From positions 62,001-126,000 of the forward strand of contig JANSWZ010000001.1 in the NCBI GenBank assembly GCA_024743215.1: a stretch of DNA of 64,000 nt, in the 5' to 3' direction. Positions 1-64,000 of the stretch are shown piece by piece (position 1 is the first letter of the stretch; each line of letters begins with the position of its first letter). A program made the position numbers and the translations under genes. The DNA comes from Alphaproteobacteria bacterium. Its GTDB lineage: Bacteria; Pseudomonadota; Alphaproteobacteria; Rhizobiales; GCA-2746425. The notes under the pieces are model-generated. The model saw only the letters and a list, made by a program, of their open reading frames with translations. It was not told the origin of the DNA and did no database searches.

Positions 1-486
1 AGCTTTCAATGGATGAACCCGTCATTTCTGAAACTCGCGGTTGGTGCGATGGCGCTTTTGTTTGCTGCACAATTTGTTTTGTCAAAATCCAGAGGTGCGG
101 CGCGGCGGGAAACCAACTCGGCGGCAATTTTCAGCCTTGGGGCTGTCTCGGGGTTTGCCAGTTTTGTCGCGCATGCCGGGGGGCCGCCTGTAAAGGGCTA
201 TCTGTTGCGGCAGAATATGGAAAAGTCAGAATTTGTCGGCACCAACAGCGTTTTCTTTTTTGCGCTGAATTTTCTGAAGACGCTGTCCTATATGGCAATG
301 GGCCAATTTACAGCTGATACGCTTCAGACCAGTGCAACGCTGATCCCTTTTCTGATTGCGGGAGTTTTTCTGGGCTTTCGGCTGCATGGTCTGGTCAATC
401 AACGCGTTTTTGCCAATATTGCCTATGTGTTTCTGGCCTTTGCCGGGGTGAAATTGCTGTGGGATGGGCTTTCCGGCCTTGGCTAA
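1..486 (+). CDS. TauE/SafE (TSUP) family membrane permease, C-terminal part
   Basis: The reading frame is open to the left edge, so the gene starts outside the window and only about 160 C-terminal residues are visible. They form four or five hydrophobic segments. One contains GFASFVAHAGGPPVKGYLL, whose AGGP core is typical of TSUP (TauE/SafE) permeases. This family exports or imports small organic anions such as sulfite, sulfonates or sulfoacetate across the inner membrane. The Met at base 13 is internal to the family domain and is probably not the start. The substrate cannot be told from this fragment. The gene converges on dinB, with 19 bases between the stops. Confidence 0.8.
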   Translation, partial: SFQWMNPSFLKLAVGAMALLFAAQFVLSKSRGAARRETNSAAIFSLGAVSGFASFVAHAGGPPVKGYLLRQNMEKSEFVGTNSVFFFALNFLKTLSYMAMGQFTADTLQTSATLIPFLIAGVFLGFRLHGLVNQRVFANIAYVFLAFAGVKLLWDGLSGLG

Positions 487-505
487 GGCGCCTCGTTGGC
501 GGTCT

Positions 506-1807
506 TCATGATTTGTCTTTGGATTTGGGGTCTTTAGCCTTGAAGGTCAGGCCTAAATCAACCCCATGTTTTCCAAAGCGGGCACGTATTTCATCCATGG
601 CAAATTCGGCTGCACGGCGCTTTTTAGCGCCGTGATCGACCAAATCCAAAGGATCCGCCAAGCGGCCATCGACCAGGTCCGAGACCCCGATGCCTATCAG
701 CCTGAAGCGTGTGCCATCCAGTTCCGGCTTTAACAGGGAAACACCCTCGCTATAAATCCGGTCGGCCAATTGAGTCGGGTCACCCAATGCGCGGTTGCGC
801 GTTCGTTGCTTGAAGTCAGTGGTTTTCAGCTTGAGAACCAGTGTTCGGCCAGCAATGTTCTTCGCCTTCAAACTGGAGGAGACCCTTTCAGCAAGCCCTC
901 GCAAAATGGGGTGCAGGTCATCTGTCGTGGCCAGGTCGGTGTTGAAGGTTGTTTCCGAACTGACACTTTTTGCGCTGCCACGCGATTCGATTTTGCGGCT
1001 GTCCTTGCCCTTGGATAGCCGGGCCAAACGCAGTCCCATGGAGCCGTAGCGTTTGCCAAGAGCGGTTTCCTCCATGGTCTGAAGCTGTCCGATTGTGTGG
1101 ATGCCATCGGCTGCCAGCTTCTTCTGCATGGCCTTGCCCACGCCCCAGATGAGGCTGACATTCTGCCGAGCCAGGAAATCCAGTGTTTCGGCCTTGCCGA
1201 TCACCGCAAAGCCCCGTGGCTTATCAAGATCAGAGGCGACTTTGGCCAGAAATTTATTGTGGCTGAGACCAACCGAAATGGTGATCCCGATATCCTGTTC
1301 AATCGTTCGGGCAAAGCGCGCCAGGGTTTCGGCGGCGCTGGCATGGTGTAGCCTTTCTGTGCCGGTGAGATCCAGAAAGGCTTCATCGATGGAAATGGGT
1401 TGCACGGCGGGCGTCAGATCATCCATATGCGCGCGGATCTGACGGCTGACGCGGACGTATTTTTCCATATCGCCGCGAATGATGACCGCGTCAGGGCACA
1501 GTTTCGTTGCCTTGAACATGGGCATGGCCGATCGCACACCAAAGGTACGGGCCATGTAGCAGCAGGTCGACACAACGCCACGCCGACCACCGCCGATGAT
1601 AACGGGTTGATCACGTACCTCTGGGCGGTCACGCTTTTCAACGGACGCATAGAAGGCATCACAATCAACATGAGCAATTGTCAGATCAAGCAATTCTGTG
1701 TGAGCAACCATGCGCGGGCTGCCGCACGCCTTGCAACGCGGCCTTTCGCCTTCGTTTAAAACCGGCTCAACAGCAAAACAGGTCCGACATAGTGCAGCAA
1801 TGGTCAT
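506..1807 (-). CDS. dinB: DNA polymerase IV (Y-family translesion polymerase)
   Basis: This 433-residue Y-family polymerase performs error-prone synthesis past lesions. The catalytic carboxylates are visible: D48 in [12 protein letters not shown] and D141/E142 in SIDEAFLDL. Helix-hairpin-helix and little-finger domains follow. The first 40 residues are an extension absent from E. coli DinB, with two CxxC pairs (C7/C10 and C25/C28) that look like a small zinc ribbon. The tail is lysine-rich. I saw no alphaproteobacterial LexA site (GTTC-N7-GTTC) just upstream, so SOS control is not supported by the sequence. The gene stands alone, convergent with the TSUP gene. Confidence 0.95.
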
Positions 1808-1902
1808 TTTAGAACGCAGCTCACCTGATTGGAGGGTTCTGACAATAGCTCCAAATTACGTTAACCCGAATGTTATTTTTCAGCTCACGATCTGTTTGAA
1901 CA

Positions 1903-2568
1903 CTACTGCGCGTCAATCCTTGTCAGGAATGAGGTGATCAAGGTGTGAGCCTCATCCCAAAAGCGCGTTCTCAGATGCGCTGACGGAACATCATCAGCCA
2001 GTTCCAGAAACATTGGATCAGCAACAAAATGAACGAGATTCACATTGGGCGCGGTATTGGCGACTGAGTGGAGGTGCTCAGGACTGTCATCCAGAAACCA
2101 GATGGGACCTGATGACTGTTCCTCGATATGTGCCAGGGCAGGGCCTTTGGGGCCGGTGTTTGTAACAACGGGATAATGCAGTTCATGACCGGCTAGGCAC
2201 TTGATGCGCGCATCGCGATATTTGAAGGGCATATTTGTCAGAAATAAAATGTCGGCGTGCTCTGACAACCGGTTCAGTCCGGAAACTGCGCCGTCGATCG
2301 GCAATTGATTGTGGGCTTCGACCTCGAAATAGCTGTGGATCATAGCAAAGACGGTTTCATCGGGCGCATCCGCACCGCCATCTAATGCGCTGATGTTTCC
2401 CGTCAGTTTGAACTTTTCTTCCTTGAAGCCATAGCCATGCCTGCCAAAATGCGCCTCTAGCGGGCGCACAAAGTGCAGCACCACCTCATCCACGTCGCAA
2501 ACAATCAGGGGGCGATCCGAAAAATTTATATTTTTCAGCTGTTTATGGGTGTTCTCGGGTAGAATGAT
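1903..2568 (-). CDS. HAD-superfamily hydrolase-like protein with a probable ATC/ATT start
   Basis: The usual first start (GTG at 2493) falls inside HAD motif I, because the codons upstream encode RPLIVCDVDEVVLHF with its DxD signature. The true start must therefore lie upstream. The frame is open back to a TGA at 2571-2569 and contains no ATG, GTG or TTG. An AGGAG at 2579-2575 sits 6 bases before ATC (2568) and 9 before ATT (2565), so one of these is the likely initiator, giving about 221 residues. LTNMP fits motif II and FLDDSPEH a late HAD motif. The substrate is unknown. It lies 20 bases downstream of the DUF3572 gene, probably in the same transcript. Confidence 0.75.
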   Translation of the reverse strand: MILPENTHKQLKNINFSDRPLIVCDVDEVVLHFVRPLEAHFGRHGYGFKEEKFKLTGNISALDGGADAPDETVFAMIHSYFEVEAHNQLPIDGAVSGLNRLSEHADILFLTNMPFKYRDARIKCLAGHELHYPVVTNTGPKGPALAHIEEQSSGPIWFLDDSPEHLHSVANTAPNVNLVHFVADPMFLELADDVPSAHLRTRFWDEAHTLITSFLTRIDAQ

Positions 2569-2588
2569 TCAAGTCTCCTATGGGTAGT

Positions 2589-2885
2589 CTATTGCGAGAT
2601 GGGCCCGCTGAGTTGGCGATGGGCCGCCATAATTGCTTCAGCATCTATATTGTTGTTTACGGAAAAGGTTAGCAAAAGCGCTTCGTTCTGCATCATATAG
2701 TCCAAGACGCCTGCAAGAAAACCCGGTGATGCGGCGGCTTCCCGAATCTTCTCAGGGGCAAGGCCAGTCACAGACAGGAACCGTTCCAGAACTTCCTTAT
2801 CCTGGGCCAGATGTCCCAGGGCCTGAATGGCCAATGCCTCTGCAAATTCTGTATCTTTGCCGTGCAAGATGGAGGCACCTTTCAT
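2589..2885 (-). CDS. DUF3572 family protein
   Basis: This 98-residue, mainly helical and acidic cytoplasmic protein matches DUF3572, a small family usually found divergent from divK in Rhizobiales, as here. Recognisable segments are EALAIQALGHLAQDKEVLERFL and GFLAGVLDYMMQNEALLLTF. There is no signal peptide, membrane segment or catalytic motif. No function is established for the family. It is followed 20 bases downstream by the HAD-like gene and faces divK across about 140 bases, so the two may share regulatory DNA. Confidence 0.85.
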   Translation of the reverse strand: MKGASILHGKDTEFAEALAIQALGHLAQDKEVLERFLSVTGLAPEKIREAAASPGFLAGVLDYMMQNEALLLTFSVNNNIDAEAIMAAHRQLSGPISQ

Positions 2886-3028
2886 AAAATCGGGTGTTGT
2901 GGTGGAAACTCTGGTATCTGAGAGGTCGTTGGCTTGACGAATTGAGTCCCGAGTCTAGCACGATCCGCAAAAGCCGCAATATTCCAGCGGGCTGTTTAGG
3001 TAACCTTAGGGAATTATTTGGATAATTG

Positions 3029-3406
3029 ATGACACAGAATATTCTAATTGTAGAAGACAACGAACTGAACATGAAATTGTTCAACGATCTTCTGGAAGCC
3101 CATGGCTACAACACGTTGCAAAGTCGCAATGGGATGGAAGCGTTTGAACTGGCCAGACAGCATCGGCCGAACCTTGTGTTGATGGATATTCAGTTGCCGG
3201 AAGTTTCGGGACTGGAGGTCATCAAATGGCTCAAGGAAGATGACGAGTTGTGCAAGATTCCGGTGATTGCTGTCACCGCTTTTGCGATGAAGGGGGATGA
3301 GGACAGAATTCGCGAAGCTGGCTGTGAGGCATATCTTTCCAAGCCGATCTCAGTCGCTAATTTTTTGGATGTTGTCTCCCAACACCTGCCAGTTGAAAAC
3401 GACTAG
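3029..3406 (+). CDS. divK: Single-domain response regulator DivK
   Basis: This 125-residue stand-alone receiver domain has the acidic pocket E9/D10, the phospho-acceptor D53 ([11 protein letters not shown]), the switch threonine in VTAFAMKGD and the lysine in LSKPIS. It closely follows the DivK pattern ([18 protein letters not shown]). In alphaproteobacteria DivK is phosphorylated by PleC/DivJ-type kinases, acts through DivL to lower CtrA activity, and stimulates DivJ/PleC. An in-frame TTG lies at 3026, but ATG at 3029 matches the family N-terminus. pleD follows 47 bases downstream, the usual two-gene arrangement. Confidence 0.95.
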
Positions 3407-3453
3407 GTATGTTGTCCGGGTGGCCACTTTTTTAGTAGAAACAGAATACGACT

Positions 3454-4848
3454 ATGTCGATACGTGTTTTGGCCGTTGACGACCTTCAGGCAAATCTGAA
3501 GCTTCTCACTGCCCGCCTTACAGCTGAGTACTACACCGTGAAGACCCTTTCGGCAGGGTTGGATACGCTTGAGTATTGTCGTAACAATCCCATTGATGTG
3601 GTGCTTCTGGATATTGTGATGCCGGGTCTGGATGGGTTTGAGACCTGCCGTGCCCTGAAGTCTGATCCGCTGACGCGTGACATTCCCATTATTCTTCTGA
3701 CGGCGTTACAGGATGAGGCCTCGCGTATCAAAGGGCTCAATGCCGGAGCGGATGACTTTCTGTCCAAGCCAGTCAATGATGTGGCGCTTATCAGCCGAAT
3801 TCGCAATCTAGCCTCTCAGAAGCAGACCCTTGAAGACATGCGCACCCACAGCATGAATGCATTTCGCAAGGATGCTGATGCTGCCAGTGAGGGCGAGAAT
3901 TTCGACGAAGCTGATGAATCCTATGATGATGGCCGCAATGGTCAGGTTCTGGTGTTTGATGATGATCAGACGTCGACAGACAAGATTTTCAGAAGCCTCT
4001 CATTTGAGCAGGGCATTAAGACAGTCTCCACCGAAGAGGCTGCCATGGCGGCGATCAGTTCCAGCGACTGGGATGCTGTCGTTGTATCACTGGGTGTCAG
4101 CTCTTCAGATCCGCTTTCGTTCCTGTCAAAGCTGAAGGCGCCTCTGGAATACCGTCATCTGCCGACACTGGTTGTTGGTAAGCCGGAAGACGAGAAACGC
4201 CTGCAGCGCAGCTTTGATCTTGGGGCGACCAACTATGTCATCGCACCATATCCAGAGCGCGAACTTGCTGCGCGTATGCGCCGTGAAGTTTATCGACACC
4301 GCATGTTGCGTGAGTTACGGCTGGAAGTGGAAAACACACTTGAGCTTGCAGTTATCGACCCGCTGACCGGCCTGCAGAACCGACGGTTTCTGGAACGGCA
4401 AATGTCTACTTTGATTGATCAGTCATTGCGTTACAAACGCGATCTGTCTGTGATGATTATGGATATTGATAAGTTCAAATCGATCAATGACGTTCATGGC
4501 CATGCGGTTGGCGATGTCGTGTTGAAAGAAATCTCGCATCGCATAAGGCGCAGCTTACGCGGCTCAGATTTGGCCTGCCGGTTTGGTGGCGAGGAATTTG
4601 TATGCGTGCTGGCCGAGACCGAATTGGATGTGGCATTTTTGGCGGCTGAACGTCTGCGCAAGGAAATTGAATCAGTGCCGTTCATCATCAATGATGATGG
4701 TTCTCAGATTACGGTAACTGCCAGCTTTGGAATTACCCAATATATGGGGCGCAAGGATTCCGCCGATTCCATGCTGAAACGCGCGGATGAAGCGCTTTAT
4801 CGTGCCAAGGAAGCCGGTCGCAATCAGGTAATTTCCAAAGCCGCCTAG
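3454..4848 (+). CDS. pleD: Diguanylate cyclase response regulator PleD
   Basis: The protein has 464 residues in a REC-REC-GGDEF layout. The first receiver has D53 in VLLDIVMPG and K in LSKPVND. The second (about 165-285) lacks an obvious phospho-acceptor and serves for dimerisation in this family. The cyclase domain carries the active GGEEF loop at 378-382, preceded by an inhibitory I-site RGSD (369-372), so feedback inhibition by c-di-GMP is expected. PleD makes c-di-GMP at the differentiating pole in Caulobacter. It is co-directional with divK and is followed by a strong hairpin at 4879-4912. Confidence 0.95.
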   Translation: MSIRVLAVDDLQANLKLLTARLTAEYYTVKTLSAGLDTLEYCRNNPIDVVLLDIVMPGLDGFETCRALKSDPLTRDIPIILLTALQDEASRIKGLNAGADDFLSKPVNDVALISRIRNLASQKQTLEDMRTHSMNAFRKDADAASEGENFDEADESYDDGRNGQVLVFDDDQTSTDKIFRSLSFEQGIKTVSTEEAAMAAISSSDWDAVVVSLGVSSSDPLSFLSKLKAPLEYRHLPTLVVGKPEDEKRLQRSFDLGATNYVIAPYPERELAARMRREVYRHRMLRELRLEVENTLELAVIDPLTGLQNRRFLERQMSTLIDQSLRYKRDLSVMIMDIDKFKSINDVHGHAVGDVVLKEISHRIRRSLRGSDLACRFGGEEFVCVLAETELDVAFLAAERLRKEIESVPFIINDDGSQITVTASFGITQYMGRKDSADSMLKRADEALYRAKEAGRNQVISKAA

Positions 4849-4878
4849 CCAAGCCATTCAACAATTTTCAGACAACAA

Positions 4879-4912
4879 AAAACACCGCAGGACAATGATC
4901 ATGCGGTGTTTT
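4879..4912. terminator. Bidirectional intrinsic terminator between pleD and rpmG
   Basis: Perfect 11-base arms AAAACACCGCA (4879-4889) and TGCGGTGTTTT (4902-4912) flank a 12-base loop. The stem has T-rich flanks on both strands, so it can end pleD from the left and rpmG from the right. A second small perfect hairpin (arms 4923-4929 and 4934-4940, loop CTGA) lies between it and the rpmG stop. Confidence 0.85.
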
Positions 4913-4944
4913 GCAATTTGGTTTCTGCCCTGAGGCAGAAGAAG

Positions 4945-5112
4945 CTACTTGATTTTGGCTTCTTTGAATTCAACGTGTTTGCGAACAACAGGATCGTATT
5001 TCCGCTGTGTCAGCTTTTCAGTCATTGTGCGTGAGTTCTTTTTTGCAACATAAAAGTAGCCGGTTTCAGCTGTGCTCACGAGACGAACTTTGATGGTGGT
5101 GGCCTTTGCCAT
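4945..5112 (-). CDS. rpmG: 50S ribosomal protein L33
   Basis: This 55-residue reading frame begins [20 protein letters not shown] and ends EAKIK, matching bacterial L33, a small basic protein of the large ribosomal subunit. It has none of the CxxC pairs of zinc-binding L33, so it is the cysteine-free form. The start is the ATG at 5112. Its position beside pleD is usual for Rhizobiales. About 230 bases separate it from the next gene, where I see no further coding signal. Confidence 0.95.
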
Positions 5113-5343
5113 GTTCTCATTCCTTGGAAATGCTATCGGGCGCAGTACCGCCTCTTTGAGCGCGCAAACTACTCATAAAGTACAGAAAGTCAAGCGGGCG
5201 AGTGGTCTGTCAGGCACAAACCAGACAATTATTACGCAATGCCCTAAAAATCGCTTTTGAGAGACCTCCCCATAACGTCTGGTCGGGTCTGATGACGCTA
5301 TCAACATGAAAACAGCGCCTGCAGCGGACAGAAAATTCCAGAC

Positions 5344-6297
5344 GTGGGAGCATTGCGTATGATTCGAAATATACAGCCCCAAATTGTTATGCCGCGCCCC
5401 TTGGAGCCTGGTGACAAAATCCGGTTTGTATCACCGGCCAGCCCGCCAAACCGTGAGGATGTCGAAGCCAGCGTCGCGCTTGTTGAAAGCTGGGGGTTCA
5501 AGGCAGATGTCGGGCCACATGCCTATAACAAGCTCAATTATCTGGCCGGAACAGATGATGAGCGGTTATGTGACTTTAACGAAGCGCTGAAGGATCCACA
5601 GGTCAGGGCGATTTTTGCAACACGTGGCGGCAAGGGTTCTTACCGGATCGCTGATCGTCTGGATTTTAGTCGTGCGCGGCGTGATCCCAAGTTTCTGGTG
5701 GGCTTCAGTGATGTCACGATCCTGCAGATGGCTCTGTGGAAGCAGGGTGTTGGTGGCGGCATACATGGCGCATTGAATGCGGCGGATTGGGATGCACCTG
5801 AATCACCGGGTAGAATATCACTGAAAGACTTACTCACCGGCCAGTCTGAAGTGGGGCTTGCGGTTGACCCTGCAAATGAAACAATGTCTCTGACGACGTG
5901 TGGTGTTGCGGACGGCCCGTTGGTCGGTGGTAATCTGGATATGATTGCAACAGCTGCCGGGTGGGCTCTGCCCAATCTCAATGGCTGTATTGTTTTGATT
6001 GAAGCGGTAAACATCTATCTGGGTCAAATCGATCGGCAGCTCTCCATGCTGATAAAGGGTGGTTTTCTGGATGGTGTCGCCGGCGTCGCACTCGGTCAGT
6101 TTACCGGGATCAAGCCGAGTGGAACCTGGACTATCGTGGACCTGTTACGCGAGTATCTGTCACCGTTGGACGTTCCTATACTGGGTGGCTTGCCACTCGG
6201 CCATGACGTTGGCGCGCAGCGAATTGCGATGGGCTTTCCAACGAGGATCGATGCTGAGCATGGAATTTTGACAATCAACCGACAGCGCCAAATCTGA
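5344..6297 (+). CDS. LD-carboxypeptidase, peptidase family S66
   Basis: This family removes the terminal D-alanine from murein tetrapeptides in the cytoplasm during peptidoglycan recycling; some relatives (MccF) cleave microcin C. The Ser-Glu-His triad can be placed at S in VGFSDVT, E in LIEAVNIYLG and H in LGHDVGAQRIAMG. ATRGGKGSYR is the conserved Gly-rich segment. There is no signal peptide. Starts are GTG at 5344 or ATG at 5359; both keep the domain whole. The length (312-317) is normal. I cannot separate LdcA from MccF-like activity, but LdcA is likelier with no antibiotic genes nearby. It converges on the NUDIX gene. Confidence 0.88.
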   Translation: MGALRMIRNIQPQIVMPRPLEPGDKIRFVSPASPPNREDVEASVALVESWGFKADVGPHAYNKLNYLAGTDDERLCDFNEALKDPQVRAIFATRGGKGSYRIADRLDFSRARRDPKFLVGFSDVTILQMALWKQGVGGGIHGALNAADWDAPESPGRISLKDLLTGQSEVGLAVDPANETMSLTTCGVADGPLVGGNLDMIATAAGWALPNLNGCIVLIEAVNIYLGQIDRQLSMLIKGGFLDGVAGVALGQFTGIKPSGTWTIVDLLREYLSPLDVPILGGLPLGHDVGAQRIAMGFPTRIDAEHGILTINRQRQI

Positions 6298-6319
6298 AAA
6301 ATTAGCGATGCGGAACCAG

Positions 6320-7087
6320 TCACGCAATGACACGACGATGCGTGCCGTTTCGGGTCGCATAGACCGGGACTGGATGGTCATCTCGCAGGTGAAGTGTGCC
6401 TTCGGCAGCAATACGGTCTGTCACGTCTTTGAGCACCAATTGGGTAATGCGTGGAATGTCGTACTCATCGGTCCTGTCTAGTGGAATCCATGTCAATTCG
6501 CTCAGTTCATCCGTCGGGCTGTCCTGCAGTTCCAGGCTGACTGCGGCGCGTGTCACGGTGAAAAACCGTGTGTCATAACGGCGTATCCAGCCCGGAGGCG
6601 TCACGGCGCGGGCCACGTAGCGCAAGGGTTCAAGGTTTGGCACCTGTTTGTAATTCAAAAAAGGGCCCCAGACAGGATTTGTTTTTTTGGTGCCCTGCGT
6701 CAATGGGGTGCCAATCAACATGCCGACTTCCTCGAAGGTTTCGCGGATGGCTGCCAAAGCAAAGGCGCGGGCACGCCGGTGTGTCGCAAGGCTCTTCAAC
6801 CCCGACACCATCAGGCGTTCAAGCGTTGGTTTGGTTAAATCATTGTTGAAAGGGGCATGATTGTCTGGGCGATCCACACGTCCACCAGGGAAGACGAAAA
6901 CGTCCGGCATAAATGTATGGGCCTTGTGGCGGCGGCCCATCAGAACGCTTGGTTGGCCTTTCTGCTCATCAAGAATAAGCAGCGTACCTGCAGGTTTTGG
7001 TCTTATGACAGGACAGGAGTGGGCAGCGTTGCCCTCTCCAGACGGGATGTCAATCCTGCCAGATTGTGCCATCAACGTCTTCTTCAT
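6320..7087 (-). CDS. NUDIX hydrolase, NUDT19-like long-insert type
   Basis: The C-terminal half of the Nudix box is clear as AAIRETFEEVGMLIG (the REUXEEXGU part). The preceding glycine segment FVFPGGRVDRPD is separated from it by about 35 residues, instead of the classical five-residue spacing. This insertion is typical of the NUDT7/NUDT19-like group, some of which hydrolyse CoA derivatives. The substrate here is not known. Starts at 7087 or 7072 (ATG) both lie inside the 3' end of the DUF983 gene (overlap 23-38 bases), implying translational coupling. It is the last gene of a leftward run topA-rnr-DUF983-NUDIX. Confidence 0.85.
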   Translation of the reverse strand: MKKTLMAQSGRIDIPSGEGNAAHSCPVIRPKPAGTLLILDEQKGQPSVLMGRRHKAHTFMPDVFVFPGGRVDRPDNHAPFNNDLTKPTLERLMVSGLKSLATHRRARAFALAAIRETFEEVGMLIGTPLTQGTKKTNPVWGPFLNYKQVPNLEPLRYVARAVTPPGWIRRYDTRFFTVTRAAVSLELQDSPTDELSELTWIPLDRTDEYDIPRITQLVLKDVTDRIAAEGTLHLRDDHPVPVYATRNGTHRRVIA

Positions 7088-7487
7088 TACCGAAGCCGTG
7101 CATGCGGTTGGCCCATTGCAGGCCGATGGTCATGCCTTTCATGGGCTGAAGAATCCAGAAAGACAGCAAAATGGTCAATGGGAGCCAAAGCGCCATGTGA
7201 ATCCACAAGGCCGGATGATACAGCTTTTCCAGTACCAGCATGGCCGCCACGACGATGTGGCCAACAATGAAAATGGTGAAATAGGGCGGCGCATCATCAG
7301 CTCTCTGATGGTACAGTTCTTCATTACAATGGCCGCAATTGTCGTTTACTTTCAGATATTTGTAGAACAGGTCTCCGGTTCCGCAATTGGGGCATTTTCC
7401 TGCCAGACCTTTGCGCATGGCAGGCCAGATAGCACGCTTTTGACCAATACCTGTTTGAGCCGGGGTTGTGATGTCTACACTGCTCAT
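7050..7487 (-). CDS. DUF983 zinc-ribbon membrane protein
   Basis: This 145-residue protein has an N-terminal zinc ribbon formed by CPNC and CGHC (about residues 32-55). The family segment ADDAPPYFTIFIVGH and two hydrophobic helices (about 70-90 and 95-115) follow. It is an inner-membrane protein of unknown function, conserved next to rnr/topA in Rhizobiales. It begins 10 bases after rnr ends and overlaps the NUDIX gene. Confidence 0.88.
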   Translation of the reverse strand: MSSVDITTPAQTGIGQKRAIWPAMRKGLAGKCPNCGTGDLFYKYLKVNDNCGHCNEELYHQRADDAPPYFTIFIVGHIVVAAMLVLEKLYHPALWIHMALWLPLTILLSFWILQPMKGMTIGLQWANRMHGFGNEEDVDGTIWQD

Positions 7488-7497
7488 GTCTGCTCCA

Positions 7498-9771
7498 CTA
7501 TCTGCGGCCGCGCCGTGGCGCTGTGCCTGGCTTTTTGCGGCGTGATTTTTGCTTGCGTCCGGGGCGATGGTTCGTCGACCCTCCAGATTTAGTGCCTTCG
7601 CTCAGCATTTCAAATCGGAGAGCGCCTGCAACCGGAGCGGCTTCAACAAGCTTTACCTCAACCGGGTCACCAATGCGATAGCGCTCACGGCTTTTTTCTC
7701 CAATCAGGGAGTGTTGGGCTTCGTCGAAAAAGAAGTAGTCGGAGCCGAGTTTTGAAATAGGGATAAAGCCGTCAGCGCCGGTGTTATCCAGCTTTATGAA
7801 CAGGCCAACCTTGGTAACACCAGCAATCCTACCATGGAAACGGGCGCCGATTTGATCGGAGAGGTGAGCGGCAATCAAGCGGTCAATCGTATCGCGTTCA
7901 GCCAGCATTGCGCGGCGCTCGGCGGCGGAAATATCTGCTGCAATCTCGACGAGTCGGGTTTCGAAACCTGGTTGAAGCCCACCTTCGCCAAGGCCCAAAG
8001 CGCTGACCAGAGCGCGGTGGACGATCAGATCCGCATAACGACGAATGGGCGATGTGAAATGAGCGTAACGTCGCAGGTTCAAGCCAAAATGGCCCAGATT
8101 TGCAGGACTGTATGCTGCTTGGCTTTGAGAGCGCAGCACCACCTGATTGACCACGGTTTCGTGCTCTGTTTCGGCAACGCGCGTCAAAATATCGTTGAAA
8201 TGGTGCGGTCTGAGATTGCCGCCCTTGCTCAAATTGATCTCAAGAGAGCGTAAGAATTCCCTCAGCGTTTCCAGCTTGTCCAGTGATGGCGCTTCATGCA
8301 CGCGGTAGACCAAGGGTGATTTCTTGGCTTCCAGACTTTCAGCCGCCGCAACATTGGCCTGTATCATGAATTCTTCGATGAGCTTGTGTGCATCCAGCCG
8401 CTCAGGCACCAGAACCCGATCCACCGTGCCATCATCTTTCAGCAGAATTTTGCGCTCTGGCAAATTCAGTTCCAGAGGAGCGCGGCTGTCACGGCCTTTC
8501 AGAACCGTGGCGTAGGCGTTCCAGAGAGGATGCAAGATGGTGTCGACAATGGGTGCCGTCTTGTCATCTGTCTGTCCTTCAATAGCGCTTTGTGCTTGCT
8601 GGTAGGACAGACGCGCCGCAGACCGCATCATGATGCGATGAAAGCTGTGTGTTGTCTTGTGGCCCGTGGCGTCAAATGTCATTTTGACAGCAAGCGCTGG
8701 CCTTTCAACACCTTCGCGCAGTGAGCACAAATCGTTTGAAATCCGCTCTGGCAACATGGGGACAACACGGTCGGGAAAGTAGACCGAATTGCCACGCAGC
8801 AGGGCTTCCTTATCGAGCGCCGTATCGGGGCGTAAATACCAGGACACATCTGCAATCGCGACGGTTACGACAAAGCCGTCCTTGTTGGCCAAATCTGTGT
8901 CCATCTCGGCATAGACCGCATCATCATGGTCCTTGGCATCAGCGGGATCAATGGTGATCAGCGGAACTTCGCGCCAGTCTTCACGGCCCTTCAATGGAGC
9001 AGGTTTTGCAGCATCTGCGTCAGCCAATACGCGTTCTGGGAATATGTGTGGAATGTTGTGAGCGTGCAGGGCAATGGCGCTGACCGCTTTTTCATTCGTC
9101 ATATCGCCAATCACGTCCAGAATGCGGGCGATTGGCAGTCCGTAGCGCGCGGGCTTGTCTATGCGGACGGAGATCAGATCGCCCTTTTTGGCCTTGGCGG
9201 CATCGTCCGCGTGGACCAGCATTTCCTTCTGTTTTTTATCGATCGGGATCAGGCGCGCATTGCCTTCACCGTCAAATCCCAGAATGCCCAGGGTAGGGCC
9301 CCGTTCCTTTTCCAGAACACGGATTACCTTACCCATGTGGGTTGGCTGGCCTGAGGTCACATCTTTTTCAGGTGTCAGTTTTGTTAGAACACGGTCACCA
9401 ACGCCCGGCGCAGGGCCTTTGTCGCGGGAACCGCGTGTCAGCAGAACCAGCGGGGAGGGTCCATCTTCGGCCTCATCCCAACTGACCGGTTTGCCCAGCA
9501 ATTCCCCATCTTCATCACGACCGAAAACATGCAGAACCGTGACTGATGGCACTTCGCCAGGACGGCTGAGTTTCTTGCGCCGACGCACCAGACTGCCATC
9601 TTCGGCCATTTCTGACAGAAGGCGCTTCAGACCAATCCGGCTTGCGCCCTTGATGTTGAACGCCTTGGCGATTTCCCGTTTGCCGGAACGGCCGGGATTG
9701 TCGGCAACAAAGCGCAGCACATCATCCTTGCTTGGCAAGTGATCAAAGTCTGAGCTGCTTTTTTTGGCCAA
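7498..9771 (-). CDS. rnr: Ribonuclease R
   Basis: This 757-residue RNase II/R-family 3'-5' exoribonuclease degrades structured RNA. The order is: N-terminal winged helix (1-65), cold-shock/OB domains (about 80-230), the RNB catalytic domain with the metal ligands D275, D281, D283 and D284 in IDPADAKDHDDAVY, an S1 domain (about 640-720), and a strongly basic tail that may bind ribosomes or RNA. The start is TTG, three bases after the topA stop and in the same frame (TGA TCA TTG), so translation is probably coupled to topA. No SD stands out because the topA 3' end occupies that position. Confidence 0.95.
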   Translation of the reverse strand: MAKKSSSDFDHLPSKDDVLRFVADNPGRSGKREIAKAFNIKGASRIGLKRLLSEMAEDGSLVRRRKKLSRPGEVPSVTVLHVFGRDEDGELLGKPVSWDEAEDGPSPLVLLTRGSRDKGPAPGVGDRVLTKLTPEKDVTSGQPTHMGKVIRVLEKERGPTLGILGFDGEGNARLIPIDKKQKEMLVHADDAAKAKKGDLISVRIDKPARYGLPIARILDVIGDMTNEKAVSAIALHAHNIPHIFPERVLADADAAKPAPLKGREDWREVPLITIDPADAKDHDDAVYAEMDTDLANKDGFVVTVAIADVSWYLRPDTALDKEALLRGNSVYFPDRVVPMLPERISNDLCSLREGVERPALAVKMTFDATGHKTTHSFHRIMMRSAARLSYQQAQSAIEGQTDDKTAPIVDTILHPLWNAYATVLKGRDSRAPLELNLPERKILLKDDGTVDRVLVPERLDAHKLIEEFMIQANVAAAESLEAKKSPLVYRVHEAPSLDKLETLREFLRSLEINLSKGGNLRPHHFNDILTRVAETEHETVVNQVVLRSQSQAAYSPANLGHFGLNLRRYAHFTSPIRRYADLIVHRALVSALGLGEGGLQPGFETRLVEIAADISAAERRAMLAERDTIDRLIAAHLSDQIGARFHGRIAGVTKVGLFIKLDNTGADGFIPISKLGSDYFFFDEAQHSLIGEKSRERYRIGDPVEVKLVEAAPVAGALRFEMLSEGTKSGGSTNHRPGRKQKSRRKKPGTAPRRGRR

Positions 9772-9774
9772 TGA

Positions 9775-12390
9775 TCAGTCTTCCTTGGCCGCAGTTGTCT
9801 TTTTTGGTGCAGCTTTCTTCTTTGCAGCTGGTTTTTTTGCTGCAGGCTTTTTGGCCGCTGGTTTTTTCTTTGCTGCGGGTTTCTTTTTGCCCTTGGCCGC
9901 GCGCTCATTCACCAGTTCAATGGCTTCTTCCAGCGTGACGGCTTCCGGCTCCTTGCCTTTTGGCAAAGTCGCATTGACCTTGCCCCATTTGGCGTAGGGC
10001 CCGTAGCGCCCTTCGTGAACGGTTATCTTACCGCCATCCGGGTGTTCACCCAATTCCTTCAACGCGGCAGCAGCTCCGCGTCGGCCAGGTCCTTTGGCAG
10101 CCTTATCTGCAATAGCAGCGACAGCCCGGTTAATCCCGACAGAGAAGACCTCGTCGACACTTTCCAGATTGGCATAGGCACCGTCATGCAGCACGAAGGG
10201 GCCATAGCGACCGATGCCGGCAACAATCGGCTTGCCTGTTTCCGGGTGGTCGCCCACTGGACGCGGCAGGGACAATAGTGCCAGACCCTTTTCCAGATCC
10301 ATCGCTTGCAAAGACCAGGTTTTTGGCAGGCTGGCACGCTTGGGTTTGGCTTCTTCACCCAATTGTACATAGGGGCCAAAACGACCGGTTCTGGCCGTGA
10401 TCATCTGGTCTGTTTCCGGATCTTTTCCAAGCTCAATGATGGCGTTTTCAGCTTCCCCATCATTCTTGCCAGCCTGGCCCAATTGTTTGGTGAAACGACA
10501 CTCTGGATAATTGGAACAGCCGATAAAAGCGCCAAATTTACCAACCTTCAGGCTGATGCGACCATCATCACAAGTCGGGCATTTGCGCGGATCGGAGCCA
10601 TCTTCTTTTTCCGGGAAAATGTGCGGTCCGAGCAACTCATTGAGCGCGTCCAGAACCTGAGTAATGCGCAATTCCTTGATATCATCAACGCTGGTTGAGA
10701 ACTGACCCCAGAAATCATTCAGAACCTGACGCCAGTCCAGCTTTCCATCTGACACGCGGTCAAGCTGTTCTTCCAATTGCGCAGTGAAATCATACTCCAC
10801 ATAGCGTTTGAAGAAACCTTCCAGGAATGCAGTGACGATGCGGCCCTTATCATGAGGAACCAGACGCTTTTGATCCATTTCAACGTAGTCGCGCTCGCGC
10901 AATACGGCGAGGGTCGATGCGTAGGTCGATGGGCGTCCGATGCCCAATTCTTCCATTTTGCGAATGAGCGTGGCTTCCGTATAGCGCGGGGGAGGTTCCG
11001 TGAAGTGCTGACTGGCGGCAATGCTCTCCCGCGTCAGGTCTTCGCCAACTTTTACAGCTGGCAGACGGCCCTCTGCTTCTTCGTCATCATCGTCACGACC
11101 TTCCTGATAAAGCTTCAGGAAACCGTCAAACCGCATCACTGTTCCGGTGGCGCGCACGGTTGCGCTTTTGCCTGATCCGTTTGCCAGAATGTCAACCGTC
11201 GTGCGTTCCATCTCCGCAGACAGCATCTGGCTGGCCATGGTGCGCTTCCAGATCAACTCATACAGCCGTGCCTGATCAGTCTCCAGGGTTTTTGACATTT
11301 CTGCTGGGTGACGGGTCAGAGCTGTGGGGCGAACCGCCTCATGCGCTTCCTGAGTATTTTTGGCCTTGGTGAAATATTTGCGCGGGACCTCCGGAAGATA
11401 ATCATTGCCGAATTCCGAACCGATTTGTGATCTGACTTCGGCAACGGCCTCTGGTGCCATGTCGACGCCGTCTGTTCGCATATAGGTGATGAGACCGGTG
11501 GTTTCGCCGCCGATATCCACACCTTCATACAGACGCTGCGCCACCTGCATGGTGCGTGATGCGGAAAAGCCCAGTTTACGGGAGGCTTCCTGCTGCAGCG
11601 TAGACGTTGTGAAAGGTGGTTGTGGATTGCGCTTGTGCGGTTTTGCCTCAATGCTTGAAATTGTGAAGCTTGCTGTTTCCAGCATGGCCTTGATGGTGTT
11701 GGCCTCATCTGCGCCGTCGATCGTCAGACGCTGAATTTTCTTGCCTTCATATTCTATCAGGCGCGCTTTCAAATCTTCGCGGAAACTGGTTTTCAGAGCA
11801 GCCTGGATGGACCAGTATTCCTGCGGTTTGAAGACCTCAATTTGCATTTCCCGCTCACAGACAAGACGCAGCGCCACAGATTGAACACGGCCCGCGGATC
11901 GTGCGCCAGGCAATTTGCGCCACAACACCGGCGACAGGGTGAAGCCAACCAGATAATCCAATGCGCGGCGTGCCAGATAGGCTTCGACCAGATCGACATC
12001 GATCTCGCGCGGGTTTTTCATGGCTTCCAAAATGGCGGTTTTGGTGATGGCGTTGAACACGACGCGCTCGACCGGCTTGTCCTTGAGGATCTTTTTATCC
12101 TTCAGGATCTGCAATACGTGCCAGGAAATGGCCTCGCCCTCTCGGTCCGGATCGGTCGCGAGGATCAGACGGTCGGACTCTTTGACAGCGGCAGTTATCT
12201 CACTGATGCGTTTTTTGGCCTTTGCATCAATTTCCCATTTCATGGCAAATTCTTCGTCAGGAAGCACCGAACCGTCCTTCGCAGGCAGGTCGCGGACATG
12301 GCCATAAGAGGCCAGTACCTGATAATTTGAGCCGAGATATTTGTTGATGGTCTTCGCCTTTGCGGGCGATTCAACGATGACCAGATCCAT
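9775..12390 (-). CDS. topA: DNA topoisomerase I (type IA)
   Basis: This 871-residue enzyme relaxes negative supercoils. The TOPRIM domain begins at MDLVIVESPAKAKTI with its DPDREGE motif. The active-site tyrosine is Y303 in GLITYMRTDG. One four-cysteine zinc finger (CPTC...C-N5-C) lies around residues 590-620, followed by topoisomerase C-terminal repeats (KFGAFIG, RFGPYVQLG, RYGPFVLHD, RYGPYAKWG). The tail of about 40 residues is a low-complexity Lys/Ala/Pro run (KKPAAKKPAAKK) resembling histone H1-like DNA-binding tails. dprA lies about 215 bases upstream on the same strand, so a separate promoter is possible. Confidence 0.97.
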   Translation of the reverse strand: MDLVIVESPAKAKTINKYLGSNYQVLASYGHVRDLPAKDGSVLPDEEFAMKWEIDAKAKKRISEITAAVKESDRLILATDPDREGEAISWHVLQILKDKKILKDKPVERVVFNAITKTAILEAMKNPREIDVDLVEAYLARRALDYLVGFTLSPVLWRKLPGARSAGRVQSVALRLVCEREMQIEVFKPQEYWSIQAALKTSFREDLKARLIEYEGKKIQRLTIDGADEANTIKAMLETASFTISSIEAKPHKRNPQPPFTTSTLQQEASRKLGFSASRTMQVAQRLYEGVDIGGETTGLITYMRTDGVDMAPEAVAEVRSQIGSEFGNDYLPEVPRKYFTKAKNTQEAHEAVRPTALTRHPAEMSKTLETDQARLYELIWKRTMASQMLSAEMERTTVDILANGSGKSATVRATGTVMRFDGFLKLYQEGRDDDDEEAEGRLPAVKVGEDLTRESIAASQHFTEPPPRYTEATLIRKMEELGIGRPSTYASTLAVLRERDYVEMDQKRLVPHDKGRIVTAFLEGFFKRYVEYDFTAQLEEQLDRVSDGKLDWRQVLNDFWGQFSTSVDDIKELRITQVLDALNELLGPHIFPEKEDGSDPRKCPTCDDGRISLKVGKFGAFIGCSNYPECRFTKQLGQAGKNDGEAENAIIELGKDPETDQMITARTGRFGPYVQLGEEAKPKRASLPKTWSLQAMDLEKGLALLSLPRPVGDHPETGKPIVAGIGRYGPFVLHDGAYANLESVDEVFSVGINRAVAAIADKAAKGPGRRGAAAALKELGEHPDGGKITVHEGRYGPYAKWGKVNATLPKGKEPEAVTLEEAIELVNERAAKGKKKPAAKKKPAAKKPAAKKPAAKKKAAPKKTTAAKED

Positions 12391-12604
12391 GAAAGTGCCT
12401 GTCTGTTACGCAAAAATCTTAGAGGCGAACCTGAGAGAACGCCCACCGACTGAACGAATGTTCGCCTGTCACATGGTCGGAAGAATCCGATTGGTCAAGC
12501 CCCAAGTGACAATACAGTGGACAAAGATTATTTCCCAAATCGTAGAAATGGCCTTGCCACCAGGGGTGGATTGCGAACCATTGAAGGGTGGTTTCAGGAC
12601 CAAT

Positions 12605-13744
12605 TCACTCGATCAGTGAGACTTTGTTTCCGGGGTGTCGGGCTATTCGTCCCGCGAGGTCCAGTTCAAGCAAAACCAGATAGACCGCACCGCTGGATAT
12701 GCCTGTAACACGAATTAGCTCATCGGTTTCAACAGGTGCCATGCCCAGAGCATCAATGATCAAACTGCGATCCGTCTCAGACAGGTCTTGGACCTCTTCC
12801 GTCGGGCTTTCCCTTAGTCCGGTGGCTGGAGGCGCTGGATGGGTTGTGCCGTGTAGCGGGCGTAAGGCATCCAGTACATCCTTTGCTTCCGTTACCAATG
12901 AGGCACCTTGTTTGATGAGTTGATTTGGCCCTGCCGCTCTTGGGTCGAGTGGGGATCCTGGGACGGCAAAGACTTCGCGGTTCTGCTTCAGGGCAAGGTT
13001 TGCGGTAATAAGCGAGCCAGAACGTTTTGCCGCTTCCACAATGATTGTGCCGAGAGACAGGCCCGAAACAATACGGTTGCGGCGCGGGAAATCCTGCGCA
13101 CGTGCGGTCCAGCCAAGGGGCTTTTCGCTGAGAAGGCAGCCTGTTGCTGTGATTTGTTCTGAAAGTGATTCATGTTCCGGTGGGTAGATGCGGTCCAGAC
13201 CACCCGCCAGAACGGCCACCGTCCCGGTCTCAAGGGCTGCTTCATGGGCAACGCCATCAATGCCACGGGCAAGGCCTGACGCAATGCAATAGCCAGCCTG
13301 GCCCAATTCACGTGCCAGCTTCACGGCTATTTTTCGACCTATAATGGAGCAATTGCGTGCGCCGACGATAGCAATCATCGGTTTTTCGAGCACGGACAAG
13401 CGGCCCTTGGCAAGAATCACCGGTGGCGCATCATCTATGGCGCGCAGCCAGGACGGGTAGTCCGGTTCACCCATGGCAATCAGTCTGATGCCGAGCGTTG
13501 CAGCCCGCTCTAGTTCTGCTTCAATGTTTTTCAGGTCGGCAATGCGGATGCGTTTTGCAGCGCCACCGCGTTTTGCCAGATCGGGCAGGGCATCGATTGC
13601 CTGTTCAGCCGTGCCAAAATGATTGATGAGATCGCGAAAGGTGGAAGGGCCAACCTGTTCGCTGCGAATAAGGCGCAGCCAATGCAGACGCTGCTCATCG
13701 GTCAGCGCAATTCCCTGTCCATAAGGATCATCGAACAGGCTCAC
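12605..13744 (-). CDS. dprA: DNA-processing protein DprA
   Basis: DprA binds incoming single-stranded DNA and loads RecA during natural transformation. The 379-residue protein shows an N-terminal SAM-like region, the extended Rossmann fold ([18 protein letters not shown], then [17 protein letters not shown] and [14 protein letters not shown]), and a C-terminal winged-helix (DML1-like) region. No other competence genes are in the window. DprA is widespread in bacteria without known competence. The ATG overlaps the plsY stop by four bases (ATGA), so the pair is co-translated. Confidence 0.95.
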
Positions 13745-14370
13745 TTCTTATCTGTGGCCTTGGCGCCACTGATCCGGCTTTCCGTTCCTTTGAGCAACCG
13801 ACCGATATTCTGGTGATGTTTGATCCACAACAACAGGGTCAGCAGTGCATAGAGTTCAGCAAATTGCCAACGCCCCATAAAGGCAGTGAAGAGGATCACC
13901 AAAATGGAACTGATGAGTGCAGACAGTGAAGAGTAACGCGTTACAAAGGCAAGTATCAGCCAGGATGCTGCGAAAACAAGGGCTGAGGGCCAATACAATC
14001 CAAGTGTGATGCCTATGAAGGTTGCAACGCCTTTGCCGCCTTTAAATTTCAGCCAGACCGGGAAAAGATGTCCCAGAAATGCGCCAAGCCCCGCCAGTAC
14101 GGCTGCATCGATTCCAAATCGAAAAGCTATCAGAACAGCGACGGTGCCCTTTAGCCCATCGCCCAGCACGGTCATCGCGGCTAATTTCTTACTGCCGGTG
14201 CGCAGCACATTTGTTGCGCCGATATTGCCCGAGCCGATTTTTCTGACGTCTCCCAGACCCGCAAACCGGGTTAGCAGATAGCCAAAGGGAATGCTGCCCA
14301 GCAGATAGCCAAATGCAAGTGCTGCCAGAAAGAATGGCCAGGATAAAGCCCAGTTGATTGGATCAGGCAT
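13741..14370 (-). CDS. plsY: Acyl-phosphate:glycerol-3-phosphate acyltransferase PlsY
   Basis: This inner-membrane enzyme transfers an acyl group from acyl-phosphate to glycerol-3-phosphate, the first step of phospholipid synthesis. Five to six hydrophobic segments are visible in 209 residues, with the loop motifs [23 protein letters not shown] and [18 protein letters not shown]. It is the first gene of the plsY-dprA pair and is divergent from gatB, 200 bases away. That gap contains an AT-rich palindrome (CTTAATAAATTAAG) but no recognisable operator. Confidence 0.96.
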
Positions 14371-14573
14371 AATGGTGATTCCTGGTAGGTGTCATCTTGC
14401 GGCAATCATGCCTGTTTTTGTGCTGCCGGGGCAAGCAACAGATTTTTGTCGAAGCAAGAGGGGCGTTGATCGCACTTAATAAATTAAGCTTATCGGCTAT
14501 TGGACCACTTGTCTCCGTCAGCCGGTTCCTTTAACTGAAACCAATACAAAGATGATGCAGGCGAGCACGTAAA

Positions 14574-16055
14574 ATGAGTTTGATCGACACACGCACACCC
14601 GACCCGAAAAAATTCATCCCCGGTGCCACCGGCGATTGGGAGGTTGTTATTGGATTGGAAGTCCATGCGCAGGTGCTGTCAAATTCAAAGCTGTTTTCCG
14701 GAGCAGCCGCGGCCTTTGGCGGCGAACAGAACGATCATGTAAGTCTCGTCGATGCGGCCATGCCCGGCATGCTGCCTGTCATCAATGAAGAATGTGTACG
14801 TCAAGCCGTTCGAACCGGACTTGGTTTGAAAGCTCAAATCAATAATCGGTCCGTATTTGCGCGCAAAAACTATTTCTACCCGGATTTGCCGCAGGGCTAT
14901 CAGATTTCGCAATTCGATCAGCCGATCGTCGGCGAAGGGATCATCCATCTGGACATGCCTGATGGCCCGGTTGAAATCGGGGTTGAACGGCTGCATCTGG
15001 AGCAGGATGCAGGAAAGAGCCTGCATGATCAGCATCCATCAATGAGTTATGTGGATCTGAACCGATCGGGCGTTGCTCTTATGGAGATTGTCTCCAAGCC
15101 TGATCTGCGCTCCTCTGATGAAGCCAAGGCCTACATCGCCAAGCTGCGTTCGATCCTGCGTTACCTTGGAACGTCTGATGCGGATATGGAAAAAGGCAAT
15201 CTGCGGGCCGATGTGAACGTGTCCGTGCGCAGCCCAGGCGGGGCATTCGGCACACGCTGCGAGATCAAGAACGTCAACTCCATTCGCTTTGCCGGACAAG
15301 CCATTGAATATGAGGCACGCCGACAGATTGCCATTTTGGAAGATGGTGGAAAAATTGATCAGGAAACGCGCCTGTTTGATGCTGTGAAGGGCGAAACCCG
15401 CTCCATGCGTTCCAAGGAAGAAGCGCATGATTATCGCTATTTTCCTGACCCCGATCTGCTGCCGCTGGAATTTGATCAGGCCTATGTAGATGCGTTGGCG
15501 GGTGATCTGCCGGAATTGCCTGATGAGAAGAAGGCTCGTTTCATCAATGATTACGGCCTGACGCCGTATGATGCTGATATTCTAGTGGTCGAGCGTCAGT
15601 CCTGTGACTATTTCGAGGATGTTGCGAAGGGGCGTGATGCCAAGATCGCAGCCAATTGGGTTATCAATGAATTGTTCGGCAGGCTGAACAAGGAAGGCAA
15701 GTCCATCGATACAAGCCCGATCTCAAGTGCACAGCTTGGTGGCATGATTGATCTGATTTCCAATGATACGATTTCCGGCAAAATCGCAAAAGATGTCTTT
15801 GAGATACTCTGGACAGAAGGCGGTGACCCTGCGGAAATCGTTGAAAGCCGGGGCATGAAACAGGTTACTGATTTGGGAGCCATTGAAGCCGAGATAGATG
15901 CCATCATTGCTGCCAATCCGGATAAGGCCGCGCAGGCCAAGGAAAAGCCAGGTCTTCTTGGCTGGTTTGTCGGGCAGGTGATGAAAGCGACCGGTGGCAA
16001 GGCAAACCCGAAAGCTGTGAACGATCTGTTGCGTCAGAAAATCGGAATCGAGTAA
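14574..16055 (+). CDS. gatB: Aspartyl/glutamyl-tRNA(Asn/Gln) amidotransferase subunit B
   Basis: GatB is the kinase/transamidation subunit of the GatCAB complex, which turns Glu-tRNA(Gln) and Asp-tRNA(Asn) into the amide forms. The 493 residues have the catalytic cradle ([20 protein letters not shown], then [15 protein letters not shown]) and the C-terminal YqeY-like tail ending [14 protein letters not shown]. The length is normal. gatA and gatC are not in the window, so the subunits are encoded apart here. Confidence 0.97.
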
Positions 16056-16081
16056 GACTGTCACAGCCCATTGAGGTGGTC

Positions 16082-16348
16082 ATGTCCGCACCGCATTGGT
16101 CAACGATGATCGGTAATCCATTTGCAGTGCGCGTGACGCCCAAAGCGTCTTCCAATCGGTTTACGGTAGAAGAGCAGGGCGATGGTTCATATCTGGTTCG
16201 TGTGTATATCACGACAGTTCCGAAAGATGGGAAAGCCAACAAAGCTGTCATACAGTTGTTGGCAAAGGAGATGGGAGTCGCCAAAAGTTCACTCTCCATC
16301 ATCAGGGGGCTCAAGGACCGAAACAAGTTGGTTCAAGTCCGAGGTTAA
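16082..16348 (+). CDS. DUF167 (YggU) family protein
   Basis: This 88-residue small cytosolic protein matches DUF167/YggU. The family core reads RVTPKASSNRF near the N-terminus and KDGKANKAVIQLLAKEMGV in the middle. No biochemical role is established. It starts 26 bases after gatB, probably on the same transcript. A GTG start at 16076 is the alternative. Confidence 0.88.
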   Translation: MSAPHWSTMIGNPFAVRVTPKASSNRFTVEEQGDGSYLVRVYITTVPKDGKANKAVIQLLAKEMGVAKSSLSIIRGLKDRNKLVQVRG

Positions 16349-16426
16349 GTGTCGCGTTTGGTCACCAAAAGTCTGATTCCAGATTCTGCCACTTGCAAAA
16401 ATGTTGCAGTGCGGTAACAATTTCAT

Positions 16427-18226
16427 ATGGAAAATTTTACCGCCACTCCACCAACCCTGTCTGCCGGGTCATCAAAGCAGTTTCCCAAGCGACTCAGAGA
16501 TGGATTGCTGCAATTATTGGGGTCTATCTACCCCGAGTATGATCAGCAGGCATTGCTGGATCAGGCATTGCAGGCCTTTTGGCCCGATGGAAATCTGCCA
16601 AGGCAACGATCCAGAATGGCCGCAAATACGCTTTGGAGTGAGCAAGACAGTTATGTCATCACCTATGGCAACACGTTCACAGACGGCGAGCACAAGCCGC
16701 TCGATCTGCTGTATGATTTCCTTGAAAGTCGCCTGAAGGACAGCATTTCCGGGGTTCACATCCTGCCGTATTTCCCTTTCACGTCCGATGATGGATTTGC
16801 GATTACAGATTATTATTCCGTAAACAGTGTGCTGGGTGCGTGGGAGGATATTGAACGGATTTCTCAAAATTTCCGGTTCATGTCTGACCTGGTCATCAAT
16901 CATTGTTCCAGCCAGAGCGGGCTGTTTCATGAGTATTTGCTTGGCCATGAGCCCTATGACAAATTCTTCTTTGAAGCTTCTCCGGAAGATGATCTGTCCA
17001 CTGTTACCCGGCCGAGGGCACACCCTTTGCTGAGGGAAGTGGAGACAGCCAATGGGCCAAAACATGTGTGGTGCACGTTCAGCCATGATCAGGTGGATTT
17101 TGACTTTCGCAATCCGCAGGTGCTGTTTGAGTTTTTGCGGGTGCTGCGATTCCACATCTCGAAAGGTGTGAAGACACTTCGTTTGGATGCCATTGCCTAT
17201 TTGTGGAAAGAAGTGGGAACCTCGTCCATTCACCTGCATCAAACCCACGAAGTTGTGCGACTGATGCGTTTGTTGGCGGATTACAATGAAAATTCGCTCA
17301 TCCTGATCACGGAAACAAATGTCCCTAATTTTGAAAATTTGAGTTATTTCGGCAATCGCAATGAAGCGCATGTTGTTTATAATTTTTCACTGCCGCCCTT
17401 GTTGCTTCACGCCTTGCTAAATGGCACCTCCCGCCATCTCAGCGCCTGGCAGATGACCATGCCACCGGCGCAAATGGGTTGCACTTACTTCAACTTTACG
17501 GCTTCTCACGATGGTATTGGCGTGCGTCCTGCCGAAGGCCTTCTGGATGATGCGGAAATTGATAGCGTGATCAAAACCGTTGAAGGCTTTGGCGGCCTTG
17601 TCAGTATGCGGCAAACGGCTGATCGCGGTCCGCGGCCCTATGAGATCAATATCGCTCTGTTTGATGCTCTGAAAGGCACGGTTAAGGGCGAAGACCAGTG
17701 GAATGTAGAGCGGTTCCTGTGCAGTCAGACCATAGCGATGGGGCTTGAGGGTATTCCAGGGTTTTACATTCATTCTTTGCTGGCGACATCGAATGATCAC
17801 GAGGGCGTGGAAAAAACCGGAGTTAACCGGGCGATCAACCGTCATCGTTGGCACTATCCTGACCTTCTTGAAGAGCTTGAGGATACATCCAGCATTCATG
17901 CGCGCGTTTTCGACGCCATGAACGGACTCATCAGGCAACGATCAAAGCAGCCAGCCTTTCACCCCAATGCGACGCAGTTTACCTTGCAGCTTGGAGAAAG
18001 TGTTTTTGGTTTTTGGCGGCAGAGCCTGGACCGCTCGCAGAGCATGTTCGCCATCCATAATGTGACCGATGAAACAGTTTCGATTCCCGCCATGTCGCTC
18101 AATCTTATTGGCGGCGAAGAATGGTCAGATTTGCTGTCTGGAGACACAATCGAGGCCTATGGCGATGCGATTGAATTGGCCCCCTATCAATGCCGGTGGA
18201 TCACGAACCGGTCCATGAAACATTGA
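16427..18226 (+). CDS. GH13 subfamily 18 sugar phosphorylase, probable glucosylglycerate phosphorylase
   Basis: This 599-residue retaining alpha-glucoside phosphorylase has the GH13 nucleophile D254 (TLRLDAIAYLWKE), acid/base E296 (ILITETNVP) and stabiliser D362 (ASHDGIG). Family members phosphorolyse sucrose, sucrose 6'-phosphate or glucosylglycerate. The next two genes look like a glucosylglycerate phosphatase and synthase, so glucosylglycerate is the likely substrate, giving glucose-1-phosphate and glycerate. That is inference from context; sucrose phosphorylase cannot be excluded by sequence alone. No signal peptide, so cytosolic. Its last 37 bases overlap the phosphatase gene. Confidence 0.85.
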   Translation: MENFTATPPTLSAGSSKQFPKRLRDGLLQLLGSIYPEYDQQALLDQALQAFWPDGNLPRQRSRMAANTLWSEQDSYVITYGNTFTDGEHKPLDLLYDFLESRLKDSISGVHILPYFPFTSDDGFAITDYYSVNSVLGAWEDIERISQNFRFMSDLVINHCSSQSGLFHEYLLGHEPYDKFFFEASPEDDLSTVTRPRAHPLLREVETANGPKHVWCTFSHDQVDFDFRNPQVLFEFLRVLRFHISKGVKTLRLDAIAYLWKEVGTSSIHLHQTHEVVRLMRLLADYNENSLILITETNVPNFENLSYFGNRNEAHVVYNFSLPPLLLHALLNGTSRHLSAWQMTMPPAQMGCTYFNFTASHDGIGVRPAEGLLDDAEIDSVIKTVEGFGGLVSMRQTADRGPRPYEINIALFDALKGTVKGEDQWNVERFLCSQTIAMGLEGIPGFYIHSLLATSNDHEGVEKTGVNRAINRHRWHYPDLLEELEDTSSIHARVFDAMNGLIRQRSKQPAFHPNATQFTLQLGESVFGFWRQSLDRSQSMFAIHNVTDETVSIPAMSLNLIGGEEWSDLLSGDTIEAYGDAIELAPYQCRWITNRSMKH

Positions 18227-19020
18227 AACCCGCTAATTCCGCAAATTTGATCGTCTTCACTGACCTTGACGGAACGCTGCTGGATCATGAGACCTATTCC
18301 TACGCGGAAGCGGGCGATGCGCTGGCATTGTTGCGGAAACGGCAGATTCCGCTGATCCTGGCCTCCAGTAAAACCGCAGCAGAAATACTTCCGCTACGCG
18401 AAGCGCTGGATTTTCAGCATTGTGAGGCAATCGTGGAAAACGGTGCCGGTTTGCTGGCGCCTGGAGACCCCGGCAGGAATGCCGCCACTGACTATGAACA
18501 CATTCTGGATCTACTCTCGGAATTGCCGAGAGATCTTCGGGCGGGGTTTACCGGGTTTTCTGACTGGTCAGCGCAAGAGGTGGCAGATCGCACTGGTCTT
18601 TCGTTGCAAAGTTCCGAATTGGCCAAACAGCGCTATTTTTCGGAACCGGGCCTGTGGTCGGGTGATGATCAGACATTTGATGTCTTCTGTCGTAAGTTGA
18701 AGTCAAGGGGATTGTTGGTTCAGCAAGGGGGGCGCTTCATTTCGTTGTCATTTGGGGGCAACAAGGCCGGTCAAATGCTGGCTGTACAGGAGCGTTATCA
18801 TAAAACGGATCAGCCGACCTATTCCATAGCGTTGGGTGACGCTGGAAATGACATTGCCATGCTTGAAGCGGCGGATCTTGGCGTGATCATTCCAAATCCA
18901 GACCACAAGGGCATTCCGCGCCTTGCCGGAGAGGCAGACGGTTCCATCATTCGTGCGGCAGTGCCCGGACCTGTCGGCTGGAACGAAACTATAAATTCAC
19001 TACTCGCCAACAAAGAATAA
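18190..19020 (+). CDS. HAD-IIB phosphatase, probable glucosyl-3-phosphoglycerate phosphatase
   Basis: This 276-residue protein of the mannosyl-3-phosphoglycerate phosphatase group has motif I FTDLDGTLLD (nucleophile D25, acid D27), ASSKT as motif II, GGNKAGQM and motif III GDAGNDIAM. It would remove phosphate from glucosyl-3-phosphoglycerate to give the compatible solute glucosylglycerate. The call of glucosyl rather than mannosyl rests on the GpgS-like gene 13 bases downstream. The start overlaps the phosphorylase gene, so the three genes form a tight operon. Confidence 0.82.
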   Translation: MPVDHEPVHETLKPANSANLIVFTDLDGTLLDHETYSYAEAGDALALLRKRQIPLILASSKTAAEILPLREALDFQHCEAIVENGAGLLAPGDPGRNAATDYEHILDLLSELPRDLRAGFTGFSDWSAQEVADRTGLSLQSSELAKQRYFSEPGLWSGDDQTFDVFCRKLKSRGLLVQQGGRFISLSFGGNKAGQMLAVQERYHKTDQPTYSIALGDAGNDIAMLEAADLGVIIPNPDHKGIPRLAGEADGSIIRAAVPGPVGWNETINSLLANKE

Positions 19021-19032
19021 GCAGGAGATCAA

Positions 19033-20256
19033 ATGGCCGACTTTCATCAAAATGGCAGCGTTGCAACGCTTCATAACCTGACCCGCGTGCCGTTGGAGGA
19101 AATGGAACGTCAGCTTCGAGAGTTTGCAACCAGACGCAAAGTGACTCTCATCTTGCCCTCTCTTTTTTCTGAGCTGGAGCGCGAGGCGTTGGCCAAAATT
19201 GTTGATGAGCTGGCTGGTGCTGATTACATCAACCGCATCATTATCGGTCTTGATCAGGCCACTGAAGAACAATATCGGTATGCGCATAAGTACTTTTCAC
19301 GTTTGCCGCAACGGTTCGACATTTTGTGGAATGATGGCCCACGTCTGAAGGCCATACACAATCAATTGGCCGATTCTGGTCTTGCACCAAAGGAAGCCGG
19401 TAAAGGGCGAAATTTCTGGTACTGCATCGGCTATGCGCTTGCAGCCCAGGATTCAGATGTGGTCGCGCTGCATGATTGCGACATCATCACCTACTCACGG
19501 GAAATGCTGGCGCGCCTTATTTATCCGGTGACAAATCCTGCTTTTCCCTATCAGTTTTGCAAAGGCTATTATCCGCGTATTGCCGATGGAAAACTGAATG
19601 GGCGCGTCACCCGATTGTTGGTGTCGCCATTGCTGTTGTCCATTCAAAAAGTCTGTGGCCATCAGGACTACATCGAATATCTGAAAGGGTTCCGATATCC
19701 GCTGGCAGGCGAGTTTGCCATGCGGACCAGCATATTGCCCGACATTCGTATTCCTTCTGATTGGGGGCTGGAAATTGGAGTTCTGTCAGAGGTCTGGCGC
19801 AATCTTTCGAACCGGTCGGTTTGTCAGGTGGATATTTCCGATGCTTATGACCACAAGCATCAGGACCTGTCCAAAGATGATGCCACACGTGGCTTGTCGC
19901 GCATGTCGACGGACATATCAAAAGCTCTGTTCCGCAAACTTGCAACCGATGGAGTGGTGTTTAATCAGGAGACATTCCGAACCATCAAGGCGACCTACTA
20001 CCGGACGGCGCTTGATCTGATCGAGATGTATTACAATGACGCGCTGATCAATGGACTTTCGATTGATCGTCATCAGGAAGAGGAGGCGGTGGAACTCTTC
20101 GCGGCCAACATTGTGGAAGCGGGACACATGTTCCTTGAAAACCCCATGGAAACACCCTTCATTCCAAACTGGAGCCGCATTCAATCCGCTGATCCTGATC
20201 TGCTGAGGCATCTGCTTGAAGCCGTCGCGGCCGACGGGATGGACTATAGGGTTTAA
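19033..20256 (+). CDS. gpgS: Glucosyl-3-phosphoglycerate synthase (GT81-like)
   Basis: This 407-residue GT-A glycosyltransferase would move glucose from a nucleotide donor to 3-phosphoglycerate. Visible features are the metal-binding DxD (D148-C-D150 in VALHDCDIITY), an early nucleotide-binding strand LILPSLFSE, and CKGYYPRI and GEFAMR in the acceptor half. The length matches bacterial GpgS. It closes the operon phosphorylase-phosphatase-synthase, so one transcript carries both synthesis and breakdown of glucosylglycerate, a solute used in salt and nitrogen stress. I saw no clear terminator in the 100 bases after it. Confidence 0.85.
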   Translation: MADFHQNGSVATLHNLTRVPLEEMERQLREFATRRKVTLILPSLFSELEREALAKIVDELAGADYINRIIIGLDQATEEQYRYAHKYFSRLPQRFDILWNDGPRLKAIHNQLADSGLAPKEAGKGRNFWYCIGYALAAQDSDVVALHDCDIITYSREMLARLIYPVTNPAFPYQFCKGYYPRIADGKLNGRVTRLLVSPLLLSIQKVCGHQDYIEYLKGFRYPLAGEFAMRTSILPDIRIPSDWGLEIGVLSEVWRNLSNRSVCQVDISDAYDHKHQDLSKDDATRGLSRMSTDISKALFRKLATDGVVFNQETFRTIKATYYRTALDLIEMYYNDALINGLSIDRHQEEEAVELFAANIVEAGHMFLENPMETPFIPNWSRIQSADPDLLRHLLEAVAADGMDYRV

Positions 20257-20357
20257 GTTGCGAAGCTTATGCGCGGGCTCCGGTTTTCTGTTTTCAGTCG
20301 CCGTGGCCTATAGGTCTCTGCGCGCCAGGCGTATCAGTGTGTGCGCATTGCTGTTGG

Positions 20358-20819
20358 CTAGTTCAGCTTTTTCCAGAAAATGATCTTGTCGTCTCCATCG
20401 ACCCAGAAATCACGGATGCGGGCTTCCTGTGTGAAGGCATTTTTGTGATAGAAGTTTCGGGCCGTCTTGAACGCGTCAGACCCTGATGTATCGGCAATGA
20501 GAATACGGTGGCCGCGCTGCTGCAGCAGTTTTTCAAGATGGTTTGTCAGTGCGCTGCCCGCCCCATGGGTTTGGCTGGACGGGAGAACGGCAATTGCCAG
20601 CATGTTCCATGTGCCTTCCGTCAATGCTTCCGGGGTTGCGTAGCAAAAGCCGATTGGCGTGCTGTCCAGTTCGCAGGTGAGCCAGATGTCACCGCTGCCA
20701 TCTGATGACAGGAAGTCAGCGATCATCTCTGGCAGCATTTCGCTTGGGAAAAGCTCTGTCTGGTCCAATACGCTTTGCAGAGGCTTGATATCATCTGCTG
20801 TGGTAAGTCTTGTGTTCAT
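20358..20819 (-). CDS. GNAT-family N-acetyltransferase
   Basis: This 153-residue acetyltransferase-fold protein has IGFCYATPE as beta-4 and MLAIAVLPSSQTHGAGSAL as the acetyl-CoA binding region (a variant of the Q/R-x-x-G-x-G/A loop). ARNFYHKNAF is the usual C-terminal signature. The start is taken as the ATG at 20819 (MNTRLTTADD), because the open frame upstream has no family features and runs into the divergent pcaC promoter. The substrate is unknown. It occupies the place where a pca regulator might be expected but has no DNA-binding domain. Confidence 0.83.
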   Translation of the reverse strand: MNTRLTTADDIKPLQSVLDQTELFPSEMLPEMIADFLSSDGSGDIWLTCELDSTPIGFCYATPEALTEGTWNMLAIAVLPSSQTHGAGSALTNHLEKLLQQRGHRILIADTSGSDAFKTARNFYHKNAFTQEARIRDFWVDGDDKIIFWKKLN

Positions 20820-20872
20820 GGTCTTGAGTTTCCGCAATTCTGTATGTGCATATTGGGTGTGTTTCGATTGCT

Positions 20873-20888
20873 GCTGTTTACAAACAGC
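20873..20888. promoter_or_regulatory. Inverted repeat in the divergent GNAT/pcaC intergenic region
   Basis: GCTGTTT-AC-AAACAGC has perfect 7-base arms and lies midway in the 155-base gap between the divergent GNAT and pcaC genes. It is well placed to be an operator for the pca operon. The regulator is not in the window. The site is not recognisably a PcaQ or PcaR box, so this is a candidate only. Confidence 0.35.
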
Positions 20889-20974
20889 CTTTATCATATG
20901 GAACCCTGCGCCTAATGTGTCACCAGTTACTCCGCACAATAGCGGACAGTATTGAAATCTTTTGAGGGCAGGAA

Positions 20975-21382
20975 ATGGGATCACTTCGTTACGACACCGG
21001 CATGCAGGTTCGTCGTGCGGTTCTGGGCGATGCTCATGTGGATCGGGTTGAAGCTGACAAAACAGCCTTTGACGCGCCGTTTCAGGAATTGATTACAGAA
21101 GCTGCCTGGGGGCATGTCTGGGCGCGCCCGCAGTTGAGCCCGCGTGAGCGGACAATCGTCACGATTGCCTTGCTGGCTGCACTTGGCCATGACGAAGAGG
21201 TGGCAATGCATGTGCGGGCGAGTGCAAATACCGGGGCCAGCAAAGATGATGTGTGCGAAGCGCTGATGCATGTGGCCATTTACGCGGGTGTACCTGCGGC
21301 CAACCGCGCTGTCAAAATTGTCAAACAAACCTTTGCCGAGATGGACACGGAACACACCAAGATGGCATCTGAGGAGGATTGA
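20975..21382 (+). CDS. pcaC: 4-carboxymuconolactone decarboxylase
   Basis: This 135-residue all-helical AhpD-like-fold enzyme converts 4-carboxymuconolactone to beta-ketoadipate enol-lactone in the protocatechuate branch of the beta-ketoadipate pathway. Family segments are [35 protein letters not shown] and [13 protein letters not shown]. It is first in a compact operon pcaC-H-G-B. Usually pcaD, the next enzyme, is adjacent; here it is not. Confidence 0.93.
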
Positions 21383-21384
21383 TC

Positions 21385-22128
21385 TTGTCAAAAAAGGGGG
21401 AGGAGAGCTTGCCTGGATTCAACCGGCGTGATCGGCAATGGCATCCAGATGCTTTTACGCCTGCTTACCGAAGCACAATCTTGCGGTCTCCGAAACAGAA
21501 ATTAGTGATGTTGGAACAGACGCTGTCAGAAACAACAGGCCCTGTCTTTGGACAGAATGCTCTTGGGGCACTGGATCATGATTTGATCCGGAATTTTGCA
21601 AAACCAGGTGAGAGCCCGATTGGAGAGCGCATTATAGTGCACGGCCATATTCTGGATGAAAATGGCAAAGGCATACCCGGCGCACTTATGGAAGTCTGGC
21701 AAGCGAACGCAGGTGGGCGCTATCGACACAAAAACGATAGCTATCTGGCGGCGTTGGATCCGAATTTTGGCGGTTGTGGACGGGTGCTGTCCGATGAAAA
21801 CGGCTATTATGCGTTCAGAACCATCAAACCAGGGCCATATCCATGGCCCAATGGTGGTAATGATTGGCGTCCGGCCCATATCCATTTTTCATTGTTTGGC
21901 AGTGGCTTTGCCCAACGTCTTATCACCCAGATCTATTTTGAAGGTGATCCGCATATAGCTTTGTGTCCCATCGTCAATTCCATCAATGACCCTAAAGCGA
22001 TTGATCAACTGACGGCACGTCTGGATATGGAGCATACAGTGCCGATGGACATCCGAGCCTACCGGCTGGATGTGGTATTGCGCGGACCCAATTCCACACT
22101 GTTTGAAAACCGGATGGAGGGTAATTGA
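21385..22128 (+). CDS. pcaH: Protocatechuate 3,4-dioxygenase beta subunit
   Basis: PcaH binds the catalytic Fe(III) of the intradiol dioxygenase that cleaves protocatechuate to 3-carboxy-cis,cis-muconate. Likely iron ligands are Tyr in GRYRHKND, Tyr in GPYPWPN and the two His in RPAHIHFS, the usual 2-Tyr/2-His set. The GAGGAGG at 21371-21377 is too close to TTG 21379 but lies 7 bases before TTG 21385, so the latter is taken as start (MSKKGEESL). The reading frame overlaps pcaG by one base. Confidence 0.95.
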
Positions 22129-22739
22129 TGGCACAAGCGTTTCTTTTCAAAGAAAGCGCGTCACAGACTGCCGGTCCCTATGTTCATATTGGCTGCACTC
22201 CAAACTTTGTCGGTATTTCAGGCGTCTACGCTGCTGACTCGGGCCTTCGAATGCTCTCGGACGGGACAAAAGGAGAGCGAATCCGCATTCATGGCCGGAT
22301 TTTCGATGGGGCGAATGATATTGTGAAAGATGGCCTCGTTGAGATTTGGCAGGCGGATGCAGAAGGTCTCTATAACAGTCCCAATGAGACCCGAGGTGCA
22401 GCAGATCCGGAGTTTGTAGGGTGGGGGCGTCAGCCGACTGATCTGGAGACTGGACACTTTGCCTTTGACACCATCAAGCCGGGATGTGTCCCCGCATCTG
22501 ACGGGCGGATGCAAGCACCTCATATCTCGCTTTGGGTCGTTGCCCGGGGCATAAATTTGGGCCTCTCGACACGGCTCTACTTTGCGGATGAACCGGATGC
22601 AAATTCTGCAGATCCTGTCTTGACCGGCATCGCCGATCCAGCCCGCAGAGAGACGTTGATTGCCGTTCGTAAGGGGGACAGCTATTTGTTTGACATACAT
22701 TTGCAGGGCGCGCTGGAAACCGTGTTTTTTGATGTTTGA
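22128..22739 (+). CDS. pcaG: Protocatechuate 3,4-dioxygenase alpha subunit
   Basis: This 203-residue partner of PcaH shares the intradiol dioxygenase fold (QTAGPYVHIGC, GLVEIWQADAEG, FDTIKPG, APHISLWVVARG) but lacks the iron tyrosines and histidines, as usual for alpha subunits. Start and stop overlap on both sides: TGATG with pcaH, and the pcaB ATG lies eight bases before the pcaG stop. Translation of the operon is therefore coupled. Confidence 0.95.
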   Translation: MAQAFLFKESASQTAGPYVHIGCTPNFVGISGVYAADSGLRMLSDGTKGERIRIHGRIFDGANDIVKDGLVEIWQADAEGLYNSPNETRGAADPEFVGWGRQPTDLETGHFAFDTIKPGCVPASDGRMQAPHISLWVVARGINLGLSTRLYFADEPDANSADPVLTGIADPARRETLIAVRKGDSYLFDIHLQGALETVFFDV

Positions 22740-23784
22740 GCATGCCTTACTGGGAGATTTACTGGGGGACAAAGTCGTCTCGACAGCATTTTCCGGCGAA
22801 GCCTTTCTGGCGCATTTCTGCCGGTTTGAAATTGCTCTGACAGATGCGCTTGGCTCACATGGTCTGATAGACAGCGAAAACGCTGTTGCGATCATTTCGG
22901 GATGTCGTTCATTTACGCCGGACATACAGAAGATCCGCGCGGAGACGGTGATTGATGGCCTTGCTGTTCCTGCATTTGTCCGACAGCTCAAGGCTCATAT
23001 TGGTGATCGGTATCACGCAGATGTTCACTTCGGCACTACCAGTCAGGATCTTTTGGATACAGCGCTCGCGCTAAGTCTTAAGGGCATAAACGAGAATTTC
23101 GCGCTTGATATCAGTGTTTTAAACGAATCTCTGCAGAGTTTGATTCACGCTTATGGTCAAAATCGATTGATGGGGCGCACACGGATGCAGGCGGCTCTGC
23201 CAGTCAAAGCCTGCGACCGCATCATGGCCTGGCAGGCTCCTTTGGAGCGGCACCTGACACGGTTGGAAAGGATCGGTTCGGCAATCTGTGTCTTGCAACT
23301 GGGTGGTGCTGTTGGAACCAATCATGTGTTTGGTGAAAAAGCGGCGGCGATCGCAGGAGATATGGCAACTTCTCTTGACCTCGGTATTCCTGCAAAACAT
23401 TGGCAGACTGAGCGTGACAATCTGGTCGATTATGCAAATTGGCTTTCAATGGTCACCGGTACGCTTGGCAAAATGGGGCAGGATTTTTGCCTGATGGCTC
23501 AGCAGGGCATTGATGATGTGGTTTTGAAGGGCGGTGGCAGTTCTTCTGCCATGCCTCACAAGCAAAATCCAATTGCTGCAGAAACGCTTGTCACGCTGGC
23601 GCGTTTCAATGCCGTTCAGGTTTCTGCCATGCATCAGGCGCTGGTACATGAACAGGAACGCTCCGGAAGCGCCTGGGCTTTGGAATGGATGGTCTTGCCC
23701 AAAATGTGCGAAGCCACGGCCTGTGCTTTGAAAACGGCCCATCGTTTGGCGGGGCAGGTGTCCGGGATGGGGCAACAGCATTGA
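22732..23784 (+). CDS. pcaB: 3-carboxy-cis,cis-muconate cycloisomerase
   Basis: This fumarase/aspartase-superfamily enzyme cyclises 3-carboxymuconate to 4-carboxymuconolactone. The signature loop reads GGGSSSAMPHKQNP, and FGTTSQDLLDTA is the first conserved region. It has 350 residues, about 100 fewer than Pseudomonas PcaB, a short form also seen in Rhizobiales (missing most of the C-terminal domain). The ATG at 22732 is chosen because the frame upstream is inside pcaG. Confidence 0.93.
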   Translation: MFEHALLGDLLGDKVVSTAFSGEAFLAHFCRFEIALTDALGSHGLIDSENAVAIISGCRSFTPDIQKIRAETVIDGLAVPAFVRQLKAHIGDRYHADVHFGTTSQDLLDTALALSLKGINENFALDISVLNESLQSLIHAYGQNRLMGRTRMQAALPVKACDRIMAWQAPLERHLTRLERIGSAICVLQLGGAVGTNHVFGEKAAAIAGDMATSLDLGIPAKHWQTERDNLVDYANWLSMVTGTLGKMGQDFCLMAQQGIDDVVLKGGGSSSAMPHKQNPIAAETLVTLARFNAVQVSAMHQALVHEQERSGSAWALEWMVLPKMCEATACALKTAHRLAGQVSGMGQQH

Positions 23785-23833
23785 GCGATCAAATTGGATC
23801 TGCTGGCGTAATCAAGGCATTTCAACACTGTAT

Positions 23834-24271
23834 TCAATCAAAGCTGGTTGCGTAGCCCCTTTTGAGATCTTTCAGCCCGGTCTCGATTAATTCCTTTAAA
23901 CAAGTCAGATCAATGTTCTCAAGGCTTTTAAGATAGAGACATGATTTGCCAAGCTTGTAGGGGCCGAGCCTTTGCAGGATGGCATCATAATTCTGATAAC
24001 CCGGCATTATATACAAGGTCGGTCCGCTTTTTCGGGGGCTGAAACCAGTTGCCAGATATGTGCCCTGATCTCCATTGGAACGGTAATAGGTGTATTCACC
24101 AAACCCAATGATTGAGCCACCCCACATTTTGGGCTCGACCCCTGTGATATCTTCGAACAGCGTGAGAAGTTGTTCGCTGTCTATGCGCAGGCGCCTGTCC
24201 TCAATAGTGCTGACAAATGCGTGGACACTCGCCTCGTTTTTTCGGGTTTTGAGCTGCACTTTCTTGGCCAT
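23834..24271 (-). CDS. DUF1801 family protein
   Basis: This 145-residue soluble protein resembles DUF1801/YdhG-like proteins: WGGSIIGFGEYTYYRSNGDQGTY followed by GFSPRKSGPTLYIMPGY and GKSCLYLKSLENID. The fold is known but no reaction is established. The ATG at 24271 (MAKKVQLKTRKNEASV) is preferred over an upstream extension that lacks family similarity. It is convergent with pcaB and divergent from the pruR-like gene. Confidence 0.8.
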   Translation of the reverse strand: MAKKVQLKTRKNEASVHAFVSTIEDRRLRIDSEQLLTLFEDITGVEPKMWGGSIIGFGEYTYYRSNGDQGTYLATGFSPRKSGPTLYIMPGYQNYDAILQRLGPYKLGKSCLYLKSLENIDLTCLKELIETGLKDLKRGYATSFD

Positions 24272-24536
24272 GAGGCATGATAATGTGAAATGCTGGAGTT
24301 GTGCAATGGCCGCGCGGAGCCGCTTAAGGCATGGATTGTTGTGTGGGTTCAAACGCGTTTTTACAATTGCACAAAGTTGCAAAAGGCGAGCGTTCTAACC
24401 ACCTGTGAAATTGCAAATTTCTGTTTCAAATTAAGCTTCTGCTAACGTTGTTTAACAGCCTGTTTTTTAAGGACAAGCGCGTATTTATCTCTCCAGACGT
24501 AATCTTTCTGGCCTCAAGAAATGCGGGGGAGACTGC

Positions 24537-25061
24537 ATGCATACGATCAGAACATTTTTTACTTTCACACTAACGACAATGGCAGTGGCGGTTTGCGCTG
24601 TGCCAGGATCTGTTAGCGCCATTGAAACGGCTGTCGCGGAGACCGCGCCATTGGCAAATGCGGCCGTTGCAGTCATCGGGACCGATGGTACAATAAGTGT
24701 CTCGGTCGCGGAATTGGAAGCTATCGGGCTTAAGCGCGTAACCACCAGCTCGCCATGGGAAAAGGGTGAGCTTGTTTTCGAAGGCATCCTGTTTCGCGAT
24801 TTTCTTAAGGTGGTTGGCCTTGATGATGCCGAAGCGGTCCTTGTGAGAGCAAAGGACAATTATACGCAAATCATTCCGCGAAAGGATTGGACAGATGGTC
24901 CTTTGCTGCTGGCAACGCGTCAGAATGGGAAGCCTTTGACCCTTCGCACGCAAGGGCCAATCCGACTGGTGTATCCACTCCTTGATCATCCTGAATACGA
25001 CACCGAAGTCCACAAACGCCGATGGGTCTGGGCAATAACGTCCATTGAGTACACGCAATAA
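24537..25061 (+). CDS. pruR: Periplasmic SUOX-fold pterin-binding protein, PruR-like
   Basis: This 174-residue protein has a Sec signal peptide (about 1-28, ending near VSAIE) and a small molybdopterin-oxidoreductase (SUOX, PF00174-type) domain: LELVFEGILFRDFL-like segment, IPRKDWTDGPLLLATRQNGKPL, GPIRLVYPL and WVWAITSIE. Size, location and the GGDEF-EAL gene 15 bases downstream match PruR of Agrobacterium, which binds secreted pterins and controls the dual cyclase/phosphodiesterase DcpA. The conserved cysteine that holds molybdenum in true oxidoreductases is not evident, supporting a sensor rather than an enzyme. Homology is my recognition, not a search result. Confidence 0.75.
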   Translation: MHTIRTFFTFTLTTMAVAVCAVPGSVSAIETAVAETAPLANAAVAVIGTDGTISVSVAELEAIGLKRVTTSSPWEKGELVFEGILFRDFLKVVGLDDAEAVLVRAKDNYTQIIPRKDWTDGPLLLATRQNGKPLTLRTQGPIRLVYPLLDHPEYDTEVHKRRWVWAITSIEYTQ

Positions 25062-25076
25062 ATTTCTGAGGAACTG

Positions 25077-27068
25077 GTGGTACGTATTTTTAAGAAATTT
25101 CCGAAAGATGTCAGCAAAGTCGGCGTTCCGCGCAGGCGGCGTCTTGCTGCCAAAATTGGTGCTGCTTTCGGTGCTGCATTGGCATGTCTGTTTGTGATAA
25201 TGGTCGTATCGGGAACATTGCGTCAGGTCAGCAATGAGTTACCACAATACGGGTTCTACTCCATCCGAGATCTTCACATTATGCTGCGGGATACCACAGC
25301 TCTTGGTGATGCAGTTGCTGGTGCGCGTCTTGCCCCCGCAAACCCAGAGAGCCTTGAACGGCTCTCTGAAGCCAATGATCTGGCCTATATCCGTTTTGTC
25401 CGGGTGGATCGCGAAGAGACGATCAAAAGTCTCCCTGAATATGGCGAGTTGATAGATAGCACTGCCCGGCAGATCGAAGCCATAGATGCGGTGCTTGCCA
25501 AGGGACTGCCATTCGATCCGCCAACGCTTTTGCGTATCGAAGAGGAGATCAGCGAAATCGAGAAACAAATGAACGAGTATTATTACTCGTTCGGGGCCAA
25601 TACAAATATTGCCTTGGCCGATTTGCAATCCATATTGGGGGAATTGTGGTGGGAAATCATAGCCTCGTTGCTGGCTCTGTCGGTGGTTTCAATTGGCTCA
25701 GCGCTTTTGTTGGTCAATCGCCACGAAGTTCTGGCCGCCGTCAGGTACCTTGCATCACATGATCAAACGACGGGCGTTCACAACCGAAACTGGATGTCGC
25801 TGAACGGTCAATTTTTTCTCAGGGAAGCTCAAAAAAACAATCACTGCGTCAGTGTCGCACTGATTGATCTGGATCACTTCAAGAGCATCAATGATACCTT
25901 TGGCCATCACATTGGAGATCAGGTTCTGGAAGCCGTGGGTGAGACACTTCTAAGGTTCGCTGACACGCCTAATGTCAGAGCCTGTCGCATTGGAGGGGAT
26001 GAGTTTGTGATCATCGTCTCATGCGAAAACAAGGATGATGCACACGCCTTGTTTGCAGATCTGTCTGATGCGCTTAATCAGCATGTCGAAGTTGAAACGC
26101 ACCGGCTTAGAATTGGCGCGAGCATTGGCACAGCCAGTTTCCCGGAAGATGGTCAGGATCTTGAAACATTGCTCAAGAATGCTGATCACGCTGTCTATGC
26201 GGCCAAGGGAGAGGGGCGCGGCAGGGTTGTCAGCTTCTCAAGTGAAATTCTAAGTCAGGTCAATACGCGCTCCAAGATGGAAAGTCGTTTGCAACCCGCG
26301 ATGCAGAACGATGAACTCCCAATTTTCTGGCAACCACAATTCAGGCTTGCGACCGGTCATATCACGGGTCTGGAAGCTTTGGTCAGGTGGCGTGACCCAG
26401 CCACGGGCAACATTGTTGAACCATCTGAATTCATTCAGCTTGCAGAACGCAGTGATCTGATTCTTGAGCTTGACCGATATGTTTTGCGAACAGCGTGTTC
26501 TGATGCCGTTGGATTGTTGTTGATACAGCCTGAGTTGACATTTGCCGTAAATCTGTCCGGTAAGAGCTTTCAGGATGCAGGGCTTCCCTCTTACGTGAAG
26601 ACTGTCCTGGACCAAACTGGCTTGTCGCCGGACCGTCTTGAGATCGAAATTACGGAAAGTGTATTCATCGGAAACCGGGTCATTTCGGACAAGGTGTTCT
26701 CTGAGCTTGTGGATCTTGGCGTCAAACTTGCCATTGATGATTTTGGGACAGGCTACTCCAATCTGGCTTCGCTTGCGGAACTGCCACTGGATCGTATCAA
26801 GATTGATCGGTCCTTCATCAAAAACGCAGAATTGCATGAAAAAAAGAGAAAGCTCGTTCTTTCGATACTCGCTTTTGCCAAATCGCTTGATATTGATGTT
26901 GTGGCAGAAGGTGTTGAAAACAACGAGCAGATGGAATTGCTCATTCGCAACCAGTGCCAGTATGCGCAAGGTTTCTACCTTTCTCATCCGCTGCCTAAGG
27001 AAAAACTTGAGACTTACCTCCTCCAAGTGGGACATACGGGCAAGAATGAGATCAAGGATACAGCGTGA
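25077..27068 (+). CDS. dcpA: Dual diguanylate cyclase/phosphodiesterase, DcpA-like
   Basis: This 663-residue inner-membrane protein has TM1 at about 24-46, a periplasmic sensor region (47-190), TM2 at about 192-214, GGDEF (about 225-385) and EAL (about 400-650). Both catalytic signatures are intact: GGDEF at 306-310, and EAL at 433-435 with DDFGTGYSNL later, so synthesis and breakdown of c-di-GMP are both possible. The pair with the periplasmic pterin-binding gene upstream reproduces pruR-dcpA, where the pterin-loaded sensor biases DcpA toward breakdown and limits attachment. The start is GTG, preceded by GAGGAA. Confidence 0.85.
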   Translation: MVRIFKKFPKDVSKVGVPRRRRLAAKIGAAFGAALACLFVIMVVSGTLRQVSNELPQYGFYSIRDLHIMLRDTTALGDAVAGARLAPANPESLERLSEANDLAYIRFVRVDREETIKSLPEYGELIDSTARQIEAIDAVLAKGLPFDPPTLLRIEEEISEIEKQMNEYYYSFGANTNIALADLQSILGELWWEIIASLLALSVVSIGSALLLVNRHEVLAAVRYLASHDQTTGVHNRNWMSLNGQFFLREAQKNNHCVSVALIDLDHFKSINDTFGHHIGDQVLEAVGETLLRFADTPNVRACRIGGDEFVIIVSCENKDDAHALFADLSDALNQHVEVETHRLRIGASIGTASFPEDGQDLETLLKNADHAVYAAKGEGRGRVVSFSSEILSQVNTRSKMESRLQPAMQNDELPIFWQPQFRLATGHITGLEALVRWRDPATGNIVEPSEFIQLAERSDLILELDRYVLRTACSDAVGLLLIQPELTFAVNLSGKSFQDAGLPSYVKTVLDQTGLSPDRLEIEITESVFIGNRVISDKVFSELVDLGVKLAIDDFGTGYSNLASLAELPLDRIKIDRSFIKNAELHEKKRKLVLSILAFAKSLDIDVVAEGVENNEQMELLIRNQCQYAQGFYLSHPLPKEKLETYLLQVGHTGKNEIKDTA

Positions 27069-27199
27069 AACGCTATCGTTTCACACTCTGGAGCTGAGTG
27101 AAGATTGTTGCAGGGCCGCCAGAACCCGCCGCGATGTGCGGGTGCACCGCTGGGCCGCTTTGATCGCAAAGCAGACGGATTAAACTAAATCGACATCTA

Positions 27200-27213
27200 T
27201 TGATGAGCGTCAA
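27200..27213. promoter_or_regulatory. FNR/FixK-type box upstream of the CBS-BON gene
   Basis: TTGAT-GAGC-GTCAA fits the FNR/FixK consensus TTGAY-N4-RTCAA. It lies about 130 bases upstream of the CBS-BON start. A second box with the same half-sites precedes the ferredoxin operon (29056). It implies control by oxygen limitation. The regulator itself is not in the window. Confidence 0.7.
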
Positions 27214-27339
27214 CCAAACGCTGCCCGCATCCTGTTGCATTACCCCTATTTCCGTGGCCATCGGCAGTTGTTTTCAACTGATGATGGCCGTTGTGGAAGC
27301 AGAATGAACAGACAGATGATGACAGGAGAAAACGGCGGC

Positions 27340-28026
27340 ATGATAGCAAAGGATTTGATGTCCACGGATATCGTTACGGTTGGGCCGGGTCACAGCATCT
27401 TGCATGCCGCGCAAATCATGCTCAGCAACAAAGTGAGCGGAGTGCCGGTCATTGACGATACTGGCAAATTGATTGGTCTGTTGACCGAAGGTGATCTGAT
27501 GCGCCGCACCGAGCTTGGGGGCGGGGCTCTTCGCGGCAGCTTTGCGACAGAAACCAGAAATGGCGACAGGGCTGCGGACTACATTCGAAGCCGCAGTTGG
27601 CGGGTCAGTGACGTCATGTCACGCGATGTTATCAGTGTGCCAGCAGAGTGTTCGCTCGCTTGCATTGCCGAGTTGATGGAACGCCACCATTGCAAACGCG
27701 TCCCTGTTGTCCGCGATAGCACCATGATTGGTATCGTAAGTCGTGCCGACTTGCTCCGGGCGATTGTTTCAGCGCCACCGGAGCATATAATTCTGGGTGA
27801 CAATGCGTTGCGAATCGCCACCATGGCGCGACTTGTCACAGATGCTGGGCTGGAGGAATTCCATTTGCGAGTCATGATTGAAGATGGCCATGTGACTCTC
27901 GCTGGAACGGTGGAAACCGTGTTCCAACGTGACGCTGCACGTGTTGCTGCGGAAAGCGTAAGCGGATGCAAATCAGTAACAAATGACATCACGATCTCTG
28001 GCGCAGAAAGTAGAAATGGCAACTGA
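27340..28026 (+). CDS. CBS-pair and BON domain protein
   Basis: This protein of about 228 residues has two CBS motifs (IAKDLMSTDIVTVGPG...IGLLTEGDLMRR and VSDVMSRDVISVPAE...IGIVSRADLLRAI) followed by a C-terminal BON domain (about 165-225, HVTLAGTVETVFQRDAA). CBS pairs bind adenosine nucleotides and BON domains bind membranes or lipids; the target is unknown. Starts at 27304, 27316, 27319 and 27340 are all possible. The last is chosen because AGGAG at about 27324 precedes it, but the choice is weak. It is followed after three bases by pfkB and preceded by an FNR/FixK box, so it is probably an oxygen- or energy-state protein. Confidence 0.85.
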   Translation: MIAKDLMSTDIVTVGPGHSILHAAQIMLSNKVSGVPVIDDTGKLIGLLTEGDLMRRTELGGGALRGSFATETRNGDRAADYIRSRSWRVSDVMSRDVISVPAECSLACIAELMERHHCKRVPVVRDSTMIGIVSRADLLRAIVSAPPEHIILGDNALRIATMARLVTDAGLEEFHLRVMIEDGHVTLAGTVETVFQRDAARVAAESVSGCKSVTNDITISGAESRNGN

Positions 28027-28029
28027 TTT

Positions 28030-28950
28030 ATGAGCGGTATTCTATGTATTGGTCTCAATCCATCGGTTGATATCTCGTGCACCGCACAGACTGTTGGGCC
28101 CATTCATAAAGTGCGCACCAGACATGAAAAATATGATCCCGGTGGTGGCGCGGTTAATGTTGCGCGGGTCATTCACGTTTTGGGTGGAGAGCCGATCCTC
28201 GTCTATCTGAGCGGTGGCAAGACCGGATCCATGTTTGAAACCCTGTTGGCGGATTACGGGTTCTCCCAACACTGTTTTAAGATGCGCGGTTCTGTGCGTG
28301 TTGCCTATATGGTGCGTGAAGAAAGCACAGGCCTTGAATACCGGTTTGTTCCCGAAGGTCCTGAAATAGGGCCCGATGAGCTTGAACCCTTGATGAAATT
28401 TGTCGAAAATTTTGATGGAGACCATTTTGTCGCCAGCGGCAGTCTGCCGTGCGGTGTGCCATCTGACAGTTACGCACGTATTGCGGACCTGACCCAAAAG
28501 AAAGGCGCAAGGTTTATCCTCGATACATCGGGTGAAGCCCTCCATGAAGCCTTTGAACATGGCGGCATTTACCTTGCCAAACCAAGCAAGCACGAATTGG
28601 AACTCTACGCAGGTCATAAGCTGGATGAAGCCGGTCTGCACGATGTTGCCGCGGCTTTGATTGCCAAGGGCGTGGTTGAGAACCTTGTTGTGAGCCTGGG
28701 TCCCGACGGTGCGCTTCTGGCGCATGCCGGTGGTGTGGTTCAATTGCCTTCACCTGCAGTCAAACCGTGCTCAGCCGTTGGTGCTGGCGACAGCTTTGTC
28801 GGGGCCATGACCTGGGGCCTGTCTCAGGGCAGGCCAGTGGCTGAGGCATTCCGGTTTGGCCTGGCTGCCGGAGCCGCAGCCGTCATGACGCCCGGCACGG
28901 ATCTGTGCCGTCACGATGATGTGCACATGCTTTTTGGTAGGCTCGAATAG
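28030..28950 (+). CDS. PfkB-family hexose-phosphate kinase (6-phosphofructokinase II-like)
   Basis: This 306-residue ribokinase-superfamily kinase has GGGAVNVARVIHVLGG near the N-terminus and GAGDSFVGAM with catalytic base D254. The closest pattern is PfkB/1-phosphofructokinase. The likely reaction is ATP-dependent phosphorylation of fructose-6-phosphate; tagatose-6-phosphate or fructose-1-phosphate are alternatives. It lies directly after the CBS-BON gene under an FNR/FixK box, which suggests raised glycolytic flux under low oxygen. Confidence 0.85.
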   Translation: MSGILCIGLNPSVDISCTAQTVGPIHKVRTRHEKYDPGGGAVNVARVIHVLGGEPILVYLSGGKTGSMFETLLADYGFSQHCFKMRGSVRVAYMVREESTGLEYRFVPEGPEIGPDELEPLMKFVENFDGDHFVASGSLPCGVPSDSYARIADLTQKKGARFILDTSGEALHEAFEHGGIYLAKPSKHELELYAGHKLDEAGLHDVAAALIAKGVVENLVVSLGPDGALLAHAGGVVQLPSPAVKPCSAVGAGDSFVGAMTWGLSQGRPVAEAFRFGLAAGAAAVMTPGTDLCRHDDVHMLFGRLE

Positions 28951-29055
28951 GCGAGAGCGTTGATTATTGCAGTGTGGTTTCAGCAAAGCTGATCACATTG
29001 AATTGCCTGGATTGGCTGGTCTTTACAAAATTAAATTGAATTCAGGCTGCTCATT

Positions 29056-29096
29056 TTGATCTCCGTCAATTAGAGTTAGTATGCTAACTGTATTAT
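29056..29096 (+). promoter_or_regulatory. FNR/FixK-dependent promoter of the ferredoxin operon
   Basis: TTGAT-CTCC-GTCAA (29056-29069) is an FNR/FixK-type box. A TATTAT at 29091-29096 would be the -10 of a start at about 29103, putting the box centre at about -41, the class II activator position. Between them lies a perfect inverted repeat AGTTAG-TATG-CTAACT (29074-29089), over the expected -29 to -14 region, which could bind a second regulator. The geometry is measured from the sequence; use by FNR or FixK is inference. Confidence 0.72.
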
Positions 29097-29185
29097 TCCC
29101 TAAATTTTGAACGCATGCCAATTTCATCGAGCAGGATAGATGTTCCCCTCGACCTTGGCGCCACTTGCGTAAGGGAAGGTGTTCC

Positions 29186-29401
29186 ATGACCATTAAAAGC
29201 ATACAGGGATGCATTGGCTGTGAAGAATGTGTTCGTTCTTGTCCGTGCGATGTCATTCGCATGAATGAGCAGACCGGAAAGGCCTTCATCGCCTATCCGG
29301 CAGATTGTCAGATTTGTCATTTGTGCCGGATGTATTGCCCCGTTGATGCGATCGAAATGTCACCGGAAAAATCGATACCAGTCGTGGTCTCATGGGGGTA
29401 A
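29186..29401 (+). CDS. 2[4Fe-4S] ferredoxin, AprB-like
   Basis: This 71-residue ferredoxin has two complete CxxCxxCxxxCP motifs (C9, C12, C15, C19 and C41, C44, C47, C51), so two [4Fe-4S] clusters are expected; an extra Cys follows at 21. It resembles the N-terminal ferredoxin part of adenylylsulfate reductase beta subunit (AprB) but lacks its tail. It has no signal peptide. It overlaps the next gene by 10 bases and is first in an operon with a haem-b membrane protein and a Tat-exported flavoprotein. Probable role: electron carrier for that complex. Confidence 0.88.
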   Translation: MTIKSIQGCIGCEECVRSCPCDVIRMNEQTGKAFIAYPADCQICHLCRMYCPVDAIEMSPEKSIPVVVSWG

Positions 29402-30057
29402 TTGTGAGCCGGGACCTAAAAACAATCAATGTAATCCTCGGAGTCCTGATTTTCATTGGTTTGCCGATGCTCTTATATATTTTGGGAGACGCTCCACGAC
29501 GGTCCTTGCTGAAGGAAGCCATTTCCCTAATCACTCTGCTGGCCTTCTCATTGATGCTCGGTCAGTTCTTTCTTGCGCGTAGCAACGAGGCCGTTATCAA
29601 TCTGTTTGATCGCAAGCACATCCAGAACGTGCACAAGGCGATTGCCTATCCGGCCCTGATCATTTTCCTGGTTCATCCGTTTCTGATAGTTTTTCCGCGC
29701 TATTTCGAGGCTGGCGTTGATCCTGTTGATGCGTTGTTGATGATGCTGACATCGTTTGACAATCGCGGAATCTTACTGGGGATGGTTGCATGGGCGCTTC
29801 TTGTGATCATCGCCCTGACGGCAATATTCCGGATGCGTCTGATCAAGCGGTACAGGATCAAATACCGGGACTGGCGAAAATTTCACGGCTACATGACCGT
29901 TGCTTTTGTCGTGCTGGCAATCTGGCACGCAATTGAATTGGGACGACACACGGACAGGATTATGGCGGCATTTTTCATTGCTCTGGCGATTGCTGGAATC
30001 ACTCTCTTGTTCAGATTGTATTTTGGCGCCGCGAGCAAAACCGTGGAGATACGTTAG
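29392..30057 (+). CDS. Ferric-reductase-like haem-b membrane protein
   Basis: This 221-residue integral membrane protein has about six hydrophobic helices. Two helices carry His pairs spaced 14 apart (HKAIAYPALIIFLVH and HGYMTVAFVVLAIWH), the bis-haem pattern of the ferric reductase/cytochrome b superfamily, so it should pass electrons across the inner membrane. It lacks the FAD/NAD domains of true ferric reductases. Lying between a ferredoxin gene and a periplasmic flavoprotein gene, it probably links cytosolic or quinone electrons to the flavoprotein. It ends immediately before the flavoprotein ATG. Confidence 0.82.
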   Translation: MGVIVSRDLKTINVILGVLIFIGLPMLLYILGDAPRRSLLKEAISLITLLAFSLMLGQFFLARSNEAVINLFDRKHIQNVHKAIAYPALIIFLVHPFLIVFPRYFEAGVDPVDALLMMLTSFDNRGILLGMVAWALLVIIALTAIFRMRLIKRYRIKYRDWRKFHGYMTVAFVVLAIWHAIELGRHTDRIMAAFFIALAIAGITLLFRLYFGAASKTVEIR

Positions 30058-31839
30058 ATGACGAATTTAGACAAAACCCAAATTGTAAACGAACCCGCAC
30101 AGGCAGGGCCTTCGCGCCGTGAATTTTTGGCATTGGGCGGCGGCATCGTGGGCGCAGGGGCGATGGGTTTCAACGCCGGTTGGGCACAGAATGACACCAT
30201 GATTGATGTGGCGTCTGTATCAAACACGAGTCATGAAACGGACGTGCTTGTCATTGGTGGTGGGATGGCTGGTCTTTTTGCCGCTGTCAAAGCGCATGAT
30301 GCCGGTGCTTCTGTGCTGATGGTGGCCAAAGGGCGGCTTGGATCATCTGGCCTGACCCCATTTGCCAAGGGCTTCTTTGCCTATGACCCGGCGGTTGAAG
30401 ATATGTCGCTGGATGAGTTTACCGATGCGGTTTCACACTCGGCGCTGGGAACCAATAATCCCGTATATACACGCCAGACAGCAGAGCATTCGTTGGCCTG
30501 CGCCAAGAACCTGGAAGAATGGGGTTTCTTTGAGAGCAACCTTTACAACGCGTCCTTTTCCAAACCGATAAGTGCGCGCAATATTCCAGTGGTTGAAAGG
30601 GTCATGATGACTCATCTGCTTAAAGATGGTGAGCGGATTGCTGGCGCTGCAGGTTTTCGTCTTGATGCTGAAGAGATCGTTACATTTACAGCCAAGAGCG
30701 TGATTTTGTGTACCGGCGCAGGTGGGTTCAAGCCAAACGGATTTCCAGTCTGTGACCTGACACATGACGGAACAATCATGGCTTACAATATCGGAGCAAA
30801 GGTGACTGGCAAGGAATGGAACGATGGACACCCTGCCAGAACGGTAAACGCCGCCGCGACCTATGATGGTTGGGGCGACATGTTCGATCAGGTGCCGAAC
30901 ACCCTGGGCATTGGTGTACGTCATGATCTGGGCGTTGAACTGAATTATGCCGCTTATGTAAACGGAAACCCAATTCAGGGAGGGCCTGGTTCACCAGTGC
31001 AATCAACGGCCGAAGGCGGGCCTTACCGTCCAACGGAGTTTTCCGTCGAAGCCAATCGTGGCGGTGGTGCAGAGGAATCTGGCGATAGAAGATCCTCCCC
31101 AAATGCAGACAACAATGGTCCATCAGATGGTCCGCCTCCCGGTATGAGCAGCAGCCCTGTCGGGGGGGCGTCAGCAGGCATGGCTATTCACAAATCAGAG
31201 GGCCTGGTGCCAATCAATGAGCGCTGTGCGTCGAATGTACCGGGGCTTTTTGCGGCCGGTGACGCACTTGGGTCTCACATGTGTGGCGGGATTTATACCC
31301 AAATCGGCTCATCGCTTGCCGGGTCGGCGGTTCAGGGCGCGATTGCCGGGGAGGCGAGCGCTGAATATGCCAGTTCGGTTGAAGTTCCAGCGGTCTCTTC
31401 AGAAACGCTGGCCAATGTTGAAGATGAGATTCTGGCGCCATTTAAACGAGAGGCGGGCTACGGCCCGGCATGGGTGACGCAAACCCTACAGGGAATCATG
31501 ATCCCGAATTTTGTGCTTTACATCAAGAAAGAGAGCCTGTTGCGTGCAGCGCTTTCATACATTGAGGAACTTCGTGATCATCATATGCCTATGTTGCGCG
31601 CAAGCGACATGCATGAACTGCGATTGGCACATGAGACTGCCAACATGATTATTAGTGCTGAAATGAAACTTCGTGCTTCGCTCATGCGAACGGAAAGCCG
31701 TTGCAGCCATTTTCGGTTGGACTATCCCGAAGTAGATGATGAAAACTGGCGGTGCTGGATCAACATTTACAGGGATGAAAAGGGCAGCATGCGGCTAGAG
31801 AAACAGGCGTTCGACGCTTGGCCTGCTCAAGCGCAGTGA
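30058..31839 (+). CDS. Tat-exported FAD flavoprotein, fumarate reductase/AprA-like
   Basis: The 593-residue protein has a twin-arginine signal (SRREFLAL, R20/R21) with a probable cut after GWA (43), so it should act folded in the periplasm. The dinucleotide fold is DVLVIGGGMAGLFAA (about 62-76) and the second FAD segment NVPGLFAAGDALG (about 393-405). The overall pattern is the fumarate reductase/succinate dehydrogenase flavoprotein superfamily, nearest the AprA branch. A Gly/Ser/Pro/Asn-rich low-complexity stretch (about 334-374) sits where part of the capping region is expected. The substrate is unknown. With ferredoxin and haem-b partners and an FNR-type promoter it may be an anaerobic reductase. 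Confidence 0.83.
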   Translation: MTNLDKTQIVNEPAQAGPSRREFLALGGGIVGAGAMGFNAGWAQNDTMIDVASVSNTSHETDVLVIGGGMAGLFAAVKAHDAGASVLMVAKGRLGSSGLTPFAKGFFAYDPAVEDMSLDEFTDAVSHSALGTNNPVYTRQTAEHSLACAKNLEEWGFFESNLYNASFSKPISARNIPVVERVMMTHLLKDGERIAGAAGFRLDAEEIVTFTAKSVILCTGAGGFKPNGFPVCDLTHDGTIMAYNIGAKVTGKEWNDGHPARTVNAAATYDGWGDMFDQVPNTLGIGVRHDLGVELNYAAYVNGNPIQGGPGSPVQSTAEGGPYRPTEFSVEANRGGGAEESGDRRSSPNADNNGPSDGPPPGMSSSPVGGASAGMAIHKSEGLVPINERCASNVPGLFAAGDALGSHMCGGIYTQIGSSLAGSAVQGAIAGEASAEYASSVEVPAVSSETLANVEDEILAPFKREAGYGPAWVTQTLQGIMIPNFVLYIKKESLLRAALSYIEELRDHHMPMLRASDMHELRLAHETANMIISAEMKLRASLMRTESRCSHFRLDYPEVDDENWRCWINIYRDEKGSMRLEKQAFDAWPAQAQ

Positions 31840-32312
31840 TCAGTTTTGGCGTTATGAGGTGCGCAGGCATTTGAAGTGTTCTTAAATGCGCTGAGAATCA
31901 AATTTCAACTGGTTATTACAGGTCAAACTGCCTTTGCCGTTTCGCTTTCCGTGCGCGTTGTGTTTGCAGAAAGATGAGATCCATCTGTCCGCCGGGCTTA
32001 TCGAGCCTGGTCAGGCTCCGCATGACATTCAACCAACTCACCAGCTTCCGAGCCACTGAATGATCAAGGCATATGGGGACCGGTTTGGTTCGAAGGAGAT
32101 CGGGCAAATCTGCGCCGTCACCTCTGTCAGGATAGCCTCGTCAAACAATCAAATTTATGCGAATGTCCATTTCGTTGATGGTAACTACCAAATTTGTACT
32201 TTGAGACTGCCTAACACGCTGTCGATGCAATAAATCGTCCCGGCGTTCCTGATAAGGTCGTTTGAGATTGGGTGAGAGAGCACAAAGCTGGATGAAAAAG
32301 ACTGGAGTGGAC
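31840..32312. other. 473-base intergenic region with no supported gene
   Basis: No gene with a ribosome binding site or recognisable product is visible. A minus-strand frame (about 32140 to 31916) encodes about 70 residues (containing PVPICLDHSVARKLVSWLN) but has no family I recognise and no credible start. It may be a gene remnant or chance. No tRNA, clear terminator or FNR box was seen. Confidence 0.5.
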
Positions 32313-33452
32313 ATGAGTGATTTTCCCCAAAATGGCACGTTTCTGGGACGCGTGTGGGATGCCGATGCGAGGGGTCCCAGTGTTGTCACTCTGCGGGACA
32401 ATCATCTGGTTGACATAACGTCGGCCGATGCGCCTTTGGTGCGCGACATTTGCGAAATGGAAGACCCGCTGGGCTATGTGCGCAGCGCGCCTGGCACCAC
32501 TCTTGGTTCACTGGAAGACTTTTTGGGGCGATCGCCGGGTGATCTATCACAATCCCATCTGCTGGCTCCATGCGATTTGCAGGCAGTCAAAGCCTGCGGG
32601 GTCACCTTTGCCAATTCCATGGTTGAGCGGGTGATTGAAGAGCAGGCGGCAGGCGATCCTTCAAAGGCGTTGGCCATCCGCGAGCGTGTTGTCAGTCTCA
32701 TCGGCACCAGCCTGAACAATGTGGAAGCGGGCTCGGAACAAGCTCAGAAAATCAAGGAAGCCTTCATCCAAGAAGGGATTTGGAGCCAATATCTGGAAGT
32801 GGGTATTGGACCTGATGCCGAAGTTTTCTCGAAAGCACAGGTGCTTTCATCCGTCGGATATGGCGCTGAAGTCGGCCTTCATCCTATATCCAAATGGAAC
32901 AATCCCGAGCCGGAAGCTGTCCTCGTGGTTTCTTCTGCGGCGCGTATCGTGGGTGCGACATTGGGCAATGACGTTAATCTGCGCGATGTTGAAGGGCGTT
33001 CCGCCCTGTTGCTTTCCAAAGCCAAGGACAACAACGCCTCGTGCGCCATTGGGCCATTTATCCGTTTGTTCGACGAAGAATATAATCTGGATGATGTCCG
33101 CCAGATGGATCTCCAGATGACGGTAAGCGGTGAGGATGGCTTTGAACTTGAGGGGCTTTCGTCCATGAGCCAGATCAGCCGCGATCCGCAGGAGCTTGTG
33201 ACGCAGACCATTGGTCGACATCACCAATATCCGGACGGGTTGGTTCTGTTTCTCGGCACACTCTTTGCGCCGACAAAAGATCGCGATGTGCCCGGCGAAG
33301 GGTTTACTCATAAACTCAATGATGTGGTCTCTATCAGCAATGCTGATTTGGGGACCCTTCGTAACACTGTGAATCTTTCAACCAAGTGCGCTGAATGGAC
33401 ATTTGGTGTTCGCGCCCTCATGCAAAACCTGTCCGAACGCAAATTGATATAG
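32313..33452 (+). CDS. Fumarylacetoacetate hydrolase (FAH) family protein
   Basis: This protein of about 379 residues has the FAH-fold core in its C-terminal two thirds: EVGLHPISKWNNPEPEAVLVV, ATLGNDVNLRDVEGRSALLLSKAKDNNASCAIGPF and metal ligands in that region. Long FAH-family members of this type act on 2-oxo sugar acids or diketo acids, for example 2-keto-3-deoxy-sugar acid dehydratases or hydrolases in sugar catabolism. The exact reaction is not clear. The ATG at 32313 follows GGAG by five bases and is preferred to 32262 or 32292. It stands alone, which gives little context. Confidence 0.8.
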   Translation: MSDFPQNGTFLGRVWDADARGPSVVTLRDNHLVDITSADAPLVRDICEMEDPLGYVRSAPGTTLGSLEDFLGRSPGDLSQSHLLAPCDLQAVKACGVTFANSMVERVIEEQAAGDPSKALAIRERVVSLIGTSLNNVEAGSEQAQKIKEAFIQEGIWSQYLEVGIGPDAEVFSKAQVLSSVGYGAEVGLHPISKWNNPEPEAVLVVSSAARIVGATLGNDVNLRDVEGRSALLLSKAKDNNASCAIGPFIRLFDEEYNLDDVRQMDLQMTVSGEDGFELEGLSSMSQISRDPQELVTQTIGRHHQYPDGLVLFLGTLFAPTKDRDVPGEGFTHKLNDVVSISNADLGTLRNTVNLSTKCAEWTFGVRALMQNLSERKLI

Positions 33453-33531
33453 GAAAGCAAGTGAGTTTACCCGGAGAAGGTCCAGCCATGTTCTTTTTCG
33501 ATTACCAGCTTGTTTATAACCGCGGTAACAA

Positions 33532-34080
33532 ATGACAGACCCAGAACATGTTCACAGCCTTAGCCAGGACGCGTTGGCCCTGCTAAACGACGCTTTGGCA
33601 GAAGCTCGGACTACAGCCCGGGCCTATGATACCAAAGCGCAGATTGTAGGGGTGGGTTATGCCTTCGCATTGGGGATCGTGGCGGGCACCACGAACTGGT
33701 TTCCCAAATCGACGGCAAATGAATTGATGCCTGTTTTGGTGTTTTGGGGCGTTATCATGACGCCGTTGATCCTTTTTGGCAGCGTCTTGTACCCCACCAG
33801 AAAGACTGCGCCCAAGCTTGAGTCAACGACGCTGCAGTCTGTCGAACACATTCTTTATGTCGACCCGGAAAAACACCATACATTGGAGTCGATCAAGGCT
33901 TCTGCTCAAAAATGCGAGCCCGTAGATGAGATTATCTACGAATTGCTGAAAACTTCCGGGCTTCGAGAATTGAAACGCAAACGATTTATTCGCGCGTTGC
34001 TAACAGCGGCATTTTCATTTTTCGCGTTGTTCGCGGTTCAAGTATTTGAAGCAGTTTCTCATCCTTCTATAGGAGTTTGA
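33532..34080 (+). CDS. Membrane protein resembling Pycsar effector (PycTM/DUF5706-like) domains
   Basis: This 182-residue protein has an N-terminal amphipathic helix, the segment AYDTKAQIVGVGYAFALGIV leading into TM1 (about 36-56), TM2 (about 66-86), a soluble central part, and a third hydrophobic helix (about 155-175) after YELLKTSGLRELKRKRFIRA. This layout (D-x-KAQ before TM1, and a K/R-rich helix before the last TM) is what I know from PycTM effectors of cyclic-pyrimidine (Pycsar) defence. No nucleotide cyclase or HD domain lies nearby, so a defence role is unproven. The 3' end overlaps the convergent dehydrogenase gene by 14 bases. Confidence 0.5.
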   Translation: MTDPEHVHSLSQDALALLNDALAEARTTARAYDTKAQIVGVGYAFALGIVAGTTNWFPKSTANELMPVLVFWGVIMTPLILFGSVLYPTRKTAPKLESTTLQSVEHILYVDPEKHHTLESIKASAQKCEPVDEIIYELLKTSGLRELKRKRFIRALLTAAFSFFALFAVQVFEAVSHPSIGV

Positions 34081-35728
34081 TACCGTGCTTTTTGGCCAAG
34101 GTTTTTCGGGCCCAAGTCAATTCGTCTTCGCAGCGTGCGTCGCTCCATTCCAAGGCATTTCCCGTGACCCTGCAGATGTGTTCAAAGATCTCTTCGGTTA
34201 ACTGGCCCGTAATTGTGAGTTGCGTTCTGCGAAGAAGTACGTCCTCCAGATGCTGGACCTTTTCGTTGCGTGCGATCCAGGCGATCTCGGCTTCACTGAA
34301 TGTCGTTGCGCCGATGAAGACAGGCGTTGTGCCTTCGTAAAGAATGATCTCGCGCGCAGTTGTTCCATATCGCTCCAGTAACTCGGCGACCCGTTCAGGG
34401 CGCGCACTCGACTGTTGCACCAGTTCTGCGACCCATGCCGCGCGGTCGTCAGCCGATTGAGGCATGTCGCGTCCTCCGCCGATAGGCAGTTCGTCTGTCT
34501 GTATCCGCCGAGCGTGTTCCAGATGACCAAGTATTGTATTTGCAACATCTGCTGCAAAGGCGCGGAAGGTTGTCCATTTTCCGCCCACAAGCGATAGGAT
34601 GGGGAAGGGTCTGCCCGCTCCAACGGGCTCCAGGGGGGCTGAATGATCCCGGCTGATAAGGCCGGGAGCAACACCCACGGAGTTCGGTAACGGGCGAATT
34701 CCGGCGTATGAATAGACAATCTGATCACGGTCAAATGCAAGGCCCGGCAGCAGTTCGCTCAGACTGTGTAAAAAATAGCTGGTCTCATCGTCGCTGCAGG
34801 CCGCATTATCGGGATCGTTGTCTGGAATGTCTGTCGAGCCGACCAGCGCTTTGCCCAGATAGGGAAATACAAGCAGGATACGCCCGTCATTGCTTTCGAA
34901 ATAGATCATGCGCCCCTGGAGCTGTTTCAACAGTTCGGGATGATCGAGAAGAATATGGGACCCTTTGGTGCCACCGATCAGCGAAGTGTCCATGCCCAAA
35001 CAGGCATTCACCCGGTCTATCCAGGGTCCTGCGGCATTCACCACAATTTTCGGGCGAACGGAGGTTCGCGTGCCTTCAGGGCCGGACAGGTGCACGACAC
35101 CGTCGATCTGGTTCTCAACACTGGTCCAGTTTAACGCGGCCGAGCTGTCATTGGCGCCCATACCGTCTTGAACAAGTTCAAGAACAAGCCGTTCGGGGGC
35201 TGAAACAGCGGCATCGTGATAGGTGCCTATGGCGACGATATCGGGGTTCAAGGCTGGGACTTCGGAAAGCGCACGTTTGCGGCTGAGCATCTTGTGCCGG
35301 GGCATCTGGCGTGCACGGGAACCATAAAAATCATAGAGCTTCAATCCGATTTTAATGAGAACAGCGCCCCGGCTGCGCGGCGCCGTTTTGGAACCGAAGA
35401 AGGTGCGGATGGCGGACCAGATGCCATTGGTCCAGGAATAGATCGGAATGATTGTCGGCAAGGGCGTAACCAGATGTGGCGCGTTGCGCAGCAGGAGGTT
35501 TCGTTCGTAAGTCGATTCTGCAACCAGCCTGAATTCTCCGGTTTCCAGATATTTGAGACCACCATGGATCAAACGTGATGGTGCTGCACTGGTGCCTGAT
35601 CCAAAGTCCCCCTTGTCGACGATCAGACAGCGCAACCCTTGCTCGCAGAGATCACGAAACAGACCCGCACCGTTGATCCCGGCGCCGATAATCAGAACGT
35701 CATAGTCATGTGGGGCATTATCCGTCAT
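34067..35728 (-). CDS. GlpD-like FAD-dependent polyol-phosphate dehydrogenase (second copy)
   Basis: This 553-residue flavoprotein of the glycerol-3-phosphate dehydrogenase family starts YDVLIIGAGINGAGLFRDL (FAD site) and shows SRLIHGGLKYLETGEFRLV and KGSHILLDH, with the DAO C-terminal domain (about 410-550). It is peripheral to the inner membrane and would reduce quinone. Its start overlaps the upstream kinase stop by 11 bases (ATGACGGATAA), with GGGGA before it. Because the operon also encodes the tetrulose-phosphate isomerases, its substrate is probably a phosphorylated polyol such as a tetritol phosphate. It is distinct from the EryB gene at 42.8 kb. Glycerol-3-phosphate remains possible. 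Confidence 0.83.
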   Translation of the reverse strand: MTDNAPHDYDVLIIGAGINGAGLFRDLCEQGLRCLIVDKGDFGSGTSAAPSRLIHGGLKYLETGEFRLVAESTYERNLLLRNAPHLVTPLPTIIPIYSWTNGIWSAIRTFFGSKTAPRSRGAVLIKIGLKLYDFYGSRARQMPRHKMLSRKRALSEVPALNPDIVAIGTYHDAAVSAPERLVLELVQDGMGANDSSAALNWTSVENQIDGVVHLSGPEGTRTSVRPKIVVNAAGPWIDRVNACLGMDTSLIGGTKGSHILLDHPELLKQLQGRMIYFESNDGRILLVFPYLGKALVGSTDIPDNDPDNAACSDDETSYFLHSLSELLPGLAFDRDQIVYSYAGIRPLPNSVGVAPGLISRDHSAPLEPVGAGRPFPILSLVGGKWTTFRAFAADVANTILGHLEHARRIQTDELPIGGGRDMPQSADDRAAWVAELVQQSSARPERVAELLERYGTTAREIILYEGTTPVFIGATTFSEAEIAWIARNEKVQHLEDVLLRRTQLTITGQLTEEIFEHICRVTGNALEWSDARCEDELTWARKTLAKKHGIKLL

Positions 35729-37259
35729 TCGATCCCCTGCCGCCCAAGGCCTCCAGCGCATTCAATTGTTGCCATGCATCAGGCAATGTTTCAGCCAGAT
35801 TCAGATAAGCGGCGTAACGTTCTGCGTAGTGGGCAATCCGTTCGGGACGCGGATGATAGGTCTTCGATGTTGCGGCCAGATCCCGAGGGTCTGCATCAAA
35901 GCTTTCGAATACGCCAACTGCCGCTCCTGCACAAAGTGCAGCCCCCCATGCGGCCGCTTCGTCGGTGTCAGTCACGATCATCGGTATTGCCAGCACATCG
36001 GCAAACAATTGTGCGACGGTTACACTGCGTGAAGCCCCGCCTGTGAGACGTGCTTGTGTCGCGGGAAACGAGCCGCGCAGCGCATCGATATGCTGGCAGT
36101 GGTTGAAGGCAATTCCTTCCAGCAGCGCTGCCAGAACGTCGCCCCGATTGTGCCAACCGCGCAAGCCAAAAAAACTGGCACTTGGGGTCGCTCCAAATGG
36201 GGATCCGAAAAGATATGGGTGATAAAGAGCAGACGAGGCGCGTTCCAATGCCGCGTCTATTTCTGGCGCAAGAGCTGCATGAATTGTCTCGCCCCTGGTT
36301 TCGGCGAGTTTGCGATCCGCCATGCAGAACGTGTCCAGAAACCAGTCATAATTGGTCGTCGACGCCGGAGAGATCGCCATGTTGTTCCAGAACGCTGGAT
36401 CAATCGCATTTCTGCAGAACCATTTGTCGTCAGTAAGCGGCGTTGTCGAGACGCATTCATTGATCGAATATGTGCCGGCGACAATCCCGACAATGCCGGG
36501 CTTGTGCGCGCCAATGCCAAGCGCGGAGGCTGTTACGTCATGTAGGCCAGCGGCCACAGGCGTGCCCGGTTTAAGGCCGGTCATCCTGCTGGCTTCGTTA
36601 GAGATTGCGCCAATGGTTTCTGCTGAATGGCTCACTTCCGGAAGCGCCCGCGCCAGCGCGCTCAGGCCAAAGAGGGCAAGGGCTTCATCCGAGTAGTTCT
36701 GACTCTGCACATCGGTGAAGGACGTGCTTGCCTCGGTCCGGTCTGTTCCAAGGGTGTTCGTCAGGCAAAACCGTAGCCAATCCTTGCAGGCGATGACATG
36801 GCCGATTTTCGCAAAACGGTCGGGTTCTTCTTGCTGCACCCAAGCCAACAGCGCCGAAGGCGCGGAAACATGCGGCATCTGTCCCGTCATTGTCAGGCTC
36901 TGCCGGTCGACACCTGACACATGCCAGTCTTTGATGATTTCCGTTGCGCGGCTGTCGAGCGACAATATTCCATTTCCCAGCGGCTGCGCTTCTTTGTCCA
37001 GAAGGTAAAGTCCATCTCCATGCGCTGTCGCAGCAACTGCCAGAACATCGCTTGCGTCGGTTGCGGTCGCCTCTATCACATCGCGGATCGCCGATGCCGT
37101 CTGACGCCACAAATCCATCATGTCGCGTTCAACCCGACGCGGTCCGGGCATCAACTGGCGCACGTTTCGACGCGCCACGCCTAATTGTCGACCGCTGGTG
37201 TCGAATATGACGGCCTTTGTGACGGTCAGACCACTGTCAATTGCCAGAATGCGGCTCAT
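35718..37259 (-). CDS. FGGY-family carbohydrate kinase (second polyol kinase)
   Basis: This 513-residue FGGY kinase has LAIDSGLTVTKAVIFDTSG as the N-terminal ATP-site phosphate loop, HGDGLYLLD, LDSRA with the likely catalytic Asp (a D in the ILSLDSRAT region), IVAGTYSINE, and RLTGGASRS as the C-terminal adenosine motif. It resembles xylulose/L-xylulose-type kinases and is clearly different from the EryA gene at 44.3 kb. Coupled to a GlpD-like dehydrogenase and placed after tetrulose isomerase genes, it probably phosphorylates another polyol, for example a threitol. That is inference. There are 109 bases between it and rpiB. Confidence 0.8.
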   Translation of the reverse strand: MSRILAIDSGLTVTKAVIFDTSGRQLGVARRNVRQLMPGPRRVERDMMDLWRQTASAIRDVIEATATDASDVLAVAATAHGDGLYLLDKEAQPLGNGILSLDSRATEIIKDWHVSGVDRQSLTMTGQMPHVSAPSALLAWVQQEEPDRFAKIGHVIACKDWLRFCLTNTLGTDRTEASTSFTDVQSQNYSDEALALFGLSALARALPEVSHSAETIGAISNEASRMTGLKPGTPVAAGLHDVTASALGIGAHKPGIVGIVAGTYSINECVSTTPLTDDKWFCRNAIDPAFWNNMAISPASTTNYDWFLDTFCMADRKLAETRGETIHAALAPEIDAALERASSALYHPYLFGSPFGATPSASFFGLRGWHNRGDVLAALLEGIAFNHCQHIDALRGSFPATQARLTGGASRSVTVAQLFADVLAIPMIVTDTDEAAAWGAALCAGAAVGVFESFDADPRDLAATSKTYHPRPERIAHYAERYAAYLNLAETLPDAWQQLNALEALGGRGSNDG

Positions 37260-37368
37260 GCGTCAGTCCTATTGCTTGCGTTGGTGCTTAGTCAGAGCCT
37301 TGGGAGGGAGCGTTTTGACTATGCTGTTTCAAAGCGGCCAAGTCTGCGCGAGGCATTGCCGACCTTGA

Positions 37369-37824
37369 TCAGTCTTTTGTGTATTTCGCAGCTACATCAC
37401 TGATTGCATCGACGTTTCCGGCAGATCGGCCTTGGGGGTCGAATTTAGCTGAGAGAAAAGCATCGGCAATGTCCTTGGCCAGTTCTGCTCCTATCACGCG
37501 CGCGCCCATTGTTATGATCTGTGCGTTGTTTGATGTGGCAGCTTTGCCTGCTGAATAGGTATCGTGGCATTGTGCGGCCCTGATACCTGGAACCTTATTG
37601 GCGGAGATTTGGACACCAATGCCGGTTCCGCAGACCAAAATGGCACGGTCATAATCCCCGGCAATTACCGCAGAAGCGACCCTATCGGACAGGTTGGCAT
37701 AAAACGGGTCTGGATTGCCGTGAACGCGGGATACTTCTGTAATCTCGTGTTTGTCTTGCAGGTGTTCGGCCAGAACTTGAGCCAATCCTTCACCTGCGCT
37801 GTCTCCTGCGATTGCGATTTTCAT
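37369..37824 (-). CDS. eryI: RpiB/LacAB-family isomerase, probable D-erythrulose-4-phosphate isomerase (EryI)
   Basis: This 151-residue RpiB-fold isomerase has [18 protein letters not shown], the conserved loop [22 protein letters not shown] with its Cys, and TMGARVIG. In Brucella and rhizobial erythritol pathways this RpiB paralogue converts D-erythrulose-4-phosphate to D-erythrose-4-phosphate. The ATG at 37824 follows AAAGGA and lies 17 bases after the TIM-like gene. Sequence alone does not exclude ribose-5-phosphate isomerase, but the flanking tpiA2-like and ery genes favour EryI. Confidence 0.85.
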
Positions 37825-37841
37825 GTTGTGTCCTTTTGCAG

Positions 37842-38609
37842 TTAGATGGATGCAGCGCATTTAGTGAGAATGTCGATGTAGCCTTCGACTTCCCATGCTG
37901 AGCGCCCGATAAAGAGCCCGTCAATATGTGGGCATTGGATCAATTCTTCGCAATTGGCCGTATTGACCGATCCGCCGTAAAGGCAGGGAATTTTTCGGCC
38001 CAGTATGTCTTGCGCGACCGCGATGATTTCGGCTTGCCGTGCGTCGGCATATTCCGACGTGGCGGGAATACCGTTGACCCCAATGGCCCAGACCGGTTCG
38101 TAGGCAAGCAGAATGGGGGAGGATTTTTGCTCGGCACTCAGCTTGCCCAGGGCACCTCGCACTTGCGACTCAAGGACCTCACGCGCCAGGCCTGCCTCGC
38201 GCTGTTGCAATGTTTCTCCGATACAGATCAACGGGATCAATCCGTGCCGTACCGCAGATTCGGTTTTTAATCCGACGGCTTCGTCGGTTTCTCCAAAGTG
38301 TTCGCGTCTTTCAGAGTGCCCCAGTTCCACGAGGTCCAAGCTGCAATCTGTTAGCATCAGTGGGGAAATCTCGCCGGTCCAGGCACCCTGATCTGCCCAA
38401 TGCATGTTCTGCGCACCAACCTTGACGGATGTGTCGGAGAGGATTTTCTGCACGTCCCGCACCGCTGTAAAGGGGGGGATCACGAAACGCTGAATGCGCG
38501 CGTCGCGCGCGACATCTGCCTTGGCCAATTCGCGGGCAAACAACTGCGCCTCGGCCAGTGTCTTGTTCATTTTCCAACTTGTGCCGATCCAGAATTTGGC
38601 TTGGTTCAT
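37842..38609 (-). CDS. eryH: Triosephosphate isomerase-like protein, probable L-erythrulose-1-phosphate isomerase (EryH/TpiA2)
   Basis: This 255-residue TIM-barrel protein has [13 protein letters not shown] with the catalytic Lys, [13 protein letters not shown] with the catalytic His, and the hinge loop AYEPVWAIG with the catalytic Glu. In erythritol-using Rhizobiales a second TPI of this kind converts L-erythrulose-1-phosphate to D-erythrulose-4-phosphate. Its ATG overlaps the DeoR stop by four bases. The position deoR-tpiA2-rpiB is the known order for this module. It is not likely to be the housekeeping TPI. Confidence 0.87.
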
Positions 38610-39385
38610 ATGTCTGCCTCCTGCGTGTTTGAAATAGTCAGGACAATCCCTGCGTGACTCAAAGCGGCGCAGGCTTCGGGCCCGGGAGAGCGGTCTGTGA
38701 TGATGTGTTCAAATTCGGAGAGGGTAGCCAGCTTGTGCAGTGCGGCCTGTCCGAACCGTGTATGATTTACAAGAAGACAGCGGGTCGTCGCCTGCGCCAT
38801 CATGGCGCGTTTGGCGCGCATCACGCTGTCATCCATATGAAAAACCTCGAGACCGGAAACGGCGGGCGAAGAGATGAAAGCTATGTCCGCTCGCAGTCCC
38901 GCCAGCGCGTCCTCAGTGACTTTTCCCAAATATGCATTGAACTTGGCCGAATACACACCGCCAAGTGCTATCATTGTGATCCCGACTTCACCGCGCAGGG
39001 TGTCGATCACGGCAGCATTGTTGGTGATCACCGTCAAAGGCCGCTTCGCTACTGTTTTTTGCCCAAGGACAGCCGCCATGGAGCCGTCATTTATCATGAC
39101 AGTCATTCCCGGTTCGATCAGGTCCAGGGCGGCGTTGGCGATCGAAGATTTTACTTCGGCGCCCTGACGTTCACGAAACCGATAATCGCTTTCAAACTGG
39201 TTGCCTGATTGAATTGTCGCTCCACCGCGCACTTTGCGCAGAAGCCCGGCACTTTCAAGCTCATCCAGATCGCGGTGGATCGTCATTTTGGACACGTCGA
39301 AATGCAAGGCAAGCCGGTCAAGCTCAACTTCTCCCTGGGCCACCAACAGGTCCATGATCGCTTGTTGCCGTTCATCTCGTTTCAC
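38606..39385 (-). CDS. DeoR-family transcriptional regulator of the tetritol module
   Basis: This protein of 259 residues has a DeoR winged helix (RQQAIMDLLVAQGEVELDRLALHFDVSKMTIHRDLDELESAG, residues about 5-47) and a sugar-phosphate-binding DeoR-C domain. The GTG at 39385 is chosen: it gives the family start MKRDERQQ and has GGAGG seven bases upstream, whereas ATG 39409 adds eight unmatched residues. It is first in the leftward operon deoR-tpiA2-rpiB-kinase-dehydrogenase and divergent from fbp. The repeats at 39403-39450 are probably its operator. The effector is probably a tetrulose or erythrose phosphate (inference). Confidence 0.87.
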   Translation of the reverse strand: MKRDERQQAIMDLLVAQGEVELDRLALHFDVSKMTIHRDLDELESAGLLRKVRGGATIQSGNQFESDYRFRERQGAEVKSSIANAALDLIEPGMTVMINDGSMAAVLGQKTVAKRPLTVITNNAAVIDTLRGEVGITMIALGGVYSAKFNAYLGKVTEDALAGLRADIAFISSPAVSGLEVFHMDDSVMRAKRAMMAQATTRCLLVNHTRFGQAALHKLATLSEFEHIITDRSPGPEACAALSHAGIVLTISNTQEADI

Positions 39386-39402
39386 AGCGCCGCCTCCAGA
39401 AA

Positions 39403-39450
39403 GTAACATCTCACATCACAAATGTTACGTCAATAATGTGATAATGTGAT
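39403..39450. promoter_or_regulatory. Repeat cluster between deoR and the fbp leader, candidate DeoR operator
   Basis: A 7-base inverted repeat GTAACAT (39403-39409) and ATGTTAC (39422-39428) is followed by a perfect tandem repeat AATGTGAT-AATGTGAT (39435-39450). CACATCACA within the inverted repeat is the complement of the same element. Such mixed inverted and direct repeats in a divergent promoter are typical of DeoR-family control. It could govern both the leftward tetritol operon and rightward fbp. Confidence 0.45.
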
Positions 39451-39507
39451 TTTTTGTTGTTATGTTTTGAGGCGTGGGGTAGTTTGACGCAACTGAAGGA
39501 GGATTTC

Positions 39508-39666
39508 ATGCCAAACAAACTGCGGCTCCAAGCCCTTTCTGGAAGGCCTTTGCCCGGCACTCTGACCTTCGCACGCACCAACGGCATCCGTGCGCTGCGT
39601 ATTGATGCGGTGAGGGCTGCAAATTCCAGTCACCCGCGTGCGCCAATGAGCATCTCCGATGCCTGA
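39508..39666 (+). pseudogene. Transketolase N-terminal relic, now a 52-codon leader ORF before fbp
   Basis: A strong AAGGAGGA (39496-39503) lies five bases before an ATG that opens a 52-codon frame. Its last 30 residues (NGIRALRIDAVRAANSSHPR followed by APMSISDA) match the transketolase start NAIRxLxxDAVxxANSGHPGAPMGMADA, with two glycines changed (SGHPG to SSHPR). It stops at the point where the rest of transketolase should follow. The stop overlaps the fbp start by eight bases, so it may serve only for translational coupling. The gene is presumably a remnant of a tkt gene once next to fbp. It is too short to be a working enzyme. Confidence 0.7.
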
Positions 39667-40672
39667 AGTGGATGTCTTACACTTATCCTCTGACGATGTG
39701 GTGCGCGGTCCAACGCTCGCGGCACATCTGACTGCTTGGGCTGGCGTGGATGGTAACCGGCAAGCCCTTGCGGCTCTTATAGGCGGGATTGCGGAGGCAA
39801 GCATTCCATTGGCGGCCCGCCTTGCACAGGGTGGGCTGACTGGTGACCCAGGTGCCATCATTGGGACCAACCAGTCTGGCGACAAGCAAAAGGCGCTCGA
39901 TGTTGCTGCCCATGATCACTTTTTGGACGCCTGTTGCAGTCTGTCGGTGGCCAGTTTTCTGTCCGAAGAGGCTGAAGAGGTCATAAATATTGATCCAAAC
40001 GGTCATTTTGATGTGGCGATTGATCCCATCGACGGTTCCAGCAATATCGGGATTGGCGCGCCGCTGGGTGTCCTGTTTTGCGTTTTTCCCGCGGGCGAAA
40101 GCTTCCTGCGTCAGGGCAGGGACGTTATCGCAGCTGGTTATGTTTCCTTTGGTCATAGTATTGATTTTGGCTTCAGTGTCGGATCCGGTGTGGCGATTGC
40201 GACATTTGATGCGGACTCGGGGGCGTTCATCCTGGACGAAGACAGCGTCACCATCGCGGATGCCTGTACCTCCATCGCTTTCAACCCATCACACCAAAGG
40301 CGCTGGACACCGGATCTCAGACGGTATGTCGACGATCTGTTTTTGGGTGAAGACGGACCGAGGGCCCAGGATTTCAACATGCGCTGGATTGCAGCAGCCG
40401 TGGGTGATCTGCACCGCATTTTACGACGTGGTGGTTTCTTCATGTATCCTGGTGACAACCGCCCGGGACACGAGAACGGTTTTCTGCGTCTGGCTTATGA
40501 AGCCTTTCCCATTGCCTATCTGATTGAGCAGGCAGGTGGTGCTGCAACCAATGGCTCACGCCCGATACTCGACCTGATCCCGAACAGTCCACACGATCGG
40601 GTTCCGCTGTTTTTCGGCGCCAAATCCGAAGTTTCCAAGCTCCTGGACTATCTCTCACAATCCGACACGTAG
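39659..40672 (+). CDS. fbp: Class I fructose-1,6-bisphosphatase
   Basis: This 337-residue enzyme hydrolyses fructose-1,6-bisphosphate to fructose-6-phosphate, the key gluconeogenic step. The metal-binding signature DPIDGSSNIGIGAPLG and the upstream FLSEEAEE acidic segment are present, as is RRGGFFMYPGD. Erythritol is broken down to erythrose-4-phosphate and triose phosphates, so growth on it needs hexose synthesis, which explains its place here. There is no good SD of its own: the start lies inside the transketolase relic, whose strong SD probably drives it. Confidence 0.95.
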   Translation: MPEVDVLHLSSDDVVRGPTLAAHLTAWAGVDGNRQALAALIGGIAEASIPLAARLAQGGLTGDPGAIIGTNQSGDKQKALDVAAHDHFLDACCSLSVASFLSEEAEEVINIDPNGHFDVAIDPIDGSSNIGIGAPLGVLFCVFPAGESFLRQGRDVIAAGYVSFGHSIDFGFSVGSGVAIATFDADSGAFILDEDSVTIADACTSIAFNPSHQRRWTPDLRRYVDDLFLGEDGPRAQDFNMRWIAAAVGDLHRILRRGGFFMYPGDNRPGHENGFLRLAYEAFPIAYLIEQAGGAATNGSRPILDLIPNSPHDRVPLFFGAKSEVSKLLDYLSQSDT

Positions 40673-40770
40673 AAGACCCTCAAATCGAGCATTGTCCTTG
40701 GCCAAATATTGGGCCGCCAAGGGAAAGATGATTTGATGAGAGCGAACTGCCCCGACCTATGTCCAGGGGT

Positions 40771-41727
40771 TCACTTCGATACAAGCGCCTTGGCCGTGCG
40801 CTCATCAGTGACGAGACCTGACAACTGGCCGCTTTTGAGAATAGCCCGAAGCGGCTCGATTTTTTCTGGTCCACCCGCAACAGCGATGATGCGATCTTTT
40901 CGACCTTCACTGAGTGACACCGCCAGTGTCCTTGATGTAAGCGGCGTTTCCAATGCCTGACCATCGCCATCAAAGAAATGGCCAAGCATTTCAGCAACAC
41001 CGCCAGCGCGTGAAATCGCTTCAATTTCCGAGGGTTCGATCATACCGGAGGTAACAAGTTGGGTTTCGGCTTCGACCGTCCCAATGCCCACGATCTTGAG
41101 GGGGGCGTTCTTGGCCAGTTGGAACACTTCCTTGACGCCGCGTTGCGCCAGCAGAACTTCCCGATCCTCAGTGGTATTGGCGAAGAAGGGTACCGGCATC
41201 ACATATGCCCGAGCGCCTGTTTTCTCCGCGAGCATGTGTATCACGTCATGCGGGTTCGCTGCGAAGTTGCGTGTGAGCCCACCAAGAAGCGAGACGAAAC
41301 TGAGGCCGCTGGTCTTAAAGCGTGGCATCGCGCGAACCGCTTCGGCCAGGGTGCGCCCGTGACCGATGCCAATCGTCAATTCCTCTCCGCTTTCGAGCCA
41401 TCGCCTTAGGCGCGCTGCCCCTGCCAGTCCAAGCGTACGCAACGGCAGTCCTTCTTCTTCCAGATCAGGCGCGATCTCGCAGGTATCCAATCCAAAGCGC
41501 TCGCACATGGCCTCTTCAAGCTCGATGCATTCGATAATTTCGCCTTCGATGCTGACTTTGACAGCGCCTTCTGCAACGGCGCGCGCAATCAGGCGATGTG
41601 CCTTGACCGATGGAACTCCTATGCGCTTGGCAACTTCGGCTTGTCGCAATCCGCCGACATAGTGCAGCCATGCCGCACGTATTGCCAAAGAATATTCTTC
41701 ATCTCCTGACAAACGATCCTTGGCCAT
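40771..41727 (-). CDS. eryD: SorC/DeoR-type sugar-binding regulator, EryD
   Basis: This 318-residue protein has an N-terminal helix-turn-helix (LRQAEVAKRIGVPSVKAHRLIARAVAEG, about 30-58) and a SorC sugar-binding domain (IGIGHGRTLAEAVRAM, VSLLGGLTRN). It matches EryD, the repressor of the Brucella and rhizobial ery operon. The ATG at 41727 follows AAGGAGG; the frame upstream is not conserved. It is the last gene of the leftward eryABCD operon, about 150 bases after eryC, and so would repress its own transcript. Confidence 0.9.
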   Translation of the reverse strand: MAKDRLSGDEEYSLAIRAAWLHYVGGLRQAEVAKRIGVPSVKAHRLIARAVAEGAVKVSIEGEIIECIELEEAMCERFGLDTCEIAPDLEEEGLPLRTLGLAGAARLRRWLESGEELTIGIGHGRTLAEAVRAMPRFKTSGLSFVSLLGGLTRNFAANPHDVIHMLAEKTGARAYVMPVPFFANTTEDREVLLAQRGVKEVFQLAKNAPLKIVGIGTVEAETQLVTSGMIEPSEIEAISRAGGVAEMLGHFFDGDGQALETPLTSRTLAVSLSEGRKDRIIAVAGGPEKIEPLRAILKSGQLSGLVTDERTAKALVSK

Positions 41728-41879
41728 TGTGGTGCCTCCTTGTTCAGGCATTTGGCGCACAAATTCTGTGCTTCCAATCCGTTGCTCGGCGCTTTTATGT
41801 AAGCGTTCGACTTGGTGTGCGAAGCAAGTGCTGTTGAGCCTGCTTATCAGGCGGTTGACGACCAGAGAAGCAGGGGGAA

Positions 41880-42812
41880 CTAGACATTCAGGTCCTGAAC
41901 CCCGCTGTCAATGTGAGGTGCCCAGAACGCGACGCTTTCTGCGATGTCGGGGATCACTTGCCGATCATTGGGTTCGCGTTCCTTGAATGACAATTCAAGG
42001 CAGATTTCATTGTCTTTGGCACCACCATCGGCAAATGCCTTGAGAAGAGGCTCGGGCTGAATAGCGCCTTTGGCGTTGAAAGCTGACGTGAAGGGCCGGT
42101 GGCCAGACTTGTCCGTCATCGATTGTTTGATGTGGATGATCGGGCTGACCTTTGGCACGGCCCGTGCCCATGCATAGGGGTCTGTGTCTTCAGCGTTGGT
42201 TGAAGTAACGTCACCATGGTCGATATCTGCCATCATCCACATCGGTACTGCCATTTTTGCAGCTGTCAGCCGATCCTGCAGTTTTATGCTTTGCGCAATC
42301 GTTTCGCCAAATTCGCGGCCCACACTCATGGGCTCCCAAAATACATAGCTCAACCCGGCAGATTTGGCGTGCTCCGCGACTTCGGCCCAGCAATCGATGG
42401 CGATCTGGATCAGGTCTTCCCGGCGAGCGGGATCGTCGTAATCCTTGTAAGTAAAGATAGCAAACTGCGTGCCAACCGAGCTTGCCCCCAGATCACCCAC
42501 AATATCGGCAAAGGTCTTGAACCAATCCACGTAATAGCGGCGGACGTCTGCATCTGGGTGACCGAAGTGGTTGAGCCGACCATACGGCCCGGTCATCCCG
42601 GATGTAACCCGCGCGCCGGTTCGTTCCAGTGCACGCCCCATGTCCCGTGTCAGACGCCGGAGAATCGGGGCAGGCCAACAGGGGTTGATAAATTCATGCG
42701 TCAACTGGATGTCACGAATTCGGATATCTTGTGCGATGGCATCTATCAGGTCGTCTGGCTCAGCAAAGCGATTCACAAGAGGGTTTGTGTTGAGTGAAAG
42801 CGTCAGCGCCAT
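41880..42812 (-). CDS. eryC: Sugar-phosphate isomerase/epimerase EryC (tetrulose-phosphate isomerase)
   Basis: This 310-residue xylose-isomerase-like TIM barrel has SLNTNPLVNRFAEPDDLI at the start, VFWEPMSVGREFGE and MMADIDHGDVTSTNAEDT with metal-binding acidic and His residues, and HIKQSM. EryC acts on L-erythrulose-1-phosphate/D-3-tetrulose-4-phosphate in erythritol breakdown. The ATG at 42812 (MALTLSLNTNP) is one base after the eryB stop; the longer frame to 42938 lies within eryB. Third gene of eryABCD. Confidence 0.92.
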   Translation of the reverse strand: MALTLSLNTNPLVNRFAEPDDLIDAIAQDIRIRDIQLTHEFINPCWPAPILRRLTRDMGRALERTGARVTSGMTGPYGRLNHFGHPDADVRRYYVDWFKTFADIVGDLGASSVGTQFAIFTYKDYDDPARREDLIQIAIDCWAEVAEHAKSAGLSYVFWEPMSVGREFGETIAQSIKLQDRLTAAKMAVPMWMMADIDHGDVTSTNAEDTDPYAWARAVPKVSPIIHIKQSMTDKSGHRPFTSAFNAKGAIQPEPLLKAFADGGAKDNEICLELSFKEREPNDRQVIPDIAESVAFWAPHIDSGVQDLNV

Positions 42813-42813
42813 A

Positions 42814-44325
42814 TCATGCGGCCTCGGCGTGGGCGTTGTTGAACCAATCTGTAAATGCCTGCTGCTCCTCGTTGCTGAGATGCAGCCGGTGCTTTGTGCG
42901 TCTCCAAAGAATATCTTCAGCGGTTTGCGCCCACTCATGCTTGACGAGGTAATTCACTTCAGCCTCATAAAGGTTTCCGCCGAAATGCTGCCCAAGCCCG
43001 GCAAGGGATGAGGCATCACCCACAATCTTATTTATGCGTGTACCATAAAGCCTGCCGAAATGCCGGCGCAAGTCGCGCGGCATCCAGGGGAAATCTGCCT
43101 TCATCGCATCCCTGAAAGCTTCGTAGTCGGCATCTGGAATATCTCCGCCAGGCAGGGGAGCCGAATCGGTCCAATCTGCGCCCATTTCGGGGAAGAATTT
43201 CTTGATCTTGTGCATTCCGCGTTCAGCCAGTTCGCGGAAAGTCGTGATCTTGCCGCCAAAGATATTCAGCATCGGCGCGCCCCCCGTTTCTTCAAGGTCG
43301 AATACATAATCACGCGTTACCGCAGATGGATTGCCCTGACCGTCATCGAACAAGGGGCGCACACCAGAGAAGGTCATTTGCACGTCGTCCCGCGTCAGTG
43401 TTTCCTTGAAATAGCGGTTCACGGCATCAATCAGATACTGGATTTCGTCTTCGCCTGCTGTCACGTCCTCTGCTCGGCCCTCATAGGCCATGTCGGTTGT
43501 GCCGATCAGTGCCTTGTCGCGTTCGTAAGGGTTGATGAAGATGACCCGTTTGTCATGGTTCTGGATGAGGTAAGCCTGCTCACCCTTCCAGAATTTTGGC
43601 ACGATAATGTGGCTGCCCTTGACCAGACGGACGTTGCGCGTCGAATTCGATCCAGCAACCCGGGTCAGGACATCCGTGACCCATGGACCTGCTGCATTCA
43701 CCAAAACCCTGGCCTCAAATTCCTGCGTCTGGCCGGTCAGCTTGTTGCTCGTCGTGACGCGCCACCCACCGTCTTCGCGGCGTGCCGAGGTGCAGGGGCT
43801 GCGGGTCAGAACGACCGCGCCGCGCTCGGCGGCATCGATCGCGTTCAAAACAACCAGGCGGGCGTCATCCACCCAGCAATCAGAATATTCAAAGCCTTTG
43901 GTGTAGCTGTCCTTGATCGGCGCTCCTTCCGGATCGCGGTGCAGGTTGAGTGTCCGCGTGCCAGGTAATTTCTTGCGCCCTCCCAGATTGTCGTAAAGAA
44001 ACAGCCCAAGACGCACGAGCCACGCTGGGCGATCTTGCGGGCTGTGGGGCAGAACAAACCGCATAGGCCAGATAATGTGCGGTGCGTTATTCATCAGGAT
44101 TTCGCGTTCAATCAGGGCTTCGCGCACCAACCGGAATTCGTAATACTCAAGATACCGCAAGCCCCCATGAACGAGTTTGCCAGAGCGAGACGAAGTGCCC
44201 TCGGCCAGATCGTCTTTCTCACACAGGACAACGCTCAGACCACGGCCTGCCGCATCGCGCGCAAATCCCGCGCCATTGATGCCGCCTCCGATTACGAACA
44301 GATCAACCTTGGGAATTTCTGTCAT
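42814..44325 (-). CDS. eryB: Erythritol-phosphate dehydrogenase EryB (GlpD family)
   Basis: This 503-residue FAD enzyme has VDLFVIGGGINGAGFARDAAG, SRSGKLVHGGLRYLEYYEFRLV and KGSHIIVPKFW, followed by the GlpD C-terminal domain. It oxidises erythritol phosphate to the corresponding tetrulose phosphate. The assignment rests on its place between eryA and eryC with overlapping ends (ATGA with eryA; one-base gap to eryC). It differs from the shorter-context GlpD paralogue at 34.1 kb, so the window holds two GlpD-family enzymes. Confidence 0.92.
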   Translation of the reverse strand: MTEIPKVDLFVIGGGINGAGFARDAAGRGLSVVLCEKDDLAEGTSSRSGKLVHGGLRYLEYYEFRLVREALIEREILMNNAPHIIWPMRFVLPHSPQDRPAWLVRLGLFLYDNLGGRKKLPGTRTLNLHRDPEGAPIKDSYTKGFEYSDCWVDDARLVVLNAIDAAERGAVVLTRSPCTSARREDGGWRVTTSNKLTGQTQEFEARVLVNAAGPWVTDVLTRVAGSNSTRNVRLVKGSHIIVPKFWKGEQAYLIQNHDKRVIFINPYERDKALIGTTDMAYEGRAEDVTAGEDEIQYLIDAVNRYFKETLTRDDVQMTFSGVRPLFDDGQGNPSAVTRDYVFDLEETGGAPMLNIFGGKITTFRELAERGMHKIKKFFPEMGADWTDSAPLPGGDIPDADYEAFRDAMKADFPWMPRDLRRHFGRLYGTRINKIVGDASSLAGLGQHFGGNLYEAEVNYLVKHEWAQTAEDILWRRTKHRLHLSNEEQQAFTDWFNNAHAEAA

Positions 44326-45896
44326 GAATTGACTCCTTGAGCGGCGCGCTGCGCTGCAAGGCTGTCCCAGGTAGGGGGCAATGCCTCGCGCGCTGCGCGG
44401 TAGGTCGTGAAAAGCCTGTCGTAAACCGGCACCAGGCTCTGGTCTGCCGGTTCATGTTCTCCCAGTAGGGGCGTGGTCCATTCAGCAACGCAAGCGTCCA
44501 TGCTCGGATACACACCGATGGCAACCGCAGCCATCATGGCGCATCCGGCAGCGCCCGCTTCATCGCGCGCGGAAACGCGCACTGGAATATTCAAAGAGCT
44601 TGCCAACACTTTCCGCAAAGCCGCCGAGCGTGCGGCACCCCCGGTCAGGCGTAATTCGGAAGGCATCTTACCCATGGCGCCATAGCAATCGCGTGTGGCC
44701 ATTCCCAGCCCTTCCACAATCGCGCGGATGACGTTGGGGAAACGGTGTGTGCTGTTCAAACCGATCAGGCTGGCCCTGGCATTGGCATCGACGAAGGGTC
44801 CACGCTCGCCAGCTTCGGAGATGTATGGGTGGTACACCAACGCGCCTGGTTCCGCGTTTTCGAGCCAGTGATCCATGCGGTTTACGAGATCTGAATGACT
44901 GGGCGCAGCACCTTGTTCTGCAAGTAGATCGCTGGCAAGTGACAAGGCCCAGTCGATGTTCAGCGTGGCAGCCATATTGGTCTGCACCTGGGTGACCATG
45001 TCGGGCACTGGCAGGCAGATGACGTAGCCCGTGGCTTCTGCATTCAGATAGACCTTGTCGGACTTTACGGCCCGCATATGAACGCCGGTAGAGCCAATGG
45101 TCGAACAGGCTGCCCCTTCATCGCCGGTATGAACACCTGCGCCGAGCGCTGTCATCACCATATCCACATAGCCCAGCGATATGGGTGTCCCTTCACGCAG
45201 ACCTGTGGCCCGGGCGGCCTCTGCGGTCAGGGGGCGTGTTTCCTGTGTGCCGTCCATGATGTCTGGCAGAAAGTGGCGGCAATTGGTAAGGCCGAGGGCG
45301 TCGATCACAGTGCTGTTGTATTGGCGCGTTCGAAAATCTCCGAAGGTGAAACTGGCCTCTGAGGGATCAGTTGCACGGACGCCTGTGAGATTGAGGAACA
45401 GCCAGTCCTTGCAATGGAGTGCGACCTCGGCCCGATCCAGAAATTCAGGATGATTGGCCTGCATATGCGCCAGCTGACTGCCTTGCTGGCAAGTGTTGAG
45501 CCCGGTGCCTGTTGCCTCAAACCGCGCGCGCTCGGTGGGACCGGACGCAAGCCGCGAAACAGTCGGCGCTGCGCGTGCATCCAGCCAAAGCCATGCGTCT
45601 GTCACAGGTTCGTTGCCTGCGCCGATCAGCCAGGTGCCATCCCCTTGTCCAGTGAGCGCGACGGCTGCCGTCCGTTTGGCTAGATCATCAATCTTGTCGG
45701 AAAGGCCGCGAATGGCTGTCGTGCAGTCCTGCCATGTTCGCGGCAAGCTTTGTGTGGCTGCGCCATTGGCGCCCATAACATAGGTGTTTCGCACCGAGGA
45801 AGTTGCAATCTGACGACCCGACAGGTCAAAAGCGACTGCCTTGATGACGGAAGTCCCGGCATCAACACCTATGATCAGGTTTGCCTGCTCACTCAT
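44322..45896 (-). CDS. eryA: Erythritol kinase EryA (FGGY family)
   Basis: This 524-residue kinase has GVDAGTSVIKAVAFDLSG at the ATP phosphate loop, TGQGDGTWLI, WLDARAAPT with the catalytic Asp region, STIGSTGVHM and RLTGGAARSAALR. It phosphorylates erythritol on entry. It is the first gene of leftward eryABCD and is divergent from the ABC importer, separated by 421 bases. Length and order match Brucella EryA. Confidence 0.92.
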   Translation of the reverse strand: MSEQANLIIGVDAGTSVIKAVAFDLSGRQIATSSVRNTYVMGANGAATQSLPRTWQDCTTAIRGLSDKIDDLAKRTAAVALTGQGDGTWLIGAGNEPVTDAWLWLDARAAPTVSRLASGPTERARFEATGTGLNTCQQGSQLAHMQANHPEFLDRAEVALHCKDWLFLNLTGVRATDPSEASFTFGDFRTRQYNSTVIDALGLTNCRHFLPDIMDGTQETRPLTAEAARATGLREGTPISLGYVDMVMTALGAGVHTGDEGAACSTIGSTGVHMRAVKSDKVYLNAEATGYVICLPVPDMVTQVQTNMAATLNIDWALSLASDLLAEQGAAPSHSDLVNRMDHWLENAEPGALVYHPYISEAGERGPFVDANARASLIGLNSTHRFPNVIRAIVEGLGMATRDCYGAMGKMPSELRLTGGAARSAALRKVLASSLNIPVRVSARDEAGAAGCAMMAAVAIGVYPSMDACVAEWTTPLLGEHEPADQSLVPVYDRLFTTYRAAREALPPTWDSLAAQRAAQGVNS

Positions 45897-46317
45897 TAGC
45901 GCCCCTTACCAACCACTTCGTGTCTTTCCAAGCATCGCGCACTGCCTTTTCGTTCAACGCCACCGCCAATCTTTCAGCGCGCGCTGAAGAACGGCCAGAT
46001 CCGGACGGGAGGAAATTCTGCCGTCGAGGCTATCACGAGAATTTAAACTAGTGTGAATTTTTTTGCAGACAACGAAATTTTTTTCAAATAGAGTTATGGT
46101 CATCGGCGATAAGTATATGCGCCAATGCTTCGTTCGACACACGGAATTGAGGAGTTCCGCGAACGGTACATGGGAGCAGAGCTTTGCACTTTGGGGCAAG
46201 GCTGCGATCCCAATACGAGTGCTGGCAACAGACCGGCAAGATCGAACGATCCGGTCCGCCGGGATGGAAATTCCGGGGTAGAAACCGCGGTTCGGAAAAA
46301 GACGAGGGGGTACCGTT
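45897..46317. promoter_or_regulatory. Divergent eryA / ABC importer control region
   Basis: This 421-base gap contains no supported gene. It has a perfect 16-base palindrome TTCAGCGC-GCGCTGAA at 45973-45988, 77 bases upstream of eryA, and an A/T-rich patch (about 46034-46098) with repeated GAATTT/GAAATTT elements that could hold promoters in both directions. EryD, encoded at the end of the ery operon, is the obvious candidate ligand. No specific site can be proved by eye. Confidence 0.5.
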
Positions 46318-46971
46318 ATGACCACGACTGGCACCACAATAGCCACCGGCAGCAAAACAGCACGACGTAAGATTGTTTTTGTGGTCGTGGCGGCCGTGAT
46401 TGCGGTTGCAATGGCTGTTGATACAAAAGTGGTGCAAATCGGGTCTGATGCTGATCTTCGTCAGCAGGCTTTTGATCCGGACCGCTTCGGGCGGACAGAG
46501 TTTCCGCGCATCCGAGAATCTGTCGTGGAACGAGCGGCAGAAGCGGCAACGCTCGCCGAGGAGTTGGCAGCCGACAAAAATGCAGCCATTGCAGCATATG
46601 GCACTTCGGCTGGGACGTTTCCTGTTATCGCTGTGAGTTTTACCGGTACGGTCGGCGAAGGAAAATCGGGCATATTCGCCGTTGACGTTGATGGTTTGCC
46701 GGAAGGAACAAAGATACGCGTCCAAACCGGACCAGCCATCAACGGAACAGAACTACGTGATATTCCGGGCGACATTGACTTCGGGGCCTTCACCAATCAA
46801 ATCGAATATCAGGATTCCGGCGCCGGAATTAATCGGGCTATGGCCGCGGAGGTTCTGGCTGATCTGGATCGCGAGACGCTGTCCGGCAAGACGATCACAG
46901 TCACCGGCGCTTTCACCATGATCAACCCAAAAAACTGGCTCGTCACACCAGTCTCACTGGAGATCAAGTGA
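46318..46971 (+). CDS. DUF2291 family periplasmic protein of the erythritol importer operon
   Basis: This 217-residue protein has one N-terminal membrane segment (about 19-38) acting as an anchor or uncleaved signal, with no lipobox Cys. The rest is a periplasmic domain (PVIAVSFTGTVGEGKSGIFAVDV; TGAFTMINPKNWLVTPVSLEI). DUF2291 proteins are found beside ribose-type sugar ABC operons but their function is unknown. It is the first gene of the importer operon and abuts the ATPase gene by a TGATG overlap. Confidence 0.83.
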   Translation: MTTTGTTIATGSKTARRKIVFVVVAAVIAVAMAVDTKVVQIGSDADLRQQAFDPDRFGRTEFPRIRESVVERAAEAATLAEELAADKNAAIAAYGTSAGTFPVIAVSFTGTVGEGKSGIFAVDVDGLPEGTKIRVQTGPAINGTELRDIPGDIDFGAFTNQIEYQDSGAGINRAMAAEVLADLDRETLSGKTITVTGAFTMINPKNWLVTPVSLEIK

Positions 46972-48521
46972 TGGGCACCGATACTTTGGACGATGTACCT
47001 CAGGCCAAGCCCGATGTGGCCGAAGTGGTGTTGGCCGCACGTCATGTTGCCAAGAGCTTTGGCGCGGTTCAGGCGCTGAAAGGTGTGAATTTCGACGTTC
47101 ATCGCGGGCAGGTTACGACACTATTTGGTGAGAATGGCGCAGGCAAATCCACTTTGATGAAAGTGCTCTCAGGCGTGCATCTTCCGACGGAGGGTGAGCT
47201 AATACTGGACGGGAAGCCCGTCGTGATCACCTCAACCGTTGCAGCCCGAGAATTGGGCATTTCAATCATCCACCAGGAGCTGTCTCTGGCCCCGAACATG
47301 AATGTGCGGGACAACATCTTCATGGGGCGCGAAATAATGGGGTCATTCGGCGTCGACTATGCTGAGCAGGAGCGCCAGACCCGCGCTCTGATGCGGGATC
47401 TGGAGGAGGATATTGATCCTCTGACATTGGTCGAAGACCTGCGTCTTGGCCAGCAACAGATTGTGGAAATTGCCCGTGCGCTTTCCGTCAATTCACGCAT
47501 TCTCATCATGGATGAACCCACATCGGCCTTGTCCGCAACGGAAGTGGAGGTTCTCTTCAAGGTGATCCACGACCTCAAGGCCCGCGGCGTAAGCATTGTG
47601 TATATCTCGCACCACCTTGAAGAGGCGCTGACCATTACCGACCACGCGGTTGTTTTGCGCGACGGAATCATGACCGCCTACGGCCCCCGTGCAGAGATTG
47701 ACCTTGAGTGGATTGTCCGCAACATGGTGGGTGACAATTTTGACCTTGGCTCACCGCCCGAGAATGTTTTGGGCGCGCCCGCATTGCAGTTGGAATCGCT
47801 TTGCGTTGCCATGGCTTCAGGCGCTGGAAACGCTGTAGACCATTTGGACCTCACCGTCTCGGCCGGGGAGGTCGTCTGCATCTATGGTCTGATGGGCGCA
47901 GGCCGTACTGAAATGATGGAATGCGTCGCTGGCCGTCTTGCACCCAGTTCCGGCAATATTTTGCTGCATGGACAGGATGTTTCGAAACTGACCATTTCAC
48001 AACGGATTGCTGCGGGCCTTGTTCTTGTCCCGGAAGACCGTCAGCGCGACGGGCTGGTGCAGACCATGAGTGTGGGGCGCAATCTGTCGCTCGCTTCGAT
48101 TGGGAATTTTACAAAGAGCCTGTTCACAAACACCAACGACGAAGACGCGATCATCGACAGATCCATCAAGGAAGTAACCGTCAAAGCAGAAGGCCCTGAC
48201 GCGCCGATCGGGTCACTGTCCGGAGGCAATCAACAGAAGGTCGTGATTGGCAAAATGCTGGCGACCAAACCCTCGGTCATCCTGCTCGACGAGCCCAGCC
48301 GTGGCATCGATATCGGTGCCAAGGGGGAGGTCTTCCGGATTTTGGCGGATCGCGCCAACAACGGCATGGCTGTTGTCTATACGACCTCTGAAGTGACGGA
48401 ATGCCTCGCAATCGCGCATCGTGTCATTGTAATGCGGCGCGGCCGAATTGCCGCGGAATTCACTCAAGACATAACAAAAGAAGCAATTATGGCAGCTTCC
48501 GGCGAAAGCCTGGCTGCATGA
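46971..48521 (+). CDS. Sugar ABC transporter ATPase with two nucleotide-binding domains (erythritol type)
   Basis: This 516-residue RbsA/MglA-type fused ATPase has an N-terminal domain with Walker A GENGAGKSTLMK, signature region RLGQQQIVEIARAL and Walker B ILIMDEPTSAL. The second domain has the degenerate Walker A GLMGAGRTEMM, signature LSGGNQQKVVIGK and LLDEPSRGID. It energises the importer formed with the next two genes. The ATG at 46971 is preferred over GTG 46968. Erythritol specificity is inferred from its position divergent from eryA. Confidence 0.9.
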   Translation: MGTDTLDDVPQAKPDVAEVVLAARHVAKSFGAVQALKGVNFDVHRGQVTTLFGENGAGKSTLMKVLSGVHLPTEGELILDGKPVVITSTVAARELGISIIHQELSLAPNMNVRDNIFMGREIMGSFGVDYAEQERQTRALMRDLEEDIDPLTLVEDLRLGQQQIVEIARALSVNSRILIMDEPTSALSATEVEVLFKVIHDLKARGVSIVYISHHLEEALTITDHAVVLRDGIMTAYGPRAEIDLEWIVRNMVGDNFDLGSPPENVLGAPALQLESLCVAMASGAGNAVDHLDLTVSAGEVVCIYGLMGAGRTEMMECVAGRLAPSSGNILLHGQDVSKLTISQRIAAGLVLVPEDRQRDGLVQTMSVGRNLSLASIGNFTKSLFTNTNDEDAIIDRSIKEVTVKAEGPDAPIGSLSGGNQQKVVIGKMLATKPSVILLDEPSRGIDIGAKGEVFRILADRANNGMAVVYTTSEVTECLAIAHRVIVMRRGRIAAEFTQDITKEAIMAASGESLAA

Positions 48522-48544
48522 CCGATACGCAGGGAGACCGCAAA

Positions 48545-49594
48545 ATGTCAGATGTGAGATCGGCATCGCTCGAAACCAAGCCCAAGAAGGCTGGAGAGCT
48601 AAACTTTGTGCATCTGTTGCTTGAGGGCCGTGCATTTTTTGCTCTGATTGTCATCATTGCGATCTTCTCATTCCTGTCGGCGAATTACTTTTCCGTGCCG
48701 AACTTTCTGATCATGACGTCACAAGTAGCAATTTTCGGCCTTCTGGCTATTGGCATGTTGCTCGTCATTCTGTCCGGTGGCATCGATTTGTCAGTGGGAT
48801 CAACTCTGGCCTTGTGCGGTGTTTTCGCAGGTTTCCTGATGCAAGGGATCGAGCTGGAAGCTTTGGGTGTCATATTATATCTGCCCGTTTGGGCTGTCTT
48901 CATCTTGACGCTTTGTATGGGGGCACTGGTTGGCATCCTGAACGGTGTACTGGTCGCCTATTTCAAAGTACCCGCCTTTGTTGCGACGCTTGGCACACTC
49001 TATGTGGCGCGCGGTGTGGCACTGCTCATGACCAACGGGCTGACATTCAACAACCTGTCGGGCGACCCTTCGTTCAGCAATACCGGCTTTGAATGGTTGG
49101 GCTTCAATCGGCTATGGGGTGTTCCGATCAGCATTTTCGTGCTGACCGCAGTCGCTGTCTCTGTGCATCTTTTGCTGACCAGAACGCCTTTCGGGCGGTG
49201 GCTCTATTCCACGGGTGGAAATGCCAATGCGGCGGAGCTGTCAGGCGTTCCGGTCAAGAAGGTTCAGATCTGGGTTTATGTGCTGTCCGGTGTATGCGCC
49301 GCGATTGCCGGTGTTGTGCTGAGCTCTCAGCTCACCTCTGCCGGGCCGACTGCCGGCACAACCTATGAGCTGACAGCCATTGCAGCCGTTGTCGTTGGGG
49401 GAGCGTCGCTGATGGGCGGACGCGGGACAGTGCGCGGCACATTGCTGGGCGCTTTCGTGATCGTGTTTCTGGGCGCAGGCCTGGTTATCACCGGCGTGTC
49501 ATCTTACTGGCAAACTGTCTTTACGGGCGCGGTAATCGTGCTCGCTGTCATGCTGAATTCAATTCAATACGGAAACAAAGGCAAGTCAGGTTAG
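48545..49594 (+). CDS. Sugar ABC transporter permease (RbsC type)
   Basis: This protein of 349 residues has eight to ten hydrophobic helices and typical RbsC segments: LLVILSGGIDLSVGSTLALCG, VPAFVATLGTLYVARGVALLM and ELTAIAAVVVGGASLMGGRGT. The start is ATG 48545 (MSDVRSASLETK), 23 bases after the ATPase stop, with GGGAGA upstream. Partner of the flanking ATPase and binding protein in an erythritol-type importer. Confidence 0.9.
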   Translation: MSDVRSASLETKPKKAGELNFVHLLLEGRAFFALIVIIAIFSFLSANYFSVPNFLIMTSQVAIFGLLAIGMLLVILSGGIDLSVGSTLALCGVFAGFLMQGIELEALGVILYLPVWAVFILTLCMGALVGILNGVLVAYFKVPAFVATLGTLYVARGVALLMTNGLTFNNLSGDPSFSNTGFEWLGFNRLWGVPISIFVLTAVAVSVHLLLTRTPFGRWLYSTGGNANAAELSGVPVKKVQIWVYVLSGVCAAIAGVVLSSQLTSAGPTAGTTYELTAIAAVVVGGASLMGGRGTVRGTLLGAFVIVFLGAGLVITGVSSYWQTVFTGAVIVLAVMLNSIQYGNKGKSG

Positions 49595-49622
49595 CTTTTG
49601 ATCCAAAACATTCGCGACTGCA

Positions 49623-49639
49623 CAGGTTCAATGAACCTG
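49623..49639 (+). other. Intercistronic hairpin between permease and binding-protein genes
   Basis: CAGGTTC-AAT-GAACCTG is a perfect 7-base stem with a 3-base loop and no T-run. It lies in the 97-base gap before the binding-protein gene. Such hairpins often protect a transcript and help binding proteins reach higher levels than the membrane components. A partial terminator is also possible. Confidence 0.4.
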
Positions 49640-49691
49640 ACGCGGAAAATGCCGGGCATCGGCAAATAATCAACCAAGGGAGACTATCATA

Positions 49692-50639
49692 ATGATTAAG
49701 TTTACTAAACGCGCAGTGCTCGCAGCTGCGGTATCGCTGCCACTCATGGCAGGATCTGCCTGGGCCGAGGGATTGATCACCATTATTGTCAATGACCCGG
49801 CTAACCCATATTGGTTCACGGAAGGCGAAGTGGCCAAGGCGACCGCCGAGGAACTGGGTTACGAAGCAACAGTGTCTGCGCATAAGGGCGACACCAACGT
49901 TGAATCCAACCTTATCGATGCGGCCATTACAAATGGCGCCAAGGCAATCATTCTGGATCCGGCAAATGCCGATGGTTCGATTGCTGTCGTGCGCAAGGCC
50001 ACACAAGCAGGCATTCCCGTCTTTCTGGTCAACGCCGAGATCAACGAAAGTGGAATCGCGATTGCACAACTGGTTTCCAACAATGCTCAGGGTGCCGCTC
50101 TGGGCGCCGTTACATGGCAGGGATTGGTTGGTGACGAAGCTAAATATGTAGAGTTCTTCGGCAACCCAGCTGACAATAACGCAGCAACGCGGTCTAACGG
50201 ATACAACACCGTATTGTCTCAATATCCAGGACTTGAGAAAGTTGCCGAGGAAGTTGCCAATTGGGATCGTACGCAAGGCTACACAAAGATGCAGTCGATC
50301 ATTCAGGCAAACCCGGTGATCAATGCAATCATCGCCGGCAATGATGAAATGGCGCTGGGCGCAATTGCCGCTCTGAAGGAATCCAGCAAGCTGGACGGCG
50401 TTATTGTCGGCGGTTTCGATGGGTCACCTGATGCGGTTGAAGCCATCAAAAATGGTGAAATGGCATACACAGTGCTTCAGCCTGTTGCGGTCTTCTCCCG
50501 CGAAGCTGTCATCCAGGCTGATCACTACATCAAGAACGGATCAGCGAAGATGAGTGAAGAAAAACAGCTCTTTGATTGCTTGCTGATTACGCCTGAAAAC
50601 GTGGGCAACTACTCAGCACCATTTACCCTGTCGAACTAA
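49692..50639 (+). CDS. Periplasmic sugar-binding protein (RbsB type) of the erythritol importer
   Basis: This 315-residue protein has a clear Sec signal (MIKFTKRAVLAAAVSLPLMA, cleaved near GSAWA-EG) followed by a periplasmic-binding-protein 4 domain: ITIIVNDPANPYWFTEGEVAKATAEELGY, IDAAITNGAKAIILDPANADG, AIIAGNDEMALGAIAAL, VIVGGFDGSPDAVEAI. It delivers a sugar or sugar alcohol to the permease. Erythritol is inferred from the locus. A strong terminator follows at 50658. Confidence 0.9.
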   Translation: MIKFTKRAVLAAAVSLPLMAGSAWAEGLITIIVNDPANPYWFTEGEVAKATAEELGYEATVSAHKGDTNVESNLIDAAITNGAKAIILDPANADGSIAVVRKATQAGIPVFLVNAEINESGIAIAQLVSNNAQGAALGAVTWQGLVGDEAKYVEFFGNPADNNAATRSNGYNTVLSQYPGLEKVAEEVANWDRTQGYTKMQSIIQANPVINAIIAGNDEMALGAIAALKESSKLDGVIVGGFDGSPDAVEAIKNGEMAYTVLQPVAVFSREAVIQADHYIKNGSAKMSEEKQLFDCLLITPENVGNYSAPFTLSN

Positions 50640-50657
50640 ACGGTTCTGTAAGTTTGG

Positions 50658-50686
50658 AAAAAGGCGCCCTTATGGGCGCCTTTTTT
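50658..50686 (+). terminator. Intrinsic terminator after the importer operon
   Basis: The arms AAAAAGGCGCCC (50658-50669) and GGGCGCCTTTTT (50674-50685) with a TTAT loop are followed by further T. A strong GC stem plus U-tract, 18 bases after the binding-protein stop. Confidence 0.92.
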
Positions 50687-50808
50687 ATTCACTTTGCAAC
50701 TGATCTCAGGTTTTCCGCCAATTGTTGCCATTTTGAGTTAGCTCCATTCCGGCCTTGCGTCAGGCGATTGCCGCCTCCAATTCGCATACCGCTTAGATCT
50801 CTCACCTT

Positions 50809-52134
50809 TCAATCCATCTCTGCCAAGGCAGCGTTCGGGTCTGGCCTGGCCGTCTTCCACTGTTCGCCAGCTTGGGAATCCCCAAAATGCGATTGATTGT
50901 AGAGGTAGTCTCGGGTCAGTGGGACGGCATCGACATTGCGTGACAACTGGAACTGGAAAACCGCTTGCGGGCTATTGCGAAAGGTTTGCTCGCATGCGGC
51001 AAGATAAAAGCGCCACATCCTGACAAAACGATCATCATACAACGCCGCTACCTGATCTTCATTTTCCTGAAACCGATCGTACCAGTGCCGCAACGTGTAG
51101 GCATAATGCAGGCGCCAACATTCGATGTCTGTTGCCCATAATCGGGTCTTCTCGACGGCGCTCATGACTTCTGAAACGGTCGGGATGTAACCGCCTGGAA
51201 AGATATGCTTGGCGATCCACGGGTTCGTTCCCGTCGCTGGGGCGCCCCAACCAATTGTGTGAACTAACGCAATGCCATCGGGAGAGAGCCGGTTGCGTAT
51301 TGTCCGAAAATATTCAACAAAATGGCGCAGCCCCACATGTTCGAACATCCCGACTGAGACAATCCTGTCGAAAGTGCCTTCAACATGGCGGTAGTCGCAC
51401 AGTTGGAAGTCCACCTGACTTGAAAGGCCTGCCTGTTCCGCCCGTTTTGTCGCATAAGTGTGCTGTTCCTCAGACAGTGTGACCCCGACAACGCGAGCGC
51501 CGTAGTCCTTTGCGAGAGTCAGTGCCAATCCGCCCCAGCCGCACCCGACATCGAGGATAGACATGCCCGGTTCGATCATCAGTTTTCGGGCGATATGTTC
51601 TTTTTTGTGCGCTTGTGCCTGTTCCAGTGTTTCGGCAGGGTCTTTGAAATAGCCGCACGAATACTGCCGATCATCATCGAGAAACAGGTCATATAGACGG
51701 CCCGAAAGGTCGTAGTGGTGGGCCACGTTGCCACGCGCACGTTCCGCAAAATTGTTTTGCGCCAGCCACCGCAAGGAAGAGCGTGACTTTTGCAGTGGCT
51801 TTTGCCACCAGACTTGATTGCCCTCATCATGCTGAACGTTGCGAACAATCAATCCGAGAAATTCTTGTAGATCATCCCCATCAATCGTCAGCGATCCATT
51901 CATATAAGCTTCGCCCAACGCCAACTCCGGGTTCAATGCCAGATGCCTGACCGTTGAGGCATCGTGCAGCCGAACCGTCACCGGATGGCCGCTTGGGTTG
52001 CCGTATTTATGAATTTCGCCCGATGGCATGACGACGTTCAGGGTACCGTCGCGCAAGATTGACTTCAGCATCCTGTCGAGTGCGTATTCTGAAAGCTGGA
52101 TCATCCGGTCACTTCTTATCCTAGTTGCGTTCAT
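50809..52134 (-). CDS. Cyclopropane-fatty-acyl-phospholipid synthase family methyltransferase
   Basis: This 441-residue (or 430 from the ATG at 52101) SAM-dependent enzyme matches the CFA synthase/mycolic cyclopropane synthase family. SAM motif I reads MSILDVGCGWGGLALTLA, followed by GVTLSEEQHTYA and DRIVSVGMFEHVGLRHF. The N-terminal part (about 1-120) is the lipid-binding region. It would methylenate cis double bonds of membrane phospholipids. Single gene, convergent with the importer operon, with the terminator in between. Confidence 0.9.
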   Translation of the reverse strand: MNATRIRSDRMIQLSEYALDRMLKSILRDGTLNVVMPSGEIHKYGNPSGHPVTVRLHDASTVRHLALNPELALGEAYMNGSLTIDGDDLQEFLGLIVRNVQHDEGNQVWWQKPLQKSRSSLRWLAQNNFAERARGNVAHHYDLSGRLYDLFLDDDRQYSCGYFKDPAETLEQAQAHKKEHIARKLMIEPGMSILDVGCGWGGLALTLAKDYGARVVGVTLSEEQHTYATKRAEQAGLSSQVDFQLCDYRHVEGTFDRIVSVGMFEHVGLRHFVEYFRTIRNRLSPDGIALVHTIGWGAPATGTNPWIAKHIFPGGYIPTVSEVMSAVEKTRLWATDIECWRLHYAYTLRHWYDRFQENEDQVAALYDDRFVRMWRFYLAACEQTFRNSPQAVFQFQLSRNVDAVPLTRDYLYNQSHFGDSQAGEQWKTARPDPNAALAEMD

Positions 52135-52629
52135 TTTGTCAGTTCAGGTGGCACTGGAAATTGAGTGGTGTGTCGCCAGATCACGTTCTTGAAAGGCAAC
52201 GGATTGCAGCGGATCAACCTGAGCGATGTCGCCCGCTTGCAAGGTTTGCACATGAAACATGCGCCGTATTGACACCAATCAATATGTACAAAAATCTTGG
52301 AGATAATTTGAAAAAGTGTGATCTGTCAATCCGAAAGCATGGTCACGGCCCGGCAACAATCCAAGGCCCGCGGCGGTTTCAGCCATAATATCATCGATCA
52401 GGTTTTGGGCACATTGCCACAGATTTCTTTGATGGAGGATAGCGCGAACAGTGCTCCCATCAAGAATGGGCCAAGGCTATCCGGCACGGAGCGGCCATCA
52501 AATTTGTGTGTTTGATCTTGCCGTTATGTCGCGGATTCAGAAGTGTGTGCGCTGAGTAAATTCCAGATAGGGCCAACTGGTTTGTACTTGGCATCGATCA
52601 TCTCATGATTACGGATTTTTGCATTCAAA
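52135..52629. other. 495-base region with no supported gene
   Basis: No frame here has a credible start and recognisable protein. A plus-strand frame at 52318-52515 (65 residues) has no family match and no clear ribosome binding site. I see no RNA gene, repeat or TetR-type palindrome. The right end carries the 3' flank of the SnoaL-like gene, the left end the promoter side of the CFA-synthase-type gene. Confidence 0.5.
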
Positions 52630-53010
52630 TCAAACAGCTTGTGTGAATGCCGATGGTACATCCCACGCTTCGGCGAACTGACCATCAACAATTCTCCAAA
52701 TAACTGCCGCGTCAATGGAAATGGACTCGCCATTATACTGCATCGAGTTGCGTACGTGGACCAAAATGAGTTCGTCACCAATTGGTATTGCGTTGACAGG
52801 CTCAACTTCGAAGGTGCCTGCGGTCTGCCCGTGAAGCCCCTGAACGAACTTTTTCAATCCCGTGACGCCAACATAATCGCCTTCAATATCGGGGAGTTTG
52901 GGATTGAAGTAATGCCATATGAAGCCCTCAGCGAACAGGTCGGCTGACGCATCCAATTTATGAACGTCCAGTTGACTCAGCAAAACAAGATTCGGGTGTG
53001 ATTTATTCAT
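52630..53010 (-). CDS. SnoaL-like (NTF2-fold) protein
   Basis: This 126-residue protein is of the SnoaL/NTF2 fold: LDASADLFAEGFIWHYFNPKLPDIEGDYVGVTGLKKFVQGL, then a central pair of strands and AAVIWRIVDGQFAEAWDVPS. Family members include aldol cyclases and ketosteroid-isomerase-like enzymes, but many lack a known reaction. It lies 128 bases after the SDR gene on the same strand and may belong to the same leftward transcript. Whether it is part of the TetR regulon is not shown by a site of its own. Confidence 0.8.
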   Translation of the reverse strand: MNKSHPNLVLLSQLDVHKLDASADLFAEGFIWHYFNPKLPDIEGDYVGVTGLKKFVQGLHGQTAGTFEVEPVNAIPIGDELILVHVRNSMQYNGESISIDAAVIWRIVDGQFAEAWDVPSAFTQAV

Positions 53011-53138
53011 GCAAAAATTGTATGATCGCGCACTCTGTTATGTGTCAGTGGTACACTTTCAATGAGTTGGCACTTGGCCGATAGCTTTCGGAGCTTTCGC
53101 GTAAGCGGGGCACCTTAGTTTGCACAGGTAGTTGTTCT

Positions 53139-53909
53139 TCAAAAACGGGGAACAAGCATGCCGCCATCGACGGAGATCACGTGTCCGGTTGTATAGGGGA
53201 GGCAGCCCCCTGCGAGATTGGCGACGACGGCGGCCACCTCGGAAGGTTGGCCGACGCGAGGAAGTAGACATAGTCCATCTTCAGCTCGCGCCTGATAGGA
53301 GTCGATTACGGTTTCAGTCATGGGAGTTTCGATCAAGCCGGGCTGAACATCGTAGACCATAACGTTTTCGGGACCCAGACGGGTGGCAAAACACTTAGAT
53401 ATCATCGATGCCGCGGCCTTGGATGCACAGTATTCTGTACGCGGTACTGCCACAGCAGATGCGTTGGAAGACGTGATGTTTATGACGGAATACACCACAT
53501 TTGGATTCCGGCTTCGAGAGAGAAGCCGACGAGCAAAGGCCTGCGTCAGGAAGAACGGCCCTTTGGCGTTCACCGCCATGCAACGATCGAAGCTGTTTTC
53601 TTGGACGTCTAAAGGATCACCACGGCTGACAACACCGATACCAGCATTATTCACAAGTGTGGTGAGTGGTCCCAACACGCCTTCAATTTCGGCTAGGGAC
53701 GGGTCGTGTTGCGTTGTGTCGCCCACGTCGAACGCGCATATGTGTGTGCGTTGACCGAGGTCATCGATTTCGGCAGAGAGGGTCTCAAGGTGTTCATCCG
53801 GCTGAAGATCGTTGAGCCCTATATCAAAACCGGAGCTGGCCAGTGCCAAAGCGGTTGCCCTGCCAATTCCGCGACCTGCTCCGGTCACGAGAGCGACTTG
53901 TCTTGTCAT
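53139..53909 (-). CDS. SDR-family oxidoreductase (FabG-like)
   Basis: This protein of 256 residues has the cofactor loop TGAGRGIG, NNAG and the catalytic set S147, Y160 and K164 (YCASK). It ends with VDGGML as expected. It interconverts an alcohol and a ketone with NAD(P)H. The ATG at 53909 (MTRQVALVTGAG) is chosen, with GGAG seven bases upstream; longer frames are non-homologous. It follows the Dabb gene on the same strand, both downstream of the TetR-type operator at 54363. The substrate is unknown. Confidence 0.87.
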   Translation of the reverse strand: MTRQVALVTGAGRGIGRATALALASSGFDIGLNDLQPDEHLETLSAEIDDLGQRTHICAFDVGDTTQHDPSLAEIEGVLGPLTTLVNNAGIGVVSRGDPLDVQENSFDRCMAVNAKGPFFLTQAFARRLLSRSRNPNVVYSVINITSSNASAVAVPRTEYCASKAAASMISKCFATRLGPENVMVYDVQPGLIETPMTETVIDSYQARAEDGLCLLPRVGQPSEVAAVVANLAGGCLPYTTGHVISVDGGMLVPRF

Positions 53910-54014
53910 CTTGTTCTCCATCATGTCCAGCCATTCTCTAAACGAGCGCCGGCTCTGGCAAAAAGGCCAAAACTGCTGTCTCAAATGTTTTTGGTGCCAG
54001 TGCGCGTTTGCTCA

Positions 54015-54326
54015 TCAGAGTTCTATATCGCAAACAAAAACTCCTTCCGGACCTCCTTCAGCAGCGTTTACAATTCGCACACCGATGGCTTTGTGGGTTT
54101 CGTTCTCAAGATATGCATCTCGCGCAGCTACATCTTTAAAATCGAACCAAAACATATCTTTGAATCCGTGGATTACATCGTCCTCGGGAGACAGGTTGGG
54201 CCTGTTCCCGAAGGCCAGAATGCCTTCGATTTCCGATTTAAGATTGTTTAGGTCTTTCAAAATGGAGTCCTTAACGTCCCCAGACACGTCCGGCGCATAT
54301 TTCAAAAAGACAAGATGCCTAATCAT
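54015..54326 (-). CDS. Dabb (stress-responsive A/B barrel) protein
   Basis: This 103-residue dimeric alpha/beta barrel type protein has MIRHLVFLKYAPDVSGD, FGNRPNLSPEDDVIHGFKDMFWFDFKD and AYLENETHKAIGVRIV, the standard Dabb layout. Family members bind small hydrophobic or cyclic compounds and some act as cyclases; most are unassigned. It is the first gene of a leftward pair with the SDR, with the 54363 operator 37 bases upstream of its start, and so is divergent from the aldo/keto reductase gene. Confidence 0.85.
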   Translation of the reverse strand: MIRHLVFLKYAPDVSGDVKDSILKDLNNLKSEIEGILAFGNRPNLSPEDDVIHGFKDMFWFDFKDVAARDAYLENETHKAIGVRIVNAAEGGPEGVFVCDIEL

Positions 54327-54362
54327 AGATCTCCCCTATTCGTTTATTTCAAAAGACTTGTA

Positions 54363-54376
54363 ACTCACCAATGGGT
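54363..54376. promoter_or_regulatory. TetR-type operator 1 (Dabb-SDR / aldo-keto reductase divergent promoter)
   Basis: ACTCACCAATGGGT preceded by TA, within the wider TAACTCACCAATGGGTGAAT. It matches the perfect palindrome ACTCACCGGTGAGT at 60112 in 11 of 14 bases. It sits between the divergent Dabb and aldo/keto reductase genes, so one site can control both directions. Confidence 0.7.
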
Positions 54377-54434
54377 GAATTATCAAGTGCGAAGTTAAAA
54401 ACCACATTTTGCTGCGCCGCATGAGGAGCCTACT

Positions 54435-55283
54435 ATGTCAATTTACCAAACCAGCTGCTTTCAACGGACTTTCGGAACCTACCCTCTTGAAGGGGAATAC
54501 CTGAAGCATGCGGTGCTCATGGCAGCTGAGGTTGGGTATCGCGCATTTGATACGGCGCAATGGTATGGCAACGAGGCTGCGCTTGGCGCCGTTCTGCCAG
54601 ACCTGGGAATAGATCGGGATGACCTGCTGATCACCACAAAAGTGCATCCTGAAAATATGGGTCCAGACAAGTTTATTGCATCGGTCGAGCAAAGCTTGCG
54701 CGATCTAAAAGTGGATTCTGTTGGAGTGCTGTTGCTGCACTGGCCACCAAATGACAATCCAGTCGAACCCTCATTGACACTGCTGCAGGAGGCGCATCGC
54801 AAGGGGTATGCAAGGCACATTGGCGTATCGAATTACACAACGAAGCAGATGCACGATGCTGTCCAGCATCTGGATGTCTCGCTGGCCATAAATCAGGTTG
54901 AATTTCACCCGCTACTGGATCAGAGACGCCTGCTGGCCGCTGCATCAGAAACGGATATTCCCTTGGCATCATACTGTTCCATCGCGCGTGGCGAAGTATT
55001 CAAATATCCGGTCTTTGCCGAGATCGGTAAATCATATGGGAAAAATGCAGCACAGGTCGCGCTCCGCTGGATTCTTCAACAAGATGTGTCTTTGAATACG
55101 ATGTCCACCAAAAGGGCCAATATCGAGGCCAACTTCGACCTCATGAACTTTGCCTTATCGAGCCAAGAGATGGCAGAGATCGCGAAGCTGACGGCGGTCA
55201 ATTATCGGATCAGTAACGCGAAAGTCGTGCCATATGCCCCGACTTGGGATGCGCCAATGAGGGGAAATGGGCTCGTGGATTGA
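54435..55283 (+). CDS. Aldo/keto reductase
   Basis: This 282-residue AKR of the 2,5-diketogluconate reductase type has the catalytic tetrad D39 (AFDTAQWYG), Y44, K69 (TTKVH) and H102 (LLHWP), and SNYTTKQM and QVEFHPLLDQ in the barrel. It uses NAD(P)H to interconvert a carbonyl and an alcohol. It is a single gene between operators 1 and 2 of the TetR regulon. The substrate is unknown; with aldehyde dehydrogenase and CoA-transferase genes next door, an alcohol-to-aldehyde step is plausible. Confidence 0.88.
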   Translation: MSIYQTSCFQRTFGTYPLEGEYLKHAVLMAAEVGYRAFDTAQWYGNEAALGAVLPDLGIDRDDLLITTKVHPENMGPDKFIASVEQSLRDLKVDSVGVLLLHWPPNDNPVEPSLTLLQEAHRKGYARHIGVSNYTTKQMHDAVQHLDVSLAINQVEFHPLLDQRRLLAAASETDIPLASYCSIARGEVFKYPVFAEIGKSYGKNAAQVALRWILQQDVSLNTMSTKRANIEANFDLMNFALSSQEMAEIAKLTAVNYRISNAKVVPYAPTWDAPMRGNGLVD

Positions 55284-55303
55284 CATAGTGTCGAAATACT
55301 GTA

Positions 55304-55317
55304 ACTCTCCAGTGAGT
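55304..55317. promoter_or_regulatory. TetR-type operator 2 (CoA-transferase operon)
   Basis: ACTCTCCAGTGAGT, again preceded by TA; 12 of 14 bases match the palindrome at 60112. It ends 27 bases before the CoA-transferase start, a position suited to repression. Confidence 0.7.
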
Positions 55318-55344
55318 GAATAATTTTAAAAGTGGGAGACGGCC

Positions 55345-56946
55345 TTGAAAATGGGTTCTCTAGAAGACTGCGCAGCCATGGTGCGGGACGGCGACACTAT
55401 CGCCGTCACCGGTAATGGCGGCGGCATGCTTGAACCCGACGCGATTTTTGCGGCTATAGAAAAAAGGTTTCTGACAACTGGGCACCCGCGGGACCTGACT
55501 GTGGTTCATGCATTGGGGATTGGTGATGCTAAAACCCGTGGCATCAACCGGTTTGCGCATAAAGGTATGGTTAAGCGGGTGATCGGTGGTCACTGGTCCT
55601 GGTCTCCGCGCATGCAAGAGCTTGCTCAGCGTAACGAGGTCGAAGCCTTCACGCTACCATCCGGCGTCATATCGCTTTTATTGCGGGAAAGCGGCGCGGG
55701 TCGGCCCGGTTTGATCACTACTGTGGGACTGGGAACCTGTTATGATCCGCGTAACGGCGGCGGGGCCGCTAATGATGCTGCACAAAGCGCCGGTCCCTTA
55801 AATGAAATCATGGAAATCGAAGGTGCTGAATATATTCGCTACTTGCCGATTAAACCCGATGTGGCGATTATCCGTGGCACCTTTTGTGATGAATTTGGAA
55901 ATATCTCTTGCGAGGAAGAATCCGGAGATCTCGACTGTAATGCGGTCGCCTTAGCTGCGTGTGGAGCGGGTGGTTGCGTTCTTGCGCAGGTGCGGGAAGA
56001 GCGCCGGTCAGGTCAGTTCCATGGTCGGCTTGTTCAGGTGCCGGGGGTCATGGTCGACCTTGTCGCCAAGGTGCCGGATCAGCCTCAAACCCATATGGGC
56101 GGGTATGAACCCAGCCTGGCAGGGTTGCCGGGCGCCAAGATGCCAGCTCATGGAACCTTTGATGGAATGTCCTCCCCGAAAGGTGCGCGGGCAATCATTG
56201 CACGGCGCGCGGCGGACGAAGTCCAGATCGGTCAATCCGTGAATTTTGGATTTGGAATTCCTGGAGGAATTGCTGCGATTTTGGCGCAGCAAGACACCCT
56301 GGATAAGATCTGGGTCACAGTGGAGCAGGGCATCCACAATGGGCAGTTGATTGATGGAGCGCTGTTTGGTGCAGCGAGTCTTCCCTGCGCCATAATGCGG
56401 TCAACCGATCAATTCGATTATTACAGCAGCGGTGGAGCAGATGTCGCGTTTCTAGGGGCAGGGGAAGTTGATGCTGCCGGAAACGTGAACGTTTCGCGAC
56501 TCGGGTCCAATGTTGTGGGTCCAGGCGGTTTCGTGGATATCTCGCAGGGCGCCAAATCGGTTGTCTTTTGCGGTACGTTTGAAACAGGCGGGCTCAAGGT
56601 CGACATTCTGGATCAGGCGTTAGAGATCATACAGCCGGGCCGCGTTGCCAAATTTGTAGATAGGGTGCGCGAAGTCACCTTTGGCGGGCAGGCAGCTGCT
56701 GAAGGGAAGAAACCGGTACTCTATATTACCGAACGCGCTGTGTTTCGGCTGACCTTAACCGGAATTGAGCTTATCGAGATTGCGCCCGGTGCGGATCTTG
56801 AGGCTGATATACTCGATCGCATGAGTTTTCGTCCGCTCGTGTCAGACGATTTGTCCTTGATGCCGGAGCATTGTTTTGATCCGGATCTAAGGTCCCCAAG
56901 TGAAAGCAAGTCTCACGCATCTGTGGGAGGCGAAAGTGTTGGATAA
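55345..56946 (+). CDS. Acyl-CoA:acetate/3-ketoacid CoA-transferase (YdiF-type)
   Basis: This 533-residue family I CoA-transferase has both halves fused. The catalytic glutamate is E327 in VTVEQGIHNG, and the second half carries NFGFGIPGGIAAIL; the first half starts DGDTIAVTGNGGGMLEPD. It transfers CoA between a donor such as acetyl-CoA or succinyl-CoA and an acid, here unknown. The TTG at 55345 has GGGAG seven bases upstream; ATG 55351 is the alternative. Its stop overlaps the aldehyde dehydrogenase start by 11 bases, so the two are coupled. Confidence 0.88.
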   Translation: MKMGSLEDCAAMVRDGDTIAVTGNGGGMLEPDAIFAAIEKRFLTTGHPRDLTVVHALGIGDAKTRGINRFAHKGMVKRVIGGHWSWSPRMQELAQRNEVEAFTLPSGVISLLLRESGAGRPGLITTVGLGTCYDPRNGGGAANDAAQSAGPLNEIMEIEGAEYIRYLPIKPDVAIIRGTFCDEFGNISCEEESGDLDCNAVALAACGAGGCVLAQVREERRSGQFHGRLVQVPGVMVDLVAKVPDQPQTHMGGYEPSLAGLPGAKMPAHGTFDGMSSPKGARAIIARRAADEVQIGQSVNFGFGIPGGIAAILAQQDTLDKIWVTVEQGIHNGQLIDGALFGAASLPCAIMRSTDQFDYYSSGGADVAFLGAGEVDAAGNVNVSRLGSNVVGPGGFVDISQGAKSVVFCGTFETGGLKVDILDQALEIIQPGRVAKFVDRVREVTFGGQAAAEGKKPVLYITERAVFRLTLTGIELIEIAPGADLEADILDRMSFRPLVSDDLSLMPEHCFDPDLRSPSESKSHASVGGESVG

Positions 56947-58435
56947 TGCTGAGCAGGTCTTTGCCAAACCAAGGCAGTTCAAGAATTACATTGACGGCGC
57001 TTTTGTGGGCGCAAGCACGGGGGAGGTGATCGAACGCGAAAGCCCGGCGCATGGCAAGTTAGTTTCGATCTACCCAGCATCGAGCGCAGAAGATGTGCAG
57101 ACTGCGATTGCTGCGGCCCGGACTTTATTCGACATGGGTGAATGGGCCTATTCCTATGCCGGAGAGAAATCTCGCATTTTGCGCATCGTTGCGCAGAAAA
57201 TCCGGGAAAATGTCGACGAACTCGCTCTGATCGAAACGCTTGAAACATCCAAGCCTCTGTCCGTCTCACGCGGTGAGGTATTGTTTTCAGCCGAGCTTTG
57301 GGATTACGCCGCAGGCTCTGCGCGGTCATTGCATGGTGACAGTCACAACACGCTTGGCACAGACATGATGGGTGTGGTTCTGCGCGAGCCGATTGGCGTG
57401 GTGGGCATTATCACACCTTGGAATTTTCCTTTGCTGATTCTTTCCGAACGCCTGCCATTTGCGTTGGCCGCAGGTTGCTCTGTCGTGGTCAAGCCAAGTG
57501 AATTTACCTCCGGCACGTCGCTTGTCATTGCCGGGTATCTGGACGAGGCGGGTCTTCCGGCTGGTGCGTGTAACATTCTAGCGGGATATGGTGAGCCTGT
57601 TGGTCAGGCTATCGTGGAAAGCAATGACGTTGACATGGTGGCCTTCACTGGATCGTCACGCGTGGGGAAAATGGCCATTCAAGCCTCAGCGAGCAATATC
57701 AAGAAGCTCTCATTGGAATTGGGTGGCAAGTCACCATCAGTCGTGTTTGCCGATTGCGACATTGAAGCCGCGGTTGATGGCGTTCTGAAGGCTGCGAATG
57801 TAAATATGGGTGAGTGCTGCATCGCAGGTTCGCGCCTATTGGTGCAAGATAGCATCGCCAAAACGTTCCAGGCCCGGCTGAAAGAACGATTGAACGATTT
57901 AAAAGTCGGCGAGCCGTTTGATCCCACCTCACGGATTGGTGCGATCATCAATCAACAGCAGTTTGATCAGATTGCAGACTACGTGAAAATTGGTATCAGC
58001 GAAGGTGCTGAACTGATCTGTGGTGGCGACGCGCAGGCCTATGGGGGGCTTTATTATCCGCCCACGCTCTTGGGCAATGTTCGACCCGAAATGCGAATTG
58101 CGCGGGAAGAGATTTTTGGTCCCGTTCTGTCGATCATGACGTTCAACGATACAGCCGAAGCAATCAGGTTGGCCAACGCCACAGATTATGGGCTGGCCGC
58201 GTATGTTTGGACTAACGACATGTCGACCGCTCTGCACTGTGCCCGCCGTATTCAGGCTGGTCGCGTCTGGGTGAATGCCGCTCTGACCGGATTCCCGGAA
58301 TTGCCTTTGGGTGGGTTTAAGCAGTCAGGAAATGGTCGCGAAACTGGCCGCTATGGCGTCGAAGAATACACGGAATTGAAATCGGTCCACCTTCAGATCG
58401 GACCTCAAACAGAACGATGGGTGACGGACGTCTGA
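56936..58435 (+). CDS. Aldehyde dehydrogenase
   Basis: This enzyme of 499 residues is an NAD(P)-dependent aldehyde dehydrogenase: ITPWNFPLLI and FTGSSRVGK (cofactor), catalytic E261 in LELGGKSP and C295 in MGECCIAGSR (numbered from the GTG at 56936), and EIFGPVLSIMTF. GGGAGG at 56925-56930 lies five bases before GTG 56936 and eight before TTG 56939; either could start, and the start at 56900 is too far inside the previous gene. It probably produces the acid that the CoA-transferase activates. Confidence 0.9.
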   Translation: MLDNAEQVFAKPRQFKNYIDGAFVGASTGEVIERESPAHGKLVSIYPASSAEDVQTAIAAARTLFDMGEWAYSYAGEKSRILRIVAQKIRENVDELALIETLETSKPLSVSRGEVLFSAELWDYAAGSARSLHGDSHNTLGTDMMGVVLREPIGVVGIITPWNFPLLILSERLPFALAAGCSVVVKPSEFTSGTSLVIAGYLDEAGLPAGACNILAGYGEPVGQAIVESNDVDMVAFTGSSRVGKMAIQASASNIKKLSLELGGKSPSVVFADCDIEAAVDGVLKAANVNMGECCIAGSRLLVQDSIAKTFQARLKERLNDLKVGEPFDPTSRIGAIINQQQFDQIADYVKIGISEGAELICGGDAQAYGGLYYPPTLLGNVRPEMRIAREEIFGPVLSIMTFNDTAEAIRLANATDYGLAAYVWTNDMSTALHCARRIQAGRVWVNAALTGFPELPLGGFKQSGNGRETGRYGVEEYTELKSVHLQIGPQTERWVTDV

Positions 58436-58487
58436 TCGTCTTTCACCACAATGGGAAGGTTCGGGGACGCTTTTACCCGGAAGTAAT

Positions 58488-59615
58488 ATGGCAGAGATCA
58501 AACTATCAAATGTGCGAAAGTCCTTTGGTCCAGTGGATGTAATCAAAGGGATAGACCTGCAGGCTGATCATGGCGAGTTCGTTGTTTTCGTGGGCCCCTC
58601 GGGCTGCGGAAAGTCGACGCTTTTGCGCATGATTTGCGGGCTGGAAGGCATTTCATCCGGGCAGTTGCTCATTGGAGGCGAAGATATGAGCAGTGTCGAG
58701 GCCTCTGATCGGGGCACCGCCATGGTGTTTCAGTCTTATGCCCTGTACCCGCATATGACGGTGGCACAGAATATGAGCTTTGGTCTGCGGATGGCGAAGA
58801 TCCCAAAGATCGAGATTGATGCGCGGGTCAACAAGGCCGCCGAGATTCTGCAGATCAAACATCTGCTGGAACGCAAGCCTAAAGAAATGTCGGGTGGTCA
58901 GCGGCAACGTGTCGCCATTGGCCGTGCAATTGTTCGCGAACCAAAGGTGTTTTTGTTTGACGAGCCGTTGTCAAATCTGGACGCTGAACTACGGGTTCAG
59001 ATGCGTGTGGAGCTTTCGAGATTGCATCACGAGATCGGCGCGACAATGATCTATGTAACCCACGATCAAGTTGAGGCGATGACCATGGCCGACAAGATCG
59101 TGGTACTGCGAGATGGTTTGGTTGAACAAATTGGTTCCCCGCTTGAATTGTATACGCGGCCCGACAACAAGTTCGTGGCAGGTTTCATCGGATCACCGCA
59201 TATGAACTTTATGGACGCCGAGGCCGTACACATCGATGATGGCTTTGCCTCCGTCGCAGTCATCGGCGCGGCAGATCGTCTTATCACTGTACCGCTTCGT
59301 CCGGACGCGCTCGTTCACAAAGGCCAGAAGGTTTCGGTCGGCATAAGGCCGGAGCACCTGCTTGGCACGGTCGGCAGGTCTGACCTTGAAGTCCATGTCG
59401 GCGTTGTCGAGAACCTTGGCGGCATGGCTTACGCTTACTGTACATCCAAGTCGGGCCAGGAGGTTATCCTCAAGTCAGAAAGTGAAGCACCGCCGAGATT
59501 TGGGACCACTGTGACCGCGGAATTGAATGATAATTACTGCCACTTGTTTGATTCAGAAGGAAAAACGCTGAGTGAGTCCGCAGGTGCTGTTCGACGCCAG
59601 GATGCGGCGGCATGA
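58488..59615 (+). CDS. Carbohydrate-type ABC transporter ATPase (UgpC/MalK family)
   Basis: This 375-residue ATPase has Walker A GPSGCGKSTLLRM, signature MSGGQRQRVAIGRAI, Walker B VFLFDEPLSNLD and the switch His in VTHDQVEAM, followed by a C-terminal OB-type regulatory domain (about 240-360). It is the expected ATPase for the importer encoded 0.6 kb downstream, from which it is split by the MaoC gene. It overlaps the MaoC start by four bases (ATGA). Confidence 0.93.
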   Translation: MAEIKLSNVRKSFGPVDVIKGIDLQADHGEFVVFVGPSGCGKSTLLRMICGLEGISSGQLLIGGEDMSSVEASDRGTAMVFQSYALYPHMTVAQNMSFGLRMAKIPKIEIDARVNKAAEILQIKHLLERKPKEMSGGQRQRVAIGRAIVREPKVFLFDEPLSNLDAELRVQMRVELSRLHHEIGATMIYVTHDQVEAMTMADKIVVLRDGLVEQIGSPLELYTRPDNKFVAGFIGSPHMNFMDAEAVHIDDGFASVAVIGAADRLITVPLRPDALVHKGQKVSVGIRPEHLLGTVGRSDLEVHVGVVENLGGMAYAYCTSKSGQEVILKSESEAPPRFGTTVTAELNDNYCHLFDSEGKTLSESAGAVRRQDAAA

Positions 59616-60091
59616 GCGCCCCTGCCAATACTCAATTAGTCGCGGGTAACTACTATTACGACGACCTATCGAAAGGTGCGTTTTTCAGCACTGGGCGTAT
59701 CGTCGTGACAGAGACACATATCGTGAATTTTGCCGGAATTTCTGGCGACTTCTTTGATGTTCATATGGATGATGGTTTTGCCCGTGAACAAGGGTTTCCG
59801 GCGCGGATTGCTCACGGCTTACTGGTTCTTTGTATGGTGGATGGCCTGAAAAACCGCGCAGACGTAAAGTTGCAAGCCGTGGCGTCGCTCGGTTGGAGAG
59901 ACTGGAATTTCAGAGCGCCCGTTATCGCCGGGGATAGTATTGGCGCGACAATCACTGTCGCGACTATGCGCCCGACATCTAAGGGGGATCGCGGTGTTGT
60001 CGAGATGAGGTTCGATGTGACTAACCAGAACGGAGAGGTTGTGCAAAGTGGTTCAAACACACTGCTCATGCGGAACCAGCCGCCAAAGTGA
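59612..60091 (+). CDS. MaoC-like hydratase
   Basis: This 159-residue hotdog-fold protein has the (R)-specific enoyl-CoA hydratase signature segment ISGDFFDVHMDDGFAREQGFPARIAHGLL, with the catalytic Asp and His in DFFDVH. It would add water across a double bond of an acyl-CoA. Its place in a CoA-transferase/aldehyde dehydrogenase operon supports a CoA-thioester step. It is in an unusual position between the ATPase and the rest of the importer. Confidence 0.87.
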   Translation: MSAPANTQLVAGNYYYDDLSKGAFFSTGRIVVTETHIVNFAGISGDFFDVHMDDGFAREQGFPARIAHGLLVLCMVDGLKNRADVKLQAVASLGWRDWNFRAPVIAGDSIGATITVATMRPTSKGDRGVVEMRFDVTNQNGEVVQSGSNTLLMRNQPPK

Positions 60092-60111
60092 ATTTTTCGG
60101 CGCAATTAATA

Positions 60112-60125
60112 ACTCACCGGTGAGT
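60112..60125. promoter_or_regulatory. TetR-type operator 3 (importer/TetR operon)
   Basis: ACTCACCGGTGAGT is a perfect 14-base palindrome, preceded by TA, 110 bases upstream of the solute-binding-protein gene. It is the best copy of a motif also found at 54363 and 55304, so it probably defines the site of the TetR protein encoded at 63348. A promoter would lie within the following 50 bases. Confidence 0.78.
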
Positions 60126-60235
60126 ACTATGCGCCGTGTAAGAAAGTGCCCTGGAGGAAGGGTAAGGGGCCAGTTCGAAAGGGCTGGACGGAATCAGACC
60201 GCAACATGCGGCTGAAACAACAGCGAGGAGAAACT

Positions 60236-61468
60236 ATGAAAACCATAAAGACACTGCTTTGTGCAACCGCGATTGCGGCCTTGTCGACAACAGCTTTCGC
60301 CCGAGATTTGGTGATGAATGCCAATACATCAGACCCCGCCCAAAAGGAGGCTATGGAGAATCTGATCGCCGATTTTGAAGCGGCTTACCCGGAGATCGAC
60401 GTCAAATTTAACCTCTATGACCATGAGGCATTCAAGGTCGCGTTGCGTAACTTCCTTGTGTCGGACGCGCCTGATCTGATTACATGGAACGCGGGCAACC
60501 GAATGAAAGTGTTTGTCGATCTTGGGCTGTTCGAGGATGTCTCAGATGTTTGGGCGTCGGAGAACCTTTATGAACAGATGCCTGCTGTCGTGGGCGCCTC
60601 ATCGGTTGATGGCAAGCAATATGGCGTACCGTACGCCTATTACGCTTGGGGATTCTATTACCGCAAAGATCTCTTCGAGCAGGCGGGCATCACAGAGACA
60701 CCATCTACCTGGGAAGAATTCAAGGAGATGGGTGCTCAGTTGAACGCAGCCGATATCACGCCTGTTACCATTGGCACCAAGAATCTTTGGCCCACTGCCG
60801 GTTGGTTTGATTTCCTAAATCTGCGTGTGAATGGGGCCGATTTCCATGCCGATTTAATGGATGGCAAGATCAAGTACACCGATGAACGCGTGAAAAAGGT
60901 ATTCGAGATTTGGGAGGAACTGGTCGAAGCGGACTTCTTTGTAGAAAACCATCCTGCCTATTCTTTCCAGGAAGCTCTGCCCTTCATGAACCAGGGTAAG
61001 GCGGCGATGTATCTACTTGCGCCGTTTATCGTATCGATGTTCCCCGATGATGTGCGCGAGCAGGTTGAATGGTTCCCCTTCCCAATCATCGATGAAAGCG
61101 TCGGTATCTACGAGGATGCGCCTACTGATAGTTTCCACATTCCGGTAAACGCTAAGAACAAGGATGATGCGCGCTTGTTCCTGAAATTCGCGGCTGCGGC
61201 TGAAAATCAGACCAAAACTGCCGGGACACTGGACATGCTGCCGCCAAATATCAACGCCTCCGTCAAGGATGACCGGTTTGCCCAGGGTGGCTTCGCTCAA
61301 CTTAGCAAGGCGGATGGCATCATGCAGTTCTATGACCGTGATACAGATCCGGCTCTGGCTAAGGTTGGCATGCAGGGCTTTCAAGAATTCCTGCAACACC
61401 CCGATCGTATCGATGACATTCTCGAACGGATCGAAGTTGAGCGCGCACGTATCTACGGCGCTCTCTGA
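60236..61468 (+). CDS. ABC transporter solute-binding protein, family 1 (sugar type)
   Basis: This protein of 410 residues has a Sec signal (MKTIKTLLCATAIAALSTTAFA, cleaved before RDLV) and the fold of extracellular solute-binding protein family 1: NLIADFEAAYPEIDVKF, GKQYGVPYAYYAWGFYYRKDLFEQAGI and FMNQGKAAMYLLAPF. Family members bind oligosaccharides, sugars or sugar alcohols and phosphates. The ligand is unknown. The start is ATG 60236, preceded by GAGGAG. First gene of the operon under operator 3. Confidence 0.92.
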   Translation: MKTIKTLLCATAIAALSTTAFARDLVMNANTSDPAQKEAMENLIADFEAAYPEIDVKFNLYDHEAFKVALRNFLVSDAPDLITWNAGNRMKVFVDLGLFEDVSDVWASENLYEQMPAVVGASSVDGKQYGVPYAYYAWGFYYRKDLFEQAGITETPSTWEEFKEMGAQLNAADITPVTIGTKNLWPTAGWFDFLNLRVNGADFHADLMDGKIKYTDERVKKVFEIWEELVEADFFVENHPAYSFQEALPFMNQGKAAMYLLAPFIVSMFPDDVREQVEWFPFPIIDESVGIYEDAPTDSFHIPVNAKNKDDARLFLKFAAAAENQTKTAGTLDMLPPNINASVKDDRFAQGGFAQLSKADGIMQFYDRDTDPALAKVGMQGFQEFLQHPDRIDDILERIEVERARIYGAL

Positions 61469-61534
61469 TCGCGGAAAAAGCGAATGGTTTCGGCGCGTAA
61501 TGCGCCGGAACCGCATCTCTGCGAGGGTTTCCCA

Positions 61535-62461
61535 ATGACTGATATGACAAGCTATCCGGTTCCACCAAAGCCAAGACACACGACTTTTTACAGTCGGAAC
61601 AAGCTGGTCATCACACCGCTTTTGTTTATCGCGCCAGCCTTCGCGATGTTCTCGCTATTTGTGATCTATCCAATCATTCAGTCAATTTCTCTGTCGTTTT
61701 ACGAATGGCAGGGCATTGGTCCCAAGAAATGGGTAGGGTTCAACAATTACGATCTACTGTTCAAAGACCCGGTATTCTGGAAGGCGCTGGTCAATAACAT
61801 CTATTGGCTGGTCCTCTTTCTTTTAGCCCCTGTATTGGGACTGATCATAGCTTTATTCCTGAACCAAAAAGTGTTTGGAATCCGGCTGGTCAAATCGCTT
61901 TTCTTCTTCCCGTTTGTCGTATCACAGATCGTGGTTGGGCTTGTCTTTACCTGGTTTTATGACCCGGCATTCGGATTGATCGCAGCTCTGATCGAACCAC
62001 TGGGACTTAAATTGCCATCGATTTTGGCAAGTGAGGATTGGGCGACCTTCGGCGTGATCATCGCAGGGCTGTGGCCACAAACGGCCTATTGCATGATCCT
62101 CTATCTGACCGGCCTGAACAGCGTGAACCCCGAGATGATCGAAGCCGCGCGTCTGGACGGGGCCAGGGGATGGCGTTTGCTGGTAAATATAGTGCTTCCG
62201 CAACTGCGTGCGGCAACCTTCATCGCCATTGTTGTCACTGTGATCGGAGCACTCCGTTCGTTTGACTTGGTGGCAATCATGACCGAGGGCGGACCCTACA
62301 ATTCGTCCAACGTGTTGGCCTTTTACATGTATGACAACGCGATCTTCCGGTACCGCATGGGTTATGCGGCCTCGATTGCGACCATCCTGTTTCTGATCAT
62401 GGATGTCTACATCGTCTGGTTCCTGATGCGTCTGTTGAAAAACGAAAAAGGATCCCGATAA
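61535..62461 (+). CDS. ABC transporter permease (MalF/UgpA type)
   Basis: This protein of 308 residues has six hydrophobic helices and the EAA loop EAARLDGARGWRLLVNIVLPQL that contacts the ATPase. ATG 61535 is chosen, with GAGGG upstream. It overlaps the next permease gene by one base (TAATG). With it, the solute-binding protein and the ATPase at 58.5 kb it forms a carbohydrate-type importer. Confidence 0.92.
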   Translation: MTDMTSYPVPPKPRHTTFYSRNKLVITPLLFIAPAFAMFSLFVIYPIIQSISLSFYEWQGIGPKKWVGFNNYDLLFKDPVFWKALVNNIYWLVLFLLAPVLGLIIALFLNQKVFGIRLVKSLFFFPFVVSQIVVGLVFTWFYDPAFGLIAALIEPLGLKLPSILASEDWATFGVIIAGLWPQTAYCMILYLTGLNSVNPEMIEAARLDGARGWRLLVNIVLPQLRAATFIAIVVTVIGALRSFDLVAIMTEGGPYNSSNVLAFYMYDNAIFRYRMGYAASIATILFLIMDVYIVWFLMRLLKNEKGSR

Positions 62462-63312
62462 TGTTTCCGCGTCCAATACAGGAATCAAGCAAATCGCGTC
62501 AGTTGATGTACAAGGTGGCTTTGCCCATCTCGTTGGTTATCTGGTTGCTGCCGATGATTGCGATTGTTGCCACAGCAGGCCGATCGCTGCACGACATCAA
62601 CTATGGAAATTATTGGGGCATTCCCTCGGAATGGGCATTCCTGGACAATTTCGGCGAGGTTTTCAGCTCGTCTCCAATCCTGATATATCTGCTAAACAGC
62701 GTGATTATTACTGTGCCGTCCATTTTTGGGGCATTGTTTCTATCGACGCTCGCCGGAGCTGGACTGGCGCTCTACAAATTCAAAGGCCGGTTCGTAATTT
62801 TTGCGCTCTTTATCGCAGGCAACTTTGTACCATTTCAAATCCTCATGATTCCGGTTCGACAACTGACATTGGACCTTGGGATCTATGATACTTACCTTGC
62901 CGTCATTCTGTTTCAGGTCGCATTCCAGACGGGTTTTTGCACCTTCTTTATGCGCAATTTCATCGCGGATCTACCGTTTGAGTTGGTGGAGTCGGCGCGT
63001 TCGGAAGGGGTGAGCGAATGGAAAATTCTTATCCATGTGATTATTCCACTTGTGCGTCCCGCGCTTGCAGCGCTGGCGGTGTTGCAATTCACATTTATCT
63101 GGAACGATTTCTTCTGGCCGCTTATCTTGATCCAATCTGATGAATTGCGCCCTATTACTCTGGGTTTGACCACCCTAAAGGGCCAATATATCTCTTCATT
63201 CAATCTGCTGGCTGCCGGGTCTTTGATCGCTGCACTCCCGCCGGTTATGATGTTTTTTGCAATGCAACGCCACTTTATTGCGGGATTGACACTGGGGGCC
63301 AGTAAGGGATGA
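62461..63312 (+). CDS. ABC transporter permease (MalG/UgpE type)
   Basis: This 283-residue permease has six hydrophobic segments and the EAA loop variant ESARSEGVSEWKILIHVIIPLVRP. LTLGASKG at the C-terminus is a common MalG-type end. Second permease of the importer. It is followed 35 bases later by the tetR gene on the same strand. Confidence 0.92.
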   Translation: MFPRPIQESSKSRQLMYKVALPISLVIWLLPMIAIVATAGRSLHDINYGNYWGIPSEWAFLDNFGEVFSSSPILIYLLNSVIITVPSIFGALFLSTLAGAGLALYKFKGRFVIFALFIAGNFVPFQILMIPVRQLTLDLGIYDTYLAVILFQVAFQTGFCTFFMRNFIADLPFELVESARSEGVSEWKILIHVIIPLVRPALAALAVLQFTFIWNDFFWPLILIQSDELRPITLGLTTLKGQYISSFNLLAAGSLIAALPPVMMFFAMQRHFIAGLTLGASKG

Positions 63313-63347
63313 TCGGGTCAACCCAAATCATCCTAGAGAGGCGCGGA

Positions 63348-64000
63348 ATGATCAGTGCAGCGGCAAAGCAATCAGTAACAAAGCGGGTCGGGCGGAACGC
63401 AGAAACCGCGAAGGCCGATCTCATCGCTTCGGCTCGGCGCGAGTTTGCCGACAATGGCTTTGCGCTCGCGGGAATCGAAGCTATTGCTGGGCCGACCGGT
63501 TTGAACAAAAAGATGATCTACCATTATTTCGGATCAAAAGAGGGTCTTTACATCGCAGTGCTTGAGGAAGCCTATCTGGGCATCCGCAAAATGGAGCAAT
63601 CCCTGCATCTGGACGAACTTGACCCTCTCGACGCTATTCGGAAACTGGTCGAATCCACCTGGGACTATTATGTTGCCAATCCAGAGTTCCTGGCATTGGT
63701 AAATCAGGAAAACCTTCTGCGTGCAGAATATCTCAGGAAATCTGGGATCGTGAAGCGTAGAACGAGTACTTTGCTCAGCATCGTGCAGGACGTGCTTGAT
63801 CAGGGCGTCAAGGATGGCGTGATCAGGTCCGGCATTGATCCCATGCAGTTGAACCACTCAATTGCAGGACTAGGTTTTTATTATCTCAATAACCGCTTCA
63901 CCAATACAGAACTCTATGCGTTTGATCATATGACGCCCGAGGCACTCGCCGCGCGGCGCACATTTATTGTGGATTTCGTCATGAGTTTTGTTACCAGCCC
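63348..64000 (+). CDS. TetR/AcrR-family regulator, runs off the window
   Basis: 217 residues are visible and the frame is still open at the right edge. The N-terminal TetR helix-turn-helix reads ADLIASARREFADNGFALAGIEAIA...LNKKMIYHYFGSKEGLYIAVLEEAY (about 23-72). A C-terminal ligand-binding domain follows (LNHSIAGLGFYYLNNRFTNTELY), resembling TetR_C_6-type domains. As last gene of the operon after operator 3, it probably represses the three units marked by the ACTCACCGGTGAGT palindrome. Its ligand may be the imported compound or a CoA derivative of it. Confidence 0.88.
   Translation, partial: MISAAAKQSVTKRVGRNAETAKADLIASARREFADNGFALAGIEAIAGPTGLNKKMIYHYFGSKEGLYIAVLEEAYLGIRKMEQSLHLDELDPLDAIRKLVESTWDYYVANPEFLALVNQENLLRAEYLRKSGIVKRRTSTLLSIVQDVLDQGVKDGVIRSGIDPMQLNHSIAGLGFYYLNNRFTNTELYAFDHMTPEALAARRTFIVDFVMSFVTS

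Follow-up and report, generated by a model that had tools for sequence, protein, structure and literature searches.

Exported flavoprotein reductases serve respiration or detoxification outside the cytoplasm, and many of them have no known substrate. One of the closest described systems to the locus studied here is Wolinella succinogenes MFR, SdhABE. In the part of the report cited here (PMC2680327), its FrdA-superfamily flavoprotein SdhA carries a Tat signal, its hydrophilic subunits are exported, including an iron-sulfur partner with no signal of its own, the membrane subunit is separate, and changing the signal's RR to QQ lowers periplasmic activity from ~60% to ~4%. Our cassette resembles it in having a flavoprotein with a Tat signal, a signal-less iron-sulfur protein and a separate membrane protein. 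Unlike the cassette, MFR uses a larger, SdhB-type iron-sulfur subunit and is anchored by the Cys-rich SdhE rather than by a b-haem protein.

Other relatives resemble the cassette in other ways. AprAB and the PAPS reductase of Methanothermococcus thermolithotrophicus likewise join a flavoprotein to a 2[4Fe-4S] ferredoxin subunit, as described in the excerpt cited (PMC10322725), and the PAPS reductase subunits match both our flavoprotein and our ferredoxin. These enzymes differ in being cytosolic, in a ferredoxin Trp, in having no haem protein and in their other substrate residues. MsrQ (PF01794), like our membrane protein, is a short six-helix two-haem protein that serves a periplasmic enzyme, and MsrQ-like clusters with FMN-binding partners have been described (PMC8238504, in the section cited), whereas the partner here is a flavoprotein with a ferredoxin and not MsrP or an FMN-binding protein. 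FccA/UrdA-type reductases are also exported PF00890 flavoproteins (same section of PMC8238504). Their electrons arrive through c haems or through a flavinylated FMN domain. Our flavoprotein shows neither: no multihaem c or FMN_bind module appears among its Pfam matches at E 0.1. NADPH oxidases and ferric reductases (SpNOX, NOX5) share the haem-protein fold and, at eight of our loci, the NAD(P)H domain. Unlike them, the form studied here lacks that domain and presumably has a protein as its electron acceptor instead of oxygen or iron.

We propose, with a probability of roughly 0.6, that the cassette encodes an exported reductase together with the line that brings it electrons across the membrane. 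The chances are about even that it belongs to a family of exported oxidoreductases not described before. In such a family a periplasmic low-potential 2[4Fe-4S] ferredoxin, carried by Tat with the flavoprotein, would be fed by a NOX/MsrQ-type haem wire, a third wiring solution besides c-haem and flavinylated FMN modules. Among the matches listed from the open-licence literature, judged by title and start of abstract, we found no description of the cassette, nor did we find an orthologue with an assigned role, which the first-pass annotation had named as evidence against its reading.

A recurrent three-gene cassette

The window, the whole 64,000-nucleotide stretch of DNA analysed here, carries the following features:

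29186-29401, plus strand: gene for a 2[4Fe-4S] ferredoxin of 71 aa that lacks a signal peptide and has Gln42 at the AprB Trp position
29404-30057, plus strand: gene for the b-haem membrane protein with six helices, of the short PF01794 form (217 aa counted from GTG, 221 aa from ATG 29392)
30058-31839, plus strand: gene for the FrdA/AprA-superfamily flavoprotein with Tat signal, 593 aa
30112-30126, plus strand: Tat motif core SRREF, flavoprotein residues 19-23
30832-31161, plus strand: Pro/Gly-rich segment, flavoprotein residues 259-368, in the position of the capping domain

The first-pass annotation had read a ferredoxin, a haem-b protein and a Tat-exported flavoprotein in tight order, and domain matches, coordinates and recurrence all bear this out. 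Ferredoxin and flavoprotein genes are neighbours at 19/19 loci, window included, across five phyla, and a PF01794-type haem protein accompanies them at 18 of these (short form 10, long form 8). Because the set recurs in 18 other loci, we rule out a chance grouping; 17 of them hold all three genes and one, in Ilyobacter, holds two. Searches with the flavoprotein gave ten loci (ferredoxin 10/10, haem protein 9/10) and searches with the haem protein gave eight (ferredoxin and flavoprotein 8/8). Ilyobacter has no PF01794 gene; present there are a Fer4_5/FMN_bind membrane protein, the ferredoxin, flavoproteins and tatA-tatC-tatA. The wiring thus looks modular, with a conserved flavoprotein-ferredoxin core fed by a short haem protein, an NAD(P)H-linked haem protein or an FMN protein.

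A cytosolic AprA-like pair beside an ABC transporter in Pseudanabaena and Methylocystis also places a flavoprotein next to a small ferredoxin. It differs in lacking a Tat signal, in keeping the ferredoxin Trp and in forming a separate branch, and no PF01794 gene occurs among its annotated neighbours. An Rfam scan of 26500-33000 gave no match. Neither the viral_contigs scan nor a phage collection yielded a relative of the cassette; all that came up were two SdhA-like phage matches.

Proposed electron path and its use

In the mechanism that we favour, the flavoprotein would take up FAD and ferredoxin while still in the cytoplasm, and Tat would export the folded pair on the flavoprotein's signal. 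Two stacked b haems in the six-helix protein would carry electrons outward over the inner membrane. Their source in the short form would probably be quinol, a proposal modelled on MsrQ, and in the long form of other bacteria NAD(P)H. From the outer haem, electrons would reach the ferredoxin clusters and then FAD, which would reduce a periplasmic acceptor other than a classic dicarboxylate. Quinol or NAD(P)H to two b haems, periplasmic ferredoxin, FAD and acceptor is the most likely electron path, and there is support for the route first proposed, in which b haems pass electrons to a flavoprotein bearing a Tat signal; the first-pass annotation was largely right on parts and route.

In the window host, low oxygen would switch the genes on. 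Two boxes of what we take to be the FNR/FixK type lie nearby:

27200-27213, plus strand: FNR/FixK-type box TTGATGAGCGTCAA, before CBS-BON and pfkB genes (27304-28950), context only
29056-29069, plus strand: FNR/FixK-type box TTGATCTCCGTCAA, its first base 130 bp upstream of the ferredoxin start codon

The pattern occurs at 3 sites in the window against 0.45 expected, and at 60 sites genome-wide against 10 for the pattern read backwards. With a box 130 bp upstream, the sequence supports expression of the cassette at low oxygen in this host. Across the cassettes, a strict FNR-type box lies within 350 bp at 2/19 loci, the window and one other, in a comparison whose shuffles preserve single-base content only. 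The label 'anaerobic' that the locus had been given is supported for the window host, by the box and its genome-wide enrichment, and lacks support as a general statement: the strict box is missing at 17/19 loci, 8/19 have an NAD(P)H-linked haem protein, and several neighbours are regulators of the envelope-stress type.

These neighbours suggest that the same electron path might serve another purpose than respiration, namely repair or detoxification in the envelope by a logic like that of MsrPQ. Two-component genes lie near the cassette at L021, L030, L071 and L072, ECF sigma or anti-sigma genes accompany an extracytoplasmic Metal_resist protein at L025, an anti-sigma gene lies nearby at L073, and L071 has an EF-hand protein; the response regulators that partner the two-component genes, like the sigma factor of L073, were identified by eye. 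NAD(P)H-linked forms, moreover, would conserve no energy. Against this, the FNR-type box and the CBS-BON/pfkB neighbours in the window indicate low oxygen, and the neighbours at L060 and L064 (TonB receptor, IclR, MFS-like protein, sulfatase) look catabolic, the MFS match of L060 falling just below the Pfam cut-off (32.3 vs 33.4). We regard such a role as the strongest of the alternatives, at something like one chance in four. Further neighbours are Lcl_C at L024 and L026 and CotH at L025. We considered deducing the substrate from the neighbours and rejected this, as none of the neighbour families is widespread across the loci compared.

The haem protein and the ferredoxin

The window haem protein matches PF01794 Ferric_reduct (E 4.9e-11, 43.2 bits vs a cut-off of 28), and its two H-X13-H pairs, H77/H91 and H161/H175 in numbering from GTG 29404, are the probable haem ligands. 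The listed start, ATG 29392, overlaps the ferredoxin gene; we prefer the GTG, which fits the alignment to relatives. All 10 short forms have six helices, a predicted inside N terminus and both His pairs. C-terminal FAD and NAD(P)H domains are absent from the 221-aa window protein by Pfam, and all 8 long forms have NAD_binding_1 and FAD_binding_8, as in NOX. At L074, where PF01794 was unlisted at E 0.001, the haem protein is matched by the window protein (E 3.5e-11) and keeps both His pairs.

The AF2 model of the window haem protein, compared by VIA, has SpNOX (Z 14.2), b561, NOX5 and STEAP as top matches, and its first 20 rows are NOX, b561, STEAP and DUOX entries at Z 8.5-14.2, of which values below ~13 may reflect an arrangement common in helical bundles. 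Foldseek returned nothing at E <= 0.001 for the same model. The NCBIfam profiles, which may or may not include one for MsrQ, gave no match at E 0.1, and no MsrP gene lies beside the haem gene among the 7 window proteins scanned. The haem-protein tree leaves out L023 and MsrQ, its 'alone' rows L014, L016 and L017 resemble wrong-frame ORFs, and we do not rely on its deeper forks.

The ferredoxin has eight Cys and a Fer4_7 match (E 1e-8, profile search); at L021 one Cys is replaced by Ser. It has no signal peptide, and none lies upstream in frame. Beside the second cluster motif, all 19 family ferredoxins have Gln at the position of the AprB Trp, which is present in 3 AprB, the set located at 3/5 AprA loci, and in 2/2 cytosolic relatives. 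Taken alone, the ferredoxin is matched better by polyferredoxins than by AprB-type subunits; what points to an AprAB-like pair is the gene order.

It had been left open whether the ferredoxin stays in the cytosol or is carried across by Tat. The comparison favours the second option without proving it: co-export with the flavoprotein is more likely than a donor role in the cytosol because the ferredoxin adjoins the flavoprotein under every electron input and because cytosolic relatives pair alike. A cytosolic ferredoxin could instead reduce the short form's inner haem, and the outer haem would then reduce the exported flavoprotein directly. The missing signal, the need of the short form for a donor in place of an NAD(P)H domain, and the position of the ferredoxin gene, first in short-form loci and adjoining the haem gene, would all suit this arrangement. 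However, the ferredoxin is kept at 8/8 long-form loci, where an NAD(P)H domain is built into the haem protein, Ilyobacter keeps it without a PF01794 gene, and the pairing with the flavoprotein also occurs in cytosolic relatives. We consider a cytosolic donor unlikely, with a chance of about one in five. If co-export is confirmed, a ferredoxin of an oxygen-sensitive type would be at work in the periplasm, and the cassette would offer a small, apparently portable gene set for testing Tat hitchhiking and transmembrane electron transfer.

Outward flow in the preferred path is itself a proposal. Enzymes of the FrdA/SdhA superfamily run either way, and an exported dehydrogenase might oxidise a periplasmic substrate and send electrons through ferredoxin and haems into the quinone pool, a direction with which the short form's lack of an NAD(P)H domain would agree. 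NOX-type NAD(P)H domains, on the other hand, normally push electrons outward and are present in 8/18 haem proteins, and Ilyobacter is a fermenting anaerobe; inward flow thus seems improbable, perhaps one chance in ten.

The flavoprotein and its substrate

The flavoprotein matches FAD_binding_2 (E 2.2e-17) and Succ_DH_flav_C (E 9e-15), and its scores for PF00890 (63.8 vs 20.4 bits) and PF02910 (55.2 vs 20.8 bits) place it in the FrdA/AprA superfamily. Its N terminus bears the twin-arginine motif SRREFL, and 19/21 family flavoproteins have the RR, those without it being two Ilyobacter paralogues. The family forms one clade with AprA as the nearest group (93/90), in a tree whose deep forks carry a long-branch warning; under that warning, the phylogeny agrees with the kinship to AprA suggested earlier. 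The family does not fall in a cytosolic clade with a non-functional Tat motif, an outcome that would have spoken against the first reading; the motif-less Ilyobacter flavoproteins are a side pair. The tree omits own_L003, takes 7/20 loci of one set (L043, L044, L045, L046, L048, L050, L055) and includes two of ~75 more distant plasmid matches.

We reject both fumarate reductase and APS reductase as identities of the enzyme because the substrate Arg is missing (0/21) and the ferredoxin has Gln for Trp (19/19). A plain fumarate (dicarboxylate) reductase would account for the superfamily domains and for the QFHP-segment His, retained in 21/21 family flavoproteins. Yet the Arg of the NRLGSNSL segment, which we take to be the dicarboxylate substrate-binding residue of FrdA/SdhA, is found in none of those 21 aligned rows and in 9/9 SDH/NadB rows, in no capping-segment column does Arg reach 60% of the family, and the flavoprotein falls far under the cut-offs of the TIGR01812 sdhA_frdA model (111.1 vs 567.3 bits) and, unlike MFR, of the NF042982 MFR model (50.6 vs 1100 bits), so that we think this very improbable. 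An exported APS or PAPS reductase is the least credible reading of all, since AprA's place in the tree and the second to fourth ranks of PAPS and APS reductases among the PDB matches stand against an aprA score of 66.5 vs a cut-off of 641.75 bits, the ferredoxin Gln, differing AprA residues opposite H258 and H551, and the occurrence of APS and PAPS in the cytoplasm.

If the proposed line is real, the loss of the dicarboxylate Arg together with the Pro/Gly-rich stretch in the cap's position would probably mean a new substrate class. The AF2 model of the flavoprotein, built from 9 sequences, reaches a pLDDT of only 42.6. Pro and Gly make up 28% of residues 259-368 vs 13% across the rest of the protein; we rejected this segment as an export feature, as it is also present in both Ilyobacter paralogues that lack the Tat motif.

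Composition and distribution of the cassette

The cassette consists of three genes on the forward strand of the window:

within 29186-31839, +, 2[4Fe-4S] ferredoxin, 71 aa (sequence, domain search)
within 29186-31839, +, PF01794 membrane (haem) protein (domain search)
within 29186-31839, +, flavoprotein, 593 aa, FAD_binding_2 and Succ_DH_flav_C (domain search)

No signal peptide is found on the window's ferredoxin, SRREFL lies close to the flavoprotein N terminus, and comparison with relatives places the probable start codon of the membrane protein at the GTG at 29404. Published examples include PF01794 systems of the MsrQ-like kind, partnered by FMN-binding proteins, and PF00890 reductases wired via cytochrome c or FMN domains (PMC8238504). 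We rate the cassette as known parts following a known logic, in a conserved combination (PF01794 protein, ferredoxin and Tat flavoprotein) for which no description was found in the literature searched, passages of PMC8238504 included.

With the membrane protein as query against genome contigs, eight loci are recovered (a Rhodobacteraceae MAG, two Octadecabacter, Frigidibacter, Yoonia, a Phycisphaerae MAG, Labilibaculum and a Chlorobium MAG). All eight have the order ferredoxin, haem protein, flavoprotein, with identities to the window of 72-88%, 41-58% and 66-68%, respectively. The flavoprotein as query adds 10 loci, two of them on plasmids of Paracoccus seriniphilus and Ilyobacter polytropus and eight in genomes of one order from another class of the window's phylum; a ferredoxin accompanies 10/10 and a PF01794-type protein 9/10 (L074, one of these loci, counted by similarity). 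The cassette is rare in the genome samples drawn, at 1/385 for the window's class, 2/398 for its phylum, and 3/147 and 6/275 for the family and order to which genome G907 belongs. It is absent from the four other species of the window's genus examined. Haem-protein matches of 26-33% identity occur in 11 other genomes of the window's order, and neither ferredoxin nor flavoprotein was found in the short loci of those genomes. Rarity in the samples and a spread over five phyla and two plasmids together suggest horizontal transfer.

Identity of the flavoprotein

In a tree of 37 flavoprotein rows, the 21 family rows form a single clade (100/100) that adjoins AprA (93/90) and is distant from SDH/NadB. 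The AprA-like label of the first-pass annotation survives as a lead, since these deep forks carry a warning from the tool about long branches coming together. Compared with the SDH/NadB rows, the His of the QFHP segment is retained in 21/21 family rows, whereas the Arg of NRLGSNSL is present in 0/21 as against 9/9. Where the capping domain would lie, the family has a segment of 92-163 residues that is 25-41% Pro+Gly (11-15% elsewhere in the protein) and in which no column has Arg in at least 60% of family rows. Judged by the missing NRLGSNSL Arg and the lack of a conserved capping-segment Arg, the protein is not a fumarate reductase. Judged by sequence tests it is not an APS reductase either, one of them being a Gln in the paired ferredoxins where AprB and the cytosolic relatives have Trp; in PAPS reductase, Trp42 is a proposed participant in electron transfer (PMC10322725). 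Residues invariant in all 21 flavoproteins include K252, E253, K379, E381 and R522. Polyferredoxins outscore AprB-type matches to the ferredoxin, which by itself is not specifically AprB-like in sequence. The flavoprotein-ferredoxin pair may nonetheless work like the two-subunit machine of APS reductase.

Electron inputs and the side of the membrane on which the ferredoxin works

The haem protein takes two forms. The short form, in 10 loci including the window, has six predicted helices, an inside N terminus and two H-X13-H pairs (10/10); its AF2 model (pLDDT 75.7) best matches SpNOX (Z 14.2, 182 residues, rmsd 4.5), followed by cytochrome b561, NOX5 and STEAP. The long form (457-505 aa), with NAD_binding_1 and FAD_binding_8, is found at all eight loci from the other class, where the three genes stay together despite differing order (haem-ferredoxin-flavoprotein in six, haem-flavoprotein-ferredoxin in two). 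At the Ilyobacter locus (L031 6287-12720, plasmid pILYOP01) no PF01794 gene is found, and a Fer4_5 and FMN_bind membrane protein is encoded upstream. A single ferredoxin accompanies three family flavoproteins, of which one has a Tat motif and two lack it, and tatA-tatC-tatA follow. The arrangement resembles a Tat system encoded alongside its cargo.

Because it is kept with the short form, the long form and the Ilyobacter membrane protein alike, the ferredoxin is, to judge from these loci, tied to the flavoprotein and not to the type of electron input. A ferredoxin donor in the cytosol would not be needed at loci whose membrane protein has an NAD(P)H domain of its own on that side. Cytosolic relatives likewise pair flavoprotein with ferredoxin:

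L032 192-12035 and L033 1767-7896, cytosolic AprA-like flavoprotein, small ferredoxin and HEAT-repeat protein next to an ABC transporter

L032 additionally carries a TauE/SafE-type sulfite exporter, and this type is perhaps a sulfonate-using relative. Subunits without a signal are known to be co-exported by Tat, for instance in PaoABC (PMC4273604). Wolinella MFR is a precedent for co-export with a Tat-signal flavoprotein: when RR of that flavoprotein was changed to QQ, activity in the periplasm fell from about 60% to about 4% (PMC2680327). The first-pass annotation had allowed the ferredoxin either side of the membrane; redundancy of a cytosolic donor in long-form loci, the pairing in cytosolic relatives and the MFR precedent favour its predicted co-export with the flavoprotein over a cytosolic location. 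In the Rhodobacteraceae MAG (L021 5795-6007), the ferredoxin has Ser at one of eight cluster Cys positions, possibly an assembly error.

Predicted oxygen control and neighbouring genes

Two matches to an FNR/FixK-type pattern lie in this region: TTGATCTCCGTCAA, 130 bp upstream of the ferredoxin, and TTGATGAGCGTCAA, upstream of the neighbouring CBS-BON/pfkB genes. FNR-type sites number three in the window (0.45 expected; 3/100 shuffles reach three) and 60 in the genome, against 10 for the backwards-read pattern (Poisson P about 7e-27, taking 10 as mean). The genome has four HTH_Crp_2 matches above cut-off, and next to an FNR-type site lies the gene for an Fnr-like protein with CDTCPIHNRTMC, in a 20-kb region with six sites (L075, G000:C10:95500-115400), whose genes, by eye, look like a low-oxygen stress island. 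A strict box lies within 350 bp of just 2/19 cassettes, those of the window and L025 (0.05 expected), so predicted FNR-type control of the cassette is not general. The anaerobic role first proposed is supported for this host, by its box and genome-wide enrichment, and is not supported for the cassette at large.

Other regulators close to cassettes are two-component genes (L021, L030, L071, L072), ECF sigma or anti-sigma genes (L025, L073) and IclR genes (L060, and L064 by similarity), several response regulators and the L073 sigma factor having been identified by eye. No neighbour family at the compared loci settles the acceptor. L060 (5080-15128) and L064 (5210-15492, assigned partly by similarity) share a TonB receptor, long haem protein, flavoprotein, ferredoxin, IclR regulator, MFS-like protein and sulfatase, a common neighbourhood that may hold a clue to one substrate. 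Pro/Gly-rich stretches also appear, by eye, in extracytoplasmic neighbours at L021, L025, L027, L030 and L031 (a sensor loop, Metal_resist-type and small secreted proteins).

The window's genome encodes a second Tat-signal flavoprotein (SRRQFL, PF00890) at G000:C12:802830-805000 (L076 1831-3990). It is preceded by an FNR-type box at a distance of about 70 bp, and the small protein encoded directly downstream has four CxxCH motifs; the flavoprotein looks like a c-haem-wired reductase of the FccA/UrdA type.
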